From Methanospirillum hungatei JF-1 (lineage in GTDB: Archaea > Halobacteriota > Methanomicrobia > Methanomicrobiales > Methanospirillaceae), in NCBI RefSeq assembly GCF_000013445.1, contig NC_007796.1, positions 3,322,936 to 3,386,935 on the forward strand: 64,000 bases of DNA, written 5' to 3'. Positions 1 to 64,000 of this stretch are shown one piece after another (position 1 is the first letter of the stretch; the number at the start of each line of letters is the position of its first letter). The notes below the pieces were generated by a model. It searched no databases and was not told the origin of the DNA. It worked only from the letters and a program-made list of their open reading frames with translations. The position numbers were made by a program, and so were the translations under genes.

Positions 1-989
1 TCATATCCCCTCCGGATGAGCTCGATATACACCTGGTTTTCAAATGACTTTCCAATATCCTGTGAAAATTTCAGGGATATGGCATTTCTCATCCCGGAAT
101 CTATTGCGTAGATCTTCTTTCCTTGGGTAAACTGCCGTTTTAACGAGTAATCGTATTTCACACATTCAAACAGGAGATATGCATCTTCAAAAAATCGAAT
201 GTAATTTCTGACTGATGTATCACTTTTCAGTCCTGACACCTGAACAAGTGAGGTATACGCATATTCACGGGTGAAATTTGTCATCAGGTAATGAGCAAGA
301 AGTTTCACCGCACTGACATCGCGGATTCCATACCGTGCCACAATATCCCGATAGAGAATATCCTCATATGTCCGGATTACAAATTCTGGTTCCTGGTAGT
401 GGATAAACTCAGGAAATCCCCCGTCACTCAGAAATGTTTCAAATTCTTTCAGAACCAGGGCGAGGTTTTGCGTTGTTTTATCACTCGGATCAATTTTTTT
501 CCCTTGGAGGATCTCCCTGAATGAAAAGGGAAATAATTCAATCTTCACATACCGGCCGGTCAGGTGAGTGCCCAATTCTGAACTGAGGAGATATGCATTT
601 GAACCAGTGATGAAAATTTTATAACCCTCATCATGAAGTCTCCTGACAAAACGTTCCCATCCCGCAATATTCTGGATTTCATCAAAGAAAAAAGCATCAG
701 CATTTGGATTTAACTTCAAGAGCAACGTAAGGAGCGTCTGAAAGTCATCATGCGTGAATCTGATAAACCGATCATCATCAAAATTCACATAACTGACGTG
801 ATTATAAAAATCTTTGAATTGTAAGAGCAGGGTTGATTTTCCACACCGGCGGATACCGGAGATGATTACTATCCCCTGGTGGGCAGAATATTTTTGAAAA
901 TCGATGTCTCTCTGAATTCCAGGGTCTTTATTGAAAAACCTGTATTGTTGATCCTGGATAGCCTGATCAAGAGAGAAGAGATCTATCAT
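1..989 (-). CDS. AAA-type ATPase with DUF4143-like C-terminus (partial, runs off left edge)
   Basis: The minus-strand frame is open from the ATG at 989 to the window edge, about 329 residues. A Walker A motif (GIRRCGKST) lies near residue 44, a Walker B-like FFFDEIQ near residue 95, and a sensor-like ITGSNAYLLS follows. This order is typical of the large archaeal and bacterial AAA_14 plus DUF4143 ATPase family, whose cellular role is poorly defined and whose members are common in mobile regions. The C-terminal part reads as the DUF4143 region and is cut by the edge. The gene lies 58 bp downstream of the DNA methyltransferase on the same strand. Family assignment is fairly sure; function is unknown. 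Confidence 0.8.
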   Translation of the reverse strand, partial: MIDLFSLDQAIQDQQYRFFNKDPGIQRDIDFQKYSAHQGIVIISGIRRCGKSTLLLQFKDFYNHVSYVNFDDDRFIRFTHDDFQTLLTLLLKLNPNADAFFFDEIQNIAGWERFVRRLHDEGYKIFITGSNAYLLSSELGTHLTGRYVKIELFPFSFREILQGKKIDPSDKTTQNLALVLKEFETFLSDGGFPEFIHYQEPEFVIRTYEDILYRDIVARYGIRDVSAVKLLAHYLMTNFTREYAYTSLVQVSGLKSDTSVRNYIRFFEDAYLLFECVKYDYSLKRQFTQGKKIYAIDSGMRNAISLKFSQDIGKSFENQVYIELIRRGY

Positions 990-1004
990 CCCATTACTAA
1001 TGGG
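990..1004. repeat. Perfect 7+1+7 palindrome abutting the ATPase start codon
   Basis: The bases cccatta-c-taatggg form a perfect inverted repeat directly next to the ATG (complement of 987-989) of the ATPase gene. It could be an operator or a small hairpin masking the start. Its role is inference only. Confidence 0.5.
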
Positions 1005-1047
1005 AATTTAATGCTAATTATTCTTTTTACTAAACCGAACGCATACC

Positions 1048-2313
1048 TCATTCAGGGTTCTTAAAAAATAAAACAATCCGGTTGGTATTCGTCCCTACGG
1101 ACATGTTATTCACGCCCCAGATATTCGCAGTCTTGGTAAAATCCTGCTGATTGATGATAACGGCAGTACAGGTAAACCCTGCTGTGATCCCAAGGGGGAT
1201 GACATGTTCATCAAGTCTGACAGAACCATTCCTGACTTCACCCACCTCAAATGCCACATATCCGCCAGGTCTGGTAATCCTGAATAACTCCCTGAATACT
1301 TCCCCCATAACCGCTTCCCAGTCGGCAAGTTTTCTGGTGATGGTGATCTGTTTTCCTATCTCCTCTGCATCAAGACCATTAAACCAGCACCGCAGCCAGT
1401 TGTCGGTGGCATATTGCACGATATCAAGGAAGGGAGGAGAGGTTACAGTCAGAGATACCGTATTATCCGGGATTTCAGGAGTACGTCGTGCATCACCAGT
1501 GATGAAGAGTGAGGAATCTGCCGCACGGATGAGGTTCTCCCGTTGTTTTTGATCAATCCCCTGGAGTAATGACCGTGACTTTTTCAGAATTATCTCTCTG
1601 ACATCCCGATAGGGAGGTATCTGGTTCCGGTCACGGTTGATGGTAATCTGACGTTCCGGTGATACCGCCTGATTGGGTGGAAGAGTGTAGACTGAGAAAA
1701 AACCTGGTGAATGACCGGAAAGCCGGTTTGTTGCTACCATCCTGATCCATGCATCGGTTCGATCCAGCTCCCCTCTTTTCTCCCGGTCAAGCAGGTAGCC
1801 ACGGATACTGCACAAGGTGCGAAGGGTATCAGGATGATAGAACATCGAGAGATCGATCTCGCTGGTTTCTTCCGGATTGTCAGGGATTGCATACAGGCGT
1901 GCTTTGATCTCTTCATACACCGGCAGAAAAAGCCGGGGTTCAGTCAGGATGCGGGAGAGCGGATTGATATCATTAGAGATGATCTGACGGCCAAGCAGTG
2001 CTGCCTCCAGTGGTGTTGTGCCCCTGCCGGTAAAGGGATCATAGACTCTCTCTCCCGGTTCAGTCAGGAGACTTATGAAAAACCGGGGGAGCTGAGGTTT
2101 GAAGCAGGCACGGTATGAGATCTCATGAAGTTTTGATGCCTGCCGCTGCCGTGCCGTCCAGAACTCATTGGTATACCTGCAGTACTCATCGTCGTTGATA
2201 CACAGGGTATCACACCGGGTTGTCTGATCCAGCTGGAGAGTGGTCTGACCATCCTGATCAGGCAGGGAGAACATCCGCAGATACTCATGGACAAAGAAAG
2301 GATCCCGCTTCAT
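1048..2313 (-). CDS. DNA methyltransferase (N4-cytosine/N6-adenine type)
   Basis: About 421 residues. A SAM-binding motif DPFTGRGTT (residues 92-100) precedes the catalytic motif TSPPF (about residue 290), followed by an aromatic-rich segment (NWLRCWFNGL). The FxGxG-like and SPPY-like motifs identify an amino-methyltransferase of exocyclic DNA amines. The N-terminal EFW...H...A.FKP block is common in N4-cytosine enzymes. No restriction endonuclease gene is adjacent, so it may be an orphan. A GTG at 2316 would add one residue; the ATG at 2313 is preferred because it shares one base with the tfrB stop (TGATG), suggesting translational coupling. Target sequence and base specificity cannot be read from the sequence. 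Confidence 0.85.
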   Translation of the reverse strand: MKRDPFFVHEYLRMFSLPDQDGQTTLQLDQTTRCDTLCINDDEYCRYTNEFWTARQRQASKLHEISYRACFKPQLPRFFISLLTEPGERVYDPFTGRGTTPLEAALLGRQIISNDINPLSRILTEPRLFLPVYEEIKARLYAIPDNPEETSEIDLSMFYHPDTLRTLCSIRGYLLDREKRGELDRTDAWIRMVATNRLSGHSPGFFSVYTLPPNQAVSPERQITINRDRNQIPPYRDVREIILKKSRSLLQGIDQKQRENLIRAADSSLFITGDARRTPEIPDNTVSLTVTSPPFLDIVQYATDNWLRCWFNGLDAEEIGKQITITRKLADWEAVMGEVFRELFRITRPGGYVAFEVGEVRNGSVRLDEHVIPLGITAGFTCTAVIINQQDFTKTANIWGVNNMSVGTNTNRIVLFFKNPE

Positions 2314-3758
2314 CACAGCGTGGTGGGTTTTTTACCCAGTGCTTCCACCAGAACCGTCATGAGATTTTTCACCGGCCGGTCACTATGCTCCTGGATGTGG
2401 TATTCACAGAACGGACAGATAGTCACGACGATATCAGCCCCGGTTTTATTGATAGCAGCGCGTCTGAGTTCTCCAAGTGCCGCTGCTTCATCAGGCAGTC
2501 CTGACCTGACACCGCCACCAGAACCACAACACTGTGCAGGCATCTCAACAAACCGCTCAACGGCCTTTTCCAGAATTTCACGGGGCTGATGTGTAATCTG
2601 CTGGCCATTCATCAGGTGACAGGGATCATGATAGGTTGCCGTCACCGGGACTTTTGTCAGAGGTGGAAGACCAGTTTCGGTTAAAATCTCTGTTACATCT
2701 TTGACTTCGAAAGGAGTCTCATAGTCGTGCTTGAGTGTCGCGCCACATCCTGCGCACATGGTCATGACCGTCTGAATTCCCCGATCCTGAAATGCCCGGA
2801 TATTCTTTTCTTTCAATTCATTCAGGAATGAGGTCTGTCCGGTTCTGATAAGCGGAGACCCACAACAGACCTGTTCTTTTGGAATGATCACCCTGATACC
2901 GGCATTTCGCATAACTTCAAGCATATCCATGGCACGTTCAGGAAGCCGTGCATTGAACATACAACCGGAGAAAAATCCCACTTCACGCTTCACTTCTCCG
3001 TATGGCTCAATGACCTCATCCACGAGATCAAGGAAGATCTGTTTTCCCGGCTCAACGCTCCTGCCTGTCGTTCTGACCAGTTCAGCAACTTCCAGGTGTC
3101 TGGGCAGAGTGAGTCCTTCACGGTTTGCAATCTCTCGGAGTTTTTCAATGGCTTTTCCCGGTGTCTCGATATCTTTCGGACAGACCCGCCAGCATCGGTT
3201 GCAGCTGGTACAGGTAAAGAGCCCCTGAGACAGGGCTTCGCGGATCCGGTTTCCTGGCTCACGGGGATCAAGGGCTATCCGCATCTGAGAGCGCATAGAG
3301 GTAGGCCCCAGAAAATCAGTGACTTTCATCGCCGGGCAGATCGAGACACAGGAGAGGCATTCGATGCAGTCACGAAGTGGTTTTATACGCTCTATCTCTT
3401 CCTGTTTTGGAAGAATGCCACACTCACAGGTATGGATTCGGGGAATGGAGGATATACCTGATACCAGATCCACCATCAGGTCTTTCATAACCGGAAGATC
3501 AAGCGGTTCGATGACCATACCATCCCGTGCCTCTTCAGTGCAGGCAAGGACCGGTTCTCCATTCACCCTGACCGCACAACTCCCACACTGACCTGCGCGA
3601 CAACTGGATCGGTATGCAAGGGTGGGATCCCGGCTGTGAATCGCATCCAGAACATTGAGAACCCGCGCGCCGTCTTCAACCTCCACGGTCCAGGGTTCAA
3701 GGCGGGGTTCTGCATCGGTGTCCGGGTTAAACCGCGCGACTTGTACTGAAACGTGCAT
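2313..3758 (-). CDS. tfrB: Thiol:fumarate reductase subunit B (iron-sulfur/CCG protein)
   Basis: 481 residues. An N-terminal 2Fe-2S ferredoxin domain has CRAGQCGSC near residue 53. Next come two 4Fe-4S motifs (CIECLSCVSICP near 131 and CTSCNRCWRVCP near 183). The C-terminal half carries two CCG domains (CCGSPL, CAGCG, CCGSGGG) like heterodisulfide reductase HdrB/HdrD. This fusion of a fumarate-reductase iron-sulfur subunit to CCG domains is specific to methanogen TfrB, which takes electrons from coenzymes M and B, forming CoM-S-S-CoB, while TfrA reduces fumarate to succinate. It is cytoplasmic and supplies succinate for 2-oxoglutarate synthesis by the reductive path. It starts at ATG 3758, overlapping the tfrA stop by one base. 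Confidence 0.93.
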   Translation of the reverse strand: MHVSVQVARFNPDTDAEPRLEPWTVEVEDGARVLNVLDAIHSRDPTLAYRSSCRAGQCGSCAVRVNGEPVLACTEEARDGMVIEPLDLPVMKDLMVDLVSGISSIPRIHTCECGILPKQEEIERIKPLRDCIECLSCVSICPAMKVTDFLGPTSMRSQMRIALDPREPGNRIREALSQGLFTCTSCNRCWRVCPKDIETPGKAIEKLREIANREGLTLPRHLEVAELVRTTGRSVEPGKQIFLDLVDEVIEPYGEVKREVGFFSGCMFNARLPERAMDMLEVMRNAGIRVIIPKEQVCCGSPLIRTGQTSFLNELKEKNIRAFQDRGIQTVMTMCAGCGATLKHDYETPFEVKDVTEILTETGLPPLTKVPVTATYHDPCHLMNGQQITHQPREILEKAVERFVEMPAQCCGSGGGVRSGLPDEAAALGELRRAAINKTGADIVVTICPFCEYHIQEHSDRPVKNLMTVLVEALGKKPTTL

Positions 3759-5380
3759 CAGGATCTCCTCCGCTCTATTGTCGCCCCGGTCCTGGTCAGG
3801 ATCGTATGCCCGAACGGGGACGTCTGATTATCCCAGTCCTGTGTGACATCAGTCCTGACATGTGCTCCCCGTGACTCCTCCCGAAGAAGTGCCGCGGTCA
3901 CGATAAGCCGCGCAGTATCAATCATGTTCCGGGTCGTACAACAATCTATGAATCCCGATGGATCAACTGCTTTGAGCCTTTTTCTTGACAGTACATCGAG
4001 TGCGGCCCTTGTTTCCTCAAGTGCAGCCTTGTTTCTGAAAATTCCTGCTCCCTTCCACATGATCCGCTGCACTTCACCCTTCATCTGGTCAGGCAGGATA
4101 TCGCCGTTGAGATATCCCTCGAGCATCAGGACTGCAGAGGAAATCTGATCATCCGGGACCTCTCCTTCCCGACGGGCATTTCTCCCTGCTGACGCCCCTG
4201 CCCGCGCCCCAAAGACCTGTGTTTCTGCAAGGGCATTTCCACCCAGACGATTCGCACCATGCACCCCTCCGGCAACCTCACCACAGGCATACAAACCAGG
4301 AAGCGTGGTCTGACAGGAGGGATCAATACGAAGACCACCCATGATATGATGCGCAGTAGGAGCGACCTCCATTGGTTCGGTCCGGATGTCAACCCCGTAC
4401 TTCAGGAACTGTTCCAGCATAACCGGGAGTCGTTCCTCAATGGTCCGGGCGGGGAGATGGGTGACGTCAAGCCACACACCACCATGAGGAGTCCCTCTCC
4501 CCTGCATGATCTCGGTTGCACAAGCGCGTGCTACGACATCCCGTGTTGAGAGTTCCATCCGATCCGGATCATACCGGGACATGAACCGCTCACCAAGGGA
4601 ATTCTTGAGAACTCCCCCTTCTCCCCGTACTGCTTCAGTGACCAGCCTCCCCCGTGCATCCCAGGGATATACCGCACCGGTCGGATGGAACTGCACCTGC
4701 TCCATATCGATCAATTCTGCCCCGGCGCGCCACCCCATCGCATATCCGTCACCAGTCCCACTCGTGGAGTTTGTGGAGATATCATAGACCCGTGTCCCAC
4801 CGCCGGTTGCAAGGACCGTGGCATCAGCAAGGAACGTATAGAGCCTGCCTTTCCGGTCAAGACCCAGGGCGCCGATCACCCGTCCTTCAGAGATGAGCAG
4901 ATCAAAGGCGGCAACCTCATGACATACACGGACCGGTGTGTGTGCCAACCGTTCCATCAAAGTTATCATCATCTCATGTCCGGTCCGGTCTCCGGCATAA
5001 CAGGTCCGTGGAAAACACTGGCCTCCGAAAGGTCGCTGACAGATCGTGCATGAGTCGGTGACATCAAACACCGCGCCCCAGGAGATGAGATCCTGCATCC
5101 GGTCAGGGGCCTCTTTAGTCAGGACATGCACCAGATCCTGATCATTGAGATATGCCCCACCCTTCATGGTGTCAGCAAAGTGATCGGCGATAGAATCTGC
5201 CTCATTCATCACCGCATTATACCCGCCTTCAGCCATGATTGTGCATCCGCCTTTCCCGGCAATGGTCCGGGAAATGAGTACACAGGTTCCGTGCGCAGAG
5301 GCCTCGATGGCAGCACGGACTCCTGCACCTCCGCTCCCGATTACCAGAACATGGGATCGGATGATCTCCTGAATCTGCAT
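3758..5380 (-). CDS. tfrA: Thiol:fumarate reductase subunit A (FAD flavoprotein)
   Basis: 540 residues from the ATG at 5380. It opens with the dinucleotide-binding motif VLVIGSGGAGVRAA and carries the fumarate reductase/succinate dehydrogenase signatures FHPTG and HGANRLGGNALAE plus a C-terminal flavoprotein domain. It catalyses fumarate reduction with electrons from TfrB. A longer frame from a GTG at 5443 adds 21 unlikely residues, so the ATG next to the Rossmann strand was chosen. A tatata run sits immediately upstream of that ATG. It is the first gene of tfrA-tfrB-methyltransferase, with one-base overlaps, and is divergent from aspartate kinase. Confidence 0.93.
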   Translation of the reverse strand: MQIQEIIRSHVLVIGSGGAGVRAAIEASAHGTCVLISRTIAGKGGCTIMAEGGYNAVMNEADSIADHFADTMKGGAYLNDQDLVHVLTKEAPDRMQDLISWGAVFDVTDSCTICQRPFGGQCFPRTCYAGDRTGHEMMITLMERLAHTPVRVCHEVAAFDLLISEGRVIGALGLDRKGRLYTFLADATVLATGGGTRVYDISTNSTSGTGDGYAMGWRAGAELIDMEQVQFHPTGAVYPWDARGRLVTEAVRGEGGVLKNSLGERFMSRYDPDRMELSTRDVVARACATEIMQGRGTPHGGVWLDVTHLPARTIEERLPVMLEQFLKYGVDIRTEPMEVAPTAHHIMGGLRIDPSCQTTLPGLYACGEVAGGVHGANRLGGNALAETQVFGARAGASAGRNARREGEVPDDQISSAVLMLEGYLNGDILPDQMKGEVQRIMWKGAGIFRNKAALEETRAALDVLSRKRLKAVDPSGFIDCCTTRNMIDTARLIVTAALLREESRGAHVRTDVTQDWDNQTSPFGHTILTRTGATIERRRS

Positions 5381-5500
5381 TATATACACGTCACAGTCAG
5401 AACGACTTTGATGTTTTGGTAGGACAGTCTCTCCTCCAGCCACGCCTGTAGCATCCCTTTTGAGAAAAAAAGATCCATAGTAACGGAGAGTTGCACCTGC

Positions 5501-6898
5501 ATGAAGCTCATCATGAAGTTTGGGGGCACTTCTGTCCAGAACGCGGAGTCAGTCAGAAGGGCTGTAGATATTGTATATGATCGCTATTCCAGACATGATC
5601 GTCTGGCAATTGTAATCTCTGCACGGCGGGGGGTTACTGATCGGCTGATCACCTGCGCAGAAGCAATGGTCACTTCCCGGGATGCGGCTGAAGTAACAGA
5701 TCTCGTCGAATATCTGACTGAAGGGCACCTCTCAACCCTGAAAGAGGTAGCCCCGGACTTCTCCCCTGAAGTCAGCGGGATCATAACGAGGCGCATTGAG
5801 AACCTTCGTGATTTTCTCTATGCGGTCTACCATCTCAGGGAATTGACGGTCAGATCCCGTGATTATATCATCTCTTTTGGTGAGCGACTGAACGCACCGA
5901 TTATCAGTGCCGCACTCCGCCAGCGGGGGATCCCGTCCATGGTTCTTGACGGATGCGAGGCAGGTATCCTTACGACAGAAAACCATGGTGATGCCATAGC
6001 TCTCCCGGCAGGTGAGGCGCGTATCAAAAGCCGGCTGGAACCGGTCATAGACCATTCTGTTCCGGTGATCACCGGGTTCATGGGCTGTACAGAGAAAGGA
6101 GTCGTTACCACGCTGGGCAGATCCGGGTCAGACTATTCGGCAACCATCATCGGCGCTGCTCTTGATGCTGATGAGATATGGATCTGGACCGACGTTGACG
6201 GGATCATGACCACCGATCCCCGCCTGGTCCCTGAGGCACGGGTCATCCCCCGGATTTCCTACATCGAGGTCATGGAACTCTCGTACTTTGGTGCCAAGGT
6301 CATGCACTCCCGATCCATTGAGCCGGCCATGCAGAAGGGGATCCCGGTGTGGGTGAAGAACACTTTCAATCCCAGTTATCCAGGAACCGTCATTGAGGGC
6401 GGTGAGCAGAAAGACTCCAGGGTAGTGAAGGCCATCACCTACATAGACAAGGTCGCTGCCATTACCATCGCCGGAGCACAGATGGTTGGAAGACCAGGAG
6501 TTGCACGGCATATCTTCACGCTTCTTGCTGAACATCAGATCAATGTCATGATGATTTCACAGGGATCATCTGAAGCAAATATCACCCTGATAATCGAAGC
6601 AAACCAGGTCCGAACCGCGATGGAGGCTTTATTACCCCTCAAGGAGCGGTGTGTGTTCAGGGATATCACAGCAAACGAGGATGTTTGTGCAGTGGCAGTC
6701 GTGGGATCAGGCATGGCCGGGATGGCAGGTACGGCAGGAAGGACTTTCTCAGCCCTTGGGAAGGCAGGGATTAATGTGATGATGATCTCACAGGGGTCAT
6801 CTGAAGTGAACATTTCATTTGTCGTCCGCCAGCAGGACGGACCACGTGCAGTCAAGGTCCTTCATGACGAATTTAATCTCATGAATGAGGAGGCATGA
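5501..6898 (+). CDS. lysC: Aspartate kinase
   Basis: 465 residues. The N-terminal amino-acid kinase domain starts MKFGGTSV, the classic aspartokinase signature, with the GRSGSDYSA nucleotide-site motif near residue 207. Two ACT domains follow (about 315-390 and 395-460), each with an INVMMISQGSSE-type effector-binding motif. It phosphorylates aspartate in the first step of the Asp-family amino acids (Lys, Thr, Met). The paired ACT domains predict feedback control, probably by threonine or lysine. A second in-frame ATG lies 12 bases inside (5513). The stop overlaps the purM start (ATGA), so the two are probably translated together. Confidence 0.95.
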   Translation: MKLIMKFGGTSVQNAESVRRAVDIVYDRYSRHDRLAIVISARRGVTDRLITCAEAMVTSRDAAEVTDLVEYLTEGHLSTLKEVAPDFSPEVSGIITRRIENLRDFLYAVYHLRELTVRSRDYIISFGERLNAPIISAALRQRGIPSMVLDGCEAGILTTENHGDAIALPAGEARIKSRLEPVIDHSVPVITGFMGCTEKGVVTTLGRSGSDYSATIIGAALDADEIWIWTDVDGIMTTDPRLVPEARVIPRISYIEVMELSYFGAKVMHSRSIEPAMQKGIPVWVKNTFNPSYPGTVIEGGEQKDSRVVKAITYIDKVAAITIAGAQMVGRPGVARHIFTLLAEHQINVMMISQGSSEANITLIIEANQVRTAMEALLPLKERCVFRDITANEDVCAVAVVGSGMAGMAGTAGRTFSALGKAGINVMMISQGSSEVNISFVVRQQDGPRAVKVLHDEFNLMNEEA

Positions 6899-7893
6899 AG
6901 ATGGAGCAGGATGCGTACCGGGAAGCGGGTGTGGATATTGATCTTGAAGCAGCAGCCGTGAAAAGCCTCATCTCCGAACTGACCTACCGGAGAACAGACC
7001 AGTTCGGTATGGCATCGGAGATTGGACATTTTGCCGGATTCATCTCATTTGGCAAGTATGTCCTGGCAATGGCGGTAGACGGTGTAGGGACAAAGATGCT
7101 GGTTGCCGATGCCTTACAGGACTGGTCCACCGTTGGTATCGACTGCATCGCGATGAATGTCAATGACCTGTACGTCATGAACCTTGAACCGGTGGCCTTT
7201 GTTGATTATATCGCAACCTCAGAACTCTCACAGGAACAGATGCGTCAGATTGGAAAGGGCCTCAATGAAGGAGCCAGGCAAGCTAACCTCTCCATCCTCG
7301 GTGGTGAGACGGCAACACTCAAGGGTCTTGTGACCGGGCTTGACCTTGCCGGGGCATGTCTGGGCATTCAGGAGAAAGAGAAAGTCATCTCCGGATCTGC
7401 CATAACTCCAGGTGACTGCATGGTGGGAATCCCTTCATCAGGAATTCACAGCAATGGCCTGACTCTTGCCCGCCGGATGGTCGAGCAGCACGGATCCTAT
7501 TCTGATCGCCTGCCATCCGGGGCTACACTGGGTGATGAGCTCCTGCGACCAACCCGGATCTATGCAGATGCCATCCAAGTCTGCGCGGAGACAGCGGTTC
7601 ATGGGATGTGTCATATCACCGGTGGAGGGCTCTTAAACCTGAACCGGCTTGGGGAATTTGGTTACGTGTTTGATGCGCCACTTCCACCCCAGGAGATATT
7701 TGAGTGGATTGCAAAGGCTGGTCAGATATCAGAACCTGAAATGTACCGGACCTTCAATATGGGGATGGGGTACGTGTTCATCCTTCCAAAAGAGGGAGTA
7801 AAAACCGTTCAGAAATATTTCCCTGATGCGCAGATAGTAGGGCATATTACCGGCACACCGGGCATTCGTCTGAATGGAAAGAAGTTATTCTGA
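6895..7893 (+). CDS. purM: Phosphoribosylformylglycinamidine cyclo-ligase (AIR synthetase)
   Basis: 332 residues, the usual PurM length. Motifs include the substrate/ATP loop DGVGTKM near residue 62, GGETATLKG near residue 138 and GIHSNGLTLARR near residue 183, with HITGGGL in the C-terminal half. It converts FGAM plus ATP to AIR in purine synthesis. The start ATG overlaps the aspartate kinase stop by four bases and has a gaggag ribosome-binding site upstream. The 3' end overlaps the convergent ZPR1 gene by 9 bp. The purine gene purF lies about 2 kb downstream on the same strand. Confidence 0.95.
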   Translation: MKMEQDAYREAGVDIDLEAAAVKSLISELTYRRTDQFGMASEIGHFAGFISFGKYVLAMAVDGVGTKMLVADALQDWSTVGIDCIAMNVNDLYVMNLEPVAFVDYIATSELSQEQMRQIGKGLNEGARQANLSILGGETATLKGLVTGLDLAGACLGIQEKEKVISGSAITPGDCMVGIPSSGIHSNGLTLARRMVEQHGSYSDRLPSGATLGDELLRPTRIYADAIQVCAETAVHGMCHITGGGLLNLNRLGEFGYVFDAPLPPQEIFEWIAKAGQISEPEMYRTFNMGMGYVFILPKEGVKTVQKYFPDAQIVGHITGTPGIRLNGKKLF

Positions 7894-8409
7894 TTCAGGA
7901 CAATATATCTCTTTTTTTGCATTGTCCGAATAGATGAGTGAATTTCCGTGAGGATCTTCAATAATAAGCGTGATGCTCTCTTTTCCATCCCGGATGTTTA
8001 TAATTCTCTCCTTCAGGGCACGTGCTCTTCTCCGTTGTTCATCTTCGCCATCGATCAGAATCCCATCAAGAACCTTGTCAACTCTGAGCAGAACCCCTTC
8101 CACATTTGACACGAACCCTTCACAGGCCGGGCCGGGATTGATCTCCACCCCAAGTTCAGGGATGGTAATCTTTGCAGCACTACTCCTGACAACCCTGACC
8201 GAGAGGTCATCCTCACAGCACGCACAATAGATGTACCGGACCGGCTCATTCGTGCTGATATTCTGCACGTCTGAAAACCGATACCCGCACTCAGGACATG
8301 AGCAGGTAATAATCAGTATATCGGAAAAATAGGGAATATTCTCCGTTTTATATGTCCAGTCAACCTCTTCCCCGCAGGCCGGACAGATCCCTCTGACATC
8401 CTGTTCCAA
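7885..8409 (-). CDS. ZPR1-type zinc-finger protein
   Basis: 174 residues. The N-terminal zinc finger has CPACGEE and, about 24 residues later, CPECGYR, separated by an IPYFSDILIITCSC-type strand. This spacing and the following beta-rich domain match the ZPR1 family, known in eukaryotes as an EF-1A chaperone and present as a single-domain version in archaea. It probably assists EF-1A folding (inference from family). The start is a TTG at 8409, two bases after the SepF stop; no better ATG lies between that stop and the first cysteine pair. The second of two genes reading away from SepF. Confidence 0.83.
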   Translation of the reverse strand: MEQDVRGICPACGEEVDWTYKTENIPYFSDILIITCSCPECGYRFSDVQNISTNEPVRYIYCACCEDDLSVRVVRSSAAKITIPELGVEINPGPACEGFVSNVEGVLLRVDKVLDGILIDGEDEQRRRARALKERIINIRDGKESITLIIEDPHGNSLIYSDNAKKEIYCPESE

Positions 8410-8411
8410 GT

Positions 8412-8774
8412 TCAGGCACCGCCACCGATGCGGTCACGGGAGATCTTGACGTTTTTTGGGGTGATGATCACGTATTGCTGATCACCAAGGCCGACAATAT
8501 CTCCGTCAACATCACGGGCCACCTGGTAGAAGTCTTTCATGACCCGTTCATAATTGATCTTGTCCATTTTCAGGCGGGTAATGTCAACAATAACAATATT
8601 CCCGTCATATACCTGATCTTTGACGATCTGACTTTCCCGCAGACCAGTAACCGTGGCGACCTTGACAAGAAGGGCTGGGTTTTCACTTAGTTCGTACTCT
8701 TTCAGAGTGAGATCTTTATATTCGTCCGGGGAAGAGGTATCCTTGCTTCCGAAGAGAAGGTCGCGAAGTCCCAT
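8412..8774 (-). CDS. sepF: Archaeal SepF-like cell division protein
   Basis: 120 residues starting MGLRDLLFGSK, a short amphipathic N-terminal segment followed by a charged linker and a compact domain with the SepF-type pattern near residues 40-115. In archaea SepF anchors FtsZ to the membrane and recruits the division ring, with the N-terminal helix acting as membrane anchor. The gene lies between the PUA-domain gene (70 bp upstream) and the ZPR1 gene (2 bp downstream), all on the minus strand. Length and N-terminus fit the family well. Confidence 0.85.
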   Translation of the reverse strand: MGLRDLLFGSKDTSSPDEYKDLTLKEYELSENPALLVKVATVTGLRESQIVKDQVYDGNIVIVDITRLKMDKINYERVMKDFYQVARDVDGDIVGLGDQQYVIITPKNVKISRDRIGGGA

Positions 8775-8844
8775 ATAAGAACCTTTTCTGTCAGTTGTAA
8801 TAAAGATACTGGTTTTTCAGGCCTGACAGGCGTCCTTTCCCTTT

Positions 8845-9342
8845 TCAGAACTCAAGATTCCAGATATCATCACCGACGTGATGCCAGGTCCGGGCAACCT
8901 TTCCTTTCTCCTGCGCGAGGATGTCGGCGGCATCATACAATGCTATCCCAAGGGCCAGTGGTTTTCCATGACGCTCATCTACTATCTGAACGGGTTTCCC
9001 GGCAGTAACATCAGGCGTTACATCAACTACACCAGGTCGCATGATGTCAGCACCATTCACCACATAGGACACCGCCCCCATGTCAACCACGATACGTTTC
9101 TGGGGGAAGGGACGGCTTACCGCACCCCGCAGACTGGGAAATAAAATCCCATCCTTTTCAAGAAGGACAGGCTCCTTATCGATAAGATAGAGATGGACAT
9201 CCTGGTTCGTCTCGATTATCTCGATATTTTTCCCCTCGAACTGATCTGCTCCATCCCCGATCTCTTCTCTGAGCCGTTCCAGTATGCCGCTCACCTGGGA
9301 TTTTCGTATTGAATGTCTTCTTTTTGAGGTCAGTTTACCCAT
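8845..9342 (-). CDS. PUA-domain RNA-binding protein (MCT-1/Tma20-like archaeal family)
   Basis: 165 residues from ATG 9342. The N-terminal part (KLTSKRRHSIRKS, residues 3-15, then a helix) resembles the pre-PUA region of MCT-1-like proteins. The C-terminal half carries the PUA core, with VVDMGAVSYVVNGADIMRPGV around residues 92-112 and KPLALGIAL near residue 137. Such proteins are thought to act in translation or rRNA modification. The frame extends upstream to a GTG at 9387, but the internal ATG gives the usual N-terminus. It is divergent from the LSm gene across about 130 bp. Confidence 0.82.
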   Translation of the reverse strand: MGKLTSKRRHSIRKSQVSGILERLREEIGDGADQFEGKNIEIIETNQDVHLYLIDKEPVLLEKDGILFPSLRGAVSRPFPQKRIVVDMGAVSYVVNGADIMRPGVVDVTPDVTAGKPVQIVDERHGKPLALGIALYDAADILAQEKGKVARTWHHVGDDIWNLEF

Positions 9343-9473
9343 ATGCTCTATAGTACGGCTACCTGAACTCCCATAAACAATACGCACCCGGCTGACTGAT
9401 GGGATGACAGGTATGTTTATGAATCATCCCGGCGCAATTTATTCACTCATTTCGAGTAGTGCAGGGTATTGAT

Positions 9474-9701
9474 ATGACTAAAAGACCTATGGATATTTTA
9501 GATCAGGTCCTGAATCGCCAACCAGTACTGATATCCCTTAAAGGGGGCAGAGAAATCAAAGGAGTTCTCCAGGGATACGACGTCCACATGAACCTTGTGC
9601 TCGATAAAGCCGAGGAGATCGTGCAAGGACAGGCACAGAGTATCGGTACCCTGATTATTCGCGGCGATAATGTAATCTACATCTCCCCGAATCCCCAATA
9701 A
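9474..9701 (+). CDS. lsm: LSm (Sm-like archaeal) RNA-binding protein
   Basis: 75 residues from ATG 9474, the normal length for an archaeal LSm protein. The Sm1 motif (VLISLKGGREIKGVLQGYDVHMNLVL, residues about 18-43) and Sm2 motif (GTLIIRGDNVIYIS, residues about 58-71) are both clear. Archaeal LSm proteins form heptameric rings that bind U-rich RNA and associate with RNase P and other RNAs. A GTG five codons upstream is in frame but less likely. It is followed 13 bp later by rpl37e, the usual archaeal pair. Confidence 0.95.
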   Translation: MTKRPMDILDQVLNRQPVLISLKGGREIKGVLQGYDVHMNLVLDKAEEIVQGQAQSIGTLIIRGDNVIYISPNPQ

Positions 9702-9714
9702 GGAGGCAGAATAA

Positions 9715-9897
9715 ATGTCAAAAGGAACACCATCACGAGGTAAACGACAGACTCAGACTCACCTGACATGCAGAAGATGCGGTCGGATGTCCTATCACAA
9801 GCGTCATAAAATCTGCTCATCATGTGGATTTGGTCGCTCTACCCGCATGCGTTCTTACGGCTGGATCACCAAGCGGCCGAAAGTTGCAACCCATTAA
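9715..9897 (+). CDS. rpl37e: Ribosomal protein L37e
   Basis: 60 residues, highly basic, with a zinc-ribbon (CRRCG near residue 19 and CSSCG near residue 34) and the family ending [10 protein letters not shown]. It is a component of the large ribosomal subunit and binds rRNA. A strong ribosome-binding site (aaggaggc) sits just after the LSm stop. The stop is only two bases before the purF start, so purF is probably coupled to it. Confidence 0.97.
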
Positions 9898-9899
9898 TC

Positions 9900-11711
9900 A
9901 TGTGCGGGATCGTTGGCATCACTAGTTCTGCCGACGTCTCTTTTTCTCTTTATTATGCGTTATATGCTCTCCAGCACCGTGGTCAGGAGAGTGCGGGCAT
10001 TGCCACATTTAACGGTTCAGGCCTGTGTAAACACAAAGGAAACGGTTTAGTCTCTGAAGTATTCAGTGAGCAGATGCTCAGATCGCTGGTCGGGACCGTT
10101 GGAATCGGGCATGTCAGATATCCGACCACCGGCGAGAACCGGCCTGAGAACATTCAGCCATTTTTATTCACATTTCGCGGGCATGTGATCGCACTGGCGC
10201 ATAATGGGAACCTCGTGAATTATCGGGAGCTCAGAGCTCAGTTTGAGGACCGGGGGCAGATCTTCTGGTCCACATCAGATACGGAGATCATCTCCAAGAT
10301 AATTACCGAGTCAATCAGAAAAGGAGGCACCATAGAGGATGCGGTGAAGAAATGCATGGCCTGTCTGAAAGGATCCTACTCAGTGGTGATGCTCTACGAC
10401 GGGGACCTCTATGCATTTCGTGACCCGCATGGTATCCGGCCACTCTGTTTTGGCAGGACAGAATCAGGGTACATGGTTGCATCAGAGAGTGTAGCGATTG
10501 ATGCCCTGAATGGAAAATATGAACGGGATGTGTTCCCGGGTGAGATGATCCATATCTCCGGGGATGAGATCAGGTTTAAACAGATAGCTGTAGCCTCGCG
10601 GAAGGGGCACTGTGTCTTTGAGTTTATCTATTTTGCACGGGCTGATTCCCGTATTGACGGATCTCTTGTGTATGATGTGCGCAGGAAGATCGGGGCGATG
10701 ATATATGAGGAAAACCCGGTTCAGGCAGATGCTGTCTGCACGGTCCCTGATTCGGGGACTGCATATGCGGTCGGTTTTTCTGAGCGGTCCTCTATTCCCT
10801 TCATGGAATGCCTGATTAAAAACCGGTACATGGGGCGGACTTTTATCATGCCGACCCAGGAGAAACGTGAGCGGGCAGTCAGGATAAAACTCAATCCGAT
10901 ACCGGATCATCTCCGTGATCGGTCAATCATCCTGGTCGATGATTCCATTGTCAGAGGAACGACATCACGCCGGATTATTGAGACGATGCGGGATGCCGGG
11001 GCACGGGAGATACATATGAGAATAGGCTCGCCTATCATCAAGGCTCCGTGTTACCTGGGGGTCGACATGCCCACGAGGGCAGAACTTATCGGCAGTGACA
11101 AGGACGTAGATGAAGTCAGGAAAAGTATCACCGCCACCAGTCTTCATTATATATCTATTGAATCCCTGGTACGTGCCATAGGTCTCCCCCGTCATGACCT
11201 GTGTCTTGGATGTCTGACCGGATGTTACCCGGTTGAGATCAGGGATGAGCAGTCTGATGATCGGTGCATTACCATGGTAGACCGGGATGTGCAGACATCC
11301 CTGTTCGAGAGAAAATTTTTTATGCCAGAGAGAAGTCAGGACTGGATAGCGCAGGCGAAATTCGATTTGAAAGCAGCGGTTGATAATTGTAAAGCTGGAA
11401 ATTATGAATGGGCATGTTTTATATCAGAGCAGGCAGCAGAGAAATCCATAAAAGCCTTGTACCAGTATTATGGAGGTGACGCCAGGGGTCATTCTGTCGA
11501 GAAACTATTCATCGGGTTGACAGACTATGTTGAGATCTCTCGAGAGTTACTCTCTGATGCAAAACGACTTGACAGACTTTATATTATCAGCCGATACCCG
11601 GACGGGCTGACATATGGTACACCTCATGAACACTTTACCAAGGAAGATGCACATGTGGCAATCAGCAGTGCAGGAAATATCCTTAGATTCTGTCAGGATA
11701 TTCTGGCTTGA
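9900..11711 (+). CDS. purF: Amidophosphoribosyltransferase fused in frame to a C-terminal HEPN domain
   Basis: 603 residues from ATG 9900. The start MCGIVG exposes the Ntn catalytic cysteine; the glutaminase domain spans about 1-230 and the phosphoribosyltransferase domain, with the PRPP loop ILVDDSIVRGTTS near residue 345, runs to about 465, where CLGCLTGCYP marks the usual PurF end. No stop follows. The frame continues into a HEPN domain (about 475-603: QAKFDLKAAV, FISEQAAEKSIKALY, RGHSVEKL). PurF makes phosphoribosylamine in purine synthesis; HEPN domains of this type pair with MNT nucleotidyltransferases as toxin-antitoxin modules. An internal ATG at 11322 could release the HEPN part alone. 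Whether one or two proteins are made is open. Confidence 0.88.
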   Translation: MCGIVGITSSADVSFSLYYALYALQHRGQESAGIATFNGSGLCKHKGNGLVSEVFSEQMLRSLVGTVGIGHVRYPTTGENRPENIQPFLFTFRGHVIALAHNGNLVNYRELRAQFEDRGQIFWSTSDTEIISKIITESIRKGGTIEDAVKKCMACLKGSYSVVMLYDGDLYAFRDPHGIRPLCFGRTESGYMVASESVAIDALNGKYERDVFPGEMIHISGDEIRFKQIAVASRKGHCVFEFIYFARADSRIDGSLVYDVRRKIGAMIYEENPVQADAVCTVPDSGTAYAVGFSERSSIPFMECLIKNRYMGRTFIMPTQEKRERAVRIKLNPIPDHLRDRSIILVDDSIVRGTTSRRIIETMRDAGAREIHMRIGSPIIKAPCYLGVDMPTRAELIGSDKDVDEVRKSITATSLHYISIESLVRAIGLPRHDLCLGCLTGCYPVEIRDEQSDDRCITMVDRDVQTSLFERKFFMPERSQDWIAQAKFDLKAAVDNCKAGNYEWACFISEQAAEKSIKALYQYYGGDARGHSVEKLFIGLTDYVEISRELLSDAKRLDRLYIISRYPDGLTYGTPHEHFTKEDAHVAISSAGNILRFCQDILA

Positions 11712-12135
11712 TTACCCTCTCATAACAGAAAGATTAAAGGAGATTTTAGAGAAATTTAAGGATTATCCTGAGATCCTTGAAGTCTGGGTGTTTGGCTCTT
11801 TTGCACAATTAAAAGCAGTCCCCGGGAGTGATATCGATCTGCTCCTTGTTATGAAAGAAAGTGAAAAAAGACTCATCGATAGGATAGAAAGGTACCAGGA
11901 TATGTTCTCGGACATGGGAATGAGTGTCGATGTTTTTCCCTACACGATTCAGGAATCTGATCTTCCTTTTGTACAGAATGCAAAACGAACCGGGATATGC
12001 ATTTATAACGTATCAGATGAGCAGGTTGGTACGCAGGGACTTTTATATCTTGAAGACGCTGCGAAAGATATCTTGAAGACGCTGCGAAAGGAAAAAGAAA
12101 ACGTATACGATGACAGTAACTCATTAATTTCGTGA
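11653..12135 (+). CDS. MNT-type nucleotidyltransferase, antitoxin partner of the PurF-linked HEPN domain
   Basis: About 160 residues. The nucleotidyltransferase motif reads GSFAQLKAVPGSDIDLLLV, with the two metal-binding aspartates (DID) intact but the usual Arg of GS.AR replaced by Gln. MNT antitoxins AMPylate or bind HEPN toxins. The gene overlaps the HEPN end by about 59 bp. The ATG at 11653 was chosen because aagga lies 8 bases upstream; a GTG at 11668 is also possible. The 3' end contains a 23-bp tandem duplication that changes the reading frame of the last residues. Confidence 0.78.
   Translation: MWQSAVQEISLDSVRIFWLDYPLITERLKEILEKFKDYPEILEVWVFGSFAQLKAVPGSDIDLLLVMKESEKRLIDRIERYQDMFSDMGMSVDVFPYTIQESDLPFVQNAKRTGICIYNVSDEQVGTQGLLYLEDAAKDILKTLRKEKENVYDDSNSLIS
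12045..12090 (+). repeat. 23-bp perfect tandem duplication in the MNT gene
   Basis: Two identical 23-bp copies (12045-12067 and 12068-12090; begin atatcttgaagac) lie head to tail in the 3' end of the nucleotidyltransferase gene. Because 23 is not a multiple of three, the second copy shifts the frame. With one copy removed the protein would end ...EDAAKGKRKRIR at a TGA at 12108-12110; as it stands it ends 25 bases later with a different tail. Confidence 0.9.
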
Positions 12136-12211
12136 ATGGCATACTGAGTAGAATCAGGCTCTCTATCTGCGAACTATCAAGTGATCTCACTGTGATTTCT
12201 TAGAGAGTACT

Positions 12212-13798
12212 GTGACATATACCATCCTTGTTAGTGACGAACTCGCGGAAGAAGGCATAGAAATTCTTCGCGAACATGCCATGGTGGATGTAAACACCGG
12301 GCTTTCTGAAGATGAACTGGTAGCAACCATTGAGAATTATGACGCGCTGCTTGTCAGGTCAGGCACCCAGGTGACCGAGCGGGTCATTGAGGCAGGCAAG
12401 AGACTCCGGTTTATCGGGCGTGCAGGGGCCGGGGTTGACAATATTGATATGAATGCTGCCACCCGTCGTGGCGTGATAGTTGCCAATGCTCCTGAAGGAA
12501 ATACCCTGGCAGCAACCGAGCATACCATGGCCATGATGCAGTCACTCTGCCGGAATATCCCCCAGGCGAATGCATCCATGCAGGCAGGGGAATGGAAGCG
12601 ATCCAAATTCATGGGTGTTGAACTGAATGAGAAGATCCTCGGGATTGTCGGGCTTGGGCGTATCGGACGAGAGGTTGCAAAACGCGCATCATCATTTAAC
12701 ATGCATATCATTGGATATGACCCATTTATCTCTCCGGATAAAGCAGCGGAGATGGGCATCGAATCGATGTCTCTTGAGGCTCTCTTTACCAAAGCCGACA
12801 TCATCACGGTTCATACCCCACTCATCAAAGAGACCCGGCATATCATCAATGAAAAGTCCATCGCCACGATGAAAGACGGGGTCCGGATTATTAACTGTGC
12901 CCGTGGAGGAATCATTGATGAAGCGGCATTGGCGGCGGCTGTGAAATCCGGAAAGGTAGCCGGGGCTGCTATCGATGTATTTGAAGAAGAGCCGCCAAAA
13001 GACTCTCCGCTCATCGGCATTCCAAATATCATAGTGACCCCCCATCTTGGGGCAAGTACGGTGGAAGCCCAGAAGAATGTGGCAATCTCCATAGCAAAGC
13101 AGTGTCTTGAGGTTCTTGGTGGCGGTGATGCGAAATATGTCGTGAATGCGCCGATCATCCCATCCGAACAACATGAGATCATTGAGCCCTATGCAACCCT
13201 GGGAGAGCGGATAGGCCGGCTCATGATCCAGATCGTTGACGGGCGTGTCCAGAAACTGGAGATGATCTATGGCGGGGATCTTGCTGCCCTTGGGCAGTCC
13301 ACGAAACTTATCACCCATATGGCGATCAAGGGACTGCTCGATCCTATCCTCCGGTTCCCGGTCAATATGGTAAATGCCGCGTACATTGCCAAGGACAGAG
13401 GTATTGCCGTTTCTGAGACAACAACCGGCGAGTCTGCAGGGTATAAAAATCTCCTCACCATGAAGGTAACCACTGATAGTTCTGAACTGGTGATCGCCGG
13501 ATCAGTTCTGTATAAGGGTGGCGCGAGGATAGTGTCAATTGCAGGGTACACCATGGACATGGTCCCCGAAGGAGCGGTTATCATCTCACGGCATCTTGAC
13601 CGTCCGGGAGTTATTGGCAGGGCATCCACCATCCTTGGTGAACATCAGATCAATATTGCCGGCATGCAGGTCGGCAGATTCCAGCCAGGTGAGGAAGCAA
13701 TCATGGTCCTGAATGTTGATGGGGATGTTCCGGAAGAGGTAATGGAAGCGATCCGTGGTATGCCGGGTATCTACTCAGCAAAATTTGCCAGGATCTAA
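12212..13798 (+). CDS. serA: D-3-phosphoglycerate dehydrogenase
   Basis: 528 residues, the length of the long SerA form. The nucleotide-binding motif GIVGLGRIG lies near residue 147, the substrate/catalytic Arg region NCARGGIID near 230 and the catalytic His region TPHLGAST near 279. An intervening ASB domain (about 320-450) and a C-terminal ACT domain (about 455-528, with INIAGMQVGR) follow. It oxidises 3-phosphoglycerate in the first step of serine synthesis, and the ACT domain suggests serine feedback. The start is a GTG at 12212. The gene stands alone, followed by a T-run and the tRNA. Confidence 0.95.
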   Translation: MTYTILVSDELAEEGIEILREHAMVDVNTGLSEDELVATIENYDALLVRSGTQVTERVIEAGKRLRFIGRAGAGVDNIDMNAATRRGVIVANAPEGNTLAATEHTMAMMQSLCRNIPQANASMQAGEWKRSKFMGVELNEKILGIVGLGRIGREVAKRASSFNMHIIGYDPFISPDKAAEMGIESMSLEALFTKADIITVHTPLIKETRHIINEKSIATMKDGVRIINCARGGIIDEAALAAAVKSGKVAGAAIDVFEEEPPKDSPLIGIPNIIVTPHLGASTVEAQKNVAISIAKQCLEVLGGGDAKYVVNAPIIPSEQHEIIEPYATLGERIGRLMIQIVDGRVQKLEMIYGGDLAALGQSTKLITHMAIKGLLDPILRFPVNMVNAAYIAKDRGIAVSETTTGESAGYKNLLTMKVTTDSSELVIAGSVLYKGGARIVSIAGYTMDMVPEGAVIISRHLDRPGVIGRASTILGEHQINIAGMQVGRFQPGEEAIMVLNVDGDVPEEVMEAIRGMPGIYSAKFARI

Positions 13799-13800
13799 TC

Positions 13801-13807
13801 TTTTTTT
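13801..13807 (+). terminator. T7 run after serA
   Basis: Seven consecutive T residues begin three bases after the serA stop; oligo-T tracts are the usual archaeal termination signal. No stable stem precedes it. Confidence 0.45.
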
Positions 13808-13824
13808 CAAGAACAGATCAAAAT

Positions 13825-13832
13825 CTATAAAT
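13825..13832 (+). promoter_or_regulatory. Probable TATA box of the tRNA-Val gene
   Basis: The sequence ctataaat lies 33-41 bases before the mature tRNA 5' end, the spacing expected for an archaeal TATA box serving a short-leader tRNA transcript. Assigned by position and match only. Confidence 0.55.
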
Positions 13833-13865
13833 GGACTGGAAGGCTACATTGTAAGGCACAACCGG

Positions 13866-13939
13866 GGGCTCGTGGTCTAGCTGGTTATGACGTCGCCTTG
13901 ACATGGCGGAGATCCTGAGTTCGAATCTCAGCGAGCCCA
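13866..13939 (+). tRNA. tRNA-Val (GAC anticodon)
   Basis: The 7-bp acceptor stem gggctcg pairs with cgagccc, with discriminator A at 13939. The anticodon loop is ttGACat between tcgcc and ggcgg. The T arm is ctgag-ttcgaat-ctcag. The anticodon GAC reads GUC/GUU valine codons. CCA is not encoded. It marks the boundary between the housekeeping block and the glycan island. A T6 run (13942-13947) follows. Confidence 0.95.
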
Positions 13940-13941
13940 TC

Positions 13942-13947
13942 TTTTTT
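13942..13947 (+). terminator. T6 run after tRNA-Val
   Basis: Six T residues start three bases after the tRNA end, the common archaeal terminator form. Confidence 0.5.
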
Positions 13948-13983
13948 CGATACTTTTATTTAGTTGCAGGAAGAGGGATAACT

Positions 13984-14511
13984 ATGTCTATCAATTTGAG
14001 AATTCTGAAAAGTGTTATCATATTAATTATTTTAGGATTGATCGTGTCATTTGTGCAAGGTGCACTGGTTTCAGGAAGGGAGCCGACTGGAGGTCTGAAT
14101 AAACTGACTATTGATAATTCTCAAGGTGAACTAGATGCATTAGTAGTTCTAACGCAACCAAACTGGCCAAATCCAATCTGCTCCATTTATCTTCCAAAAG
14201 GGGAATCACATACATTTGAGAAGATGAAGCCAGGATTGTATGATATTTATTATATCCTAGGAAAAGGTTGGATATCTACAAAAAAAGCGTTTGCTCAGGA
14301 AATTGAAGTCGGAAAGATTGATCAGCCAATTGAATTAGTATCCGAAGGACATAACACCGTAGAATCTTATAAAATTGTCTGGGATTATGTTCCATACAAC
14401 GATAATGAGTATATTACCGACTTTAATACAGTAACAGTTACCCTGTATCCTGTTCCAAAAGGAAATATTGAATTAGTTCTGATAGAGAGAGAAGATTTTC
14501 CTAAATACTAA
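13984..14511 (+). CDS. Hypothetical secreted or membrane-anchored protein
   Basis: 175 residues from the ATG at 13984, 44 bp after the tRNA. Residues about 9-27 (LKSVIILIILGLIVSFVQG) form a signal peptide or anchor; no lipobox cysteine follows. The remainder is soluble and beta-rich in pattern, with a GLYDIYYILG segment that recalls carboxypeptidase-regulatory or DUF-type beta sandwiches, but no family is recognised. Base composition is more AT-rich than the housekeeping genes before the tRNA, so it may belong to the accessory region. An upstream in-frame ATG at 13903 lies inside the tRNA and was rejected. Confidence 0.65.
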   Translation: MSINLRILKSVIILIILGLIVSFVQGALVSGREPTGGLNKLTIDNSQGELDALVVLTQPNWPNPICSIYLPKGESHTFEKMKPGLYDIYYILGKGWISTKKAFAQEIEVGKIDQPIELVSEGHNTVESYKIVWDYVPYNDNEYITDFNTVTVTLYPVPKGNIELVLIEREDFPKY

Positions 14512-14955
14512 TTTTTTTAATTTTTAACTTATGACTATATCCTTTTGAGATATCATGTCATTTTTAGTGTATTTTGCAAAGAATGGTAAAGTCAGCCAAT
14601 AGTAAGAAATAGTATCTTGGCCGTATCTATCACCGTCATTAAATTCTCATTACACCGGAGACTATCCAAGAATATGATTTTTTATTTATTTAAGTAAGTA
14701 TATAAGGTCTAATTCGAATTTAGCCACTTATTTATCTCCAATTTAGAGATATTTATGCACTCGATTTCTCGGACAGACTCCTTTAATAATTGACCGGTAA
14801 TAATCTGCATATCGTATCAGAGGTTTACTTTTTTCTTTGGATAGAATATTGCACGAAGATTCATACATTCCAATCATTTCCAATCATTATTTTCCATTAT
14901 TTGATTCTCACATAAAGATAGCTCATTTCATGCTCCTTCACGCAGATGTACTATC
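14512..14955. other. AT-rich intergenic region, no gene seen
   Basis: About 440 bp of AT-rich sequence between the secreted protein and manC. It has several short T and A runs and near-repeats of tccaatcatt (near 14869 and 14880) but no open frame or structured element that can be supported. It probably contains the manC promoter. Confidence 0.6.
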
Positions 14956-16308
14956 GTGAATCAGATATACACCATCATTTTAGCAGGAGGGGTCGGGACC
15001 AGGCTCTGGCCTCTTTCGAGAACCTACTATCCAAAGCAGTTTCTTCAGGTGAATGGTCACTCACTCTTTCAAAAGACGTACCTGAGAGCAGTTGAAAACA
15101 GCAATCCTTCAGATATTTATGTAGTAACGAATGAACTACATCATTTCCTGGTAAAAAATCAGATAAATGAACTCAGATATCCAATTGCAGATGAGCAGAT
15201 CCTGCTCGAACCTTCAGGAAAAAACACCCTCCCGGCAATTGCGTGGGGAGTTACAGAAATCGCGAAGAAAAACCCGGATTCGGTTATCATGGTTTTTCCC
15301 AGCGATCACCTCCTTGGAGCATCAGCCGGTGAGGAGTTGCGTTCAGCAATCCCTTTATGTGAACACTACCTGGTTACATTTGGAATTATTCCTGACAGTC
15401 CGCATACCGGATATGGATACATTGCGCCTGGCAATCCATTGGAGAAAGGATTCCAGGTACACGAGTTTAAAGAGAAACCAGATGAGGATACTGCACGGCA
15501 GTATGTGAAGGATGGATATTTCTGGAACAGCGGGATGTTTCTCTTTTCTGTTCAGGTTTTTATGAATGAACTGATACGATATCAGCCGATTATTGCAGAC
15601 ATTTTTGAAAAGGGGGGTTCCTGGGATGAACTTCCTTCAGTTTCAATAGATTACGGCATTCTCGAACATTCAAATAACGTAGCTGTTGTTCCTCTTTCTT
15701 CCAGTTGGTCCGATCTTGGTAATTTTAATGCATGGTATGAGATATCGGGGAAGGATGCTTGTGACAATTCAGGGAATTGTATGGCCATAGAGTCATATGG
15801 AAATTTTGTGACGACCAAGGACCGGTTTGCAGCCCTTATCGGGATAAAAGACACGATTGTTGTCGAGACTTGTGACGCATTACTTGTCTGCCGGCGCGAC
15901 ATGGCAGAAAGAGTAGGAGACCTGGTTAAGGATCTGAAAAAGCAGGGGAACCCGATTACTGAAATACACCGTCTGGTTTACCGACCCTGGGGGTCCTATC
16001 TTGGGCTTGAAACCGGGCCCGGGTTTCAGATTAAGCGACTGACGGTGAATCCTGGTATGCGCTTATCACTGCAACGACATCATCACCGGAGTGAACACTG
16101 GGTTGTGGTGCATGGGACCGCTGATGTGGAACTTGATGGAAAGCAGCTCTTTGTCAGACCGGGTGAGAGTACGTTTGTCCCTGCGGGAGTTATGCACCGG
16201 CTCGGGAACTCAGGAAAGATTCCCCTTGAGGTGATTGAAGTCCAGATAGGTGAGTATCTTGAAGAGGATGATATCGAGCGGACCGAGGATGACTTTAAAC
16301 GGGTATAA
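14956..16308 (+). CDS. manC: Mannose-1-phosphate guanylyltransferase / mannose-6-phosphate isomerase
   Basis: 450 residues. The N-terminal nucleotidyltransferase has GGVGTRLWPLSR near residue 11 and the sugar-site FKEKPD near residue 173. The C-terminal cupin (about 345-450) has the type II isomerase pattern QRHHHRSEHW and PAGVMHRLGN. The pair makes GDP-mannose from fructose-6-phosphate via mannose phosphates, the donor for N-glycan and surface polysaccharide mannosyl units. The start is a GTG at 14956. It converges with aglB, leaving 3 bp between stops. Confidence 0.93.
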   Translation: MNQIYTIILAGGVGTRLWPLSRTYYPKQFLQVNGHSLFQKTYLRAVENSNPSDIYVVTNELHHFLVKNQINELRYPIADEQILLEPSGKNTLPAIAWGVTEIAKKNPDSVIMVFPSDHLLGASAGEELRSAIPLCEHYLVTFGIIPDSPHTGYGYIAPGNPLEKGFQVHEFKEKPDEDTARQYVKDGYFWNSGMFLFSVQVFMNELIRYQPIIADIFEKGGSWDELPSVSIDYGILEHSNNVAVVPLSSSWSDLGNFNAWYEISGKDACDNSGNCMAIESYGNFVTTKDRFAALIGIKDTIVVETCDALLVCRRDMAERVGDLVKDLKKQGNPITEIHRLVYRPWGSYLGLETGPGFQIKRLTVNPGMRLSLQRHHHRSEHWVVVHGTADVELDGKQLFVRPGESTFVPAGVMHRLGNSGKIPLEVIEVQIGEYLEEDDIERTEDDFKRV

Positions 16309-16311
16309 GGA

Positions 16312-18759
16312 TCAGAGGATCTGATCTTCAGATACCTCAATTGTTTTTCCGGTTTCAATAATCCGGTATGGCCCGGTGGCCCGTACTTCGTATGGGTTGT
16401 TCTGGGTGCTGTATGGGAGAGTGAATGTCCCGTTCATACTTTTTTGCTGCCAGGTGAAGTTCCGTCCCTGATTCGTGGTTATAGGGAGTTCAATGGTTCC
16501 TGTTCCGGGCAGAGTGAATCCTTTCACCCGTTCAAATATTTTCACTTCTTTTATCTGATGGGTTTCATCAGCTGCAACAGTTGTCGGTGATTCATAGATG
16601 AGCCGGTAATGACCAAGGGCCGGGACATCGGTGATGGGTTTGGTGAACTGGATGGAACCGACGATCTGGTTATCGGATGTGGGGAATTTTTGTGCGTCTT
16701 CAGAAGAGATTTGAATGGCATTCGTGATTAATTTAAAGGAGCCTCCGCTCATTGGTGATTGCTCAATGGTCAGGAGTGATCCTCCCTGGCCCGGAGAATA
16801 TGAGCCATCGGAGAGATGTAACTTTACAGCGGTACTTTCGAAATATGGCTGTTTTAAGACGAGAACTGGATCATATCTGCCACCCTGCCCGGACGGTTGA
16901 TAATAGGTCTCCTGGTATTGAGAGATACGATCTCTGCCATATCCCCACAGGGGAAGGGCGGCAAATTTCGAGGTGACGGTAGCAAAGTCTGTGATGATAT
17001 ATTTTGCTTTTACATCATCCGCGTTTAATTCTGCATTCTCTTCCGATTGAGCTGCCAGGAATTGTGCGACCGGAGGGACATTATCCTGGAAGGGTGATGT
17101 TATGGGGATTCTTTGACTAAGGAAGGTTATCCAGTGTCCATAATCCCACCAAGAAAGAACGCCATATGATTTTTCCGGATAGGTGAATTCTGTTTTTTGA
17201 TAGATTTTATGATAATCAACACCTGTATCAGGGGAGATCTGTGAGAGCCTGGTAAGAGAGTCAGCCCAGTCATTTGTCATTGAGATGAGACCGATCTGCT
17301 TATCTGCAACGGTCATGACCGTCTGGACTGAAAATCCGACGATGATAAGCATTAAAATCCCTACCACTGCTATTGCACGATATGGGAGATTCTGATCTTT
17401 CATCTCCAGGTTTTTCTTTGATCGTTTCTCAGGCTGCTCACTCGCTGCAATTTTTGAATATATTGTGCTGAGTGCGATCGCAGAAAATAGCACAATAACT
17501 ATACTTACGTAATATTCATACCGGACATGCATCAGAGTCGCATACATGAGAACGATTCCCCATACAAGAATTGCCATTAAGGCAGGTTGATACGAACGAA
17601 TCAGCCTGATAATACAGATGACAATACCTACTAATGCAAGAAATATGGCAATATTGTAGGAGTACCACGCCCGTACCGGTTCCCACATCTGCATCTCATT
17701 AATATATGATTCAGCATATGAAAAGAAAAAGAAATAGTGGATAGAGTTGTTTATCTGGGCAGCAATATCAGGGGTAAGCATCGCAATGAATGCATATCCC
17801 GCGGCGAATGAGGTCAACACAGTTCCAATATAATGAAACCGCGGTTTCTTTGCGAACAGATGTGCGAAGAGAGTGAGAAATCCCAGTTCAAGAGGGATTG
17901 CCAGAGCTGCCAGAATATGTCCTATCGAATACCTGCTCAAAGAAAACCCATCATGTGTTAATCCAAGAGGGAGATAGAGGACTGTAAATGTAATAAAGAA
18001 GAGGCAGGTATGTAGAAGGAGAATGAAAAGATGATTCCGGTCCCGGAGTACTAATGCATGGATCAGGAAGATAAGGGCGCAGATTGCTGCAAAAAGCACC
18101 ATGGTCTGAATGTTCATAAGACCCAGAAAATATACAATCCCAGCAAAGATGGCAAGGAGGATACTTTTTTTCGTATACCAGGGCTTTTGAATGGTGCTCG
18201 TGGTGAGTAGGAGAGCGACTATGAGGGTGATGAAAAGGGTTGAGAAGAGTGTTTCTGTAATATGATGATCGAGATATCCATAAAAAGAACGATATAATAA
18301 CTCTCCGGAGATGACCGGAAGAAGTATTGCTGCTATCCACCCAGTTTTTTCATCCCCGGATAATTTTCCCAGATACCAGATTATGGGAATGAGAAGGAGA
18401 AATATTAAAGGAGGAACGTATGATGCGACAATCATATTTTCCGGTCTTGACAGGGCACCAACAAGAACACAGACAGATGCACAGAGGAATGGGAAGAGCG
18501 GACCCCAGTCGACATCCTTTCCTGTGGGAAACGCAGTCATGGGATCGAACCAGGCATATCCGGGGTAATTTGCAGATATTTGCTCAATCTGACGCATTGA
18601 GTACCAGGTATCCATGAAAATGAGTTTCTGAACCGGACCATTGCCAAGGAAATCCATGGGTAAAATCCGGAGCCAGAGTCCAAGGAGGGCAGAGGCAATC
18701 ACAAGGAGGAGAAGAAGGTGCGATGAATGTGTATTCAGCCAGTCTTTTGATCTTGTCAT
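16312..18759 (-). CDS. aglB: Oligosaccharyltransferase AglB (STT3 family)
   Basis: 815 residues. The first half (about 15-470) has a dozen or more hydrophobic segments, and the soluble C-terminal half carries the diagnostic SWWDYGHW motif near residue 535. An acidic pair in the first loop (MDTW near residue 48) fits the metal-binding DxD/DxE region of STT3. It transfers a lipid-linked oligosaccharide to Asn of N-X-S/T sequons on the outer face of the membrane, modifying S-layer, archaella and other surface proteins. The start ATG at 18759 precedes a first membrane helix. The neighbours manC and the GT2 protein fit the same pathway. Confidence 0.95.
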   Translation of the reverse strand: MTRSKDWLNTHSSHLLLLLVIASALLGLWLRILPMDFLGNGPVQKLIFMDTWYSMRQIEQISANYPGYAWFDPMTAFPTGKDVDWGPLFPFLCASVCVLVGALSRPENMIVASYVPPLIFLLLIPIIWYLGKLSGDEKTGWIAAILLPVISGELLYRSFYGYLDHHITETLFSTLFITLIVALLLTTSTIQKPWYTKKSILLAIFAGIVYFLGLMNIQTMVLFAAICALIFLIHALVLRDRNHLFILLLHTCLFFITFTVLYLPLGLTHDGFSLSRYSIGHILAALAIPLELGFLTLFAHLFAKKPRFHYIGTVLTSFAAGYAFIAMLTPDIAAQINNSIHYFFFFSYAESYINEMQMWEPVRAWYSYNIAIFLALVGIVICIIRLIRSYQPALMAILVWGIVLMYATLMHVRYEYYVSIVIVLFSAIALSTIYSKIAASEQPEKRSKKNLEMKDQNLPYRAIAVVGILMLIIVGFSVQTVMTVADKQIGLISMTNDWADSLTRLSQISPDTGVDYHKIYQKTEFTYPEKSYGVLSWWDYGHWITFLSQRIPITSPFQDNVPPVAQFLAAQSEENAELNADDVKAKYIITDFATVTSKFAALPLWGYGRDRISQYQETYYQPSGQGGRYDPVLVLKQPYFESTAVKLHLSDGSYSPGQGGSLLTIEQSPMSGGSFKLITNAIQISSEDAQKFPTSDNQIVGSIQFTKPITDVPALGHYRLIYESPTTVAADETHQIKEVKIFERVKGFTLPGTGTIELPITTNQGRNFTWQQKSMNGTFTLPYSTQNNPYEVRATGPYRIIETGKTIEVSEDQIL

Positions 18760-19301
18760 TATGAGTACTATCTGACTTTTTCCTTAAGTATTCATTTCCG
18801 AACAAGAGAGCATCCCCAGTTCTTCTATCATGAGGGTTGCATCAATAAGTGCCTTAAATCGAAGTCCAGCTAAAATGGAAATAATTTGCATACAAAAGTA
18901 GTTTCGTCAGGATGGCAATACTATACTCATATATGGAAAAAACAAATAATCATTACCGGCCCAAGAGCTCATGATGTAGGTTACTGCCCTTTTTACTCTA
19001 ATAAGCCCAGGTGAACGCTTTTACCCACTTTTTTACAATAAATAATTCATTTAATGGACGCAAGAAGCCCTTATCACCTTTTGTGAAACAGAAGAGAAAA
19101 TATCTTCTTTTTTTTCGTATATATCATCCAATAGACCTTATTTTGACGAGGTTACAGAGATCAGATCTGAAGAGTACAGGAGAAGTTGTACCTATAGGAA
19201 CGTTCCTTCAGGATCTTTAATTTAAACAATTACGCACGGGGATTCCAGCGATTCTCATAATTGATGAGTCTCAACATGAGATGATCTCCCTTTAGAAAAC
19301 T
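18760..19301. other. Intergenic region between aglB and the glycosyltransferase
   Basis: About 540 bp. Only short, unconvincing frames are seen, including a 35-codon minus-strand frame at 18784-18891 just upstream of aglB and a 69-codon plus-strand frame at 19011-19220. Neither has a recognisable product. The aglB promoter must lie in the left part. The right part leads into a remnant coding segment. Confidence 0.5.
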
Positions 19302-19469
19302 ATGCTAGATAAACAGGATCAGATGATCCATATTCAACAGGATACGGTTGATGAAATTAATGGATTTCGCAAAGACTCATCCAATTATCTTGAAACTGAA
19401 TTTTCAGATATTAAAAAGAATTTACAGGCAATTGAAAACGCCCTTTCATGTGAAGGAATCCGAGTCTAA
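19302..19469 (+). pseudogene. Remnant of the heptad-repeat acylphosphatase-like gene (C-terminal piece)
   Basis: A 55-codon frame starts MLDKQDQM and continues with a helical, Gln/Asp/Lys-rich stretch ending CEGIRV. The first eight residues are identical to the repeat unit of the protein at 21149-21856, and what follows has the same helical, repeat-derived character as that protein's tail. An in-frame TAG sits two codons upstream, and no acylphosphatase domain is found before it. I read it as the C-terminal end of a lost paralogue; a real 55-residue peptide is possible. Confidence 0.6.
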
Positions 19470-19541
19470 TCAGGCTATGATTATTTTTGTCAGTTTTTTT
19501 CCCAAGATTTTCCTCAGTTACCAGATCATTTATCCTTTTGA

Positions 19542-20726
19542 ATGAAAGTTATTAGTAAAACTGGTCATGGCATGGTAATTGAACCACTTGTAACGATAAT
19601 AATTCCGGCCTTAAATGAGGAGAAGACAATTGGATCCTGTCTTGAAAAAGTCAGGGCAGGGTGTATAAAACACAATATACCATTTGAAATTATTATCTCT
19701 GATTCCTCAACAGACGCAACCCCGGAAATCGCACGTTCCTTTGGAGCCCGGATTATTCATCCTGATAAAAAAGGATATGGCAATGCGTATCTAGCCGCTT
19801 TTCCTATGGCAAAAGGAGAGATCGTTGTTATCGGAGATGCTGATGACACGTATGACTTTTCTTTGATCTCTGAATTAATCAGACCGATAAAAGAAGAGAG
19901 GGCAGATATGGTAATCGGATCAAGATTAAAAGGGAAAATACTTCCGGGATCGATGCCATGGCTCCACCAATATATCGGTAACCCTCTCCTGACAAGGTTA
20001 TTAAATTTCACTTTTCATTCAAACTTCAGTGACACCCATAGTGGGATGCGGGCGATTCGGAAAGATGCACTTCAGAGGTTAAGTCTCCATACCGGAGGGA
20101 TGGAATTTGCCTCAGAGATGCTTATTGAGGCTGCAAAAAAGGGACTGAGGGTCGAAGAGATCCCGATCACCTATTATCCACGAAAAGGACCTTCAAAACT
20201 GCACAGTTTTGCTGACGGGTGGAGGCATATACGGTTTATTATGCTGATCAGGCCTCTTCGTTTTTTAATAGTCCCAGGCCTCCTGTTTATTCTTTTGGGA
20301 TTTTCCCTGATGGTAGGAGTGGGGCTAATAAAATCAGTTGAACTGCAGGGGCTTCATTCATTTATTCTAGGAGATATCCTCGTGCTTGGAGGTCTTCAGT
20401 TTCTTCTTTCCGGTGTGGTTATGAAATCCTATAGTGTTACACACCAACTGGATGACTGTGGACCATGGTTTACTCAGATACTACAATATAAGACACTTGA
20501 AAAGTTGCTATTCATTGGTGTGTTGTTTATGATCCTGGGTTTTACCAGCGGTATATACATATTAAGTCAGTGGATTACAGTTTCCGGACCACTGACTCAA
20601 ATAACAAACGCTGTTCTTTCGCTATCAAGTGTGATAATCGGCCTTCAAATAATATTTACGGCACTTCATGTGAGTATGATGCTTCTCCAGTGTGAACGGG
20701 ATGGATGCTCAGGGTTTATGGGATAA
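19542..20726 (+). CDS. Family 2 glycosyltransferase, dolichol-phosphate-sugar synthase type, with membrane tail
   Basis: 394 residues. The GT-A domain starts with VTIIIPALNEEKTIG near residue 17 and has the nucleotide-site DADDTYDF near residue 98. The C-terminal third has four hydrophobic segments (about 245-270, 280-305, 325-350, 360-385). This architecture is common in archaeal synthases that load a hexose onto dolichol phosphate for AglB-dependent N-glycosylation, which fits the neighbouring aglB. An internal ATG at 19572 would give a tighter N-terminus. Sugar specificity is not readable. Confidence 0.85.
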   Translation: MKVISKTGHGMVIEPLVTIIIPALNEEKTIGSCLEKVRAGCIKHNIPFEIIISDSSTDATPEIARSFGARIIHPDKKGYGNAYLAAFPMAKGEIVVIGDADDTYDFSLISELIRPIKEERADMVIGSRLKGKILPGSMPWLHQYIGNPLLTRLLNFTFHSNFSDTHSGMRAIRKDALQRLSLHTGGMEFASEMLIEAAKKGLRVEEIPITYYPRKGPSKLHSFADGWRHIRFIMLIRPLRFLIVPGLLFILLGFSLMVGVGLIKSVELQGLHSFILGDILVLGGLQFLLSGVVMKSYSVTHQLDDCGPWFTQILQYKTLEKLLFIGVLFMILGFTSGIYILSQWITVSGPLTQITNAVLSLSSVIIGLQIIFTALHVSMMLLQCERDGCSGFMG

Positions 20727-20730
20727 TGTG

Positions 20731-20852
20731 AGAGGCTGTTGCACAGATTAATTTTGAACATACAATACGGGAAATTAACGATGTTAATATAAAAGTTCAC
20801 ATGTTTAATTTGCCATATAATGCTAATGAAAAACTTTTATGCAACAGCCTCT
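20731..20852. repeat. Small inverted-repeat element (MITE-like), copy 1
   Basis: A 13-bp perfect inverted repeat, agaggctgttgca at 20731-20743 and its reverse complement at 20840-20852, bounds a 122-bp AT-rich segment without a gene. The ends resemble insertion-sequence termini of the TGTTGCA type. No clear target duplication was found. Confidence 0.6.
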
Positions 20853-20998
20853 TGATATATTTTTTTGATAGGGCGAACCTGGAAATCAATTACTATGATT
20901 TAAGAAATTTACTGCATAAGAATGGTTTTCAGGAACAACGATCTCTTAACTCCCGTCTTCTTTTAAGTGAGCAGACCGAACAATAAGGAGGTTATTAA

Positions 20999-21130
20999 AG
21001 AAGCAGTTGCATAACCAAAATGCAATTTCCGCAAGAGGACAATTTCCATTCGAGTGGAACCTAAAATCGGCGATAAAAAATCTAATTTTTCCTCATTGTA
21101 CCAGCGGTTTAAAGTTATGCAACAACTTCT
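20999..21130. repeat. Small inverted-repeat element (MITE-like), copy 2
   Basis: A 17-bp inverted repeat with two mismatches (agaagcagttgcataac at 20999-21015 and gttatgcaacaacttct at 21114-21130) bounds 132 bp without a gene. The ends share the core gttgcata with copy 1, so the two probably derive from the same parent element. Together they could also be remains of one larger element spanning 20731-21130. Confidence 0.6.
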
Positions 21131-21148
21131 AAAATTAATATTTAATAA

Positions 21149-21856
21149 TTATGACATCATACCTGCATTTTTTAGAACTGTCTGAATTTCATGTAATTGT
21201 TGTTCTATAAATTGATATTTTGTATTGAGAGAATCTTTGATATCTGATCTCATCTCCTGAATCTCCTGATTTGTAATTTTTTGAAGAGAGATCTGATAAT
21301 TTTGGTTCGCCAACATCTGATCCTGTTTATCCAGCATCTGATCCTGTTTATCCAGCATCTGATCCTGTTTATCCAGCATCTGATCCTGTTTATCCAGCAT
21401 CTGATCCTGTTTATCCAGCATCTGATCCTGTTTATCCAACATCTGATCCTGTTTATCCAACATCTGATCCTGTTTGACCAGCATTTGTTCTCCAATTTCA
21501 ACAGAACGGCGACTGTTCGAATCTATACGTACCAGATACGTGAGGGCAGCATCCAGGCGTTCTCCGAGTTCTTCGTCTGGTTTCCCTCTTTGAATCTCGA
21601 AATACTCCCATTTCCCTTCATAGGTTCCTTTGTCAATTTTTATTGATTCAACATAGATAGGATCCTCATGTATTTTTATTTGAGAAATAAACCGATCCAA
21701 GTCAACTTCATTGCCTTCTGCGATAATTTCAACATCATATCCTGGGCAATTCCGGACAATCCCTGTAATATTATTTTTTCTGGCGATCTTTGTGACCCGA
21801 TCCCGGTATCCGACACGCTGAACTTCACCTATTGCAGTAATTATTAGACGTTTCAT
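21149..21856 (-). CDS. Acylphosphatase-like domain fused to a (MLDKQDQ)n heptad-repeat coiled coil
   Basis: 235 residues. Residues 1-90 form an acylphosphatase-like fold: GEVQRVGYRDRV near residue 11 keeps the phosphate-loop Arg of GxVQGVGFR, and GIVRN near residue 33 keeps the catalytic Asn. A spacer to about 122 is followed by eight exact 7-residue units (ML[D/V]KQDQ, about residues 126-181) and a helical tail with further coiled-coil potential. Acylphosphatases hydrolyse acyl phosphates, but this fused form has no known role. The heptad period predicts a long oligomerising helix, and the DNA repeat predicts copy-number change. A remnant related to the tail lies at 19302-19469. Confidence 0.8.
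   Translation of the reverse strand: MKRLIITAIGEVQRVGYRDRVTKIARKNNITGIVRNCPGYDVEIIAEGNEVDLDRFISQIKIHEDPIYVESIKIDKGTYEGKWEYFEIQRGKPDEELGERLDAALTYLVRIDSNSRRSVEIGEQMLVKQDQMLDKQDQMLDKQDQMLDKQDQMLDKQDQMLDKQDQMLDKQDQMLDKQDQMLANQNYQISLQKITNQEIQEMRSDIKDSLNTKYQFIEQQLHEIQTVLKNAGMMS
21314..21481. repeat. 21-bp tandem repeat, eight units
   Basis: Eight head-to-tail 21-bp units (catctgatcctgtttatcca + g/a) encode one protein heptad each. The internal units are identical at the DNA level; the units nearest the spacer differ by one or two bases. Near-perfect DNA identity argues for recent expansion or homogenisation by slippage. Each unit is seven codons, so copy-number change keeps the frame. Confidence 0.95.
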
Positions 21857-21965
21857 GAATATCTCATATCAGTTTTTTCTTTATATTGTTGCTGATTATG
21901 AGAAGAAATACCTATCATTCAAAAAATTTTACAGGTTTAAAAACAGTGGAAAATTAAGCCTGAAT

Positions 21966-22286
21966 TTATTGCCATATAGATGGTTTTTTCAGAAATAATG
22001 AAAAAAGTGAAGGTACCAGAAAAAATTGCCATCCTGCTTCAGCTATTCTTTGCTCATAATTTTTCGGGTTGTCACTCCACCGGTAACCGGATGAGTGAGG
22101 TGAGAGATGAATTCTGCTTTTTTCATTACCTCTCGAGAATATCCGGGGCCTGATCTTCTGATTGATCACGGTTTTGCATTCCGCCATGAGTGTCCGATCA
22201 AGATCTATTGCTACACGATCTATCTCATCACCTTTCCGATTCCACCAGGGGCTTGTCAATTCATACTGAAAGTCAGTTCTCCTTCC
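21966..22286 (-). pseudogene. C-terminal fragment of a DUF234-type archaeal ATPase
   Basis: The frame contains SPWWNRKGDEIDRVAIDL followed by TLMAECKT. The pattern (GDEID...ECK) matches the PD-(D/E)XK-like C-terminal domain of DEXX-box/DUF234 archaeal ATPases. The frame is bounded upstream by a TGA at 22287-22289, has no ATPase domain, and a second frame nearby reads a plausible continuation (FISHLTHPVT), showing a frameshift. I take it as a decayed remnant. Confidence 0.55.
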
Positions 22287-22328
22287 TCATAGGGTATATA
22301 ATACATCAGAATTACAAATGTATTCAAG

Positions 22329-22679
22329 ATGAATAGAGATCAGGAGGGGTTTTCGAGCGATGAAAAGGTAATATTTAATGTTATTTATTCATATGCATCA
22401 CAGATACAAGAAAAATATGGGGAAAAAATTAAACGAGTAATTCTGTTTGGTTCATGGGCCAGGGGTGAAGGTAATTCTGGTTCTGATGTTGATTTATTGG
22501 TTATTACTTCAAAATTACCGATAAAATCCAAAATAGACATAATAGGGACTGCTTGCTCTTTTTTTACCAAAACAAATGTATACCTATCAATTAAGGTTTT
22601 TTCTGAAGACGAATTCGAACAAGAGAGGGACTTCTCGTTCATTAAAACTGTAATAATGGAGGGAAAGCAAATTGCCTAA
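22329..22679 (+). CDS. MNT-type nucleotidyltransferase (antitoxin of HEPN/MNT module)
   Basis: 116 residues with the canonical motif GSWARGEGNSGSDVDLLVI near residue 40, including both catalytic aspartates and a third acidic position in the following strand. In HEPN/MNT modules this protein neutralises the HEPN RNase by AMPylation or complex formation. It overlaps the downstream HEPN gene by 8 bp. Its partner is frameshifted, so the module may be inactive. Confidence 0.88.
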   Translation: MNRDQEGFSSDEKVIFNVIYSYASQIQEKYGEKIKRVILFGSWARGEGNSGSDVDLLVITSKLPIKSKIDIIGTACSFFTKTNVYLSIKVFSEDEFEQERDFSFIKTVIMEGKQIA

Positions 22680-23060
22680 TAGTGAGGAAATATCTCTTTT
22701 TATCAGACGTGCTCAGGAAACGTATACCGTGGCATGCGAGCTACATCAAAACCACCATTATAATGACGCTGTATCCAGGGCATATTATTCAATGTTTTAT
22801 GCTGCTAAAGCGGTGCTTCTAACAAAGGATATTATTACAAGGACTCACAGAGGGACGATCTCACAACTGAATAGTAATTTTGTGAGAGTGGGAGAATTTG
22901 AAGAAATGGTGTGGAAATATCTGCCTTTGTCTGAGACTCTTCGAGAGAAGCCGACTATTCTATACCAAAAAGAATTACTCAGGAAGAATCTGATGAGATT
23001 CTGACGGGTGCCCAGATCTTCATACAACGATGTGAATCGCTTATTTCTCAAAAAATTTAA
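22672..23060 (+). pseudogene. HEPN-domain toxin gene with a one-base frameshift near its 3' end
   Basis: The frame starts with TTG at 22672 and carries the HEPN signature SRAYYSMFYAAKAVL near residue 42, then ends early at 23004 (110 residues). If one G is restored after 22950, the frame reads REKADYSI and continues through IPKRITQEESDEIL to a stop at 23058-23060, the usual HEPN ending. So about 20 to 35 C-terminal residues are replaced or lost. The RxxxxH-type region (RTHRGTI) is upstream of the shift and intact. A sequencing error is possible. Confidence 0.75.
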
Positions 23061-23308
23061 ATTTCCTGACTTCTTATGAGGTTTTTGGTACCAATTTTCT
23101 GGACATTTCGGTACTCGTCATCTTGTTGAAAATAATTCAAGTTATCTATCTTCAATTTCTCTTTCAAAATTGCAATTCCGTATTTTTTGTTATCTTTTTC
23201 CAGACCTTTTTTAGGCAAAAATTCTCAAAGGATGGCATGATGATACTCATCAGGCCCGATGTATAATATACAGGGCATTTTCATGAGATTTGCTTCTCTC
23301 TTTACAGG

Positions 23309-24364
23309 TCATCCATAGTTTTTCTGGTAAAAACTCAAATATTCACCAGATATGACACTTTTTACCCAACTTTGATGTTCCAGGTACCACCGGATTGTTT
23401 TTCGGATCCCTTCCTCAAAGGGAGTTTGAGGTGCCCATCCGAATTCCCGTTTGATCTTTGAGGCATCAATGGCATATCTCCGATCATGTCCAAGCCGGTC
23501 GGTAACATACGTGATCAGGCTTTCGTTGATCTCCGGGTCTCCGGTCATTTCATGCAGAAGCCGCAGTATTGTTTTTACAATAATGATATTTTCCCGTTCA
23601 TTCGAGCCCCCAATATTGTATACTTCTCCTGGTTTTCCCTTATGGAAGGCTAGATCTATTGCCCGGCAGTGATCCATGACATAGAGCCAGTCGCGGATCT
23701 GCCGGCCATCACCATATACCGGTATGGACTGGTGTTCCAGGGCTCGGGTGATGGTTAAAGGGATGAGTTTTTCGGGGAACTGATAAGGCCCATAATTATT
23801 CGAGCACCGGGTGATTACCAAAGGTATGCCAAAGGTATCATGGTATGCTTTTGCAATGAGATCTGATCCTGCTTTACTTGCAGAGTAGGGGCTGTGTGGG
23901 TCGAGAGGGGTAGTCTCGGAAAAGAGACCTGTCGGACCGAGTGAGCCATAGACCTCATCGGTTGAGACCTGGAGAAAGGTTGTGTTCTTTTTCCACGTCC
24001 CATTCTTTCGCCATGCTGCTTGTGCGGCATCAAGGAGCGTATGGGTTCCCAGGATATTGGTTTTGAGGAAGATCGCAGGATCATGAATTGACCTGTCCAC
24101 ATGGGATTCAGCCGCAAAGTTGATGACTCCCTGGATATCATACCGGGAAAATATCGATTGAACCTGTTCTGGATCTGTGATGTCTCCTTTGATGAAAATG
24201 AATCGGGATTTCTGATCTTCCGGAAGGGCGGCCAGATTTTCAGGGTTCCCGGCATAGGTAAGGGCATCATACCCGATGATGATATCTTCCGGGTGGATGT
24301 CAAGGTAGTGATATACAAAATTTGAACCGATGAATCCAGCTACTCCGGTTATGAAGATATACAT
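23309..24364 (-). CDS. rfbB: dTDP-glucose 4,6-dehydratase
   Basis: 351 residues from ATG 24364. TGVAGFIGSNF at the N-terminus binds NAD; the catalytic STDEVYG and YSASKAGSD motifs (Tyr/Lys pair) and the RCSNNYGPYQFPEK signature are all present. It converts dTDP-glucose to dTDP-4-keto-6-deoxyglucose, the second step to dTDP-L-rhamnose. A longer frame to 24415 overlaps rfbD and was not used. It is last in the operon rfbA-rfbC-rfbD-rfbB (minus strand). A second copy lies at 53767-54753. Confidence 0.96.
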   Translation of the reverse strand: MYIFITGVAGFIGSNFVYHYLDIHPEDIIIGYDALTYAGNPENLAALPEDQKSRFIFIKGDITDPEQVQSIFSRYDIQGVINFAAESHVDRSIHDPAIFLKTNILGTHTLLDAAQAAWRKNGTWKKNTTFLQVSTDEVYGSLGPTGLFSETTPLDPHSPYSASKAGSDLIAKAYHDTFGIPLVITRCSNNYGPYQFPEKLIPLTITRALEHQSIPVYGDGRQIRDWLYVMDHCRAIDLAFHKGKPGEVYNIGGSNERENIIIVKTILRLLHEMTGDPEINESLITYVTDRLGHDRRYAIDASKIKREFGWAPQTPFEEGIRKTIRWYLEHQSWVKSVISGEYLSFYQKNYG

Positions 24365-24366
24365 GT

Positions 24367-25215
24367 TTATGTTCTCCCAATTTCCTTTAAAAACCGCTCC
24401 GTTGCATCCTGCCAAGAGGGCAGGTTATATCCGATCACCTGTTTGAGTCCAAAATTGTCAAGAGCTGAAAATTCCGGGCGGGTTGCCGGGGTCTCGAATT
24501 CAGTACTTTTTCCCGGGATGAGTTCACCTGACCAGCCAACCTGCTGCAAAATATATGCAGCAAAGTCAAACCGTGAACAGTGACCGGTATTTGTACAGTG
24601 ATAGAGTCCATATTGATCAGTTTGGATCAGGTCAAGGGTTGCCTTTGCCAGGTCGTGAGTATATGTGGGGGATGCAATCTGATCATCGACAACGGTAATG
24701 ATGTTTGATTTGTCACTCCACTCCAGGACTTTCTTTACAAAGTTGATATTTCCGGAGCCAAATACCCATGATACCCGGATGAGATAGTAACGTGTTGCAT
24801 GACGCATGACCTCCTGTTCACCAAGGAGCTTGCTCTCACCGTACCGACTTAGTGGATCCGGATGGTCGGCTATGGTATATGGTCGGGATGATTTTCCATT
24901 AAAGATATAATCGGTTGAGTAATGGACTAAAGATGCGTTCACTTTATTTGCTGCCAGGGAGAGGTTTTTCGGCCCGATGCCATTAACCAAAAAAGCCTTC
25001 TCATATTCTGTTTCAGCCAGATCTACGGCGTTGTATGCAGCACAGTTGATGATGATGTCTGGCTGAAGGTTCTGTATCGTTTTAGTTACTACATCATATT
25101 TTGTAATATCAAGATCCTTTGAAGTCCAGGCAGTGACATCGTGCCCATACTTCCTACAGAGGTTTGTAGTATCCTTCCCTAATTGGCCATTGGCACCGGT
25201 AATAAGTATTTTCAT
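24367..25215 (-). CDS. rfbD: dTDP-4-dehydrorhamnose reductase
   Basis: 282 residues. The nucleotide-binding ITGANGQLGKD opens the protein; STDYIFNG and the catalytic RYGESKLLGE (Tyr/Lys) motif follow, as in RmlD. It reduces dTDP-4-keto-L-rhamnose to dTDP-L-rhamnose, the final step. It is separated from rfbB by 2 bp and from rfbC by 9 bp, so the four rml genes are one transcription unit. Confidence 0.95.
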   Translation of the reverse strand: MKILITGANGQLGKDTTNLCRKYGHDVTAWTSKDLDITKYDVVTKTIQNLQPDIIINCAAYNAVDLAETEYEKAFLVNGIGPKNLSLAANKVNASLVHYSTDYIFNGKSSRPYTIADHPDPLSRYGESKLLGEQEVMRHATRYYLIRVSWVFGSGNINFVKKVLEWSDKSNIITVVDDQIASPTYTHDLAKATLDLIQTDQYGLYHCTNTGHCSRFDFAAYILQQVGWSGELIPGKSTEFETPATRPEFSALDNFGLKQVIGYNLPSWQDATERFLKEIGRT

Positions 25216-25224
25216 CAGTTTTTC

Positions 25225-25797
25225 CTACACATAAGTGAAAGGTGACCTGAGTTCAGATAATATCGGATGCTTTGTATCTTTTTCAGATAAAATCGGCTCT
25301 TTTATGCCAATTATATCTAGAGGCCATGGAATGTTCAAGTCTGGATCATTCCATAACAGGCCGGCATCTCCCGATGGATAATAGAGATCGGTAACCTTGT
25401 ACATAACTTCGGTATCGTCTTCAAGAGCCAGAAAACCGTGTGCAAAACCTACGGGAATATACAGCATTGCAGGATCATTCTCACGCAGGGTCACTGCAAA
25501 AGGCTTTCCATAAGTGGGTGATCCTATCCGGATATCAACCGCAACATCATAGATAGAGCCTTTCAGTACCCGGACAAGTTTTCCCTGCGCGTGTGGGTAC
25601 TGGTAGTGAAGACCACGAAGGACTCCCTTTTGTGATTTTGAATGATTGTCCTGGACAAATTCATCAGTAATTCCTGCATGAGAGAAATCTTTTTTGTTGT
25701 AACTTTCAACGAAAAAACCCCTCGAGTCTTTAAAGTACTGCGGCACTACCAGAAGGATACCCGCAAGTGGTGTTTTTGTTATGGTTAATTTTCCCAT
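25225..25797 (-). CDS. rfbC: dTDP-4-dehydrorhamnose 3,5-epimerase
   Basis: 190 residues, the standard RmlC length. A cupin fold with FVQDNHSKSQKGVLRGLHYQ (residues about 45-65, including the catalytic His) and the family motif VPVGFAHGFLAL-like IPVGFAHGFLAL near residue 116. It epimerises C3 and C5 of dTDP-4-keto-6-deoxyglucose. It sits 2 bp after rfbA. Confidence 0.96.
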   Translation of the reverse strand: MGKLTITKTPLAGILLVVPQYFKDSRGFFVESYNKKDFSHAGITDEFVQDNHSKSQKGVLRGLHYQYPHAQGKLVRVLKGSIYDVAVDIRIGSPTYGKPFAVTLRENDPAMLYIPVGFAHGFLALEDDTEVMYKVTDLYYPSGDAGLLWNDPDLNIPWPLDIIGIKEPILSEKDTKHPILSELRSPFTYV

Positions 25798-25799
25798 GT

Positions 25800-26681
25800 C
25801 TATCTTCCATTCCCAAGAGCAAGAGAGATAAGATACTGACCATATTCGGTTTTATCCAGGCATTGTGCAAGTTCCAGGAGTTGACGTTTGTCTATGTATC
25901 CCTGTTGGAATGCTATCTCTTCGATACAGGCCACATATAATCCCTGCCGTTTCTGGATTGTCTCAATAAACTGAGATGCTTCGAGAAGTGAATCGTGGGT
26001 TCCTGAATCCAGCCATGCCATACCTCTGCCAAATAACTCAACAATGAGATTACCTCGGGAAAGGTAGATGTTGTTTACATCGGTTATTTCAATCTCACCT
26101 CGTGCGGATGGTTTCAGACCTTTTGCAATGGTTACCACGTCATTATCATAGAAGTACAATCCGGGCACCGCATAATGAGATTTTGGTTTTTGTGGTTTTT
26201 CTTCGATAGAGATAACCTTTCCATCCGGATCAAATTCAACTACCCCAAAAGCGGTGGGATCGCGGACATAATAGCCGAAGATAGTAGCACCAGTCTCACG
26301 GGAGACTGCTCTCCGGAGTATTTCTGAAAAATGCTGCCCATAAAAGATATTGTCTCCTAATATTAGGGCAACCCGATCCTTTCCAATAAATGATTCACCG
26401 ACGATAAAAGCATCAGCAAGACCACGTGGTTCCTCCTGTATCGCATACGAAAGGGAGAGGCCATATTGCGCTCCGTCTCCAAAGAGTTCTTTGTATAAGG
26501 GAAGATCCCGGGGTGTGGAGATGATGAGGATATCACGGATTCCGGATAGCATCAGGACGGAAAGCGGGTAGTATATGAGTGGTTTATCATAGATGGGGAG
26601 CAGATGTTTTGAGATGCTTTTAGTCAGGGGATACAGGCGGGTTCCTGCCCCTCCGGCGAGAATTATTCCTTTTATTGTCAC
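25800..26681 (-). CDS. rfbA: Glucose-1-phosphate thymidylyltransferase
   Basis: 293 residues, the long RmlA form. [11 protein letters not shown] at residue 9 binds d[14 protein letters not shown] near residue 82 and ILGDNIFYG near residue 106 are family hallmarks, as is EEKPQKPKS. It makes dTDP-glucose from dTTP and glucose-1-phosphate. First gene of the rml operon; it diverges from the GT4 gene across 118 bp that must hold both promoters. Confidence 0.96.
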
Positions 26682-26799
26682 AGGGCACCAATCAATCAGA
26701 ATTAATCTAAATAAATATTGTTACTTCAAATAAGTAGTGTCTATTATTATAATCATCAATCTTTAATAGTGTTAATGTCAACAAAATATCCGGATAACT

Positions 26800-27897
26800 G
26801 TGAAAGTTGCAATATTTCATGATTATTTTTCCACGATTGGAGGAGGAGAGAAGGTAGTCAGTAATATTGCAGAATGTCTCGGGGCAGTAGTGTATACAAC
26901 AGATACTTCGGTATTGCCTGATGATTTGCACCAAAACCAGGTTTTTTCATTAGGAAGAATCCCTCATAAACCTTTTTTCAGACAGATGGGTTCTCTTATC
27001 CGTTTTTCCATGTCAGATGTTTCAAGTAAATATGATATGTTTATTTTTAGTGGGAACTGGGCACATCATGCCTCACTACACCATAGCCCCTCAATTTTTT
27101 ATTGTCATACTCCAGTTCGAGTGTTGTATGATCAATTTCCGGTTTTTAAAAATCGCATTCCCAAATCTTTAAGACCTGGGTTTGTGGTTTGGTCATCATT
27201 TATGCGATCGATGGATCAGCGTTCTATAAAAAGAATTAACAAAATAGTAACAAATTCTAAAAACACATATAAAAGAGTTTTAAAATATTATAACAGGGAT
27301 TCGTCAATAATATACCCCCCAATTAAGACAAAGGAATATTACTGTGCAGGATATGAAGATTATTGGCTATCCGTCAACCGGATATATCCAGAGAAAAGAA
27401 TAGAACTTCAGATAAATGCTTTTGCTAAAATGCCAGACCAGAAACTCGTTATCGTTGGGGGTGTTGGTACTGGTGACCATGCCGCTCCTTATGCCGGGAA
27501 AATCTACAGGATGGCTTCTGATATAGATAATATACAAATTCTTGGTCAAATATCAGATAAGGAACTAAAGGATTTATATTCACGGTGTCAGGGACTGATT
27601 TGCACTGCTGTTGATGAAGACTTCGGAATTACTCCACTTGAGGCGATGGCAAGTGGAAAACCAGTCATTGCTGTCAAAGAAGGAGGGTTTTTGGAGACTG
27701 TTACTTCCGAATGTGGGAGGTTTATTCAACCGAATGTCAAGGAAATAATTACTGCAGTGAAGACGCTTTCAAAAGAACCTGAAAATTATTGCCAGATATG
27801 CAAGGCTAGGGCAGATTTATTTGATATCAGATTTTTTAATGAGAGAATTAAGACTGTCGTCTTGGAGACGTATGAAGAATGGTCAGATTCAGTATAA
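26800..27897 (+). CDS. Family 4 glycosyltransferase
   Basis: 365 residues, GT-B fold. The N-terminal GGGEKVV near residue 12 is typical of GT4 enzymes; the C-terminal half has an EKRIELQINAF segment, and the nucleotide-sugar site DEDFGITPLEAMASGKPVIA near residue 273 includes the E-x7-E pair. It probably adds a sugar to a lipid-linked or polysaccharide acceptor in the cytoplasm. The start is a GTG at 26800. The stop overlaps the next glycosyltransferase by 19 bp. Donor and acceptor are unknown. Confidence 0.9.
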   Translation: MKVAIFHDYFSTIGGGEKVVSNIAECLGAVVYTTDTSVLPDDLHQNQVFSLGRIPHKPFFRQMGSLIRFSMSDVSSKYDMFIFSGNWAHHASLHHSPSIFYCHTPVRVLYDQFPVFKNRIPKSLRPGFVVWSSFMRSMDQRSIKRINKIVTNSKNTYKRVLKYYNRDSSIIYPPIKTKEYYCAGYEDYWLSVNRIYPEKRIELQINAFAKMPDQKLVIVGGVGTGDHAAPYAGKIYRMASDIDNIQILGQISDKELKDLYSRCQGLICTAVDEDFGITPLEAMASGKPVIAVKEGGFLETVTSECGRFIQPNVKEIITAVKTLSKEPENYCQICKARADLFDIRFFNERIKTVVLETYEEWSDSV

Positions 27898-28820
27898 TCA
27901 TTACGAATTATAATGGACTGTCATTTATCAAGGATTGTCTTGATTCACTGGAAAATCAAATATTCAAGGATTTTGAAGTTATTTTCGTAGATAATAATTC
28001 TATAGACAATAGTGTCAATTTTGTCAAAGAGCACTATTCAAACGTAATCTTCATCTTGAATTCAATAAACCGGGGATATGGAGGGGGATGTAATGATGGT
28101 GCTAAAGCATCAAAAGGAGATTATCTTTTTTTTCTGAATACAGATACCACACTCCTTCCTGATTGTTTATTAAATTTAGATGAGGGAATTCATCTCTTCC
28201 CGGATTATGGAATGTATGCTCCAAAGATGATCTATCCTAACGGGAAAATTAATTCAACCGGGCTTTGTATTTCATTATCCGGAGCAGCATGGGACAGGGG
28301 ACTAGGGGAGAAAGATATCGGGCAATATGATAAACCTGATGAGATATTTGGACCATGTGGCGGAGCAGCAGTTTTTAAACGAGAACCTTTTTTGGAAATT
28401 AATGGATTTGACGAGAGTTTTTTTCTCTTTATGGAAGATGTAGATATCATTATTCGAATGCAATCAGCGGGATGGAAATGCCGGTTTCTTCCTCATTCAA
28501 CAGTAGTCCATCACCATGGGGGTATTACGGGCGTGGGTTCAGATTTTTCTGTCTATTATGGAAACCGCAATATTATCTGGAATACCTATAAAAATTATCC
28601 TAATTACCTTATACTATTAGGTTTTTTCTTTATTTGTGCACGAAATATTGGATCAATACTGTATTATGGAAAAAAGGGAAGAGGAAGAGTTGTATTAAGA
28701 GCTAAATGGGATGGGATAAAAGGACTCCCTCCAATAATTCGGAGGAAATATTCACAAAAGAAGGGAGTTAATTCTTTTTTTTGGAAGAAATACCTGAAAA
28801 TTATTGCATACCGCTCATGA
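27879..28820 (+). CDS. Family 2 glycosyltransferase (rhamnosyltransferase-like)
   Basis: 313 residues. The GT-A domain opens SIIITNYNGLSFIKDCL; NTDTTL near residue 88 is the DxD-like site and GFDESFFLFMEDVDI near residue 176 is the ED acceptor motif of the rhamnosyltransferase-type GT2 group. HHHGGIT near residue 211 is also typical. With the rml operon next door, a dTDP-rhamnose donor is plausible but not proven. A C-terminal hydrophobic segment (YLILLGFFFICARNIG) may touch the membrane. Confidence 0.87.
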   Translation: MVRFSIIITNYNGLSFIKDCLDSLENQIFKDFEVIFVDNNSIDNSVNFVKEHYSNVIFILNSINRGYGGGCNDGAKASKGDYLFFLNTDTTLLPDCLLNLDEGIHLFPDYGMYAPKMIYPNGKINSTGLCISLSGAAWDRGLGEKDIGQYDKPDEIFGPCGGAAVFKREPFLEINGFDESFFLFMEDVDIIIRMQSAGWKCRFLPHSTVVHHHGGITGVGSDFSVYYGNRNIIWNTYKNYPNYLILLGFFFICARNIGSILYYGKKGRGRVVLRAKWDGIKGLPPIIRRKYSQKKGVNSFFWKKYLKIIAYRS

Positions 28821-28881
28821 AATGTGTAAGTATTATGCAATCTTCTTCAATATATTTTAAATTTTTAGTATCAGAGAATAG

Positions 28882-28957
28882 CTAAAAAACCCCATTACAA
28901 CAAATTGTGGTTTATAAATACTTTATATACTAGCGATCACCAAAGGGGGGTTTTTAG
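28882..28957. repeat. Inverted repeat ctaaaaaacccc...ggggggtttttag
   Basis: A 76-bp segment is bounded by near-perfect inverted repeats (11 of 12 bases) in the gap between the GT2 gene and ugd. It could be a small MITE-like element, a long hairpin terminator for the glycosyltransferase genes, or an attachment-type site. No target duplication was established. Confidence 0.45.
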
Positions 28958-29026
28958 TTATCCTCATTAGATCAATTATCAGTACCCTTAATTTACCTAA
29001 AATATAATTGATATGGATTGAATTTT

Positions 29027-30307
29027 ATGTCTTTGCATATTTCAATTATCGGGGGGGGGTATGTAGGCCTTGTTACCGGTGCCTGTTTTGCTCAACTCGG
29101 TAATAAGGTAACCATTATTGAAATAGATCAGAGAAAGATCGATTCAATAAACAAGGGGATTCCCCCCATCTATGAAGAAGGACTGGAAGAGATACTAAAA
29201 AAGAATTCGGGAACCCGATTATTTGCTACCAATTCTTATGCTTCCGTTGCAGAAAGTGATGTTTCAATTATCTGCGTTGGAACGCCGCCGAATCCTGACG
29301 GTTCTTCTAACCTTGAATATATCAGATCTGCAGCAACATCCATTGGAGAGGCTCTGAAAGATAATACCAGGTACCATGTGATAACGGTAAAGAGCACGGT
29401 TCCTCCGGGAACTACTGAAAAGATTGTTCTTCCTGAAGTCCGGAGGAATTCCGGGAGAGATTCTGATACCCTTGGTTTTTGTATGAACCCTGAGTTTTTA
29501 CGTGAGGGAAGAGCGATTGAGGATTTTTTACACCCTGACCGGATAGTCATTGGCTCATCTGATGAACAGGCCGAAGAGGTTCTGAAGAACCTCTATTCAA
29601 CTCTGAATGCCCCCATTATCTCTACATCGCTCACTGCTGCCGAGATGATAAAATATACCGCAAACTCATTTTTAGCAACAAAAATTTCATTCTCCAATGA
29701 AATCGGGAATATTTGTAAAAAACTCGGAATAGATGTGTATGATGTGATGAAGGGGGCCGGGCTTGATCACCGTATCGGATCGCATTTCCTCAATGCAGGT
29801 GCAGGGTTTGGAGGCAGCTGTTTTCCCAAAGACGTATCAGCACTTATCAGTCTTGCAGAGAGTGTAGGGGAAAGACCTCAATTGCTGCATGCCGTTATTG
29901 AAATCAATGAGAAACAGCCACATAAAATGCTGGAACTTGTCCGTAAACGAATCGGGGATCTGAAAGGTAAACGAATTGCAGTCCTCGGACTTGCGTTCAA
30001 GGATAATACTGATGATATCCGTGATTCGAGATCAATCCCGGTTATTGAGGAACTTATCAAAGAAGGAGCGGATGTCATTGCATATGATCCTATGGCAATG
30101 ATCAATATGAAGCGGCTATTCCCATCAATTACCTATGCAAAGAGTATTAAAGATGTCCTAAAAGATGCGGACGGATGTTTGATAATGACTGAATGGCCGG
30201 AGTTTTCACATTTGTCTGAAGAGTTCTCTCTCATGAAGCAGCCTCCGGTAATCCTTGAAGGACGGCGGATTATAAAACGACCGGAGGTTGAGGGAATTTG
30301 CTGGTAA
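29027..30307 (+). CDS. ugd: UDP-glucose 6-dehydrogenase (UDP-sugar dehydrogenase family)
   Basis: 426 residues from ATG 29027. The N-terminal Rossmann motif IIGGGYVGLVTG, the central EMIKYTANSFLATKIS segment and the catalytic GFGGSCFPKDV (active-site Cys near residue 265) identify a UDP-glucose/GDP-mannose dehydrogenase; neighbouring galU favours UDP-glucose. It makes UDP-glucuronate by two NAD oxidations. The GGG of the Rossmann loop is encoded by a G9 run (29051-29059). A TTG at 29018 gives three extra residues and was not used. Confidence 0.93.
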   Translation: MSLHISIIGGGYVGLVTGACFAQLGNKVTIIEIDQRKIDSINKGIPPIYEEGLEEILKKNSGTRLFATNSYASVAESDVSIICVGTPPNPDGSSNLEYIRSAATSIGEALKDNTRYHVITVKSTVPPGTTEKIVLPEVRRNSGRDSDTLGFCMNPEFLREGRAIEDFLHPDRIVIGSSDEQAEEVLKNLYSTLNAPIISTSLTAAEMIKYTANSFLATKISFSNEIGNICKKLGIDVYDVMKGAGLDHRIGSHFLNAGAGFGGSCFPKDVSALISLAESVGERPQLLHAVIEINEKQPHKMLELVRKRIGDLKGKRIAVLGLAFKDNTDDIRDSRSIPVIEELIKEGADVIAYDPMAMINMKRLFPSITYAKSIKDVLKDADGCLIMTEWPEFSHLSEEFSLMKQPPVILEGRRIIKRPEVEGICW

Positions 30308-30308
30308 T

Positions 30309-31187
30309 ATGAGTACACAATCTGTTCGAAAAGTGGTAATCCCGGCAGCGGGGCTTGGTACCCGTTTCCTGCCGATGACGAAAGCGCAGCCAAAGGAGAT
30401 GCTCCCCGTTGTTGATAAACCGGTCATTCAGTACGTAGTAGAAGAAGCAATTTTGTCAGGAATAGATGATATACTAATAATTACGGGACGAAATAAACGA
30501 TCGATAGAGGATCATTTTGACAGGTGTCCAGAACTTGAGATAAAGTTCAATGAGACATGTATGAATATTTTTAAAGACACTCTCAATGATCTCTCGCAAT
30601 ATCCGGAGATTCATTATGTCAGACAACGTGATCAGAGGGGTCTTGGTGATGCGGTTCTTCTCGCAGAAAAACATTGCAATGGGGAACCATTCGTGGTTTT
30701 GCTCGGAGATACCATAACCCTTACACCAAAGGGGCAACCAACCTGTACCCATCAGATGATTGCGGGATATGAAAAATATGGGAGATCAATTATTGCTGTC
30801 GAACCGGTTCCAGAATATAAAATTAAGGATTATGGTATCATTGATGGAACCCTAATTGAAGAAAATACATACCAAATCACGGACATCATTGAAAAACCAG
30901 CAGTTCAGGATGCCCCAACAAACCTTGGAGCTATCGGGTGTTACCTGTTCACTCCGGATATCTTTGATAATATTCGGGAGACTGAGAAGGGACATGGAGG
31001 AGAGGTTCAGCTAACCGATGCAATCAGAAAACTTGATCGGCCAATAGGTCTTGTTACTAATTGCCGGCGATATGATATTGGTGATAAACTCGGGTGGATG
31101 AAGGCATTTTTAGAGTTATCTTACCTACGGGATGAGTTTAAAGATGAATTGAAAGATTTATTCAGGGAATTGACGAAAGAGGAGTAA
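30309..31187 (+). CDS. galU: UTP-glucose-1-phosphate uridylyltransferase
   Basis: 292 residues from ATG 30309, one base after the ugd stop. GLGTRFLPMTKAQPKEMLP near residue 15 is the GalU-type nucleotide motif; RGLGDAVLLAE near residue 105 and IIEKP near residue 190 complete the active site. It makes UDP-glucose, the substrate of ugd. Together with ugd and the downstream UXS-like gene it forms a UDP-glucose to UDP-glucuronate to UDP-pentose route. Confidence 0.95.
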   Translation: MSTQSVRKVVIPAAGLGTRFLPMTKAQPKEMLPVVDKPVIQYVVEEAILSGIDDILIITGRNKRSIEDHFDRCPELEIKFNETCMNIFKDTLNDLSQYPEIHYVRQRDQRGLGDAVLLAEKHCNGEPFVVLLGDTITLTPKGQPTCTHQMIAGYEKYGRSIIAVEPVPEYKIKDYGIIDGTLIEENTYQITDIIEKPAVQDAPTNLGAIGCYLFTPDIFDNIRETEKGHGGEVQLTDAIRKLDRPIGLVTNCRRYDIGDKLGWMKAFLELSYLRDEFKDELKDLFRELTKEE

Positions 31188-31193
31188 TTATAT

Positions 31194-32195
31194 ATGGCAT
31201 CTCACATTATTGAAGAGGGTATTGAAAAAATTATTAATAATACCAATGATCTTTCATTTGATAATAAGCGGGTTTTGATAACCGGGGGATCAGGGTTCCT
31301 TGGATCATGGCTTTGTGATGCTCTTATAAGGAAGGGTGCGGAGGTTATCTGTCTGGATAATTATGCTTCTGGAAGAAAGGAGAATACCGATCATCTCTTA
31401 GGAGATCCATCTTTTACCAGAGTAGACCATGATATTTCTATACCTTATATTCCGGAAAAACCAGTAGATCTGGTTATGCATCTTGCCTCACGTGCATCTC
31501 CTCTTGAATTTACCGATTATCCCATCCAGATTTTAAAATCAAATACAATAGGGACGATGAATGCCCTTGGAATTGCAAAAAATTCGGGTGCACGGTTTTT
31601 GTTCACCTCAACCAGTGAGATATATGGTGAGGCACAGGTTTTTCCCACTCCTGAAACATACCGTGGCAATGTTAATACCTTAGGAATCCGGGGTTGTTAT
31701 GACGAGGCAAAACGGGCGGGAGAGGCTTTTTGTATGGCGTATCATCGTCAGCATCATCTGGACGTCCGGATAGTCAGAATCTTCAATACCTATGGCCCAC
31801 GGATGAGAAGTGACGGGCTATACGGTCGGGTGATACCCCGTTTTTTGGATCAGGCACAGAAAAACCAGCCTATCACCATCTTCGGCGATGGTTCTCAAAC
31901 CAGGAGTTTCTGTTATGTGACCGACCAAGTAACCGGCCTTTTGAAACTGGCCGGATATGATGGGATAGACGGGTCTGTTATTAATATAGGAAATCCGTTG
32001 GAAATGTCGGTTCTTTCACTTGCTGAGAAGATCATTGAGATTACAGAATCACAGTCATCGATCAGTTATCACCCGCTTCCACCAGATGATCCGTCACGGC
32101 GGTTTCCGGATATTTCCAAAGCTGCAGAGGTATTGAAATGGAAACCACAGATAAGCTTGGATTATGGCCTTCGGGCGATGATTGCAGTGTCGTAA
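31194..32195 (+). CDS. NAD-dependent epimerase, UDP-glucuronate decarboxylase-like
   Basis: 333 residues. GGSGFLGSWLCD near residue 33 binds NAD, STSEIYGEA near residue 140 supplies the Ser/Glu region and GCYDEAKRAGE near residue 166 the Tyr/Lys pair. The CYDEAKR, RIFNTYGPRM and GDGSQTRSFCYV signatures are those of UDP-xylose synthases (UXS/ArnA-type). With ugd and galU it probably makes UDP-xylose or a 4-keto pentose. It follows galU by 6 bp. A different UDP-sugar epimerase function is possible. Confidence 0.85.
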   Translation: MASHIIEEGIEKIINNTNDLSFDNKRVLITGGSGFLGSWLCDALIRKGAEVICLDNYASGRKENTDHLLGDPSFTRVDHDISIPYIPEKPVDLVMHLASRASPLEFTDYPIQILKSNTIGTMNALGIAKNSGARFLFTSTSEIYGEAQVFPTPETYRGNVNTLGIRGCYDEAKRAGEAFCMAYHRQHHLDVRIVRIFNTYGPRMRSDGLYGRVIPRFLDQAQKNQPITIFGDGSQTRSFCYVTDQVTGLLKLAGYDGIDGSVINIGNPLEMSVLSLAEKIIEITESQSSISYHPLPPDDPSRRFPDISKAAEVLKWKPQISLDYGLRAMIAVS

Positions 32196-32312
32196 CTTAA
32201 AAAATTCTGATGTGAGCAGGAATCCTGCAATCTATCTGAAAAGGAAGAGAATCCTATACCGGAAGAAAGAAGGAAAAAATGTTCCTGCACCTGATATCTC
32301 GATATTTTTTTT

Positions 32313-33539
32313 ATGACTCTATCTACTATTATTGAGTTACCGAAAGATCTCCCAAGGGTGCTGGTCATTACATCAAATCTGGGCACTCTCGCAGAACTCA
32401 GGATGAGAAATCCCCTGCGTGCTCTGCACCGAATGCATATCATTGCTGGATTTGAAGTTGTTGATAGTGATCTTCATCCACTTCGGAGTGATGAAAACCG
32501 GTACCATATCATCATCATCCAGCGGGCTGTTCCGGAATATATTTATGAATCATTTAATGTCCGGGGTATACCCTATGCTCTCGACATTGATGATAATATG
32601 CTCGCAACCCCGGCCTATCAGAAAGATGTCGTATATAATGCCATCCATAAAGGTCTTTTGGGTTGCCAGGTATTGATAACACCCACTACCCGATTGGTTC
32701 ATCTTCTGGAGAGATATTCCGGGTACTCCTTATCAGAAAAATCCCGGCTGGTCCCGAATGCGCTTCCGTATCCGAGATCGTTTCACCGCAAACCAGCCCA
32801 GCCGGAGCAGCTGCTGTGGATTCAGAGTGATATTTCGGCATTATCGTCCAGTATTGATGATATTGTCCGGGCAATTGATGACTTTTCACTGAAATACGAT
32901 CTGCCGGTCATCCTTATCGGGCGTAATGTTCTTGACAGAAGGACGCTTTCAAATCAGGTCGAAATGGGTGAAATTGATCTCACTGCATTGCTACAGTATT
33001 TATCATATGCACCGCCAAGTATCGGTTTAGCTCCGTTGGAGACCCAGGCAGATGAGGAGACCATGGACTTTATTGCCGGGAAATCTGATATGAAGATGCT
33101 CTTATTTACGGGATATGGCCATCCGGGAATATATAGCCGATCTCCCCCATATGAAGACTCTCCTTTGATAAATACCAGTATGCTGACCTTAAATACGTAT
33201 TCAGCATGGCTTGATGCGCTGGAATATCAGTACCATTCCGGATGGAAGGATGTATGTTTAAATTCGGAGTATATACGACGGGAAAGAAATATTGAACGGA
33301 TAGCCTGCAAAAATCTCTTACCTGCCCTTCAATCATGCATTTTATCCACCCCTATGAGGGGGATGGATATATATAATACAATCAGAAAGACCAGAAGGAA
33401 ATATATCCCTCTCATTTTAGGATATAACCTGTTATTACGGCTAGGGTTTCAGAAAAATGATATCATGAGTCTGCATAACCGGCTGAAAGAAAGAGGGAAA
33501 AAAAGCCAAGATAATGACTTTGAGCTGAAAAATAATTAA
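32313..33539 (+). CDS. GT4-like glycosyltransferase, paralogue 1 of 3
   Basis: 408 residues. Ordered conserved blocks shared with 33553-34746 and 37319-38461 are: NPLRALHRMH (about 31), IQRAVPEYIY (about 69), YALDIDDN (about 89), LVPNALPYP (about 146), WIQSDISAL (about 168), IGLAPLETQADEET (about 232), IAGKSDMKMLLFTGYGHPGI (about 249) and SPPYEDSP. The C-terminal block resembles the nucleotide-sugar site of GT4 enzymes (iGiAPLe...KSdlK.l), and the DxDD motif occurs in related proteins, so I read it as a retaining glycosyltransferase. Donor and acceptor are unknown. It begins a run of paralogues in the island. Confidence 0.72.
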   Translation: MTLSTIIELPKDLPRVLVITSNLGTLAELRMRNPLRALHRMHIIAGFEVVDSDLHPLRSDENRYHIIIIQRAVPEYIYESFNVRGIPYALDIDDNMLATPAYQKDVVYNAIHKGLLGCQVLITPTTRLVHLLERYSGYSLSEKSRLVPNALPYPRSFHRKPAQPEQLLWIQSDISALSSSIDDIVRAIDDFSLKYDLPVILIGRNVLDRRTLSNQVEMGEIDLTALLQYLSYAPPSIGLAPLETQADEETMDFIAGKSDMKMLLFTGYGHPGIYSRSPPYEDSPLINTSMLTLNTYSAWLDALEYQYHSGWKDVCLNSEYIRRERNIERIACKNLLPALQSCILSTPMRGMDIYNTIRKTRRKYIPLILGYNLLLRLGFQKNDIMSLHNRLKERGKKSQDNDFELKNN

Positions 33540-33552
33540 AATATTTCTGAAT

Positions 33553-34746
33553 ATGATGGTGCAAATGAATAATCTTGCCGATAATGATGACCATTTCCGG
33601 GTTCTTGCCATAACATCACATCAGGGGGCAATTGCTGAACTCAGGCTTTTAAATCCGCTCCGTGCTCTGCACCGGATGCACCTAATCACAGGGTATGAAG
33701 TGGTTGATACCAACCTTGACAGATTGAAAAAAGACAGCCGGTTGTATCATGTCATACTCATCCAGCGGGCAGTCCCTGAATACATTTACCAGGCACTTAA
33801 TATACGGGATATTCCCTACGCACTCGACATTGATGATAATATCCTCGCCATCCCAGCATACCGGGATGATGCCCGTTATACCGGTATCCTGACCGGTCTA
33901 TCCGGATGCACGACTCTTATTACGCCTCATACCCGCCTTGTGGCACTCCTAGAGAAATACTCCGGGTATTCACTTATGGGTAAGTCTGTTGTCGCCCCAA
34001 ATGCCCTCCCATACTACGGCATCACAGAGGAAACCATATCGCAACCAAAACAGTTACTCTGGATCCAGAGTGATATCGCTGCATTGACAGCCAGCCTGGA
34101 TGAGATTGTCCGGGCAGTTGGTGACTTCGCACGAAGATACAGCCTCCCAATCGTGTTAATCGGTAAAAATGTACTGGAGGATGCTATTCTGCCTAACCAG
34201 GTCATAATGGGAGAGATTGATTTTACCGCAAATCTGCAGCTCCTGGAACAGTATCCTACCGGAATAGGAGTTGCACCCCTAGAGACCTCTGCAGATGAAG
34301 AGACCGGTGACTTCATCGCAGGAAAATCTGACCTGAAGATGCTCCTTTTTACCGGGTACGGACACCCGGGTGTATACAGCAGGTCACCGCCTTACGAGGA
34401 TTCCCCGTTCAGGGATTGCGGAATACTTGTATCGAATACATACGATGACTGGTATCATGCGCTGGAGTTCCAATACCATACCGGATGGAAGAATGTGTTT
34501 CCTGATGCACTCCGTATCCAAGAGGAGCGGGATATCCACCGAATTGCCCGCGATAACTGGATGCCGGCAATCGAAAGATCCAGACTTGATAAGCCAATGT
34601 CTGGCCGGGAGATATATGCTACGGTGATGAGAACAAGAAGAAGATATATGCCAATGTTGAAAGGATACCAAGTGCTGCTTAAACTGGGTGTCCAGAAAAA
34701 TGCCCTTTTGAATTTGTATTATATCTTGAATAACAGATTACGCTAA
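33553..34746 (+). CDS. GT4-like glycosyltransferase, paralogue 2 of 3
   Basis: 397 residues, 13 bp after paralogue 1 and clearly homologous along its whole length (ITSHQGAIAELR, NPLRALHRMHLI, YALDIDDN, LLWIQSDIAAL, IGVAPLETSADEET, SPPYEDSP). Three near-N-terminal ATGs (33553, 33556, 33565) are possible starts. The tandem arrangement suggests duplication and divergence, giving enzymes that add similar sugars at different positions. The gene is followed by an insertion sequence. Confidence 0.72.
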   Translation: MMVQMNNLADNDDHFRVLAITSHQGAIAELRLLNPLRALHRMHLITGYEVVDTNLDRLKKDSRLYHVILIQRAVPEYIYQALNIRDIPYALDIDDNILAIPAYRDDARYTGILTGLSGCTTLITPHTRLVALLEKYSGYSLMGKSVVAPNALPYYGITEETISQPKQLLWIQSDIAALTASLDEIVRAVGDFARRYSLPIVLIGKNVLEDAILPNQVIMGEIDFTANLQLLEQYPTGIGVAPLETSADEETGDFIAGKSDLKMLLFTGYGHPGVYSRSPPYEDSPFRDCGILVSNTYDDWYHALEFQYHTGWKNVFPDALRIQEERDIHRIARDNWMPAIERSRLDKPMSGREIYATVMRTRRRYMPMLKGYQVLLKLGVQKNALLNLYYILNNRLR

Positions 34747-34871
34747 AAAATCCTCGGCCTTCGTATTTTTCTAAACTACTGAAAGAAATTCAGGGGATTT
34801 ATTGTAAATTTTTTCCATTAAATCAAAAATAGACTATCAGGAAATGAAAAGAATACTTACTATATAAATAG

Positions 34872-36119
34872 TAACCCCCTCCTAATTTTATCCGGAAGAG
34901 GCTCTCTGTAACTTGTCCTTTTTGTTAAATTCGAAATGAATAAGCAGCCCCATTAAAAGTGCACATAATGCAATACTCTTTTTTTAAAGAGCGGGAAGTA
35001 TAGCGATGAATATTATCTAAATTCAGTGCTTCTTTTCCAAATTTAAAAACATCTTCAATAATTTATCTTTGTGCGGCAAGTTCATCCGAATTTTCGAGGG
35101 CATCCTTTAGTTCTTTTTTCATATGGGAGAGTTCAATGACTTTTTGGTAACTTTTTTTGTTTTCAAACCATGTTAGGGGGCTAATTAAATAGTTCTCTAA
35201 TTTTGAGAATGAAAATCCTTTTTTCGGAAGAATTAAAGGAATTACACTGTATTCTATCAATGATAATACATAATTTTTGTAAGAATAGTACCCACGATCG
35301 AGTAACACTCTATCTCCTTTGTTTAAAATTCTCCTCCGTTTCAATTCTTGAAGAATTAACGGGAATATTTTTGAATCAGCGACTGGATTCTGATGAACAA
35401 GAAACGCTAATGGAAGAAGATTATTCTGATCGATCGCAAGTGTTAATTTTAAACCAATATAAAATCCCTTATAAGGAGAATATTGCCAATTATAGGGTTT
35501 ATTTACTAACTTTGATTTTTGAATGCGTTTTCTGAACCAATTTATATCGACAGACAGCGATGTCCCATCAATGATTATTGTTTTTCGAAAATAATGTCGT
35601 TTCTTGGGGCAAACTGCGTTTAAAATACCATGAGTCATTGAAATAAATTGCTCTGCAGAAAATTGACTCATGAAACGATAAACACCATTAGGAGTAAGAA
35701 TATTATCTATTCGTAAAAATTGCTGCAATTCTATTCTTTTTTCAATTTCATTTATTGCATAGGAAATTTCTACTGAAAAAAACATTGACAGCAATACGAT
35801 AGATAAATTCGTGTAAGCCTGATTTGCTGGTTTTATCCCAAATTTTGCAATTTCTTGGCGGCATCTACGTGTCTCTAAAACACCTAGAATTTTCTTCAGC
35901 AAAATCCATTTATGATCAGAAGTGTCTACTATTATGGGAGTTTTCAAAATTATCAAATAGAATTCTCCCTCTTTTATCATTGATCTTTCGGTTTTTTTCT
36001 TAATTCTTAAAAGGATTGAATCCGCATTGCACTTTTACAATCCAAGTTTATCAGCCGCGCGAATAGTGTAAATAATTCTAAAATCTTCTTTGTACACCGC
36101 GGATTATCGGAGGGGGTTA
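34872..36119 (-). mobile_element. Insertion sequence (IS4-like DDE type), 1248 bp with 10-bp target duplication
   Basis: Terminal inverted repeats taaccccctcc (34872-34882) and ggagggggtta (36109-36119) are perfect over 11 bp. The 10 bases directly outside, atataaatag, occur at 34862-34871 and again at 36120-36129, a perfect target-site duplication. A second inner inverted repeat (taaaagtgca, 34954-34963 and 36028-36037) is also present. The element carries a single minus-strand transposase gene with an internal stop. A 10-bp duplication and the transposase motifs fit the IS4 superfamily. Confidence 0.92.
34925..35980 (-). pseudogene. IS4-like DDE transposase with an in-frame stop
   Basis: The frame from ATG 35980 reads 305 codons to a TAA at 35063-35065, then continues in the same frame for 45 more codons to a second TAA at 34925-34927. 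Catalytic-type motifs IIIDGTSLSVD near residue 137 and VLLDRGYYSYKN near residue 219 are present. The post-stop part (IIEDVFKFGKEALN, HRYTSRSLKKEY) is the usual C-terminal region of these transposases with the expected catalytic Glu, so the stop removes an essential piece. The target duplication is still exact, so inactivation looks recent. Confidence 0.85.
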
Positions 36120-36216
36120 ATATAAATAGAGGTAAGTGAAAAATTGTATGCATTAAGTATAACGTTAATGTGTTATCTTTGAACACGAAAACTTGATTTT
36201 CAGGATATCGGGTAAA

Positions 36217-37248
36217 ATGTCAGGAAATAATCAAAAAAATGTTCTTGTCACAGGTGCTGCCGGGTTTATTGGAACACATGTTGTCAGGGAACTACAAAAA
36301 ACCCAAGACGAATACAATATTGTTGCATTAGATGATCTTTCCGGGGGGTTTATAGAGAATATCCCCCAAGGAGTCACCTTCATACAGGGCAGTGTATCTG
36401 ATGCAAATCTGATAACAGAGCTTTTTACAAAATATAAATTTGAATATGTGTATCATTTGGGCGCCTATGCAGCTGAAGGGCTCTCCCATTTTATCCGGAG
36501 GTTCAATTATACCAATAACCTCATTGGAAGTATAAATCTTATTAATGAGGCGGTGAAAGTTGGGACAAAATGTTTTGTTTTTACCAGTTCCATCGCGGTA
36601 TACGGTGCCATTGAACCACCCATGACCGAAGAAAAGACTCCCCATCCGGAAGACCCGTATGGCATCTCAAAACTTGCCGTTGAATTGGACTTAATGGCTG
36701 CACATTCGATGTTCGGACTTAATTATGTTATTTTCAGGCCCCATAATGTCTATGGGGAGTATCAGAATCTTTCAGATCCTTACAGGAATGTTATCGGCAT
36801 TTTTATGAAACAGATATTTGAAGGACAGCCAATGACAATTTTTGGAGATGGAGAGCAACAACGTGCATTCAGCTATGTCGGGGATATCATCCCATTGATT
36901 GTTCAATCACCGACAATACCAGGGGCACTTAACAATGTTTTCAATGTTGGTGCAGATAAACCATACACCGTTAATGAGCTGGCTAGTAAAGTAGCCATCG
37001 CACTTGGAAAGCCGGATCACCCCACCGTTCATCTCCCGCCGCGAAATGAAGTAGGTATTGCATACAGTGATCATTCTAAAGCAAAGTCAGTCTTTGGAGA
37101 TTCACCACATACCAGCCTTGATGATGGACTAGAAAAGATGGCAGCATGGGCAAAAACCACAACCATCCGACCACTAAAACCCTTTACTGCAATTGAGGTC
37201 GGGAAAAATATGCCACCTTCATGGATAAAATATCTAGATAATCAATGA
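36217..37248 (+). CDS. NAD-dependent epimerase/dehydratase (UDP-glucose 4-epimerase-like)
   Basis: 343 residues from ATG 36217. TGAAGFIGTHVV binds NAD; the SSIAVYG and DPYGISKLAVE motifs supply Ser and the Tyr/Lys pair; PHNVYGEYQN and GDGEQQRAFSYV are extended-SDR signatures. It probably interconverts a UDP-hexose. It sits between the IS and the third GT4-like paralogue. A TTG at 36193 gives a longer but less likely N-terminus. Exact substrate unknown. Confidence 0.82.
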   Translation: MSGNNQKNVLVTGAAGFIGTHVVRELQKTQDEYNIVALDDLSGGFIENIPQGVTFIQGSVSDANLITELFTKYKFEYVYHLGAYAAEGLSHFIRRFNYTNNLIGSINLINEAVKVGTKCFVFTSSIAVYGAIEPPMTEEKTPHPEDPYGISKLAVELDLMAAHSMFGLNYVIFRPHNVYGEYQNLSDPYRNVIGIFMKQIFEGQPMTIFGDGEQQRAFSYVGDIIPLIVQSPTIPGALNNVFNVGADKPYTVNELASKVAIALGKPDHPTVHLPPRNEVGIAYSDHSKAKSVFGDSPHTSLDDGLEKMAAWAKTTTIRPLKPFTAIEVGKNMPPSWIKYLDNQ

Positions 37249-37318
37249 TAGAAAAAAACACTAATTTTTCTCTCCAATATAATATTAATGGAAACTCGAT
37301 TCAAAGGTGAAAAGAACA

Positions 37319-38461
37319 ATGAAAATACTGGCAATAACACCAAATACAGGAGCAATAGCAGAATTAAGGATCATTAATCCTCTTCGAGCATTACATCGGA
37401 AAAATAAGATTTCTGGATATAAAATAGTTGATTATTCGCTATCACAACTAATTGGTGATAATGATTATTATGATGCATTATTAATTCAGAGAGCAGCCCC
37501 TAATTATATTTTTAATTCTCTAAATAAGAGAAAAATTCCATATTTGTTGGACATTGATGATAATTTATTAGCTAATGCTAGTTATCGTGGCCTGAAAGCC
37601 GAATTAGATCTATTAGAGGGATTAATAGGTTGTTCTGCTTTAATAACGCCGAATAAAAGGTTAATTTCTTTGTTAGAAAAATATTCGGAATTGTCGCTGT
37701 ATAAAAAAACAATTGTCGTACCCAATGCACTTCCCTATCCAATTAATATAGAAATTAAAAATAACCAACCTGATAAAATTCTATGGATACAAAGTGATAT
37801 TTCAGCATTGACTGAAAGCCATGATTTAATAATTAATGCGGTGTCCGATTTCTCTAAAAAATACCACTTACCAATAGTTCTTATTGGTAAATCAGTGTTG
37901 AATGGTATTACATTACCCAACCAAATAATAATGGGAGAAATTGATTTTTCATCAAATCTTCAACTTCTTGAATTTACCACTACCAGTATTGGAATTGCTC
38001 CATTAGAAACCTCTTCTGATGAAGAAACACTTGATTTTATCGCAGGAAAATCTGATTTAAAAATCCTTTTATTTGATGGATATGGTCACCCAGGAATATA
38101 TAGTCACTCACCTCCTTACTCAGACACTTCGATAAATAAAGACTGCAAATTAATATCAAATACATATGCCTCCTGGATAGAGGCATTAGAATATCAGTAT
38201 AATTATGGATGGAGAGATATCGGAAATCGCACGCGAGAAATACAAATGGAAAGGCATATTGATAAAATTGCCATTGATTGCTGGTTCCCTGCATTAAATA
38301 CTAATTTATTGCAACAACCAATGCAAGGTAAAGCGATCTATGAGATTATTTCATCATCTCTAATTTTTGATGCTCCTTTAGTTTACTCGCATAATTTTTT
38401 AGCGAGAATTGGAATTAATAAACAGTGGATGCAATTTGTGTACAATAAATTAAAAAATTAA
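37319..38461 (+). CDS. GT4-like glycosyltransferase, paralogue 3 of 3
   Basis: 380 residues, homologous throughout to the proteins at 32313-33539 and 33553-34746 (NPLRALHRKN, YLLDIDDN, ILWIQSDISAL, FIAGKSDLKILLF). The codons are far more AT-rich than those of the other two copies, so it diverged earlier or came from another genome. The ATG at 37319 was chosen because aaggtg lies about 10 bases before it; a GTG at 37307 would add four residues. Confidence 0.72.
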   Translation: MKILAITPNTGAIAELRIINPLRALHRKNKISGYKIVDYSLSQLIGDNDYYDALLIQRAAPNYIFNSLNKRKIPYLLDIDDNLLANASYRGLKAELDLLEGLIGCSALITPNKRLISLLEKYSELSLYKKTIVVPNALPYPINIEIKNNQPDKILWIQSDISALTESHDLIINAVSDFSKKYHLPIVLIGKSVLNGITLPNQIIMGEIDFSSNLQLLEFTTTSIGIAPLETSSDEETLDFIAGKSDLKILLFDGYGHPGIYSHSPPYSDTSINKDCKLISNTYASWIEALEYQYNYGWRDIGNRTREIQMERHIDKIAIDCWFPALNTNLLQQPMQGKAIYEIISSSLIFDAPLVYSHNFLARIGINKQWMQFVYNKLKN

Positions 38462-38594
38462 AATAAATTTAGGATGATAATTGGTTTATTTGGTTCATTC
38501 CAAGGGATTGATCAAATCTATTTAAACTTATATCTAAACTCAAATCATTCTATTTTAGATGTAAAAATTCAAAAAAATTTTTCAAATAGATTAC

Positions 38595-40475
38595 ATGGAA
38601 TTAAATATAGATTGCAATTCTAAAAAGATATTCGCTTTTTTTGGTACGGACATTGAGGGATATTCAGATAATTTTTTAAATAATATTGTTACAGAGCATT
38701 ATACAATCCTTGCTTTAGATTCAAGAGCCATAGAATCTGCATCAAAGTCAAAAGTCCCATATACCATAATTAATGATTGGATCAGCCCTAACGAACTCAT
38801 GGAAATACAAGATATTGCATGGGATTGTGAGGTTAATTGGTTTCGGAATAAAAAAGAGGATTTCTTAATAAGTGGAATATGCTGGCCTGAATTAGATCAT
38901 AAAGCTATGAGTTTTTTCTGGCTTGATTCGATATTATCATTAAAATTATCAGAGAAATTTTATAATAATAATGTCAGAGAATTATTACTAATTAATCAAA
39001 ATGTTGGTAGCCCCGTTATTTATCATCTGTTTGGCTCTATTTGTAAAACAATCTGGGAAAGTGAGTTAAAAGACCGGGTAAAATTTCTAGAATCCAAAAA
39101 AAATGATTTCCAGAACAATTCCGTATTTAACATCCCACCTCATATAAAACAGCTTTTATTTTCCCCAGTATCGTTCTTAAAAAATAAAATAGCATTTTTT
39201 GCATCAGATATTGAACTTAGAAGATCCCATGATCTGCTTCTGGATTTAACATCCTCTTTTCAAGAACAAGTCATCATTATTCCGAATGAAATTAACGATT
39301 TAGACCTTATTAGTACAATGAGTAGATATTCAATTCCAGTTCTTGAACCATACAGACCTGATTCGGATGATGGGATTTCAGGAAAACTACTCAATGGTTA
39401 TCATTCATTAATAAAAAGATCGACAGGAAATGAATGGGATAAAATTCTTACAACTCTCCCATTCCACTTTGAATATTATTGCAATAAACGATGGCCTAAA
39501 TTGATTAATGAGTTCCATTATTATATTGACATATTCTCAAGATTTCCCCCAAAATTAGTCATTGGAGCACTTCTTGATAGAATTGAGTGGAGTATTCCTA
39601 TTCTATCTGCTCAAGTATTAGGAATTAAATCTATTTCAATTCCACATAGTGTCAGTGTAAATTCTACTAAAAAAGTAATAGACTCAGATCTTATTTTCAG
39701 ATATGATTATCATCTATATTTAAATAAATTCTCTAAAGAGATTTTAACTAAAAATCGCTCGTTATCTCCAGAAAAATTCATTCCCTGTCAAAATTGTACA
39801 GATATTAATTCTCATTACACAAGATGTATTTCTCCTAATTATCCTAATAATGTCTTAAAAATATTAGTCCTTTTTTCACCTACGTCATTATATATATACC
39901 CTACAAGTGCCAGTAGACATATATTCCCACATAAAAATCCACGAAAACAGATTGAATCTATTATTGACCTTGAAGAAATAGCCAAGAAATATATTAATGA
40001 ATTATCGATAAAATTTAAGTTACACCCCGGTTTTTCAGAACTTGAACTGTTTCAATCATTAAATAATGAGATATTAAGTCATATTTTACCACTTGATGCG
40101 GAATTAAAGCCAATATTAAATGAAACAGATTTGGTAATTGGAGTGAATTATTATGGTTCTGCTCTAATTCAGGTTTTGGAACACAAAATCCCCTTTATTG
40201 AGTATATAAATGATAAATTATTTATGAACACCATGGAATACAATAGATATGAATTTGAAATATTAAAAAAAGGCATTTATATCATCCATTCTAAAGAAGA
40301 ATTGATAAAAATGATACAGAAAATTCTTACCAATATTGATTCAATAAATGAGATAAAAACCAAACTATCAACATTTTCTGAATATTATTTTGAGAATAAG
40401 AATTATCAGACGATTAGTTCAGTAATCAATAATTTATTAAAAAACGATTTAGAGAGGCTAACGGAAAATCGATAA
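38595..40475 (+). CDS. GT-B-type glycosyltransferase-like protein of unknown specificity
   Basis: 626 residues, very AT-rich. The C-terminal third has FKLHPGFSELELF near residue 475 and NETDLVIGVNYYGSALIQVLEHKIPF near residues 510-535, with LVI..NY.SAL..VLEH.IP as in capsule/CDP-glycerol-type GT-B transferases (KLHP followed by D.vi...Sa..ea...g.P). The N-terminal 400 residues match nothing I recognise. A small overlapping frame starts upstream at 38474. It probably acts in glycan or polyol-phosphate polymer assembly. The assignment is by pattern only. Confidence 0.6.
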   Translation: MELNIDCNSKKIFAFFGTDIEGYSDNFLNNIVTEHYTILALDSRAIESASKSKVPYTIINDWISPNELMEIQDIAWDCEVNWFRNKKEDFLISGICWPELDHKAMSFFWLDSILSLKLSEKFYNNNVRELLLINQNVGSPVIYHLFGSICKTIWESELKDRVKFLESKKNDFQNNSVFNIPPHIKQLLFSPVSFLKNKIAFFASDIELRRSHDLLLDLTSSFQEQVIIIPNEINDLDLISTMSRYSIPVLEPYRPDSDDGISGKLLNGYHSLIKRSTGNEWDKILTTLPFHFEYYCNKRWPKLINEFHYYIDIFSRFPPKLVIGALLDRIEWSIPILSAQVLGIKSISIPHSVSVNSTKKVIDSDLIFRYDYHLYLNKFSKEILTKNRSLSPEKFIPCQNCTDINSHYTRCISPNYPNNVLKILVLFSPTSLYIYPTSASRHIFPHKNPRKQIESIIDLEEIAKKYINELSIKFKLHPGFSELELFQSLNNEILSHILPLDAELKPILNETDLVIGVNYYGSALIQVLEHKIPFIEYINDKLFMNTMEYNRYEFEILKKGIYIIHSKEELIKMIQKILTNIDSINEIKTKLSTFSEYYFENKNYQTISSVINNLLKNDLERLTENR

Positions 40476-40561
40476 AAATTCATTTATTATTTAAAAAGAT
40501 ATCCAGGAAAAATTATATTTACATATAGAATTTAATATTAACTAATAATACCCTGATTATT

Positions 40562-41623
40562 ATGCTTCCGTCAAAAAGATATGAACCTGAATTTGTTAAT
40601 TTAGATGATAATAACAATAGTCAATGCATAGCAATCAAATTAATAGGTACCCAAAAAACAATTTTAGAAATAGGTACATCAACAGGATATGTTAGCAAAA
40701 TATTAAAAGAATATGATAATATTATTTACGGAGTTGAAATAGATGTAGATGCGGGAAATATTGCAAGAAATTACTGCCAAATGATGATTATTGGCGATGT
40801 TGAAACTCTTGAATTAGAGAAATTTTTAAATAAGAACTTTTTTGATGTTATTTTATGTGGCGATATTATTGAGCATCTTAAAAATACCTCTGTTTTTTTA
40901 CAGAAATTGAAACAATTCCTAAAGCCAGATGGATATTTAGTAGTTTCAATTCCAAATTTTTGCCACGGTGATGTTATTTTAAATATCTTATTAGGAGATT
41001 TCCATTATACTCCTCAAGGGTTGCTTGACCAGACCCATATTCATTTTTTTGGATTAAAAAATATTTATGAAGATTTTTCCAACTGTGGATATGAGATACA
41101 TAATCTTCACAGAGTAATAATTGATGTAGGCTCAACGGAATTGAAAGTTAATGAAGAGAAAATTCATCCAAAATTGCTAGAATTTGTTAAATCCCTTCCT
41201 GATTCTAATGTATTTCAATATGTCTTCACAGCCCATCCAACATCCGAAGGAATTGAAAATCCTATTAACGATGTTGATTTAGCTACAATAACTGAAAAAT
41301 TTATTGAAGAATCACATTTGGAATTGCGTTTAGCGATTGCAGAGCTATTACAAATAGTTAATCAAAAAGAGAGAGCTAATTTGCAATTAGTTGCAGATCT
41401 TCAAATTCTTAAAAGTAAACTGATGAATTGTTATTTATCTGTTCGAATTTTTAGGAAATGTATGAAAATTCTTCAACAGTACACTCCTATGGATACAAAA
41501 AGAGGAGCATTCCTCAATTTGATTACTTTTTGGGGTAATATCTATTATTATGACGGAGCAAAGATGTTTTTAAAGCGAGCAAAACCATTAATCATCCCAT
41601 TTTTTCTCAAAATGCTAAAATGA
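40562..41623 (+). CDS. SAM-dependent methyltransferase
   Basis: 353 residues. Motif [13 protein letters not shown] near residue 37, the acidic VEIDVDA of motif II and [15 protein letters not shown] near residue 96 (motif IV) define a class I Rossmann methyltransferase, with [13 protein letters not shown] after. The C-terminal half is helical and may be a coiled coil (about 255-300) with a basic end. In glycan islands such enzymes usually O-methylate sugars, often capping chains. AT-rich like its upstream neighbour. The 3' end overlaps the convergent wzt gene by 9 bp. Confidence 0.82.
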
Positions 41624-42901
41624 TCTCTTTTTACACTCTTTCCACTCCAACATCGTACTAAAAAACCCCTGCCTATTATTCCCCCTCCGGGAAGTATGAT
41701 CCTCCAGCTCAAAAGAGCAGACCGTTCTTGGTGAATCAACATTCCAACTCCTCGCCCTATTACTAGTAAAGTTTAGATATACTGAATACTTATTTGGAGC
41801 AAGAGATCGTGCAGGAATGGTTATCGTAAAATAATGGGTACCTATTTCCACGTCATCAAGCGGATTCGGGGAAGAGTCAAAAGAGTCAGATTGCATAACA
41901 AGAGTTCCATCAGATCTGGATATCGTCATATACCCATACAACCCAGGTATCTTTTTATTAAAATGCATTTCTAATTCAAGAATAACTGGTTCATCACAGG
42001 AAAACCTATATTTCACTTTCCCTTCCTGTGATAAAACGCGGATTTTCCTTAATTGTGCTTCCTTTTCCCGATCTTCATCAAATGTTGCTTCTGTTATCCC
42101 ATCCACCGAACCAGACTGCAGAAGGTACTCATCGATAATATTTTCTGAAGGCCCGTCAGCGATGATCTTCCCATCACGTATCAAAAGACTTCTCGGGCAT
42201 AATTGCTTGACTGCGGCCATACTGTGGCTGACAAAAAGCACAGTTTTACCCTCTGACGAGATATCACCCATCTTTCCGATGCACTTTTTTTGAAAAGCGA
42301 TATCACCAACAGCAAGAACCTCATCAACAATCAGTATTTCGGGCTCAAGGTGGGCAGCCACAGCAAATGCAAGCCTGACATACATCCCGCTTGAATATCG
42401 CTTGACCGGAGTATCGATAAATTCGCGAACTTCAGCAAAATCAACAATTTCATCGAATTTTTCGGTTATCTCTGCCCGTGTCATCCCTAGAATCGAACCA
42501 TTGAGATAGACATTTTCTCTCCCGGTAAGTTCGGGATGAAAACCAGTCCCAACCTCAAGCAAACTTGCAATTCTTCCGTTAATCCGGACCCTTCCCTCAG
42601 TCGGACGAGTAATCCGGGACAAGATCTTCAGGAGGGTGGATTTCCCGGCCCCGTTTTTCCCGATTATCCCGACCTTTTCTCCCTTCTTAACTTCAAAGGA
42701 GATGTTATCTAGTGCATAAAAAAGATCACCTTTCAATCGGTTTTTCTCTTCAGAATAGATATCAATCAGGCGATTTGGATCTTCTCTGCCCCTTAAGTGG
42801 GCCCACCAGCTCTGCAGGTCATTTCGCAATGTTCCATGATTAATAACACCGAGTTGATAGATTTTACTGACATTTTCAACCCTGATTACAACATCATTCA
42901 T
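41615..42901 (-). CDS. wzt: ABC polysaccharide exporter, ATP-binding subunit (Wzt)
   Basis: 428 residues. Walker [10 protein letters not shown] near residue 79, signature [13 protein letters not shown] near residue 170 and Walker [14 protein letters not shown] near residue 195 mark an O-antigen/teichoic-acid type ABC subunit; the KLDSEVK-like [10 protein letters not shown] insertion near residue 25 is typical. The C-terminal extension (about 270-428) is a Wzt-like carbohydrate-binding domain ([15 protein letters not shown]), which in bacteria recognises the chain terminus before export. Operon with wzm upstream. Confidence 0.92.
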
Positions 42902-42915
42902 TTCTCACCCTCCTA

Positions 42916-43779
42916 TTATACCGTATCAATTACGGTTTTTTCTATATGGTTGAACAACACCAGTCCGATAATGAGAGTAATTAATGTAGTAACTGCCCCA
43001 AGGCTCAAAATCCATGGTTGAAAATAGCCGTTCCCCAGAAGGATATACCGAAATGTCTCAACTATTGATGTCATCGGATTTACAGCAAAAATCCATTGCC
43101 ATTTTTCCGGAATAAGAGACAACGGAAAAAATATCGGGGTTGCATACATCCAAAGTTGAATACCAAATCCCATTGCATAGGCAAGATCACGGTATTTTGT
43201 GGTTAAACTAGAAACGATGAGTCCGGTTCCAAGACCAAATGCTGCAATTTGAATCAATAATAGAGGAAGTAACAATATGAAGATATTTGGGTGAATAGGG
43301 ACACCCTGAAATGCAAAATAGATTATAAAACAGATATATACCCCAAATTGAATTGCAAAAGTTAACAAATTTATAATTACAGTTGAAATAGGAATAATTA
43401 AACGTGGAAAATATATTTTCCCAAAAATATGCGCGTGTGCCAGAAAAGTGTTGGATGTATTCAATACACATGCAGAAAAATAGTTCCATATGATTATCCC
43501 GGACATAAAGAACAAAATCGGGGGGAGTCCATCTGTTGGAACCCTGATAATTAATCCAAATATGATTGTATAGACGATAGTATTTAAAAGAGGGTTTAAA
43601 ATGAACCAGAAAGGACCTAGTACCGCCTGTTTATAGTTTGCAACAAAATCGCGGTGCATAAAAAATCTCAGTAAATCGCGGTATCTCCATATTTCACGGA
43701 GATTTAAATCCAACCACCCACTTTTTGGAGAAATCTCCATAGTCCAGAATTCAGCTTTATCAATTTGAGATGAGATCAT
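42916..43779 (-). CDS. wzm: ABC polysaccharide exporter, permease subunit (Wzm)
   Basis: 287 residues with about six membrane segments (first near residue 55, VLGPFWFILNPLLNTIVYTI). The N-terminal SRR-like ...WRYRDLLRFFMHRDFVANYKQAVLGPFW block is the hallmark of ABC-2 polysaccharide permeases (KpsM/Wzm/TagG). It translocates a lipid-linked polysaccharide across the membrane together with Wzt. Start ATG at 43779; wzt begins 15 bp downstream of its stop. Confidence 0.93.
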   Translation of the reverse strand: MISSQIDKAEFWTMEISPKSGWLDLNLREIWRYRDLLRFFMHRDFVANYKQAVLGPFWFILNPLLNTIVYTIIFGLIIRVPTDGLPPILFFMSGIIIWNYFSACVLNTSNTFLAHAHIFGKIYFPRLIIPISTVIINLLTFAIQFGVYICFIIYFAFQGVPIHPNIFILLLPLLLIQIAAFGLGTGLIVSSLTTKYRDLAYAMGFGIQLWMYATPIFFPLSLIPEKWQWIFAVNPMTSIVETFRYILLGNGYFQPWILSLGAVTTLITLIIGLVLFNHIEKTVIDTV

Positions 43780-43904
43780 ATTAGTCCCTTAAAAATTGAA
43801 ATAATCAAATGTCAACATAATTTTCATTTTAAGACATATTATCTCATCTATTAAAAAACTGGAACCGTTTACCTTTATCATTTTATACAGACAAGAATTA
43901 AGAA

Positions 43905-44885
43905 ATGTCTTTCTTCGACAATAAAACCATACTCATAACCGGCGGAACCGGATCTTTCGGCAACGCGTTCACCTCCCGCCTTCTCAATAACCATAATCCG
44001 CATAGTATCCGGATCTACTCGCGTGGAGAATATCTCCAATGGAAGATGCAGCAAAAGTTTTCCGACAGCCGCATCAGGTTTTTCATTGGTGATATCCGAG
44101 ATAAAGCCCGTCTCACTCGCGCCTTGAATGATGTCGATATCGTGGTTCACGCAGCAGCGCTTAAACAGGTTCCAGCATGTGAGTATAATCCGATTGAAGC
44201 CGTGAGAACCAACATCGACGGGACAACAAACCTTATAGATACATCAATTGACAACAATGTCGACCGGCTCATAGCCCTGAGCACTGACAAGGCTGTTCAC
44301 CCGGTCAATCTCTACGGCGCAACAAAGATGGTAGCGGAGAAACTGTTTATCCAGGGGAATGCATATTCAGGTAAGAAAACAACCCGGTTTTCCTGTGTCA
44401 GGTATGGAAATGTGGTTGGAAGCAGAGGAAGCATCGTTCCCTTATTTAAGATGCAAAAAGAAGAGGGAAAGATTACTATAACTGATCCCCGTATGACCAG
44501 GTTCTGGCTTACCCTGGACCAGGGTGCAGCCTTTGTTGAAAATTGTACCCAGATTATGAATGGAGGAGAGATATTTGTGCCCAAGATCCCCAGCATGAAG
44601 ATCACCGACCTTGCAGAGGCTATAGCTCCTGGTATTCCCCATGAGTATATCGGCATCAGACCTGGAGAAAAGATCCATGAAGTTCTTATTACCGAAGATG
44701 AAGCCCGCCATACCCGCGATCTTAAAGAATACTATATTATAGATCCGGAGATATCGTTCTGGAACGGGCATAGAAAGGATTATTCTTACACACTCCCTGA
44801 AGGGTTCCGGTATTCCAGCGAGACCAATACCGAATGGCTGGATGAAGAGGGATTAAAGCAGATGCTTGCTGAATCCCACCCATAA
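43905..44885 (+). CDS. pseB: UDP-N-acetylglucosamine 4,6-dehydratase (inverting)
   Basis: 326 residues. TGGTGSFGNAF near residue 13 binds NADP; HAAALKQVPACE near residue 82 and STDKAVHPVNLYGATK near residue 126 (with Asp, Lys and Tyr/Lys catalytic residues) are PseB/FlaA1 signatures. It makes UDP-4-keto-6-deoxy-L-AltNAc, the first step to CMP-pseudaminic acid. Genes for the remaining steps follow in order after an interposed HEPN/MNT pair. Confidence 0.95.
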   Translation: MSFFDNKTILITGGTGSFGNAFTSRLLNNHNPHSIRIYSRGEYLQWKMQQKFSDSRIRFFIGDIRDKARLTRALNDVDIVVHAAALKQVPACEYNPIEAVRTNIDGTTNLIDTSIDNNVDRLIALSTDKAVHPVNLYGATKMVAEKLFIQGNAYSGKKTTRFSCVRYGNVVGSRGSIVPLFKMQKEEGKITITDPRMTRFWLTLDQGAAFVENCTQIMNGGEIFVPKIPSMKITDLAEAIAPGIPHEYIGIRPGEKIHEVLITEDEARHTRDLKEYYIIDPEISFWNGHRKDYSYTLPEGFRYSSETNTEWLDEEGLKQMLAESHP

Positions 44886-44907
44886 AGGATTTTTAATCCA
44901 ATTTCAT

Positions 44908-45243
44908 TTATGCATGAACCGGCATGCATTTCCCCTGCCTGACAAAAGACATCCGGATTGAGTCCTCCTGTTCATATTCTTCCGGAGTGAGGAGAATTAG
45001 ATCAAGTGGGACATTAAATTTTCTCACTGTAGACCATTCTGCCTCACTTACCATTGGTATTCTATCCAGAATATGGACATTTTCAAAGTCGGGTGTGATG
45101 ACTGCCAGATCAATATCACTATGCTGAGAGATTCTGTTTTTAGCATATGAACCAAAAAGAACAATCATAGTAACCCTAATCCCAGACTCTTCAAGTTTCC
45201 TGCAGAACCAGTCAATTACCTCATCTACTGCCTGAGTATCCAA
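44908..45243 (-). CDS. MNT-type nucleotidyltransferase (antitoxin)
   Basis: 111 residues. The motif LFGSYAKNRISQHSDIDLAVI near residue 31 has both catalytic aspartates, with AR replaced by AK. It overlaps the upstream HEPN gene by 19 bp on the same strand, the usual HEPN-then-MNT order. It is convergent with pseB, leaving 22 bp. It is expected to neutralise the HEPN RNase. Confidence 0.87.
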   Translation of the reverse strand: MDTQAVDEVIDWFCRKLEESGIRVTMIVLFGSYAKNRISQHSDIDLAVITPDFENVHILDRIPMVSEAEWSTVRKFNVPLDLILLTPEEYEQEDSIRMSFVRQGKCMPVHA

Positions 45244-45602
45244 TCAAGCACCTCCTCAGTTCGATTAATAATATCTTGTACACGTTCCTGGCTGTATATC
45301 TTAAACAATTCTTCAAGGTCAGGAGGATATCGGATTGATATCGATGCGGCATTTAATAACTGGATTGTTGCACTGATAGAATTTGGAATGAGCATATCCA
45401 GCTTGACTGCAATTGCAACGAGCGAGTGTATTTTATCAGGCTGTTTTCTGAATTTTTTAATATACAATCCTTTAAGTGCTTTTTCAATGGCTTGTTGACA
45501 AAAGAAGACCGCATATGGATAGGTGGAAGATTCCGACATGTTTATTGCAGCTGCAATGTCAAAATTCGCCTGTTTATACCATTCTTCAGAATTACATGTC
45601 AT
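45225..45602 (-). CDS. HEPN-domain protein (toxin)
   Basis: 125 residues from ATG 45602, with aggcgag about 6 bases upstream. The HEPN core QANFDIAAAI near residue 10 and AVFFCQQAIEKALKGLY near residue 31 is followed by RKQPDKIHSL, which supplies an R-x6-H pair typical of the RNase site. The gene precedes and overlaps its MNT partner. A longer frame to 45653 is less likely. The pair sits between pseB and pseC with opposite orientation, so it was probably inserted into the Pse locus. Confidence 0.85.
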   Translation of the reverse strand: MTCNSEEWYKQANFDIAAAINMSESSTYPYAVFFCQQAIEKALKGLYIKKFRKQPDKIHSLVAIAVKLDMLIPNSISATIQLLNAASISIRYPPDLEELFKIYSQERVQDIINRTEEVLDWILRQ

Positions 45603-45801
45603 AATCTCGCCTAACCCTTCATAACCGGTTTTACAATGTATTGTTGTAATCAATCAAGTATATTATGCTTTAAAAAGTCATAATTAACTTGTATATTCTT
45701 ATTACATCCATGCTAGGCAATAAAAGTAGGGTAACTCAACAAAAAAAGAAAGAGATCCTGTGAAACATGTGTAATAATAACGTAATCGCGACCCAATATC
45801 T

Positions 45802-46977
45802 ATGCAAAATATGACCTATCCCCTTCCATACGGCAGGCAATGGATCGATGACGACGATATTACCGCTGTTATCGCTGCTTTAAAAGGAGACTGGCTCACC
45901 CAGGGCCCCTTGGTTGAGAGCTTTGAACAGAAGATTGCGGAATATGTCGGATCAGAATATGCCGTTGCATTTAATTCCGGGACCTCTGCTCTCCATGGAG
46001 CATATTACGCAGCCGGGGTCCGAACCGGAGATGAAGTAATTACCAGTCCCATCACCTTTGTTGCAACCGCAAACGCCGGAGTATACCTGGGTGCCCGTCC
46101 GGTGTTTGTAGACATTGATAAGAAGACATGGTGTATTGACACCGATAAAATCAATGAAGCAATATCCAACCGGACGAAGGTTATTGCTCCGGTGGATTTT
46201 GCCGGATATCCGGTTGATATGACATCCATTCGGGAGATAGCACAAGACCATTCTTGCATAGTGGTGGAAGATGCAGCCCATGCTCTTGGGGCAATCCGGG
46301 GTGATGTGAAAGTTGGTACTGAAGCAGATATGACGATGTTCAGTTTCCATCCGGTCAAACATATCACTACCGGAGAAGGGGGTATTGTTACTACAAATAA
46401 CCGGGAATTCGCCGCGGCGATGAAACGATTCCGAAGCCACGGGATAACAAAAGATCCAGAATTACTTCACAAAAATGAGGGCCAATGGTACTACGAAATG
46501 CAAGACCTAGGATATAATTACCGGATAACTGACATTCAGTGTGCTCTCGGGCTCTCACAACTTGAAAAACTTGAGAGATTTGTTAAGCGCCGGAATGAGA
46601 TCGCCCGGATGTATGATGAAGCATTCCGGGGGAATGAAAAACTGGTGAACCCTCCAAAACCTCCCCAAAATTCCCGCCATGCCTATCATCTCTATCCGGT
46701 CTGTTTCACAGGAGTTGATAGGAAAAAGATCTTCATGGACCTTCGGGAAATAGGGATCTTCTGCCAGGTCCATTATATTCCGGTCCATCTCCAACCATAT
46801 TACCGTGAGAGATTTGGATATCACGATGGAGATTTTCCAGTTGCAGAGAATTTTTACCAAAGTGAAATATCCCTGCCGATGTTTCCGGCGATGAGTGATG
46901 AGGATGTAGAACGGGTTATTGTTGGAGTGCAGGAGATGTTTGAAAAAAGAGTATATGCTGACTTAAAACTTGTTTAA
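45802..46977 (+). CDS. pseC: UDP-4-amino-4,6-dideoxy-L-AltNAc transaminase
   Basis: 391 residues, DegT/DnrJ/EryC1 family. AFNSGTSALHGAYYAAG near residue 55 binds PLP phosphate; VEDAAHALGA near residue 153 and SFHPVKHITTGEGG near residue 179 with the PLP lysine complete the site. The N-terminal YGRQWIDDDDI is typical of PseC. It transfers an amino group from glutamate to the PseB product. An ATG four codons in (45811) is an alternative start. Confidence 0.94.
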   Translation: MQNMTYPLPYGRQWIDDDDITAVIAALKGDWLTQGPLVESFEQKIAEYVGSEYAVAFNSGTSALHGAYYAAGVRTGDEVITSPITFVATANAGVYLGARPVFVDIDKKTWCIDTDKINEAISNRTKVIAPVDFAGYPVDMTSIREIAQDHSCIVVEDAAHALGAIRGDVKVGTEADMTMFSFHPVKHITTGEGGIVTTNNREFAAAMKRFRSHGITKDPELLHKNEGQWYYEMQDLGYNYRITDIQCALGLSQLEKLERFVKRRNEIARMYDEAFRGNEKLVNPPKPPQNSRHAYHLYPVCFTGVDRKKIFMDLREIGIFCQVHYIPVHLQPYYRERFGYHDGDFPVAENFYQSEISLPMFPAMSDEDVERVIVGVQEMFEKRVYADLKLV

Positions 46978-47020
46978 CACTATCTCTAACTGGTAGCATC
47001 ACCAATAATTGAGAATAATT

Positions 47021-47701
47021 ATGCGACTTGCAATCATCCCTGCCCGGGGCGGAAGCAAAAGGATTCCGCGAAAGAATATCAGGGATTTCTGCGGAAAGCC
47101 AATCATTACCTGGTCAATTGAAGCGGCTCTCCAGAGTAAATGCTTTGACCGGGTTATTGTTTCGACGGATGATGAGGAGATTGCTGATGTTGCAAGAAGA
47201 TTTGGGGCAGAGGTTCCATTTCTCCGTCCGGCCAAACTGGCTGATGATTATACCGGGACGGCAGCGGTTGTCCGTCATACGATTGAGTGGTTTGAGGGAA
47301 ATGGGATCTTATACGAGGAGGTATGCTGTATCTATGCAACGGCTCCTTTTATCAGGGCAGAAGATATTCAATCCGGTCTTGAGAAACTTCATTCAAGTAA
47401 TGCAGACTATGCTTTCACGGTAACGAGTTTTCCGTTCCCGATACAGCGGGCTGTAAAAATAAATACTACCGGCACACTTGAGATGTTCTATCCGGAGTAT
47501 TATAATACACGGTCCCAGGATCTCGAAGAAGCATACCATGATGCCGGTCAGTTCTACTGGGGGAAAGCATCTGCTTGGAAAGAGGGAGTTATATTATTTT
47601 CAGAGAGATCAGTTCCGATTGTTCTGCCAAGATACCGGGTTCAGGATATTGATACTTTGGAAGACTGGATCCGAGCGGAGATGATGTTCAAGTGCATGTA
47701 A
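47021..47701 (+). CDS. pseF: CMP-pseudaminic acid cytidylyltransferase
   Basis: 226 residues from ATG 47021. IPARGGSKRIPRKNIR is the CMP-sialate synthetase signature; PIITWSIEAAL and STDDEEIADVA follow. YNTRSQDLEEAYHDAGQFYWG near residue 155 is typical of PseF/pseudaminate rather than of neuraminate enzymes. It activates pseudaminic acid with CTP, the last step. A TTG at 47009 gives four extra residues. Confidence 0.93.
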   Translation: MRLAIIPARGGSKRIPRKNIRDFCGKPIITWSIEAALQSKCFDRVIVSTDDEEIADVARRFGAEVPFLRPAKLADDYTGTAAVVRHTIEWFEGNGILYEEVCCIYATAPFIRAEDIQSGLEKLHSSNADYAFTVTSFPFPIQRAVKINTTGTLEMFYPEYYNTRSQDLEEAYHDAGQFYWGKASAWKEGVILFSERSVPIVLPRYRVQDIDTLEDWIRAEMMFKCM

Positions 47702-47787
47702 TCAACAATTTATGATATATCGTGGATTGTCATTTCTTCGACATCGAATTTTTAATCATAAGTGTAAATAATTAAAGAAGAGGTAGA

Positions 47788-48414
47788 ATGAAATCATATA
47801 AGACAGATCAGGAAAAATTTTGGGCTGGGGAATTTGGGACGGAATACATATCAAGAAATGCAAATCGTGATTCTATTTCAAAAAATCTTGCTTTCTTCGC
47901 TGCTGCATTAAAACATACTCGTAATATTAATAGTTGTATTGAGTTTGGAGCAAATATTGGAATAAATCTAAAAGCATTAAAAATACTTCTTCCTAAACTA
48001 AATCAATATGCAATTGAGATAAATACGGATGCAATTACCGAACTAAATAAGTTTCTTCCCGAACAAAATATTTTCCCGCAATCAATTCTAGAATACTCAC
48101 CAACAAAGACATTTGATCTTGTTTTAATCAAAGGTGTTCTAATCCATATCAATCCTGAATATCTGGAAAAAGTATACAATTTGTTGTACGAATCATCTAA
48201 TCGGTATTTATTAATTTGTGAATATTATAATCCATCACCTATTGAGGTTACTTATAGAGGCCATCAGAAAAGATTGTTTAAACGAGATTTTTGTGGAGAA
48301 ATGCTAGATCTATATGAAGATCTCATTCTTACCGATTATGGTTTTGTGTACCATAGGGATTGGAATTTTCCACAGGATGACATTAATTGGTTTTTATTAG
48401 AGAAAAAACAATGA
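47788..48414 (+). CDS. Pseudaminic acid biosynthesis-associated methylase
   Basis: 208 residues. It begins YKTDQEKFWAGEFGTEYISRN, the opening of the family of methyltransferases found in pseudaminic acid loci, and has a SAM motif CIEFGANIGINLKAL near residue 52 and FDLVLIKGVLIHINP near residue 111. It may methylate a Pse intermediate, a glycosyl residue or the acceptor; the target is not established for this family. AT-rich compared with pseF. Confidence 0.82.
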   Translation: MKSYKTDQEKFWAGEFGTEYISRNANRDSISKNLAFFAAALKHTRNINSCIEFGANIGINLKALKILLPKLNQYAIEINTDAITELNKFLPEQNIFPQSILEYSPTKTFDLVLIKGVLIHINPEYLEKVYNLLYESSNRYLLICEYYNPSPIEVTYRGHQKRLFKRDFCGEMLDLYEDLILTDYGFVYHRDWNFPQDDINWFLLEKKQ

Positions 48415-48485
48415 TGATCCTTTTTTCATAACAAATTTTGGTATTATTGAGAGAACGAAATTTTCTATCCAATCATTACAAAAAT

Positions 48486-50042
48486 ATGTTTAATTCTTTA
48501 ATAATAATCCGCACCGATGCATCTACCGCTATCGGCACGGGTCATGTCATGCGTTGCCTCACCCTTGCCGGAGTTTTGAGAGATAGAGGTGCATCGGTCT
48601 CATTTATCTGCCGTGAACATGATGGGCATCTTTGTGACCGCATCGAGGAGCAGGGGTTTATAGTCCATCGTTTAAGGAAAGGTGCCGATCCTGTATTTCC
48701 ATCTCCGGCGTTTGATCCATATCATGCCCCTTGGCTTGGAGTCTCATGGGAAGAGGATTCCGAAGAAACTCGCAGGATAATATCTACACTGGACAGAAAA
48801 CCGGACTGGTTAATTGTTGATCATTATGCATTGGATGAGAGATGGGAAAGGTATCTCCGCCCATATGTTTCCCGGATCTTTGTTATTGATGATCTTGCTG
48901 ACCGGGTGCATGACTGCGATCTTCTTTTGGATCAAAACCTGGTTGAAGGGATGGAGACGAGGTACGATGAAAAGATCCCATCCTCGTGTGGAAAGATGCT
49001 GGGACCAGAGTATGCTTTGCTTCAGCCGATTTATTCAGAACTACATGATAAGATCCCCCCTCGTGAAGGTCCAATCAGGCGAATTCTTATCTTTTTTGGC
49101 GGGGTAGACCAGAATAACCTGACCGGAATAGCCCTTTCCGCAGTAATGGAGTTGAACCATCCGGATATCAAGGTTGATGTGGTCATATCAAAAAAATCCC
49201 CTTTTTATAATACTATCCGGGATCAGATTGTTGGCAGACCGGGCATAGTAGTACACAGTAACCTTCCATCTCTTGCACCCCTGATTGCGAAAGCGGATCT
49301 AGCGATCGGGGCTTCCGGGACAACGTGTTGGGAACGATTGTGCCTGGGGCTTCCTACCATTGTGATAACTACAGCAGAGAATCAGAAAGCCATTGCTCAT
49401 GGTCTTAAAGAGCAAGGTCTAGTTAAATGGCTAGGAAATGCTGATACCGTAACAGCAAATATGATTCGCGAATCTATTTCTAAACTGTTGTCAAGAAGGG
49501 ATATTAGGGATTGGTCCTCACAGTGCTCACAAAGGGTTGATGGCCTTGGGGTAATGAGGGTTTTTACTGCACTTACGATATCTCCGGATACAGCATTACA
49601 TGTTCGACGTGCTAAGCTTTCTGACGAAAAAATATTGTTATCATGGGCGAATGACCCATTAAACCGGAAGAATTCTTTCACATTGGATGAGATCTCTCCA
49701 GACAGACACCATCAATGGTTTTATGATAAACTCCGAGATGTAGAGAATGTTTTTCTCTATATTGTTGAGAGTGAGGATAAGGTTCCCATCGGACAGGTGA
49801 GATTTGAAAGAAAAAGTGAAATATGGGAAATTCATTACTCTCTTGCCACCGAGTTCAGGAACCGTGGAGTAGGAAGGCCCCTTCTGAAGGCTGGTCTTTG
49901 CGCATTCAGAAAAGAACATGAAGGGGTAATAATATTTGGAAGAGTAAAAGAAGAGAATACTACCTCATGTAAAGTTTTTGAATCACTTAATTTCTCAGCC
50001 AAATCTGACGGGGGGGGGGTGGCGTATCAGCGTCTGCTCTGA
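48486..50042 (+). CDS. pseG-pseH: Fused PseG hydrolase and PseH-type N-acetyltransferase
   Basis: 518 residues from ATG 48486. Residues 1-345 form PseG, a UDP-sugar hydrolase with a GT-B-like fold: RTDASTAIGTGHVMRCLTLA near residue 9, IVDHYALDERWE near residue 108, FFGGVDQNN near residue 205 and GASGTTCWERLCLGLP near residue 275. Residues about 365-518 are a GNAT acetyltransferase (KLSDEKILLSWANDP, FRNRGVGRPLLKAGL, FGRVKEENTTSCKVFESLNF). The two steps, 4-amino acetylation and release of 6-deoxy-AltdiNAc from UDP, are adjacent in the pathway. The 3' end contains a G10 run. Confidence 0.92.
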   Translation: MFNSLIIIRTDASTAIGTGHVMRCLTLAGVLRDRGASVSFICREHDGHLCDRIEEQGFIVHRLRKGADPVFPSPAFDPYHAPWLGVSWEEDSEETRRIISTLDRKPDWLIVDHYALDERWERYLRPYVSRIFVIDDLADRVHDCDLLLDQNLVEGMETRYDEKIPSSCGKMLGPEYALLQPIYSELHDKIPPREGPIRRILIFFGGVDQNNLTGIALSAVMELNHPDIKVDVVISKKSPFYNTIRDQIVGRPGIVVHSNLPSLAPLIAKADLAIGASGTTCWERLCLGLPTIVITTAENQKAIAHGLKEQGLVKWLGNADTVTANMIRESISKLLSRRDIRDWSSQCSQRVDGLGVMRVFTALTISPDTALHVRRAKLSDEKILLSWANDPLNRKNSFTLDEISPDRHHQWFYDKLRDVENVFLYIVESEDKVPIGQVRFERKSEIWEIHYSLATEFRNRGVGRPLLKAGLCAFRKEHEGVIIFGRVKEENTTSCKVFESLNFSAKSDGGGVAYQRLL

Positions 50043-50682
50043 TGTTGGAAGCTGGATGAACGAATATATCCCGGTTTTAATCTTTGATTGGATAGATGAT
50101 GGTCATGAAGTGAGATGGGCACATGATGCAGCAGAACTTCCCGCGGGAGATATGTGTTTTTTCTTGAGTTATGAGAAGATAGTAGATAAAAATCGGTTGA
50201 TGCAGCATCGAAACAATCTTGTTGTTCACGCTAGTGATTTACCGAAAGGAAGGGGTTGGTCACCTCTTACCTGGCAAATTCTTGAAGGAAAAGATAAAAT
50301 TCCAGTAACGATATTTGAAGCCGGAGAATCAGTTGATAGTGGACCCATATACGAGAAAGCTTTTGTATCATTTTCAGGTAATGAATTGATTGAAGAACTG
50401 CGTTGTGGATTAGCGAATGAAATTGTTGATTTATGTAGGGATTTTGTCAGTGGATATCCAGATAGTGCAAAACTTGGACTGAAGCAAGAAGGTGAGCCAT
50501 CTTTTTATCCACACCGTGGCCCTGAAGATAGTAAGATTGACGTTCAGAAAAGCCTTTTATCACAATTCCATCTGTTAAGAACGGTAGATAATAATAAGTA
50601 CCCTGCTTGGTTTGAGTATAAAGGACGTAAATTTTTTCTTAAAATTACCGCTAAAAGCAATTTAGATAATGCAAAAGAATGA
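49978..50682 (+). CDS. Formyltransferase-like protein (Formyl_trans_N type), start uncertain
   Basis: Open frame of up to 234 residues. HASDLPKGRGWSPLTWQI near residue 82 and VDSGPIYEK near residue 122 are the formyl-tetrahydrofolate-dependent N-formyltransferase active-site blocks (Asn/His and Asp). The first strand (RISVCSDVG) begins at about 50022, but no in-frame ATG or GTG precedes it; the only in-frame initiators are the TTG at 49978, lying inside pseG-pseH, and the ATG at 50056, which would cut the fold. A -1 shift at the G10 run would instead fuse it to pseG-pseH. It probably N-formylates an amino sugar of the Pse pathway. Confidence 0.75.
   Translation: MNHLISQPNLTGGGWRISVCSDVGSWMNEYIPVLIFDWIDDGHEVRWAHDAAELPAGDMCFFLSYEKIVDKNRLMQHRNNLVVHASDLPKGRGWSPLTWQILEGKDKIPVTIFEAGESVDSGPIYEKAFVSFSGNELIEELRCGLANEIVDLCRDFVSGYPDSAKLGLKQEGEPSFYPHRGPEDSKIDVQKSLLSQFHLLRTVDNNKYPAWFEYKGRKFFLKITAKSNLDNAKE
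50010..50019 (+). repeat. G10 homopolymer at the pseG-pseH/formyltransferase junction
   Basis: Ten consecutive G residues lie where the upstream frame (ending YQRLL) and downstream frame (beginning RISVCSD) overlap. A G9 version would make one continuous frame. Homopolymer runs of this length are slippery for polymerases and ribosomes. Confidence 0.9.
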
Positions 50683-50694
50683 CTGGTGAAAATT

Positions 50695-51738
50695 ATGCAA
50701 ATCGGTAGATCCATCATCGGAAACAATCACCCTCCATTTATCATTGCCGAGATGTCCGGGAACCACAACCACTCCCTCGATCGGGCACTTGCCATTGTTG
50801 AAGCAGCTGCACAAGCCGGTGCCCACGCAATAAAACTCCAAACATACACCGCTGACACGATGACACTGGATATCGCAGAGGGAGAATTCTTTATCAGCGA
50901 TAGGAATAGCCTCTGGAACGGACAAAGTCTGTATGATCTCTACAAGCAGGCACATACCCCTTGGGAGTGGCATGCCCCTATCATGAAACAGGCAGAAGAA
51001 CTCGGCCTTATCTGTTTCTCCACCCCATTTGATGAGACCGCTGTTGAGTTTCTTGAAACCCTGAATGTCCCTGCCTACAAGATCGCATCATTTGAAGTCG
51101 TTGATCTTCCATTGATACAAAAGGTAGCAGAAACCGGAAAACCTCTTATTATCTCAACAGGGATGGCAACCGTCGCTGAGATTGATGAAGCGGTCCGGAC
51201 TGCAAGGGATGCCGGGTGTCGGGATCTGGTCCTCCTTAAATGCACTAGCACCTATCCGGCAAGTCCGAAGAATAGTAATATCCTTACAATTCCTCATATC
51301 CGGGAGTTGTTTGATTGTGAGGTCGGTCTGTCTGATCATACTATGGGTATCGGCGCAGCGGTTGCAGCTGTCGCTCATGGTGCAACGGTGATTGAGAAAC
51401 ATTTTACTCTCTCACGGGCAGATGGCGGGGTGGATAGTGCATTCTCCATGGAACCACATGAATTCCGGATTCTAATTGAAGAGACGAGACGGGCCTGGCA
51501 GTCACTTGGGTGTGTACAATATGGGCCTGGTGAAGAGGGAAAAAAATCTGTGATTTTTCGACGATCTCTTTATGTTGCAGAAGATATGCAGGCAGGAGAT
51601 ATTTTCACAAAAGAAAACCTGCGGAGTATCAGACCGGGACTAGGATTGTCACCAAAATATTATAGGACATTACTTGGAAAACAGGTGAACAGGGATTTAA
51701 AAAAGGGAACTCCGGTAAGTTGGGACATACTTGTTTAG
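50695..51738 (+). CDS. pseI: Pseudaminic acid synthase
   Basis: 347 residues from ATG 50695. FIIAEMSGNHNHSLDRAL near residue 15 and AHAIKLQTYTADTMT near residue 43 are NeuB/PseI TIM-barrel motifs; IISTGMATVAEID near residue 148 and GLSDHTMGIGA near residue 207 follow. A C-terminal SAF (antifreeze-like) domain starts near residue 285. It condenses 6-deoxy-AltdiNAc with phosphoenolpyruvate to make pseudaminic acid. A GTG at 50686 gives three more residues. Last gene of the Pse run. Confidence 0.95.
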   Translation: MQIGRSIIGNNHPPFIIAEMSGNHNHSLDRALAIVEAAAQAGAHAIKLQTYTADTMTLDIAEGEFFISDRNSLWNGQSLYDLYKQAHTPWEWHAPIMKQAEELGLICFSTPFDETAVEFLETLNVPAYKIASFEVVDLPLIQKVAETGKPLIISTGMATVAEIDEAVRTARDAGCRDLVLLKCTSTYPASPKNSNILTIPHIRELFDCEVGLSDHTMGIGAAVAAVAHGATVIEKHFTLSRADGGVDSAFSMEPHEFRILIEETRRAWQSLGCVQYGPGEEGKKSVIFRRSLYVAEDMQAGDIFTKENLRSIRPGLGLSPKYYRTLLGKQVNRDLKKGTPVSWDILV

Positions 51739-51769
51739 TAAAAAATTAAAAAGTCTCCTCATTATTCTT

Positions 51770-53680
51770 TCATTGAACAGAATACACTCGTATCTCCCAT
51801 GGAGATTTTTCGGATGAGTAAACACCCTCTAAAGATAAACCCTTAACAACTGGATCAATCTCAACTGCTGAAAAGATGTATTTCCCTCCCAGATTTTTGA
51901 AAGCGGTAATATTTAGGTCAAGATCCTGAAGAACAATCCCATTTCCCTTTGAATAAGATGTTCCATCGAGTTCTGATGAGAATATATACGCCCTGGATCC
52001 CCAGCCATCGAAATATACACGCCATCTTTCACTTTTATTCAATTCAGGGGCTATTATTTCCCTGAATTGGTGTTTATATTGAAGAAGATAATTAGCAAAA
52101 TATCCATCGACGGTGTAAAACCCATTATACTGACTTATTGCCGGGTGAATCCCGATTGAGCCAACCCGATAACTACTTTGGTTTATTCCGATTTCATCCC
52201 TGATGGATTCAAAAACATCAGGTGAATAGAACTCATTGAAAGAATATTGACCATCCTGAAGATTTCCATAACCACCAGTTTGATATGTACCCCCCTGAAA
52301 TGAGAATAAAAAGATTATCTGAATCAGAATCACTCCATAAACAAAGATTTTTAATTTTTTGGATCTTTCCAGTATGTAAATAGAACATATCCCAAATATG
52401 AGATACCAAATAACTGGTAATAATGTATAAAACCGCATTTGCAGTGCATTTAAAACAAAAAATTGTGATTTAATAAAAAGGAATAAATCCAACGTTGAAA
52501 CTTGATATATAAATGAAAAAAGAAATACAAGAGTTGTTAATCCGACAATAATCCATTCAATAGTTAAAAATTTTCCTTTTGATACTCCTTTAAGATGAAG
52601 TCCAAGAAGAAGAAAAAGAAAGAAAATTATCGAACTCCATAAGAAAAGAGTGATTAAATCTCCATTCACACGGGACGTTAAATGAGAAAGGATTAAACCT
52701 CCTGATAAAAGGGTACCAAAATAGATAATATATCGATTAATATCTCTCTTTTTCCCTAACTGGTGAATAACCATCAGAGCCAAAGATACCCATAACACGG
52801 GAACAATGAGCTGATGCAGGCTTTCAGCATGATACTGTCCGGAGGAAAGCATACCATAACCTGTCTGAAAAGTATCAATGAAAGGTAACCCAATAGATGA
52901 AAATTCGACTCGATGAGAGATGGATGAATTATTTAAAAACATCTCCCAGAATAGTCGATAATCACAAATTAAAAAAAGGAGACCCGCGAAGAATATCGCA
53001 TAAATACCTCTCCATAAAACTTTTCTTTGATAAACCGAAATCAAAACGCAATACAGGAATAGAATCGGGAGTAAGAAATATCCGGTAAAGACCCCGCTTG
53101 AATAGAAAGAATATAATATTAATGGCAGAAGTGACCACAATCTCCACCCATCTCGAATGAGAGAGAAAAAACCATATAACATGAGCGGTAAGCCTGCAAT
53201 GCTCAATCCAGCAGGTGGATAAAATGGCAATAATGCAAATGCACAAGAGACCCCGGGGATTAAATATCGATACTCTTTCCCTCCGGGATAAAACTCACGC
53301 AGAAAGAAAAACATCCCGATGAAAGCGATGAGATGGATGATAGAAAAATTCAGAAAATATGCAGTGATTGGTTCGAAGAAAGTAAATAATAATGTTACGA
53401 CATTAAATTCAGATGGAAAAGAATTCCGGGAAATACCTCCCATTATCTGCTCGATTGTTCCATCATATGATCCAAAGAGTTTTCCGGACTGGCCAAGAAT
53501 TAAATACCATACCACATTAGAATCAAGGCAGTCATGATTGAGAACAGGTGCATCTTCCCATTGAATCAGAACTGGTGCAATATAGAGAAGAACAATAATT
53601 AATCCCAGGAGAAAAGGTAAACGAGAAGAATGAATTATTTTGTGCAGATATTGTACGTATGAGGTTTCAGATCCGGTCAT
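51770..53680 (-). CDS. Large multi-pass membrane protein, DUF6044/YkoS-like
   Basis: 636 residues from ATG 53680. At least ten hydrophobic segments span about residues 20-470 (first SSRLPFLLGLIIVLLYIAP). A loop after the first helix has LNHDCLDSNVVWY, resembling the HDnLDs pattern of the YkoS/DUF6044 family. The C-terminal ~170 residues (from about 470) are soluble and probably outside. The topology recalls GT-C glycosyltransferases that use lipid-linked sugars, but no catalytic motif is certain. It is divergent from the second rfbB. Family call is tentative. Confidence 0.7.
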   Translation of the reverse strand: MTGSETSYVQYLHKIIHSSRLPFLLGLIIVLLYIAPVLIQWEDAPVLNHDCLDSNVVWYLILGQSGKLFGSYDGTIEQIMGGISRNSFPSEFNVVTLLFTFFEPITAYFLNFSIIHLIAFIGMFFFLREFYPGGKEYRYLIPGVSCAFALLPFYPPAGLSIAGLPLMLYGFFSLIRDGWRLWSLLPLILYSFYSSGVFTGYFLLPILFLYCVLISVYQRKVLWRGIYAIFFAGLLFLICDYRLFWEMFLNNSSISHRVEFSSIGLPFIDTFQTGYGMLSSGQYHAESLHQLIVPVLWVSLALMVIHQLGKKRDINRYIIYFGTLLSGGLILSHLTSRVNGDLITLFLWSSIIFFLFLLLGLHLKGVSKGKFLTIEWIIVGLTTLVFLFSFIYQVSTLDLFLFIKSQFFVLNALQMRFYTLLPVIWYLIFGICSIYILERSKKLKIFVYGVILIQIIFLFSFQGGTYQTGGYGNLQDGQYSFNEFYSPDVFESIRDEIGINQSSYRVGSIGIHPAISQYNGFYTVDGYFANYLLQYKHQFREIIAPELNKSERWRVYFDGWGSRAYIFSSELDGTSYSKGNGIVLQDLDLNITAFKNLGGKYIFSAVEIDPVVKGLSLEGVYSSEKSPWEIRVYSVQ

Positions 53681-53766
53681 AATATCATCTAAAGTGGACA
53701 AAAAGTATAATCAGAATTCTTATACCGGTTATATCATCCAGCATAAAATAATATGGAAATATCTTC

Positions 53767-54753
53767 ATGACTTTACAAATACCTCTCACCATCTTCCTCA
53801 CCGGCGGCTCCGGATTCATCGGTTCTAATTTTATCAATTATCTCTTTGACAATTGCCCGGACATCTCCATCATCAACTACGATGCCCTCACCTACGCCGC
53901 AAATCAGAAAGCGCTGACTCAACAAAAAAATAACCCAAACTATCACTTCATTCACGGTAATATCTGTGATCTCCCTACAGTCACTGATGCAATCACCACC
54001 ACAAACCCGGATATCATCATTAACTTCGCCGCTGAGTCACATGTGGACCGAAGCATCACAGACGCATCGCCGTTCATCTCGACGAATATTCAGGGAGTCT
54101 ACAACCTGCTTGAAATATGCAGAAAACACGATGATTTAAAATTTATCCAGATCTCAACTGATGAAGTATATGGAACACTCGGTCCCGATGGTTTCTTCAC
54201 AGAGGCAAGCCCAATAAAACCCCGAAGCCCCTATGCGGCAAGTAAAGCTAGTGCTGATCTCCTCACTCTCGCATGGCATGAGACATATGGTCTGCCGGTG
54301 AACATCACCCGGTGCACAAATAATTATGGCCCCTGGCAGCACCCGGAAAAGCTGATCCCCATGACGATTCAACGATGTCTTCAAAAAGAAAAGATCCCGG
54401 TCTATGGTAATGGGTTGAATGTCCGTGACTGGATCCATGTATCAGATCATTGTTCAGGTATTGCTACAGTGATGCAAAATGGGAAAGTTGGTGAGGTTTA
54501 TAATATCGGCTCTAAAAATGAATGGAAGAATCTGGATTTAGTCAAAAAAATTATCAACATAACCCGGGATCTTACGGGTGATCCAGGAGTATCGGAAAAT
54601 TTAATATCTTTTGTTCCTGACCGACAGGGGCATGATTTCCGGTATGCGATTGATCCCGATAAGATTACCAGAGAACTTAGTTGGTGTCCAAAGATTACAT
54701 TTAAGGAAGGACTGGTTAAAACGATCAGGTGGTATCTGAAACAACAAGAATAA
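53767..54753 (+). CDS. rfbB: dTDP-glucose 4,6-dehydratase (second copy)
   Basis: 328 residues. TGGSGFIGSNFINYL, QISTDEVYGTLG, SPYAASKASAD and NNYGPWQHPEKL cover the NAD site, catalytic Asp/Glu and Tyr/Lys pairs. It is clearly the same enzyme as 23309-24364, but diverged, and it stands outside the rml operon. Together with the nucleotidyltransferase at 58182 and the WecE-type aminotransferase at 58919 it would give a dTDP-4-keto-6-deoxyglucose to dTDP-4-amino-6-deoxysugar route, separate from rhamnose. Confidence 0.94.
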   Translation: MTLQIPLTIFLTGGSGFIGSNFINYLFDNCPDISIINYDALTYAANQKALTQQKNNPNYHFIHGNICDLPTVTDAITTTNPDIIINFAAESHVDRSITDASPFISTNIQGVYNLLEICRKHDDLKFIQISTDEVYGTLGPDGFFTEASPIKPRSPYAASKASADLLTLAWHETYGLPVNITRCTNNYGPWQHPEKLIPMTIQRCLQKEKIPVYGNGLNVRDWIHVSDHCSGIATVMQNGKVGEVYNIGSKNEWKNLDLVKKIINITRDLTGDPGVSENLISFVPDRQGHDFRYAIDPDKITRELSWCPKITFKEGLVKTIRWYLKQQE

Positions 54754-54780
54754 TATTAAGGCCCGAAATCTAAATTATTT

Positions 54781-55008
54781 GTGATAAAAATAGATTTTTA
54801 AATAATTATTGAAAAGGATGAAGAGGGGGGGTATGTTGTGTCTGTTCCATCTCTTCCCGGTTGTATATCTCAGGGAAAAACTGAGGAAGAAGCGAGGGAA
54901 AAAATCACCGAAGCAATCGAACTTCATCTTACCGCTTTGGCACGCGATGGGATTCCCATCATACCTAATTTGAAAAAAACTGAAAGTTTTGTGTCAGTTC
55001 AAATATGA
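54781..55008 (+). pseudogene. hicB: HicB-like antitoxin gene with a nonsense codon near its start
   Basis: From GTG 54781 the frame reads six codons (VIKIDF) and then TAA at 54799-54801, after which it continues IIIEKDEEGGYVVSVPSLPG and so on to a stop at 55006-55008. The post-stop sequence is the HicB/UPF0150 core (EKDEEGGYVVSVPSLPGC...A...I). The in-frame pre-stop sequence is the usual lead-in, so the TAA replaces a sense codon. No ATG follows in frame to restart. The antitoxin is probably not made; a G7 run (54825-54831) is nearby. Confidence 0.75.
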
Positions 55009-55394
55009 AACAGGGAAAATTACCCATTCTTTCCGGAATTGAAGTAGTAAAAGTTCTTGGAAAAATCGGTTACGTGGTAAATGACCAAAAAGGAAGCCAT
55101 ATTCACCTCCGTCACCTCTCCCGGAGACCAGTAACTGTTCCAAATCATCCTGTAATTGCAAGAGGAACGCTTCGAATGATAATGAATCAAGTAGAGATTA
55201 TTCTTGAAGACTTTTGGAAATTATTTAATTTAAAGGATATATCGAATTTTGGTCATAAAATGGACACATTATCCATAATGGAAAATTCCAGACCCGATAG
55301 ATCCCTACAGCAACAAGATCGTGGCTGGGCGGGATTGAAAAAGGTTTTCAGACTATTCCCAGAACAGATAATTACTCAAGATGTAATAGTATAA
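55005..55394 (+). CDS. hicA: HicA-like mRNA interferase toxin with an unrelated C-terminal extension
   Basis: 129 residues. Residues 1-75 are HicA: KLPILSGIEVVKVLGKIGY, the catalytic His in KGSHIHLR near residue 30, VTVPNHPVIARGTLRMI near residue 44. Normal HicA ends near residue 75; here the frame runs on for about 54 residues (NLKDISNFGHK...) without recognisable homology, probably because an ancestral stop was lost. HicA cleaves mRNA. It overlaps the hicB frame by 4 bp. Confidence 0.72.
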   Translation: MKQGKLPILSGIEVVKVLGKIGYVVNDQKGSHIHLRHLSRRPVTVPNHPVIARGTLRMIMNQVEIILEDFWKLFNLKDISNFGHKMDTLSIMENSRPDRSLQQQDRGWAGLKKVFRLFPEQIITQDVIV

Positions 55395-55486
55395 TCATAT
55401 ATGACTCCTTCTTCAAAACCAAAATCGTCCTCCTCATCTGAAGAAACTATCATAGACGGCCTCTGTCATTTGAAAAAGTCTGGCTT

Positions 55487-56041
55487 ATGTTTCAGGAAAC
55501 AAGTAAACAGTTTAAGGAGACGGATAGAAAATTCCAGGAGACTGATCGGAAGTTTCAGGAGACTGACCGTTTACTCAGTGAGAAATTTAAAGAGACCGAT
55601 AAAAAGCTTAACAAACTGGAACGGCTTTTCACCTCTCAATGGGGTAAACTTGTCGAGTCTCTGGTAGAAGGAGATATTCTTACCCTTCTTAACCAAAGAG
55701 GAATAAAAGTTACTGACACGATTAAACGAAGGAAAGGCCGTCGTGACGGAATCGATTATGAGTTTGACATTATTGGGATTAACGGTTCTGAAATTGTAAT
55801 AGTTGAAGTAAAAACCACACTAAGGCCGGAAGATATCAAGCATTTTCTAAAAAAAATTAAACAGGCGAAGAACTGGATGCCAGAATACACTGATAAGAAA
55901 ATATACGGAGCAGTGGCATTCATATCTGAAGATGCAGGGACAGCAGCATTGGCTGAGAAAAACGGACTTTTCGTGATAAGAGCGACAGGAGATAGCGCAA
56001 GTATTGTGAACGCCGATGACTTTGTTCCAAAGAATTGGTAA
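55487..56041 (+). CDS. DUF3782-type PD-(D/E)XK nuclease-like protein with heptad repeats
   Basis: 184 residues from ATG 55487. The N-terminus carries three 7-residue units (FKETDRK, FQETDRK, FQETDRL), then a helix and a C-terminal domain with YEFDIIGINGSEIVIVEVKTT near residue 86, the D...ExK pattern of PD-(D/E)XK nucleases. This arrangement is typical of DUF3782 family proteins. Upstream, SFEKVW reads in the same frame to a TGA at 55439, while an ATG at 55401 opens a frame one base off, so an N-terminal leader may have been lost to a frameshift. Function is unknown. Confidence 0.7.
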   Translation: MFQETSKQFKETDRKFQETDRKFQETDRLLSEKFKETDKKLNKLERLFTSQWGKLVESLVEGDILTLLNQRGIKVTDTIKRRKGRRDGIDYEFDIIGINGSEIVIVEVKTTLRPEDIKHFLKKIKQAKNWMPEYTDKKIYGAVAFISEDAGTAALAEKNGLFVIRATGDSASIVNADDFVPKNW

Positions 56042-56109
56042 AACCTGGGAATTTTTACTCAATATCTATCGGTTTTAATATCACCGCAAAATTTTGGTAC
56101 TGGCCTCCT

Positions 56110-56715
56110 TTAGAACTGAACATGGTAGTTTAAAAACTCACTCCAATTCCAAAGATGATCAGTAATACTTTCTAACATTGCTGGAGACTTGTGACTACTT
56201 TTTACTTCGATAAAATTATGCACAAATTGAAAGATATTTAGCGCTGAAATGAATCTATTGAGTTTTTTTGAAAAAGAGGCAGTTTTCCTTCCAAAACGGC
56301 TCAATCGTTGTCTGATTTTATTATTGTAGCCCTCAATGACTGAGGTAGAGATTGCTTTACTATCTGGATTTCCCATAATTTTCTCTCGAATGACATAAAC
56401 AAGTTTATTCTTCTCTTTTACTTTGATCACCTGACCATAATCCAAGCATGGCTCACAATATAATTCAGGTAAACAAATGCTATATTGGACGTTTCCATCA
56501 GTAAAAATCGATATTTTGTTTTCTGGCGTTGGAAGTTCCATTCGGTTAAAAAATCGAACTAACATATCTGCACAAGTATCAATATTTCTTTTTCCAGATT
56601 CAAATGCTAAAAATAATCCAGAATCCCTTTTAAAACAAGTATAGGACCAACAATCACCTAATTCTTCAGAGTCAGTTGTTAGGAGATTCTTGTTTTTTTT
56701 TGAACAAACTCCCAA
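56110..56715 (-). CDS. insB: IS1-type transposase, second frame (InsB-like), reached by -1 frameshift
   Basis: Coding proper begins at the A9 run. GDCWSYTCFKRDSGLFLAFESGKR, ISIFTDGN near the middle and VIEGYNNKIRQRLSRFGRKTASFSK are the IS1/InsB DDE hallmarks. Together with the first frame it gives a single transposase of about 330 residues. No internal stop is seen, so the element may be active. The listed left part before the A9 run is only the extension of the open frame. Confidence 0.85.
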   Translation of the reverse strand: MGVCSKKNKNLLTTDSEELGDCWSYTCFKRDSGLFLAFESGKRNIDTCADMLVRFFNRMELPTPENKISIFTDGNVQYSICLPELYCEPCLDYGQVIKVKEKNKLVYVIREKIMGNPDSKAISTSVIEGYNNKIRQRLSRFGRKTASFSKKLNRFISALNIFQFVHNFIEVKSSHKSPAMLESITDHLWNWSEFLNYHVQF

Positions 56716-57095
56716 ATTTCATCCATCTCACAATCCCCCGCGGAAATGTCATGAATAAAATAATCGTTGAGTTTTTCAGCATGTTCACCGATTAAGTGAT
56801 AATATCGAGATATAGTGTCGCGATGGTGTCCGGTAACTCGAGATACTCCTCGAATTGAAGTTTTTTCAGTCGAGTGTTTCGCAATTATGAGAACAGCAGT
56901 TCGTGGTAAACGAGAATCATACAGAGGAGTATTTTTAGTTTCAATAAAAAAACGTCGACAGTGATGGCAATAGTACTGTTGATTGCCTGCAGAATTATGC
57001 CCATTTTTAGTAATATTCTTTCCATCTTCAATTTGAAAATAAGTACAATCCGGATTTTGACACGTAATCAATATAGGACCACGTTTTCCAACCAT
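56679..57095 (-). CDS. insA: IS1-type transposase, first frame (InsA-like)
   Basis: 138 residues. A zinc-finger region (CQNPDCTYFQ near residue 11 and YYCHHCRRFF near residue 36) and helix-turn-helix RGVSRVTGHHRDTISRYY near residue 78 form the DNA-binding part; the end DCEMDEIWEFVQKK has the first catalytic acidic residue. At the A9 run (complement of 56693-56701) a -1 shift joins it to the InsB-like frame, otherwise it stops nine codons later. As in IS1, the unshifted product may repress transposition. Confidence 0.85.
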   Translation of the reverse strand: MVGKRGPILITCQNPDCTYFQIEDGKNITKNGHNSAGNQQYYCHHCRRFFIETKNTPLYDSRLPRTAVLIIAKHSTEKTSIRGVSRVTGHHRDTISRYYHLIGEHAEKLNDYFIHDISAGDCEMDEIWEFVQKKTRIS

Positions 57096-57249
57096 GAAAA
57101 TAATTATATCTAAACTTATATTAATTTTTAGTACATAAAATTTAATACTTTATTTGCACTTAGTATTACCAGCTTGCTAACAGGGCACTACCAAAATTTT
57201 CAATGAAAATGTGGACCAGAAGGAAAGATCAGTATATTAGAAGGTAACA

Positions 57250-58185
57250 ATGATCCAGTGTCCTGAATGTAAATCCCTCTTTAAGACGGGTAAACCTCCG
57301 CTTTGCTGTCCCTCATGCAATTATCAAATTGAAGAGAGGGATGGAGTTTTTTGTCTCCCTGTCTCTGGTTCTGATGAGTATTTCTTCCCGACAGAAGGAT
57401 TTTCTCTCCTCTATAAACATGAAGCAAAGCACTTCTGGTTCAGATCAAGAAACGAAATTATTGGAGCATTTTTAAAGCGATACCTCCCGGGCAATGCTGA
57501 CCATACAGGTGATGGTGTATCAGAGGTGGATTTCCTTCCGCAGGTGTGTGAAGTTGGGTGTGGGACAGGTCTAGTTTCCCAGTATCTTACAAGAATGGGG
57601 TACCGGATGACTTGTGCAGACATGTTTTTGGAGGGCCTTTCCTTTGCAAGAAAACGAAATTCCGGAGAAAAATTCTTCCGCTGCAATCTCTATGATCTTC
57701 CGTTTTATGATGAGTTTGATGCAGTTATTGCTTGTGATGTCCTTGAACACCTTGATGATGATGAGTTAGCACTTCACCGACTGTATCAGGCCATAAAACC
57801 AGGTGGCATCTGTCTGATCACTGTCCCCGCTGGTGAGTCACTCTGGTCCGCTATTGATCAATATGCAGGTCATAAGCGAAGATACCATGCCAAAGGATTA
57901 ATGAAGAAGGTATCATTGGCAGGTTTTACTCCGATTCGGCTCTCGTATTTTATGACAATCCCTTATCCCATCCTTCTGATTAAAAGAATGCTTTTAGATA
58001 TCTTTCTATTACATAGCAATAGAGAGGGAGAAGAAGATTATGGGGTGGATGAACTGATGATCCCGGGGGTTCTTAATGAACTGCTTTATCACGCTTTATG
58101 GCTTGAACGGAAATTGATCCACTTTTTTGATCTCCCCGTTGGCAGTAGTCTTATCTGCATTGCACAAAAACCTGTAATGAAATGA
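57250..58185 (+). CDS. SAM-dependent methyltransferase with N-terminal zinc ribbon
   Basis: 311 residues. A zinc ribbon (CPECKSL near residue 4 and CCPSCNYQ near residue 19, Cx2C-x14-Cx2C-like) precedes a class I methyltransferase domain with VCEVGCGTGLVSQYL near residue 97, FDAVIACDVLEHLDDDEL near residue 156 and PGGICLITVPAG. Its C-terminal half has hydrophobic segments that may touch the membrane. Its stop overlaps the nucleotidyltransferase start by 4 bp. Probably acts on a lipid-linked sugar or nucleotide sugar; target unknown. Confidence 0.83.
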   Translation: MIQCPECKSLFKTGKPPLCCPSCNYQIEERDGVFCLPVSGSDEYFFPTEGFSLLYKHEAKHFWFRSRNEIIGAFLKRYLPGNADHTGDGVSEVDFLPQVCEVGCGTGLVSQYLTRMGYRMTCADMFLEGLSFARKRNSGEKFFRCNLYDLPFYDEFDAVIACDVLEHLDDDELALHRLYQAIKPGGICLITVPAGESLWSAIDQYAGHKRRYHAKGLMKKVSLAGFTPIRLSYFMTIPYPILLIKRMLLDIFLLHSNREGEEDYGVDELMIPGVLNELLYHALWLERKLIHFFDLPVGSSLICIAQKPVMK

Positions 58186-58922
58186 AAGGGATAATCCTTG
58201 CCGGAGGGACGGGAACCCGGCTTTATCCTCTTACGAAAGTTACCAATAAGCATCTGCTGCCGGTGGGCAAGGAGCCAATGATATTAAATCCAGTCAGACA
58301 ACTCCTCTCAGCAGGCATCAAAGATATTCTTGTAATTACCAGTAAGGATCACATGGGAGCGGTTGTCCAACTCCTCGGAAGTGGTGCCGAGTATGGATGC
58401 CACTTCACTTTTAAAGTCCAGGATACTGCCGGCGGGATTGCTGATGCACTCCTTCTTGCCAAAGGGTTTGTGCATGATGAAAAGATGGTTGTTATCCTTG
58501 GGGATAATATCCTGACCTCAAGTATCAGTCCGTATGCTGTTGCGTTCTCTGAACAAAAAGAAGGTGCTATGGTTCTTTTAAAGGCAGTTGGTGATCCGGA
58601 GCGGTATGGGATTGCTGCACTTGATGAGCACAAGAAGATGCTCCTGTGTATCGAGGAGAAACCATGTCAGCCAAAAAGTTGTTATGCGGTGATTGGGGTA
58701 TACCTCTATAATCCTGATGTGTTTGATGTCATCCGGGGCGTTAGTCCATCTCATCGTGGTGAGCTTGAGATCAGTTCGGTGAATGACTGGTACGTAAAGC
58801 AGGGTCTGATGAAGTATGAGTACTATTCCGGGGACTGGACTGATGCCGGAACGTTTGAGTCACTGGTGTATGCAAATGAGCTTATGCTTTCAAGAGATAA
58901 TATCATAGAGAATTCTTCATGA
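58182..58922 (+). CDS. Sugar-1-phosphate nucleotidyltransferase, RmlA-like short form
   Basis: 246 residues. [20 protein letters not shown] near residue 7 and ILGDNILTS near residue 107 match RmlA; EEKPCQPKS near residue 160 is the sugar site. It lacks the C-terminal 45 residues of the long RmlA (26681-25800), like the short dTDP-glucose synthases found beside aminotransferases. It probably makes dTDP-glucose for the aminosugar route with rfbB copy 2 and the downstream aminotransferase. It overlaps both neighbours by 4 bp (ATGA). Confidence 0.86.
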   Translation: MKGIILAGGTGTRLYPLTKVTNKHLLPVGKEPMILNPVRQLLSAGIKDILVITSKDHMGAVVQLLGSGAEYGCHFTFKVQDTAGGIADALLLAKGFVHDEKMVVILGDNILTSSISPYAVAFSEQKEGAMVLLKAVGDPERYGIAALDEHKKMLLCIEEKPCQPKSCYAVIGVYLYNPDVFDVIRGVSPSHRGELEISSVNDWYVKQGLMKYEYYSGDWTDAGTFESLVYANELMLSRDNIIENSS

Positions 58923-60085
58923 AAATTCCATTTACCCGCCCTTATCGAACCGGAAATGAACAAAAATACATCAATGATATCTTAACGAATATTCAGAACG
59001 GAGCACCAATAAGTGGTGATGGACCTTACGGAAAAAAGTGCGAACAGTTAATGGAGGAGAAGTTCGGGGCACGGAAGGTTCTTCTCACCACCTCATGCAC
59101 GAGTGCTCTTGAGATGGCTACCCGTCTCATCAATATACAGCCCGGAGATGAGGTGATTATGCCCTCCTTCACCTTTGTCTCTACCGCAAACCCGGTGGTA
59201 ATGGCTGGAGGAAGACCTGTTTTTGTGGATATCGACCCGGTTACACTCAATATCGATCCGGCAAAGATAGAAGAGGCAATTACTCCAAGGACGAAGGCTA
59301 TTTATCCGGTTCATTATGCCGGAGTGTCCTGTCCGATGGATGAGATAATGGCCATTGCAAAAAAGTACAATGTATGGGTTGTTGAGGATGCAGCACAGGG
59401 GGTTGGTGCGAAATACAAGGGTAAGTATCTCGGAACCATCGGAGACTTTGGTTGTTACAGTTTCCATGAAACCAAAAATATAACCTGTGGTGAAGGTGGA
59501 GCCCTCGTTATTAACCGGGATGACCCTGACCTAATCGAGCGGGCGGAGATAATCCGGGAGAAAGGAACTGACCGGAGTAAGTTTCACCGTGGTCAGGTTG
59601 ATAAGTATACCTGGGTGGATGTTGGGTCCAGTTATGTGCAGAGTGAAATTCTGGCTGCGTTTTTATTTGCTCAACTAGAGGCAATGGATGAAATTAATCA
59701 GAAAAGGATGGAGATTTGGTATAAATATTATACCCAGTTAAAACCGTTTGAGGAGTCGGGAGTGATCAGGTTACCGGTAATTCCCGATTACGCCGAACAT
59801 AATGCCCATATTTTTTATGTTTTGTTCCAGGAACAGAGTGTGAGAGATACGGTGATGAAACAATTACAGGAAGCGGGGATTCATGCAGTATTTCATTATA
59901 TCCCATTACATTCCTCACCGATGGGACAGACATTTGGTTGCCAGGATGGTGATTTACCGGTAACAGAAGAGACTAGTGGTCGATTGCTAAGATTGCCATT
60001 ATTTACAGGAATGAGTAATGATGAGGAAAATTTCATATTATCTCGTCTGAAACAGGTGGTTGAGGAATTAAGACGTAATAATTAA
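58919..60085 (+). CDS. wecE: dTDP-4-amino-4,6-dideoxygalactose transaminase (WecE/RffA type)
   Basis: 388 residues, DegT/DnrJ/EryC1 family. TTSCTSALEMA near residue 58 and SFHETKNITCGEGGAL near residue 180 with the PLP lysine are the active site; VEDAAQGVGAKYKGKYLG near residue 156 and QEAGIHAVFHYIPLHSSPMG near residue 320 are specific to WecE-type enzymes. It aminates C4 of dTDP-4-keto-6-deoxyglucose. It ends an operon of methyltransferase-nucleotidyltransferase-transaminase. The amino group is a possible acceptor for the acyl genes that follow. Confidence 0.91.
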   Translation: MKIPFTRPYRTGNEQKYINDILTNIQNGAPISGDGPYGKKCEQLMEEKFGARKVLLTTSCTSALEMATRLINIQPGDEVIMPSFTFVSTANPVVMAGGRPVFVDIDPVTLNIDPAKIEEAITPRTKAIYPVHYAGVSCPMDEIMAIAKKYNVWVVEDAAQGVGAKYKGKYLGTIGDFGCYSFHETKNITCGEGGALVINRDDPDLIERAEIIREKGTDRSKFHRGQVDKYTWVDVGSSYVQSEILAAFLFAQLEAMDEINQKRMEIWYKYYTQLKPFEESGVIRLPVIPDYAEHNAHIFYVLFQEQSVRDTVMKQLQEAGIHAVFHYIPLHSSPMGQTFGCQDGDLPVTEETSGRLLRLPLFTGMSNDEENFILSRLKQVVEELRRNN

Positions 60086-60220
60086 TTTCTTTAGTGTTAG
60101 TGATCTTCATCGGATAGGGTTTTTTTTAAAAATAATGATAAAACCTGAAAAAACAAGAACGATCTAAAACGTTGTTTGTATCACTCTCATTAAATTATTC
60201 ATGGAGGTGAATTACTGAGC

Positions 60221-60604
60221 ATGAAATATGATTCATTTGAAAAAATCGGTATTGGTACTGATATTGAAGAAATCCGGCGGTTCGAGAATTTTCAGGAGAG
60301 ACAATTTAGGGTATTTCTTGAAAAAAATTATACGAAACCAGAATTGGAATACTGCATGTCTAAAGATGCACCTGCTCCTCACCTAGCCGCACGTTATGCA
60401 GGAAAAGAGGCTGTTATCAAGGCACTCTATAGTCTTAATGTCACTCATATTTTTTATCCAGCAATAGAAATAATTAATAACGAATCAGGAGTCCCAAATG
60501 TTAGAATTAATTCAAATGAGAATGAAAACCTCCGCATAAAACTAAGTCTTTCACACAGTTCCAGTATGGCTCTAGCATTCTGCATTATTCAAAAGGAGAA
60601 ATAA
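60221..60604 (+). CDS. acpS: Holo-acyl-carrier-protein synthase (phosphopantetheinyl transferase)
   Basis: 127 residues, the AcpS length. IGTDIEEIRRFENF near residue 9 has the metal-binding Asp, and AARYAGKEAVIKAL near residue 50 has the second acidic site and CoA-binding Lys. It transfers 4'-phosphopantetheine from CoA to a serine of an acyl carrier protein. A strong ribosome-binding site (ggaggtga, 60203-60210) lies 10 bases upstream. It is the first gene of the acyl operon; archaea usually lack AcpS and ACP, so transfer from bacteria is likely. Confidence 0.88.
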   Translation: MKYDSFEKIGIGTDIEEIRRFENFQERQFRVFLEKNYTKPELEYCMSKDAPAPHLAARYAGKEAVIKALYSLNVTHIFYPAIEIINNESGVPNVRINSNENENLRIKLSLSHSSSMALAFCIIQKEK

Positions 60605-60605
60605 T

Positions 60606-60845
60606 ATGACATGTTATGATGAAAAAAAAATAGAAAACATATTTTGTGAAGTTCTGGGACTACCTGCTCGGGAGGTAACCGATTCTCTTTCCTATAACTC
60701 ATGCGTTCATTGGGATTCATTAAAACACCTTCAGTTGGTGGCTATGCTTGAGGAAACATTTGATATAGAGATTGAGATGGATGACATCATCGCAATGGAG
60801 ACTTTTGGAAAAGTAAAGGTAATTTTACAGAAGTATCTCACATAA
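60606..60845 (+). CDS. acp: Acyl carrier protein
   Basis: 79 residues starting at 60606, one base after acpS. The phosphopantetheine-attachment site is HWDSLKHLQLV near residue 37 with the Ser of DSL. Acidic helical ends (EETFDIEIEMDDIIAMETF) are typical of ACPs. It carries an acyl group as a thioester for the ligase and reductase next to it. Length and position suggest a dedicated, not housekeeping, carrier. Confidence 0.9.
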   Translation: MTCYDEKKIENIFCEVLGLPAREVTDSLSYNSCVHWDSLKHLQLVAMLEETFDIEIEMDDIIAMETFGKVKVILQKYLT

Positions 60846-60850
60846 CAGAT

Positions 60851-62341
60851 ATGAATTTCGTCGATTATCTCTTTGAACTAAAAACAAATCCCTCAAAAGA
60901 GTGTATTCTGTACAAGGATGGCAGTATCACATATAAAGAAATAAAATCACAGATTGATAATTTTGCGGCTTATCTTTCTCATACTATTGGTTGGGGGAAT
61001 GAATGTCTTCTGCTCTCATAAAATTCTCCTTTTTTTATAATTGCCTACCTTGCAATTTTGAAGAGTGGAAATAGGGCACTTCTCATGGAGACGTCAATAT
61101 CAGACAAATCTCTGACAAGTATCATTAATGGATGCCGTATCTCTGCTTTTTTTGTCCAGAAGAAATTTTTGTCAAAGTTCTCAAACAATGAAAAAATTCT
61201 TACCGAAGATCTCCTTGTTACTCTTCCAACTTCCAAATTACCAAATACAATTCATGTAAGGGATAACGACGTAGCGGTTGTGATTTTTACTTCTGGGAGC
61301 ACCGGCACTAAGAAAGGTGTTATGTTAACTCACGGCAACCTATGTGCTAACACTGAATCAATTGTCCAGTATCTCAAACTCACTTCCCAGGATCGTGTCT
61401 GTGCCACACTTCCCTTTTTTTATTGCTATGGGGCGTCATTGTTACACACTCATCTCCGAATCGGAGGAAGTATTGTTATCGCTAACCATATCTTCCTTGG
61501 TGGAGTTATTCGGGATATCAATTCTTTTTTCTGTACTGGATTTGCAGGTGTTCCGAGCACCTATCAGATTCTTATTAATAAAACTCCATTTTTAAAAGAG
61601 GATATGCCCACACTTCGATACATGACGCAGGCTGGAGGGCAATTGCCGAACAAATACATTAAGATAATTGCCGAAGCTTTTCCGCAAAAGGAGTTTTTTG
61701 TGATGTATGGAGCAACCGAAGCTACGGCAAGACTCTCTTTTCTTCCACCTGATAAAGTACTTACTAAGCTTGGTTCCATAGGAAAGGGCATTCCAGGAGT
61801 TACTCTCGAAGTAATTAATGGAGACGGAAAAACAGTACAGTCAGGGGAGACTGGTGAAATCACTGCTATTGGTGATAACATTATGAAGGGTTACTATGGA
61901 GATCCTGAAGGTACTCAAAGTGTCATTAAAAGTGGCCGTCTCCATACAGGGGATCTTGCAACTGTTGATGATGAAGGGTATATCTATGTTATCGGAAGAA
62001 CAAAAAACATCATCAAATCCGGTGGATATCGTATCTCCCCCAATAAAATTGAAGAATTCATCTGTTCTATTGATGGAGTCAATGGTTGTGTAGTACTGGG
62101 GCTGCCCGATGAAATTATGGGAGAGGCCGTAATCGCTGTTGTCCAACCAGGTAAAATCCCTGAATCATCCTTGAGGGAGCAGATCCTCACACGATGTACG
62201 CAACATCTGCCATCTTATAAAATTCCAAAACAAATTTTCTTTATTCAAGAATTTCCTCTCAATGCCTCGAATAAAGTAGATAAAAAGACACTCGCTGCAA
62301 TACTTGAGCGAAGAAAGGAGGTAAGAGAAGTTGCCAAATGA
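60851..62341 (+). pseudogene. Acyl-AMP ligase (AMP-dependent synthetase) with an in-frame stop at codon 57
   Basis: From ATG 60851 (5 bp after acp) the frame gives 56 codons with the normal ligase N-terminus (GSITYKEIKSQIDNFAAYL), then TAA at 61019-61021, then continues in frame for 439 codons. The rest has TSGSTGTKKGV near residue 150, YGATEA near residue 286, HTGDLATV and the C-terminal GRTKNIIKSGGYRISP and KVDKKTL with the catalytic Lys. It would activate a carboxylic acid and load it on the ACP. Restart at a TTG (61058) would lose the N-terminal region. Either recently inactivated, translated by readthrough, or a sequencing error. Confidence 0.82.
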
Positions 62342-63464
62342 TCTTACAACCCTATCTAAAGAGGCAGTAACTCGTGAGGAAATTGTAGCCCTAGCTCCAT
62401 ACTCGCTCTCTGACCGGGATAAGAATGAATTTCTTTTATCGATTATTAAAGAACAACTGAAGGTTGCCAGGTGTAACAATACACACATTGATAATTATTT
62501 CAATAAATGTGGCATCGATATCAATGCAATACAAAGACTGGAAGAGATACCTTATATCCCTGTTCAGATGTTTAAAGAATTTGATCTCAAAATCTGCCCT
62601 GAACAGGAGATCGTTAAGATTCTAAACTCCAGTGGGACAACAGGTGGAATCCCCAGTAAAATTCCTCTGGACAAAGCCACAACTCTTAACCAGATAAAGG
62701 CGTTAAAATCAATTCTTGCAGATTATCTGGGTAATAAACGAAGGATATTTCTTGTTATCGATCATGAAGGAATTAACAAACCAGAGATGGCCTTTTCTGC
62801 ACGAACCGCCGGCGTTCGGGGATTAAGCATTTATGCAAAAAAAATCTTCTATCTCCTGAAAGAAGAAAACGGGAAACTTTCCCTGAATCTTCCTATTATT
62901 GAAGATATCGTGAATAACTATTCATATGAAGACGTGTATGCTTTTGGATTTACTTATATTATTTGGACGATCTTTTTTGAAAAAATAAGACAGGGAAATA
63001 TCAGGTTTTTATTTAATGATTTCAGGTTGTTCCATGGGGGAGGATGGAAAAAGATGCATGATCTTGCTGTTTCTAAAGAGGTTTTTTCAGATAGAATTGC
63101 TGAAATCTTTTGTACCCAATCAAAGAACATCCTCGATTTTTACGGGATGGCCGAGCAGACAGGTATCATCTTTGTTGATTGTGAATGTGGCAACAAGCAT
63201 ATACCCGCTTTTTCACAAGTCATTATCCGTGATCCTTACACCCTTGATACCTGTGAAATTGGGAAGAATGGTCTCATAGAGGTGATGAGTATCCTCGCAG
63301 ATAGCTATTATGATCAGGCTGTTTTGACCGAAGATATTGGGGTCATGATAGGTGTAGATGACTGTCCCTGTGGGCGCAAAGGTCGATATTTCCGGTTTGT
63401 GTCACGGGTTGAAAAATCAGAACCTCGGGGATGTGGCGATACATTTCGGGAGTCTGACAGATGA
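62331..63464 (+). CDS. LuxE-like acyl-protein synthetase
   Basis: 377 residues with a TTG start at 62331 that overlaps the ligase end by 11 bp. LNSSGTTGGIPSKI near residue 98 is the adenylate-binding loop, and YGMAEQTG near residue 267 is the second ANL motif, in the arrangement of LuxE acyl-protein synthetases. These activate a fatty acid and pass it to the LuxC reductase via an acyl-enzyme. Its stop overlaps the next start by 4 bp (ATGA). Substrate is unknown. Confidence 0.82.
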   Translation: MPNDLTTLSKEAVTREEIVALAPYSLSDRDKNEFLLSIIKEQLKVARCNNTHIDNYFNKCGIDINAIQRLEEIPYIPVQMFKEFDLKICPEQEIVKILNSSGTTGGIPSKIPLDKATTLNQIKALKSILADYLGNKRRIFLVIDHEGINKPEMAFSARTAGVRGLSIYAKKIFYLLKEENGKLSLNLPIIEDIVNNYSYEDVYAFGFTYIIWTIFFEKIRQGNIRFLFNDFRLFHGGGWKKMHDLAVSKEVFSDRIAEIFCTQSKNILDFYGMAEQTGIIFVDCECGNKHIPAFSQVIIRDPYTLDTCEIGKNGLIEVMSILADSYYDQAVLTEDIGVMIGVDDCPCGRKGRYFRFVSRVEKSEPRGCGDTFRESDR

Positions 63465-64000
63465 TCACCTGCCATCTCATGAACGGAAAATTTGAAACGC
63501 AAAACACTGAAAATTTTGACGAAATTTCTCATATTATAGAAAACAAGAGAAAAGCACTTGCCGCAATACCACTTGACGCCATCATAAAAATTCTCGATGT
63601 TCTGGGAAAGGGGATTCTTAAAAAACCTGAAATCAACACTCATCCCGGGGTCAGTTATATCTCACTATGGCTTCGACGCGAAAACCTTGATCTAATCTGC
63701 CGGGTTAATTATTCTAATAAAGGATACTTGGATGGTTTTTTACAAACCGAGACGAATTTTTTGATGATGGCCCAACCTCGTGGGATCGTATGCCATTGGA
63801 TTGCAGCAAATATGCCAACGCTGGGATTTTTTTCCATTGTTCAGGCCATTCTTTCAAAAAATGGCAACATTGTTAAAATGCCGGAAGTGTTTGTCCCCCT
63901 AATCCTTTCTATCCTCCGGGAACTCGTAAATATTTCAGTAAATTATAATGGTGTGACCTACTCTGGAAAGACTCTCCTTGATACGATAGCAATAGTGACC
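63461..64000 (+). CDS. LuxC-like acyl-CoA/acyl-protein reductase (partial, runs off right edge)
   Basis: 180 residues from ATG 63461, open to the edge. The N-terminus (LGKGILKKP near residue 48) and QPRGIVCHWIAANMPTLGFFSIVQAILSKN-type block (about 105-135, GNIVKMPEVFVP) match the aldehyde-dehydrogenase-like LuxC family, which reduces activated acyl groups to aldehydes with NADPH. It follows the LuxE-like gene with a 4-bp overlap, as in lux operons and some O-antigen operons. The catalytic Cys region lies outside the window. Confidence 0.83.
   Translation, partial: MITCHLMNGKFETQNTENFDEISHIIENKRKALAAIPLDAIIKILDVLGKGILKKPEINTHPGVSYISLWLRRENLDLICRVNYSNKGYLDGFLQTETNFLMMAQPRGIVCHWIAANMPTLGFFSIVQAILSKNGNIVKMPEVFVPLILSILRELVNISVNYNGVTYSGKTLLDTIAIVT

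Follow-up and report, generated by a model that had tools for sequence, protein, structure and literature searches.

The pseudaminic acid gene cluster of the archaeon Methanospirillum hungatei JF-1 raises the question of whether a short run of guanines can decide which of two sugar-modifying enzymes is made. The run lies where the frame of a PseG-PseH protein meets that of a sugar N-formyltransferase, here called F, within the 64,000 nucleotides that were analysed as a whole (the window). A preliminary description had noted ten Gs at this junction and had proposed that their number, or ribosome slippage on them, determines whether a trifunctional enzyme is produced. The run was confirmed in the sequence, and its position relative to the surrounding features is given in Table 1.

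Table 1. Pseudaminic acid genes and features of the PseG-PseH/F junction, with positions in the window.
Feature	Position	Strand	Remark
PseB dehydratase	43905..44885	+	TIGR03589, 544 bits
PseC transaminase	45802..46977	+	TIGR03588, 550 bits
PseF cytidylyltransferase	47009..47701	+	TIGR03584, 355 bits
Pseudaminic acid biosynthesis-associated methylase	47788..48414	+	TIGR03587, 353 bits
PseG-PseH two-domain protein, split setting	48486..50042	+	ends ...SDGGGVAYQRLL, then stop
PseH-like GNAT acetyltransferase domain	49560..50042	+	Pfam and NCBIfam matches
G10 tract	50010..50019	+	sets the junction frame by its length
F, sugar N-formyltransferase reading frame	50020..50682	+	PF00551
Dual-coding overlap	50023..50042	+	PseH last strand and stop (xYQRLL, stop) versus F first strand (RISVCSD)
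PseI pseudaminic acid synthase	50686..51738	+	TIGR03586, 507 bits

The cluster is complete, with PseB, PseC, PseF, an associated methylase, PseG-PseH, F and PseI. The PseG half of the two-domain protein scores 296 bits against the PseG family TIGR03590. The other half is a GNAT domain (PF13302, 43.9 bits) that reaches 24.1 bits against the PseH family TIGR03585, below the curated cut-off of 93.1, and the PDB gave a weak match to MJ1062 (3eo4). Given the GNAT domain, its fusion to PseG and the context of the cluster, it may be called PseH-like. An AlphaFold2 model of the PseH domain, calculated from three sequences, had a pLDDT of 45 and was discarded. In the PseH of Helicobacter pylori, the last strand (β7) sits between β5 and β6 and is thus internal in the sheet (PMC4363471). 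A final stretch resembling the PseH last strand is also kept by distant PseG-GNAT relatives of the same family.

PseJ formylates the substrate of PseH. F has a Formyl_trans_N fold with a conserved core, as judged from Pfam, PDB profile and fold matches, and shares the formyltransferase fold of PseJ (PDB 6CI2, 6CI4); the profile of F aligns to 6CI2 from PseJ residue 2. The two proteins are nevertheless distant in sequence, and PseJ is free-standing. An AlphaFold2 model of F (pLDDT = 87.7) placed the first strand, residues 2–6, in the confident core and matched sugar N-formyltransferases such as WbkC, ArnA and VioF. The loci of Fodinibius, Hyphomicrobium and Sulfurimonas (L013, L014, L015) carry PseG, F and PseI in that order, and PseH went undetected within the fetched loci, which is consistent with F acting there on the substrate of PseH, as its substitute. 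From these bacterial clusters, F probably formylates UDP-4-amino-4,6-dideoxy-L-AltNAc.

The PseG-PseH frame runs from ATG 48486 to TGA 50040–50042 and ends natively in VAYQRLL. F lies in the +1 frame relative to it, reads TGG at 50020, CGT, ATC and onwards, and stops at 50682; across the junction its frame is ...GGG TGG CGT ATC AGC GTC TGC TCT GAT.... The candidate starts in the frame of F are TTG 49978, CTG 50005 and ATG 50056, the last of which falls 3' of the first strand. It had been stated that F has no normal start before this strand and that removal of one G unites the two frames. Both statements held: there is no ATG, GTG or TTG between TTG 49978 and ATG 50056, and PseG-PseH and F become one frame with one G less or, equally, with two Gs more. 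The run therefore lies inside a coding frame and, by frame arithmetic, a change in its length alters the product. Bacterial relatives of F mostly carry Met-Lys-Ile or a similar N-terminus at the first strand, so TGG 50020 occupies the position where a start codon is expected.

On its own, the run is only mildly unusual. A G10 is expected 0.26 times per window and was found in 16 of 100 dinucleotide shuffles, and about 0.9 runs of at least ten Gs are expected in the JF-1 genome (a single contig of 3,544,738 bases) with independent bases, where three runs of ten Gs and one of nine were counted. What is above chance is the position: seven genomes from three families carry a run of 8–12 Gs at this very junction. 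A G9 at 29051–29059 was weighed as a possible second switch and dismissed, as it encodes the glycine motif (GGGYVG) of a UDP-glucose dehydrogenase and is ordinary. Of the two further G10 runs of JF-1, the one at 189550 of the genome (L002) falls within the 5' end of an iron alcohol dehydrogenase gene and resembles a Shine-Dalgarno sequence, and the one at 2630826 (L004) precedes a flippase gene; both were considered as switches and that role was not established.

The junction was compared across 232 genomes of the Methanomicrobiales and 393 of the phylum, one genome per species and some of them metagenome-assembled (MAGs). Closely related PseG-PseH proteins occur in ten genomes, and a pure G-run at the junction in seven of the 232, from three families. 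An exact motif search found the junction in those seven only, and the wider phylum search returned no further F of this type. Viral contigs were also searched as a possible source, with no match to the junction. Within the seven genomes, eight-G windows number only 14 to about 106 genome-wide. The tract measures 8–12 Gs and both settings occur. PseH ends natively (split) in JF-1 (G10), M. stamsii (G10), the MAG M59 (G8) and G119 (G8), while an open PseG-PseH-F frame (fused) is present in G163 (G8, 743 codons), G123 (G12, 733) and G178 (G9, 749). G119 and G123 belong to the same genus and have opposite settings, and at least two changes of setting are needed on the tree. JF-1 and both of its genus mates are split, and no fused form was found among these Methanospirillum genomes. 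In M59, an upstream deletion of one nucleotide is accompanied by two Gs fewer, and PseH stays in frame. Thus, a homopolymer is indeed present in relatives, and the proposal that its length decides the product survives in so far as the run is kept, varies in length and is found with four split and three fused junctions; the trifunctional product is not supported.

Two side observations concern these relatives. The G8 of G163 (L054) is immediately preceded by three copies of a 13-nt unit (ATACCCGATGGAC), a second element in which a change of copy number would shift the frame. M. stamsii (L052, G084:C54; contigs C57, C78) carries degenerate, pseudogene-like PseG fragments with stops near its intact cluster.

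Conservation extends to both readings of the roughly 20 nucleotides that follow the tract, TATCAGCGTSTGCTCTGAT: one frame gives YQRLL or YQRVL and a stop, the other ISVCSD. Among the seven genomes, codons of invariant residues are identical at 5/5 positions in the overlap compared with 9/46 downstream (P about 9e-4). Two of the genomes that lack F show drift in the overlap that is tolerable for PseH but alters the F reading (S to N in G158; ISAFSD in G189). The dN/dS of F is 0.15–0.22 among three genomes, all split, and that of PseH is 0.16 between two genomes, both fused. Each domain is therefore under purifying selection regardless of the present setting, which argues that each enzyme matters even where the frame seems to exclude its production.

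Loss of F provides a further view of the tract. G158 has almost wholly lost F, carries an interrupted tract (GGGGAGGGG) and keeps a native PseH. G189 has neither F nor tract and its PseH is intact, as is that of G037, in which F is broken and the tract is missing. The fourth case is the split genome G119, where F is cut at two contig ends (L117, L118); the interrupting sequence has termini that resemble inverted repeats, which suggests an insertion element. Hence each of the four genomes in which F is damaged or missing has PseH in its native frame, and the tract is present in 6/6 genomes with an intact F. The association of tract and F has a P of 0.03, or 0.008 with G119 counted as F-bearing, both uncorrected for ancestry. 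Downstream of the broken F of G037 (L051, about 5070–5780 and beyond) there is a second, different formyltransferase in a 236-codon frame, together with a PIG-L deacetylase-like gene; the pair may perhaps be a replacement route to an N-formyl group.

The reading favoured here, with a probability of roughly 55%, is that the G-tract is a slipped-strand contingency tract at an either/or junction of PseH and F. In the split setting, as with the G10 of JF-1, PseG-PseH would be translated through its native last strand to its own stop codon, acetylation would take place on the 4-amino group of the UDP-altrosamine intermediate, and F would be silent or very scarce. With one G lost or two gained, PseH would enter the frame of F and drop its last strand, and the clipped domain, judged from the position of that strand, should lose activity. 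F would at the same time acquire an uninterrupted start, and formylation of that amino group would replace its acetylation. Because the same bases cannot supply one polypeptide with both PseH's final strand and F's opening strand, formyltransferase without acetyltransferase activity is expected in the fused setting and the reverse in the split one. Growth and shrinkage of the tract would then exchange the N-acetyl form of surface pseudaminic acid for the N-formyl form, and such switching would take place within populations. The broader claim is more tentative, at slightly under even odds: an archaeal contingency locus, spread over three families of the Methanomicrobiales with both settings in nature, in which a single-base slip picks between enzymes that overlap at their essential end strands and so exchanges the two forms of the sugar.

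A change of the tract in DNA is the simplest reading when compared with slippage in transcription or translation. If RNA polymerase or the ribosome slipped on the run, PseG-PseH and the fusion would be made in a set ratio from unchanged DNA. The conserved tract and overlap, and purifying selection on both domains in either setting, are also expected from such a programme, and F of M59 is reachable solely by slippage or by an altered tract; moreover, PMC3068675 cites translational frameshifting on the G/C tracts of Campylobacter maf genes. A programmed ribosomal frameshift, however, has a constant direction and a zero frame that always yields the short product, whereas here the zero-frame product is split in four genomes and fused in three, a variation that a set programme does not need. 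The ribosome slippage proposed in the preliminary description would have to be of +1 or −2 in the split genomes, as the usual −1 shift would not fuse them. An Rfam search found no conserved RNA, and hence no stimulatory RNA family, at the junction. Programmed slippage is therefore considered unlikely.

Overlaps of 23 nt are common in operons, and the contingency tract must also be weighed against ordinary overlapping genes. F would then start from TTG 49978 or CTG 50005, or be translationally coupled, and the run would be a chance glycine-rich stretch that drifts. A TTG and a CTG are in frame in both JF-1 and M. stamsii, a G10 by itself is within the reach of chance, and a start codon stands at the first strand of F in G178 (ATG) and G163 (TTG), where F might consequently be produced in either setting. 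Other observations speak against it. The F frame of M59 has a TGA immediately before the tract and no start codon, G123 is fused and its F has no separate start codon at the first strand, three relatives have fused frames, and loss of the tract accompanies loss of F. Ordinary overlap is thus quite unlikely.

The open fusions of 733–749 residues in three relatives could also be read as a useful trifunctional form, with the split genomes decaying or broken. This is very unlikely, since F in split genomes is not decaying, as its dN/dS indicates, and the fusion lacks the last strand of PseH although the bases for it are kept. The trifunctional enzyme first proposed is for the same reason probably wrong: in the fused frame the bases for VAYQRLL encode F's first strand instead and β7 is internal, so fusion more likely swaps an acetyltransferase for a formyltransferase. 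Sequencing or assembly error that hides a single true setting common to all species is scarcely credible, for while homopolymers are error-prone and several of the genomes are either MAGs or were obtained by an unknown method, none of the seven junctions is in the third frame, the upstream deletion of M59 is compensated, the junction of G163 differs in sequence yet is open for 743 codons, and the JF-1 genome is one finished contig.

To our knowledge, homopolymer phase variation has been studied almost solely in bacteria, chiefly pathogens. An archaeal S-layer protein is known to carry an N-formylated nonulosonic acid (PMC6137143), and the S-layer protein of M. hungatei stains as a glycoprotein (PMC11641113). 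A 2025 review defers archaeal phase-variation loci to future work (PMC11868660), and the accessible part of the literature held no precedent for chromosomal homopolymer phase variation in archaea, with a citation for a haloarchaeal virus only. If the contingency tract is real, archaea, here free-living methanogens, would apply homopolymer switching to the sugars of their surface, perhaps as a defence against viruses or in contacts between cells. Because a surface sugar should differ by 14 Da (acetyl versus formyl) between the two settings, the junction would then also offer a clean test system.

Besides PseJ, three known systems may be compared with this locus. The PseH-like domain resembles H. 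pylori PseH (PMC4363471) as a GNAT domain that adjoins PseG in a complete Pse cluster, and differs in being fused to PseG, in scoring below the family cut-off and in having a last strand that is coded twice. The frame-transition genes, which have been assigned to phase variation, programmed frameshifting or translational coupling (PMC3711429), likewise combine a conserved transition, a repeat at the site and a gene of surface chemistry; pseudaminic acid genes are not mentioned in the main text of that work, and at the present junction both fused and unfused zero-frame forms are found among relatives. A further parallel is with the flagellin glycosylation genes of Campylobacter (Cj1295, maf; PMC3068675), in which a G-tract in the pseudaminic acid pathway likewise gives a frame-dependent product and acts on a surface sugar. 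Switching within a strain has been demonstrated there, whereas the variation at the present junction is between species. The Campylobacter tract turns a single gene on or off, while in the archaeon JF-1 two competing enzymes meet at one junction.
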